Part shown: piece by piece, positions 1 through 7,038 of the stretch
Numbering within the stretch: the first letter of the stretch is position 1
How the letters are laid out: each line of letters starts with the position of its first letter
Position numbers and translations under genes: made by a program
Notes under the pieces: generated by a model
Seen by the model: the letters and a program-made list of their open reading frames with translations, nothing else
Databases searched by the model: none
What the model was told of the DNA's origin: nothing
Origin: Nitrospinae bacterium RIFCSPLOWO2_12_FULL_45_22
Lineage (GTDB): Bacteria; 2-12-FULL-45-22
NCBI GenBank assembly: GCA_001803565.1
Contig: MHDQ01000234.1
Span: forward strand, 1 to 7,038
DNA: 7,038 bases
Direction of reading: 5' to 3'

Positions 1-59
1 TTATCAAGGGTTTGAGAAGAAATTAATTTTTCCTCTATGATAGGGGTGCGGAATGTGGG
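1..59. other. Downstream flank of the CoA-transferase gene, no gene seen
   Basis: This is the 59 bases following the CoA-transferase stop codon on the minus strand. I see no hairpin followed by a T-run, so no intrinsic terminator is evident. A weak AGAGGA purine stretch reads on the minus strand, but no ATG follows it inside the window. A further leftward gene could begin beyond the window edge, but nothing here proves it. Confidence 0.4.
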
Positions 60-2435
60 TTATATTGTTCCTTCTTCCTTAAGCCGAACCATTTCTTTTT
101 CCGTTAGGCCCAGCATCCCTTGATATATCTCCTGGTTGTGTTGGGCAAAGGTTGGCCCGGCCCATCTTATCTGACCGGGGGTAAGGGAAAGCTTAGGTAT
201 TACGCCAACGGTCTTAAGTCTCCTTGCCCCTGGGACTTCCATCTGTACCAGGTTATTTCTCGCTGCTATATGGGGGTCAGAAATTATATCTACAGCCGTG
301 TATAATAAGCAGGCAGGCACTTTTGCTTTATTCATGATACGCACCACTTCATCACTCGCTTTTCCGGCTACCCAGTGTCGTACCATACCTTCCAGCTCTT
401 CCTGATTCTCCCGCCGTCCTTTTGCGTCCTGGAAGCGCTGGTCTATCAGGAGGCCTTCCCGGCCTATGGCCTTAGCTAAGCCGGCAAAGGCGTTATCATT
501 TGGGACAACGATAGTTACCCAGCGGCCATCTTTAGTCTGATAGTTATCCCCGGGTACGCAACCGGGATGGCGGTTTCCTTGCCGCCCGCGTACTATACCG
601 AGCTTATCATATTGAGGAATGGTGGATTCCTGGATCCTTAGGACCGATTCATATAAGGGAGCATCTACTACCTGTCCCTGGTTACCACCTTGAGCATCGC
701 GCCAGTACAAGGCCAGCATGGTACCAAAGGCATTAAAGACACCGGTCAGCCAATCACAAGCCGCCAACCCTACCCGCAACGGTGGTCCTTCCGGGTAACC
801 GGTGAGATGCATCAGTCCACTAAAGGCCAGGCCAATGCGGTCAAAGCCCGGCTGCGAGCTATAAGGGCCATCCTGACCATAGCCAGAAACCCTGACCATG
901 ACTATCCCCGGGTTGATCTGCCTCAGGGTTTCAAAGCCCAAACCCCATTTCTCAAAGGTACCGGGACGGAAATTCTCTGTCACCACCTCTGCTTGGCGGG
1001 TAAGTTCCTTGAAGAGCCTTTGCCCCTCGGGCTTGCGCAGGTCTAACGAGATAGCCCTTTTATTCCGGTGCAAATCAGCCCAGAATAAAGATTGGTCGTT
1101 CACCAGGGGTGGGATGCGACGCACGGACTCACCCTGGCCCGGTATTTCTATCTTGATAACTTCTGCGCCAAACTCGGATAGTAAGGTAGGACCGAAGGGG
1201 CCGGCACCCATTGTGGCCGGTTCCAAAATGCGGATTCCTGCCAGAGCATTTGCCGGGATAGGGCTCATAGTTTTTGGAGGCGTTCTAAGTTCGCGGAGTT
1301 TTGTCGAGAGTATTTCAGGGTTATGGTGCCCCAAGGGTGGCCCTGCCCAGTCTACCTTTCCAGCAGTATGACTGAGCCGTGGCACTACATTCACCATCTT
1401 AACCTGATCACCAGTCAGATCCCTTGCCTCAATAATATTCTCTCTGGCTTGGACATGTTGGTCTTTAAAGACCATCGCCACATCATATACCGCATTAACC
1501 GGGACCTGGGCCTGGTTCAACATAGTTATTACTTGTTTTTGGGTTAAACCTCTGACCCACTCCCTTACCATAGCCTCTATTACTAGACCATTCTCTACCC
1601 GCTTGGGCCCAGTGGTAAACCTGGGGTCATGCGCTAGCTCTTCTCGCCCCATCGCCTTAGCCAACCGGGCAAATATAACATCTGAGACCGTGGTTAAGAC
1701 TACCCACCGGTCATCCCTGGTGAGATAACAATCTCCCGGGGCCACCGACTGGGGTAAGGTATTACCGGTTCGCTCACGGATTATCCCCAGCGTATCATAG
1801 GCAGAAACAGTATATTCCGATATGCGCAAGATAGCTTCATACAAGGCCAGATCAATCCACTGCCCCCTACCTCCCCGGGTATCCCGCCAGAAAAGGGCTA
1901 TAAGAGATGCCAGGGAACCTAAGGCCCCGGTTAAATAATGGGCATATGCTACACCGCAGCTTACGGGTGGTAAATCTGGTGTACCGGTGACGTAAGTCAA
2001 GCCACCCATGGCCTGGGCGATCCGGTCTTCCCCTGCCAGGTCTTTATAGGGACCGGATTGACCAAAGGGTGAGACCCGTAGCAAGACCAGGCCAGGATTT
2101 TCCGCCTCAAGACCCTCATAGGACATGCCTAGCGCTTCCAATCCGCCCGGTCCTAAATCCTCTATCAGCAGGTCGGTCCCTCGGATCAGGTCTACCACGA
2201 CTTTTCGCTCTTGTTGCTTTTGCAGGTCAATAGCCAGGGATTTTTTATTCCTGGCCTCTACTGCCCATAGCAGAGAGGAGTGATTATAAAAAGGTGGAAC
2301 CTGCCGTAAGGGATGGCCATTTGGCTCCTCTACCAGGATTACCTCTGCGCCAAAATCTGCTAACAAAACCCCAGCGAAAGAACCTGCCAAAGTACGGCTC
2401 AATTCTATAACTCTTAATCCTTCCAGTGGTCTCAT
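60..2435 (-). CDS. Tandem (double-domain) class III CoA-transferase, CaiB/BaiF family
   Basis: The protein belongs to the class III acyl-CoA transferases (CaiB/BaiF, formyl-CoA transferase type), which move CoA between carboxylic acids in the cytoplasm. Normal members are about 400 residues. This one is 791 residues and contains two complete, mutually similar copies, roughly residues 1-385 and 398-791, joined by a short Pro-rich linker. Both copies open with the family pattern (LEGLRVIEL; LAGIRILEP, then a DFGAEVI or EFGAEVI block) and both carry the GxGQ and LYE blocks. The expected catalytic Asp (Asp169 in formyl-CoA transferase) is present in the second copy as D561 (CDWLTG), but the first copy has H166 (AHYLTG). 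By inference only the second half can form the aspartyl-CoA thioester. Single-chain double CaiB proteins are known, for example DMSP lyase DddD, so the fusion is credible. The ATG follows GGGAGGT by 8 nt and lies 24 nt after the crotonase stop, which suggests one operon. The substrate is unknown. Confidence 0.92.
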   Translation of the reverse strand: MRPLEGLRVIELSRTLAGSFAGVLLADFGAEVILVEEPNGHPLRQVPPFYNHSSLLWAVEARNKKSLAIDLQKQQERKVVVDLIRGTDLLIEDLGPGGLEALGMSYEGLEAENPGLVLLRVSPFGQSGPYKDLAGEDRIAQAMGGLTYVTGTPDLPPVSCGVAYAHYLTGALGSLASLIALFWRDTRGGRGQWIDLALYEAILRISEYTVSAYDTLGIIRERTGNTLPQSVAPGDCYLTRDDRWVVLTTVSDVIFARLAKAMGREELAHDPRFTTGPKRVENGLVIEAMVREWVRGLTQKQVITMLNQAQVPVNAVYDVAMVFKDQHVQARENIIEARDLTGDQVKMVNVVPRLSHTAGKVDWAGPPLGHHNPEILSTKLRELRTPPKTMSPIPANALAGIRILEPATMGAGPFGPTLLSEFGAEVIKIEIPGQGESVRRIPPLVNDQSLFWADLHRNKRAISLDLRKPEGQRLFKELTRQAEVVTENFRPGTFEKWGLGFETLRQINPGIVMVRVSGYGQDGPYSSQPGFDRIGLAFSGLMHLTGYPEGPPLRVGLAACDWLTGVFNAFGTMLALYWRDAQGGNQGQVVDAPLYESVLRIQESTIPQYDKLGIVRGRQGNRHPGCVPGDNYQTKDGRWVTIVVPNDNAFAGLAKAIGREGLLIDQRFQDAKGRRENQEELEGMVRHWVAGKASDEVVRIMNKAKVPACLLYTAVDIISDPHIAARNNLVQMEVPGARRLKTVGVIPKLSLTPGQIRWAGPTFAQHNQEIYQGMLGLTEKEMVRLKEEGTI

Positions 2436-2459
2436 GGCTTTTTACCTCCCTTTCACGGG

Positions 2460-2959
2460 CTATCTACCTCGGAATACCGGCTTTCGTTTCTCCAGAAAGG
2501 CACTTACCCCTTCTTTCTGGTCTTCGGTAGCCATAAGGTAGAGCATAACGTCCAGGGAATGTTTATACTCCTCACCACCCAAAAAGCGATTTACTGAGGC
2601 CTTGTAGACCCGCAGGGCAAGGGGGGCAACGCTCATCAACTTTCCGGCCAATTCCATACAGTTGTCCATCAGTTGTTCATGAGGCACAACTTTATTAATC
2701 AGTCCAATCCGTAAAGCCTCCTGGGCAGAGATAGGGTCACCGGTCATGATCATCTCTTTGGCCCTGGCCATACCTACTACTTGATGGAGACGAATAATAA
2801 GGAAGCCGGGTAATAGACCCACTTTGATCTCTGGCCCGCCAAAGGTAGCCCTATCTGAGGCAATGATCATATCACAGGCCAGGGCCAGCTCACAACCCCC
2901 GCCGAATGCCAAACCGTTTCATCTTCTCCCTTCGCCTCCTTCTTTGTAGTTATTGTCAT
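2460..2959 (-). pseudogene. Enoyl-CoA hydratase/isomerase (crotonase) broken by an internal deletion and frameshift
   Basis: The 3' part (2912 to 2460) encodes a clear crotonase C-terminal region of 150 residues; intact members have about 260. Counting from a TTG at 2912, it keeps the block GGGCE with E8 and the PEI block with E28. Their 20-residue spacing matches the paired catalytic Glu144/Glu164 of rat enoyl-CoA hydratase. The C-terminus ends in the usual EKRKPVFRGR. Reading upstream in that frame, the family residues N and G precede the TTG, but a TGA codon lies immediately before them (2919-2921). In another frame, an ATG at 2959 with an excellent AAGGAGG starts MTITTKKEAKGEDETV, which could be the real N-terminus, then reads nonsense to a TGA at 2867-2869. 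About 90 codons, including the oxyanion-hole A/G(x)D region, are therefore missing, with a frame change. The LPGFLIIRL stretch also departs from the usual PGxGGTQRL and appears one residue shorter. Translation from TTG 2912 is possible but has no good ribosome binding site, and the product should not be functional. An assembly error is an alternative. Confidence 0.75.
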
Positions 2960-2965
2960 TTTGTT

Positions 2966-2972
2966 CCTCCTT
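2966..2972 (-). promoter_or_regulatory. Ribosome binding site of the original crotonase start
   Basis: AAGGAGG on the minus strand lies 6 nt before the ATG at 2957-2959. It is the only strong site in the neighbourhood. It shows that translation of the crotonase gene originally began here and not at the internal TTG at 2912, which supports the reading of the locus as a gene with its middle removed. Confidence 0.65.
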
Positions 2973-3053
2973 GCAATAGTGCACGTCCTAAAAAAGTTAA
3001 TATCTGATGGGCTGTAATTGCTTTTATCGTTCACTAAATAGCCTTAGACATAG

Positions 3054-5024
3054 CTAGCCAGGAAGAGATGCGCGAGAGATGATCTCATCATAGCGCTGAT
3101 CTATCTCAGCCTGGATCAGGGTGACCTGATCTGGACTGAGGTGAGAGAAGCGGCCTTGCTCGGAGAGATACTCTTCCACCGGTTTTCTTTCTTTAACCAA
3201 CTTGGTTATCCTCCGTTGGCCATTTTCATATTCATATAGGACGGTGAACCCGGTCTCTACCGCCAGCCGGGCTAGCTCGACGGTCAGATGAGTATCATAC
3301 TCCCAACCCGTGGGGCAGGGGGCCAAAACATGGATAAAGGCAGGCTTGCCTGATTCTCTGGCCCTTCGGGCCTTTCTGATCAAGTCGTGGGGATAGGCAA
3401 TAGAGCCGGTAGCGGCGTACACGTCTCCATGGGCCTCTATTATCTTCATGATGTCCTTCTTACGCTCCTGTTTACCACCCGGGGTAGTCTTGGTCTTGCT
3501 AAATAGGGGGGTAGCTCCGCTTCGCTGCACCCCAGTATTCATATAAGCTTCATTATCATAGCACATATATACTACCTGGTGTCCTCTCTCTAATGCCGCT
3601 GATAGGGTCTGTAACCCAATATCAAAGATCCCTCCATCTCCGCCATAGAGAAAGATATCCATCTCCTTGTTCTTCTTTCTAAGACCCACCTCCACACCGC
3701 TTATCGCCCCACCGGCATGGCTGAAGGTAAACATCGTATAGGGGACCTTCCAGGCCGTGAGGGGGAATATAGCCATGGCCCCCAGGCAGCCGGCATTCAT
3801 AGATACGACAGTATCCTTACCAAAGACGCTGGAAACGACACGAACCGCAATCAAACCACCGCAGCCAGGACAAAAGGGATTACCCCGGCACAGGAGGGGT
3901 TCACCTTCTTTGACCAGTTCTCTAGCAACTTGTTCCCCTTCAGTTAATTTCTTGAAATTATGATAGCCACTTATTTTCTGGTTAGTCTCTCTGAAATTCA
4001 GGTTATACCAGCGGGGAAATTCCTCTTCTTCTTCCCAGGCCACATCCACCAGTTTTTCTATATCGGTCTGGAAGATATCCCTACTCCCTATGATAAAATT
4101 AGAGACCAGTGCCCCGGTCCGGCGCAAAGCGAAACCTACCTCAATATACAATATCCCCTCGCTACCGGGAGAACAGGCCCGGTCTAAAACCAATACCTTT
4201 TTGGTATGGGACAAGGCCTGCTTGATATCTTCTTCCGGGAAGGGTCGGAAACACCTTATCTTCAATAAACCGATCTTCACCCCTCTTTTCCGGTAGGCAT
4301 CAACCGCCTCTCTACAGATCCCTACCACCGCCCCCATGGCTACTAATACTAATTCAGCGTCATCGACCCTATATGACTCGATAAGTCCATTGCCATAAGA
4401 CCGGCCAAACATCTGACTATATTCATCATGGGCTTCTCTTATCACCCCCCTGGCATTTTGCATGGCTATATATTGCTGATACTTGGCCTCGGGATAATCA
4501 GAAAAGGTGCCACAGCCCTGAGATATGGGATACCCTGGATCGATAAAACCATGTTTTGGTTGGTATGCGGGGAGGAAAAGGTCTACCTTTTCTGCCGGTG
4601 GTACATCAACCAATTCATAGGTATGGGAGATCCTGAACCCCTCCAGTACTACAAAGGCCGGCAGCAGGACTTTTTCATTCTCACAGATCTTGTAAGCCAT
4701 GATAATAGAATCCAGGGCCTCTTGAGAGTCTTCGCAATAGAATTGGAGAAAGCTGGCATCCCTCTCTGAAAGACTATCGGAGAAGTCGGCATCGAAAGTC
4801 TGAGGCGAGCCGATCGCCCGGCTGGTATCCGCTACTACCATAGGTAAGGCCATGCCGGAGGCCATCCATAGGACCTCCTTGGCCAGGGCTATACCCTGGG
4901 CACAGGTACAGGTGAAGGTCCGGCAACCCGCGGCGGCGGCCCCGGCACAGATATTAACAGCTCCCAGCTCCGACTCGGCATTGACCGATTCAGCATCGAG
5001 CTCCCCCCGTTCAATAAGTTTCAT
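3054..5024 (-). CDS. 2-oxoacid:ferredoxin oxidoreductase, fused alpha and beta subunits, N-terminus missing
   Basis: This is the catalytic core of a pyruvate- or other 2-oxoacid:ferredoxin oxidoreductase, a cytoplasmic thiamine-diphosphate, Fe-S enzyme converting 2-oxoacid and CoA to acyl-CoA, CO2 and reduced ferredoxin. Residues 1 to about 345 are PorA-like: E19 in ESELGA matches the ThDP-contacting Glu64 of Desulfovibrio africanus PFOR, followed by the SQG-like AQG block and GSRDI near the end. Residues about 373-656 are a complete PorB-like part. It has the cluster cysteines C385, C388, C413 and C570 (CPGC, NAGC, APCPTGW) and a ThDP motif from GDG (462-464) to N491 (YDNEAYMNTG). The linker has no internal Met, so alpha and beta are one chain, unlike the usual separate subunits. 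The alpha part starts too late. The reading frame stays open upstream of the ATG and spells further alpha-like residues (EYVLVLEAL), but the preceding family segment with the YPITP motif (Thr31 in D. africanus) is absent. No good ribosome binding site precedes this ATG. Which 2-oxoacid is used cannot be told. Confidence 0.87.
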   Translation of the reverse strand: MKLIERGELDAESVNAESELGAVNICAGAAAAGCRTFTCTCAQGIALAKEVLWMASGMALPMVVADTSRAIGSPQTFDADFSDSLSERDASFLQFYCEDSQEALDSIIMAYKICENEKVLLPAFVVLEGFRISHTYELVDVPPAEKVDLFLPAYQPKHGFIDPGYPISQGCGTFSDYPEAKYQQYIAMQNARGVIREAHDEYSQMFGRSYGNGLIESYRVDDAELVLVAMGAVVGICREAVDAYRKRGVKIGLLKIRCFRPFPEEDIKQALSHTKKVLVLDRACSPGSEGILYIEVGFALRRTGALVSNFIIGSRDIFQTDIEKLVDVAWEEEEEFPRWYNLNFRETNQKISGYHNFKKLTEGEQVARELVKEGEPLLCRGNPFCPGCGGLIAVRVVSSVFGKDTVVSMNAGCLGAMAIFPLTAWKVPYTMFTFSHAGGAISGVEVGLRKKNKEMDIFLYGGDGGIFDIGLQTLSAALERGHQVVYMCYDNEAYMNTGVQRSGATPLFSKTKTTPGGKQERKKDIMKIIEAHGDVYAATGSIAYPHDLIRKARRARESGKPAFIHVLAPCPTGWEYDTHLTVELARLAVETGFTVLYEYENGQRRITKLVKERKPVEEYLSEQGRFSHLSPDQVTLIQAEIDQRYDEIISRASLPG

Positions 5025-5051
5025 AAGCGCTTCTAATACCAGTACATATTC
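5025..5051 (-). other. Apparent deletion junction between gamma and alpha subunit genes
   Basis: In the alpha frame these nine codons read EYVLVLEAL, which continues naturally into MKLIERGELDAE and resembles the helix that follows YPITPQ in alpha subunits. The same bases up to 5033 also encode the last residues (MYWY) and stop codon of the gamma gene in another frame. Gamma proteins normally continue for roughly 25-35 more residues, so both neighbours seem to be cut at this point. The exact breakpoint is somewhere around 5045-5065 and cannot be fixed without an intact relative. Confidence 0.6.
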
Positions 5052-5503
5052 CTTACCCCTTTTTCGATCGACTCCAGACTGACCAGTCCGGTGACGGCTG
5101 CAAAGGCCCCGAGCATTACGGTATTAGTTATTGGTGTACCCAACTTTTCTAGGGCGATGGTCGTCGCATCTACATAACTGGCCTGGTGCTCGAAATTCAG
5201 AGATTTATCAGAATTGGCGATAATTACCCCGTGCTTCCCTAATCCAGCCTCCAGATCCACGCCCCCAACCAGGGTTGGATCTAACAGGACCACATAATCA
5301 GGGTCCATAATAAATCCCCGCTCTCTTATAGGCTTATCACCTATCCGGGCATATCCTTCAATGGGTGTCCCGCGCCGGTCCCAGGTTTGCGCTTGAGAGG
5401 ACTGGCCATACTTTTTATCGTATGTGGCAGCCATGGCAATCATATGGGCAAAAGTGACCGCTCCCTGCCCACCCCGGCCATGAATCCTTATCTTGGTTAT
5501 CAT
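5033..5503 (-). CDS. 2-oxoacid:ferredoxin oxidoreductase gamma subunit, probably C-terminally shortened
   Basis: The 156-residue product matches the PorG-type gamma domain of 2-oxoacid:ferredoxin oxidoreductases, which binds CoA or helps assemble the complex. The signature GRGGQGAVT sits at residues 9-17, DRRGTP at 42-47 (family ERRGAP), DPDYVVLLDPTL follows, and the late NTVMLGA...TGLVSLESIE block is present. Typical members have about 180-195 residues. Here the family pattern ends at IEKGVR and is followed by NMYWY and a stop, so the C-terminal tail is missing. The ATG follows AAGGAG by 7 nt and is the first gene of the leftward unit, about 67 nt from a predicted transcription start. The stop lies 8 nt before the alpha-beta ATG. 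The delta subunit with two [4Fe-4S] clusters that usually lies between gamma and alpha is not found in the window. Confidence 0.87.
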   Translation of the reverse strand: MITKIRIHGRGGQGAVTFAHMIAMAATYDKKYGQSSQAQTWDRRGTPIEGYARIGDKPIRERGFIMDPDYVVLLDPTLVGGVDLEAGLGKHGVIIANSDKSLNFEHQASYVDATTIALEKLGTPITNTVMLGAFAAVTGLVSLESIEKGVRNMYWY

Positions 5504-5576
5504 CCCTTTTCTCCTTGAAATAAGTAATGACTTTTTAGTTGCAGTGATAAAAAATTACCTATCTAAACGGATTAAT

Positions 5577-5605
5577 ATTCTACCTTCCGTTAGACATTTT
5601 TACAA
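5577..5605 (-). promoter_or_regulatory. Predicted sigma-A-type promoter for the leftward operon
   Basis: On the minus strand TTGTAA (5605-5600) is followed after exactly 17 nt by TAGAAT (5582-5577). These match the -35 and -10 consensus at 4/6 and 5/6. The predicted start near 5570 gives a leader of about 67 nt before the gamma-subunit ATG. The call rests on sequence pattern only. Confidence 0.5.
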
Positions 5606-5630
5606 TGAGGTATTTTGCGGCAACCGCCCC

Positions 5631-5659
5631 TTGATTTTGAATCTTCCAATAGGTAGAAT
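5631..5659 (+). promoter_or_regulatory. Predicted sigma-A-type promoter for the radical SAM gene
   Basis: TTGATT (5631-5636) and TAGAAT (5654-5659) are separated by 17 nt and match consensus at 4/6 and 5/6. A start near 5666 would give a leader of about 73 nt ending in GAGGAGGT. The -35 box lies 25 bp from that of the leftward promoter, so one bound protein could affect both. Pattern-based call only. Confidence 0.5.
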
Positions 5660-5738
5660 AGAAAAGGTATCTGGGTCAAAAACTCTCACATTCTGAAATA
5701 GGCCCCCGTATATCGTAATTTTTAGCGAGGAGGTTTTT

Positions 5739-6821
5739 ATGGCGGAAATGAAGACTTTTTCTCAGGATCTAAGGACACCGAAAGAAGCCGATGACCTATT
5801 CTTTACCTATTGTTCTGCCACCAGGCGGAAGGCAGCCGAGGAGTGTGTCCCTTATCATATGGATATCGAGATTAATAACCGTTGCACGGGTGGATGCCGC
5901 TTTTGTTTTAACAGCTCCAATCCCCAAGGTGATATGTATATCCCCAAGGAAAAGATCTTCCAGTTGATAGATGAGGGGTATCAGTTGGGGGCCAGGCAGA
6001 TCCTCTGGAACGGCGGAGAACCTCTGTTCCATCCCGATTTTTTCGAGATTACCGAATATGCTGGTGAGAAGGGGATGAAGTGTGCCTTCTTTACCAGTGG
6101 TATCCCGGTGACTAAGAAGATCGCCCGGAGGTTAGTGGGTACCCCTAATCTCCAGGCCATGGCTATAAATATTGATGCCTTTGACCAGGCTATCTTCAAC
6201 CAGCTCCATACTAAACCCGGTGCCTTGAAGCGGAAAATAGAGGCTATCCATAACATGCTGGATGCGGGCATGCCCCCCAGCCGCCTCCTCCCCTCCATCT
6301 GCCTCACCAAGCCCTCTTGTGAGACCATTGAGGAGACTGTGGACCGTTATGTAGATGAATTTGGGGCCAGGATGGTCTATTATTTTACCTTTATTCCATC
6401 CGGTTACGGGATGGACAATAAGCCATGGGAACCATCCCTATCCCAGATAAAGAAGGCTTGCGAGTACCGGGCGCAGCGTACCAGTCCCCACTGGCTACGG
6501 ATCGGTCCCCTGGATTGCAATGTGACCCATTGCCGGATAAAGATATATATTACCTATTGGGGAGATGTGTTGCCTTGCAATTTCCTGACCCATCTCTCAG
6601 CCGGTAGTATCTACGAAAAGAGCCTGATAGATATCCACGAGTCTAACCGTGAATGGCTCCATTTCAAGAATTTTGAGATCAAGGGTAAGTGTGGGCAGTG
6701 TGAGAATAATGATGTCTGCTTCGGCTGCCGGGGAAAGGCCTACTGGTATCTGGGAGACGAGCACCTCTCTGACCCGAAGTGCTGGATGAACCCGGAGGCC
6801 AAAGAATACTATTGCCAATAA
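5739..6821 (+). CDS. Radical SAM protein with C-terminal SPASM domain
   Basis: The 360-residue protein has the radical SAM cluster motif C49-x3-C53-x2-C56 (CTGGCRFC) and the SAM-binding GGEP at 92-95, so it should cleave S-adenosylmethionine to a 5'-deoxyadenosyl radical. The C-terminal part fits the SPASM pattern for two auxiliary [4Fe-4S] clusters: C265-x9-G275-x4-C280, then C318-x2-C321-x5-C327-x2-C330, then C348. C260 and C359 are additional cysteines. SPASM enzymes include sulfatase-maturating enzymes, peptide-modifying enzymes and the AhbD/NirJ haem-pathway proteins; nothing visible here chooses among them. Length is normal and no part is missing. The ATG follows GAGGAGGT at 5727-5734 with a 4-nt gap. 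It is transcribed away from the oxidoreductase genes and may be co-transcribed with the gene starting at 6970, although 148 bp with strong inverted repeats separate them. No sulfatase gene or convincing precursor peptide is in the window. Confidence 0.92.
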   Translation: MAEMKTFSQDLRTPKEADDLFFTYCSATRRKAAEECVPYHMDIEINNRCTGGCRFCFNSSNPQGDMYIPKEKIFQLIDEGYQLGARQILWNGGEPLFHPDFFEITEYAGEKGMKCAFFTSGIPVTKKIARRLVGTPNLQAMAINIDAFDQAIFNQLHTKPGALKRKIEAIHNMLDAGMPPSRLLPSICLTKPSCETIEETVDRYVDEFGARMVYYFTFIPSGYGMDNKPWEPSLSQIKKACEYRAQRTSPHWLRIGPLDCNVTHCRIKIYITYWGDVLPCNFLTHLSAGSIYEKSLIDIHESNREWLHFKNFEIKGKCGQCENNDVCFGCRGKAYWYLGDEHLSDPKCWMNPEAKEYYCQ

Positions 6822-6830
6822 GTAAGCGTT

Positions 6831-6947
6831 CAGGTATCAGCAGTCACTTTTCAGTTAAAACTAGCACTCAGGGATCGAGAAGCAGAATATGGAGATCAAC
6901 AAGCCGACCCCTATCCCTGATCCCTGAGTGTGACGGCTGAATGCCTG
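6831..6947. repeat. Nested imperfect palindrome between two rightward genes
   Basis: CACTCAGGGATC (6865-6876) and GATCCCTGAGTG (6919-6930) form a perfect 12-bp inverted repeat around a 42-nt loop. Outside it, TCAGCAGTCAC (6837-6847) pairs with GTGACGGCTGA (6930-6940) with one mismatch, and CAGG (6831-6834) with CCTG (6944-6947). The right arm also contains two tandem copies of ATCCCTG (6913-6926). No T-run follows, so it is not a standard intrinsic terminator. It could be an mRNA stability or processing structure, or one copy of a dispersed intergenic palindromic element; other copies would have to be sought in the genome. Confidence 0.6.
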
Positions 6948-6969
6948 CAATATGTCGGGAGGGTTAATT

Positions 6970-7038
6970 ATGTCAAAGGAAAGGGAGACAAGGCCGGTTG
7001 AGGATATCTTCGATAAATATATTAGCCCGGCGAAGATG
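6970..7038 (+). CDS. Start of an unidentified gene, cut by the window end
   Basis: An ATG at 6970 is preceded by GGAGG (6958-6962) with a 7-nt gap, and the frame stays open for 23 codons to the window edge. The peptide begins MSKERETRPVEDIFDKY and continues ISPAKM. The charged start and the FDKYISPAKM stretch faintly recall the N-terminal segment of class III (PLP-dependent) aminotransferases, but 23 residues are far too few to assign a family. It follows the radical SAM gene in the same direction and may belong to the same transcription unit. Confidence 0.7.
   Translation, partial: MSKERETRPVEDIFDKYISPAKM

Follow-up and report, generated by a model that had tools for sequence, protein, structure and literature searches.

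Two missing blocks in a crotonase and 2-oxoacid:ferredoxin oxidoreductase module of a Nitrospinae contig: recent decay or local misjoin

Three neighbouring metabolic genes on one contig of a fragmented Nitrospinae genome, coding for a crotonase and for the gamma and the fused alpha-beta subunits of a 2-oxoacid:ferredoxin oxidoreductase, are disrupted by two missing blocks of approximately 310-312 and 434 bases. The question raised by this locus is whether the organism itself has lost these blocks or whether they are absent from the assembled sequence only. In the present study, the window, that is, the whole stretch of DNA analysed, was the entire contig (C234, 7038 bp). The source genome comprises 3.67 Mb in 321 contigs, with a completeness of 85% and a contamination of 1.3%. 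The genes on the minus strand were found in the order gamma subunit, fused alpha-beta, crotonase and double CoA-transferase III, and the plus strand carried a radical SAM/SPASM gene. The features bearing on the question are collected in Table 1.

Table 1. Positions of the genes, remnants and joins in the window (L040 and L041, intact operons of two relatives; C192 and C216, other contigs of the same genome)
Feature	Position	Strand	Details
Double CoA-transferase family III gene, intact	60..2435	-	Two CoA_transf_3 domains; next gene, same direction
Crotonase 3' remnant, last ~150-151 codons, from Gly-Leu-Ala-Phe-Gly-Gly-Gly	2460..2915	-	ECH_1 99-250 of 251
Stretch near-identical to the end of C216	2461..2724	-	Last 264 bp, 98.9%
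Retained crotonase start ATGAAACGGTTTG and join 1	2910..2922	-	12/13 bases identical to the C192 crotonase start
Truncated alpha (from codon ~32) fused to complete beta	3054..5045	-	Annotated start 5024; POR_N, PFOR_II, TPP_enzyme_C
Join 2, gamma codon 153 to alpha	5043..5047	-	434 bp absent vs L040 and L041
Gamma subunit without its last ~25 codons	5033..5503	-	POR positions 1-153 of 173; L040 gamma 1-152 of 177

Two joins in the minus-strand genes

The first-pass annotation had described, in the crotonase and between gamma and alpha, a missing block accompanied by a frame change, with the frames of 656 and 791 codons free of stops. Profile matches and alignment to full-length relatives confirmed both joins, and the two frames were indeed clean, as was the rest of the window. 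For the oxidoreductase, the relatives were two Deltaproteobacteria MAGs, SURF_34 (QZJR01000087.1, L040) and CSMAG_2901 (JAUXFK010000106.1, L041), which have the gene order of the window at 61-64% identity and carry intact operons with a gamma of 177 codons, a delta of 89 codons and an alpha-beta fusion of 693-696 codons. No operon ortholog above 64% identity was found. The alpha-beta fusion is shared by the window and both relatives (696 and 693 aa in the two relatives), and the 656-aa frame of the window consists of a truncated alpha and a whole beta. The double CoA-transferase of 791 aa is likewise natural, the same layout being found in frames of 811-841 codons in this genome and in one genome of the same order. 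Since the alpha-beta and the double CoA-transferase fusions both occur intact elsewhere, we regarded them as natural and rejected them as additional deletion joins. A CoA-transferase III gene lies near the operon in all three cases; that of the relatives is single and upstream, whereas that of the window is double. In the relatives, no crotonase adjoins the operon within the stretches read. Fused or adjacent alpha-beta relatives were also observed in a Phycisphaerales MAG (L042 8001-9902, 58% identity) and a Euryarchaeota MAG (L043 8001-9959, 38% identity), a scattered distribution.

At join 2, the gamma frame of the window (156 aa) reads its last 3 codons from alpha DNA, and the fused frame aligns to residues 32-695 of the alpha-beta protein of L040. 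Both alignments end at position 5045. Between the matching points lie 433 bp in L040 and in L041, and the two matches overlap by one base in the window; therefore, 434 bp are missing, and the frame changes because 434 mod 3 = 2. The block takes in the end of gamma, the entire delta (the ferredoxin subunit) and the first part of alpha with the YPITP motif. In both relatives, the gene between gamma and alpha codes for the delta subunit, which has two 4Fe-4S motifs; the window has no space for it. Similarly, the alpha-start motif AYPITPN was present in both relatives and absent from the window, and the POR_N match in the window began at profile position 29, or at 22 when the whole genome was searched. 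The beta subunit with its TPP-binding domain was present (TPP_enzyme_C, residues 421-566). The threonine of YPITP binds the substrate carboxylate, and the Sulfolobus enzyme cannot do without the residues of the motif (PMC5020499). With both the delta subunit and the YPITP motif gone, the oxidoreductase remnant should not work; activity as an enzyme of the four-subunit type is very unlikely.

At join 1, the frame 2460-2912(-) aligned to the ECH_1 profile solely from the profile position given in Table 1 onward, and its alignment to full-length crotonases began at their residue ~107. The native start was kept at 2922-2910(-). On C192, the crotonase starts with ATGAAGCGGTTTG, followed by AC, and the protein reads MKRFDKVNYE. 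A match of at least 12 of 13 bases to the start in the window was found at only 2 of the 13,996 ATG sites of the sampled contigs, one of which was the C192 crotonase start. The window therefore retains the true crotonase start; the loss after it was estimated, from an alignment with the full-length C289 paralog, at approximately 104 codons (~312 bp), with the remainder out of frame. The join point is ambiguous within 2910-2918. Residues ~5-108, including the first oxyanion-hole strand (A-G-x-D region), are missing and only one half of the fold is left; the remnant should be inactive. The native downstream part probably reads (Asn/Ser)-Gly-Leu-Ala, i.e. ..GGTTTGGCA, in which case at least GGTTTG would be common to both sides of the join, pointing to a microhomology of at least that length. 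A 16-codon reading from the upstream ATG (2959) was considered as the crotonase start and rejected on account of the true start seen on C192. At window 2912-2959, a short frame, MTITTKKEAKGEDETV, is equipped with a good site for the ribosome (AAGGAGG) and runs over the crotonase start in a different frame; if the native bases that follow were those of C192, a TGA at the crotonase start would close it, in the manner of a coupled leader. A similarly cut crotonase in another genome (L097) was discarded, as it sits at a contig end.

A second crotonase locus and other copies of the affected families

The end of the window crotonase has a near-identical counterpart at the end of C216, from which it differs at three positions inside the stretch and at the initial base of the stop codon. 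Beyond this codon the two sequences are no longer alike, and C216 continues with a gene of the 2-hydroxyglutaryl-CoA dehydratase D-component family. In turn, C192 begins with crotonase codons 1-99, oriented so as to continue C216, and thus keeps codons that are absent from the window. Both pieces are of the enoyl-CoA hydratase/isomerase type. The best non-self match of the two halves is alike, namely the C289 paralog. The window is the only place where the shared middle of the gene occurs, and C192 the only one with the 5' part, so that C192, the window middle and C216 jointly amount to about one full crotonase gene. We infer that C192 and C216 represent one locus. Its neighbours, the dehydratase gene and a DNA methylase, differ from those in the window. 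Coding ends that are 98.9% identical (window 2460-2724 and L009 6438-6702 on C216) next to unrelated flanks suggest either gene conversion or copying confined to the coding sequence. The intact version that the first-pass annotation suggested looking for in the same sample thus has partial support for the crotonase, with a second near-identical locus apparently split over the ends of C216 and C192. For the missing gamma-delta-alpha block, a search of the genome's contigs brought up no further copy of near-identical sequence.

The three affected families were then counted throughout the genome. Among the 18 matches to ECH_1, the only ones short of full length were the window copy and the two contig-end fragments (C192 start and C216 end). 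The gamma family had 15 matches, and the incomplete ones were the window copy and two at the ends of C123 and C25, which overlap by 75 identical bases and jointly form one gamma gene. For alpha domain I, the start was missing in the window copy only (14 matches). Accordingly, the copies outside the window that were complete away from contig ends numbered 15 for the crotonase, approximately 12 for the gamma subunit and 13 for alpha domain I, i.e. ~38-40 whole copies within the same genome. In addition, no internal gene split was detected among 140 aligned genes outside the window in 876 kb of sampled contigs (genes counted if aligned over at least 85% of the reference in one frame), a scan that is blind to joins of the window type (a 4-codon stub; a between-gene join) and therefore counts weakly. 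A truncation scan against references from the same-order genome was too noisy, with over-extended reference starts and domain differences, and was left unused as a rate. Amplification chimeras were also considered and rejected, as the sampled contigs held no inverted copies within one contig.

Recent decay, local misjoin and other explanations

The way in which this assembly treats gaps and overlaps bears on both joins. We counted 24 N runs in the 876 kb of sampled contigs, with lengths of 6-172 and all but one at most 70; 9 of these had a duplicated end on their flanks. The same 14-70 bases were observed on both flanks at, for example, L091 6265-6414, L154 16638, L070 16847 and L055 519. Such runs are scaffold gaps put where the contig ends really overlap. 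Exact overlaps of 13-70 bases were left unmerged, as were contig-end overlaps of 58-86 bases. Neither join carries an N. C192 ends ~30 bp short of the crotonase join of the window, and C216 ends 92 bases beyond its last difference from the window, where it looks like a branch of the assembly graph with k of ~93; the contig ends and the N runs were the sole basis for inferring k and insert size.

The very recent gene decay proposed by the first-pass annotation is consistent with these observations. It is the reading that we slightly favour, at about an even chance. According to this reading, the minus-strand operon would recently have lost two internal blocks of ~312 and 434 bp, and the joins would be real in the sampled DNA. 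Both deletions would have arisen between very short repeats and would mark the onset of decay of a dispensable module, with the crotonase loss covered by the near-identical second locus (C192...C216). That only this module was hit, whereas the ~38-40 same-family copies were whole, argues for relaxed selection on one locus over a pipeline fault. The break of C192 shortly before the join would be expected if a deleted and an intact copy shared all downstream sequence, while two intact copies would give no contig boundary at that point; the branch-like end of C216 points the same way. To skip 312 or 434 bp without leaving a mark, guided by just a few bases in common, would be out of keeping with an assembly that fills its scaffold gaps with Ns and does not join sequences even across exact overlaps of 13-70 bases. 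The bases apparently common to both sides of join 1 would also fit a deletion between short repeats. On the other hand, two medium-size deletions without any small indel or nonsense change in ~5 kb form an unusual pattern of decay, and the crotonase is a two-copy sequence, a typical failure point of short-read assembly. A graph branch at the join would, moreover, have C192 reach into the shared part, but C192 stops short of it. No related genome with the same lesions was seen, the nearest genome compared belonging to the same order only.

A local assembly error is the main rival, with a probability that we place somewhat short of even. Here, the organism's genes would be intact, and the near-identical crotonase loci would have been collapsed with their shared segments used once. 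The crotonase 5' part would have gone to C192 and the middle to the window, which was then closed over the gap, and a gap of thin coverage would have been closed likewise at gamma/alpha. The distribution of the crotonase parts fits this explanation, since the ends of C216 and C192 point towards each other, and what the two lack is roughly what the window has. The unmerged contig-end overlaps and the common, often misplaced N runs indicate a thin and imperfect assembly, and the long frames are otherwise clean. However, both joins, where no N stands, would require a departure from the usual behaviour of this assembly, in which gaps are given as Ns and short overlaps stay separate. With two intact copies, the link from the 5' part to the middle would be the best covered, yet C192 breaks exactly there. 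Same-family genes elsewhere are uncut, and two independent errors would be required within one contig.

Recent bacterial pseudogenes can form by deletion between short direct repeats. The window resembles such cases in its block losses with frame change, in the few bases shared at the crotonase join and in its clean neighbouring frames; it differs from them in having no accompanying small lesions and in that its junctions are known from assembled sequence. Returning to recent decay, a narrower and more tentative proposal, to which we give less than an even chance, is that an acyl-CoA/2-oxoacid module was caught in the first step of its loss. Two short-repeat block deletions would then have preceded any point lesions, with one gene covered by a second locus of near-identical coding sequence and unrelated flanks. 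We found nothing specific in the literature on assembly misjoins and deletion bias. Recent decay and local misjoin are both of a known kind, and either cause is ordinary and calls for no new mechanism.

The first-pass annotation had also put forward a mixed population. In such a case, two forms of one locus, intact and deleted, would occur side by side, with the consensus following the deleted one. A second crotonase version is present, which speaks for this, but it is flanked differently on both sides, indicating a separate locus instead of an allele; there was no sign of two strain alleles, and an intact gamma-delta-alpha version was missing from the genome's contigs. We therefore consider this explanation improbable. 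Systematic sequence loss throughout the assembly or consensus, to which the two joins on one 7-kb contig might have pointed, is not supported genome-wide and is highly improbable, given the complete crotonases, gamma subunits and alpha domains away from contig ends and the lack of internal splits in the 140 genes outside the window.

Annotation of the locus and further repeats

The crotonase, gamma and alpha-beta products of this contig should not be counted as functional in annotation, and metabolic reconstructions from this genome should leave out this oxidoreductase until the reads have been checked. Two clean long frames next to two block losses cannot by themselves separate decay from misassembly, and matched-family controls inside the same genome are a cheap test to exclude a systematic fault.

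Several further observations concern repeats and contig ends. The last 58 bases of the window (6981-7038) are identical to the start of C209, which holds a further stretch resembling the terminal part of the radical SAM gene and probably adjoins the window contig in the genome. The intergenic stretch at window 6814-6944 recurs at 12 or more further sites in the genome, with matches of 32-122 bp at 70-92% identity (on C6, C289, C300, C7, C19, C136, C213, C121, C66, C43, C266 and C150). It contains the inverted repeat CACTCAGGGATC ... GATCCCTGAGTG, and this dispersed repeat looks like a REP or MITE-like element. In addition, a direct repeat of 503 bp with 99.8% identity was observed on C220 (L084 4807-6000).
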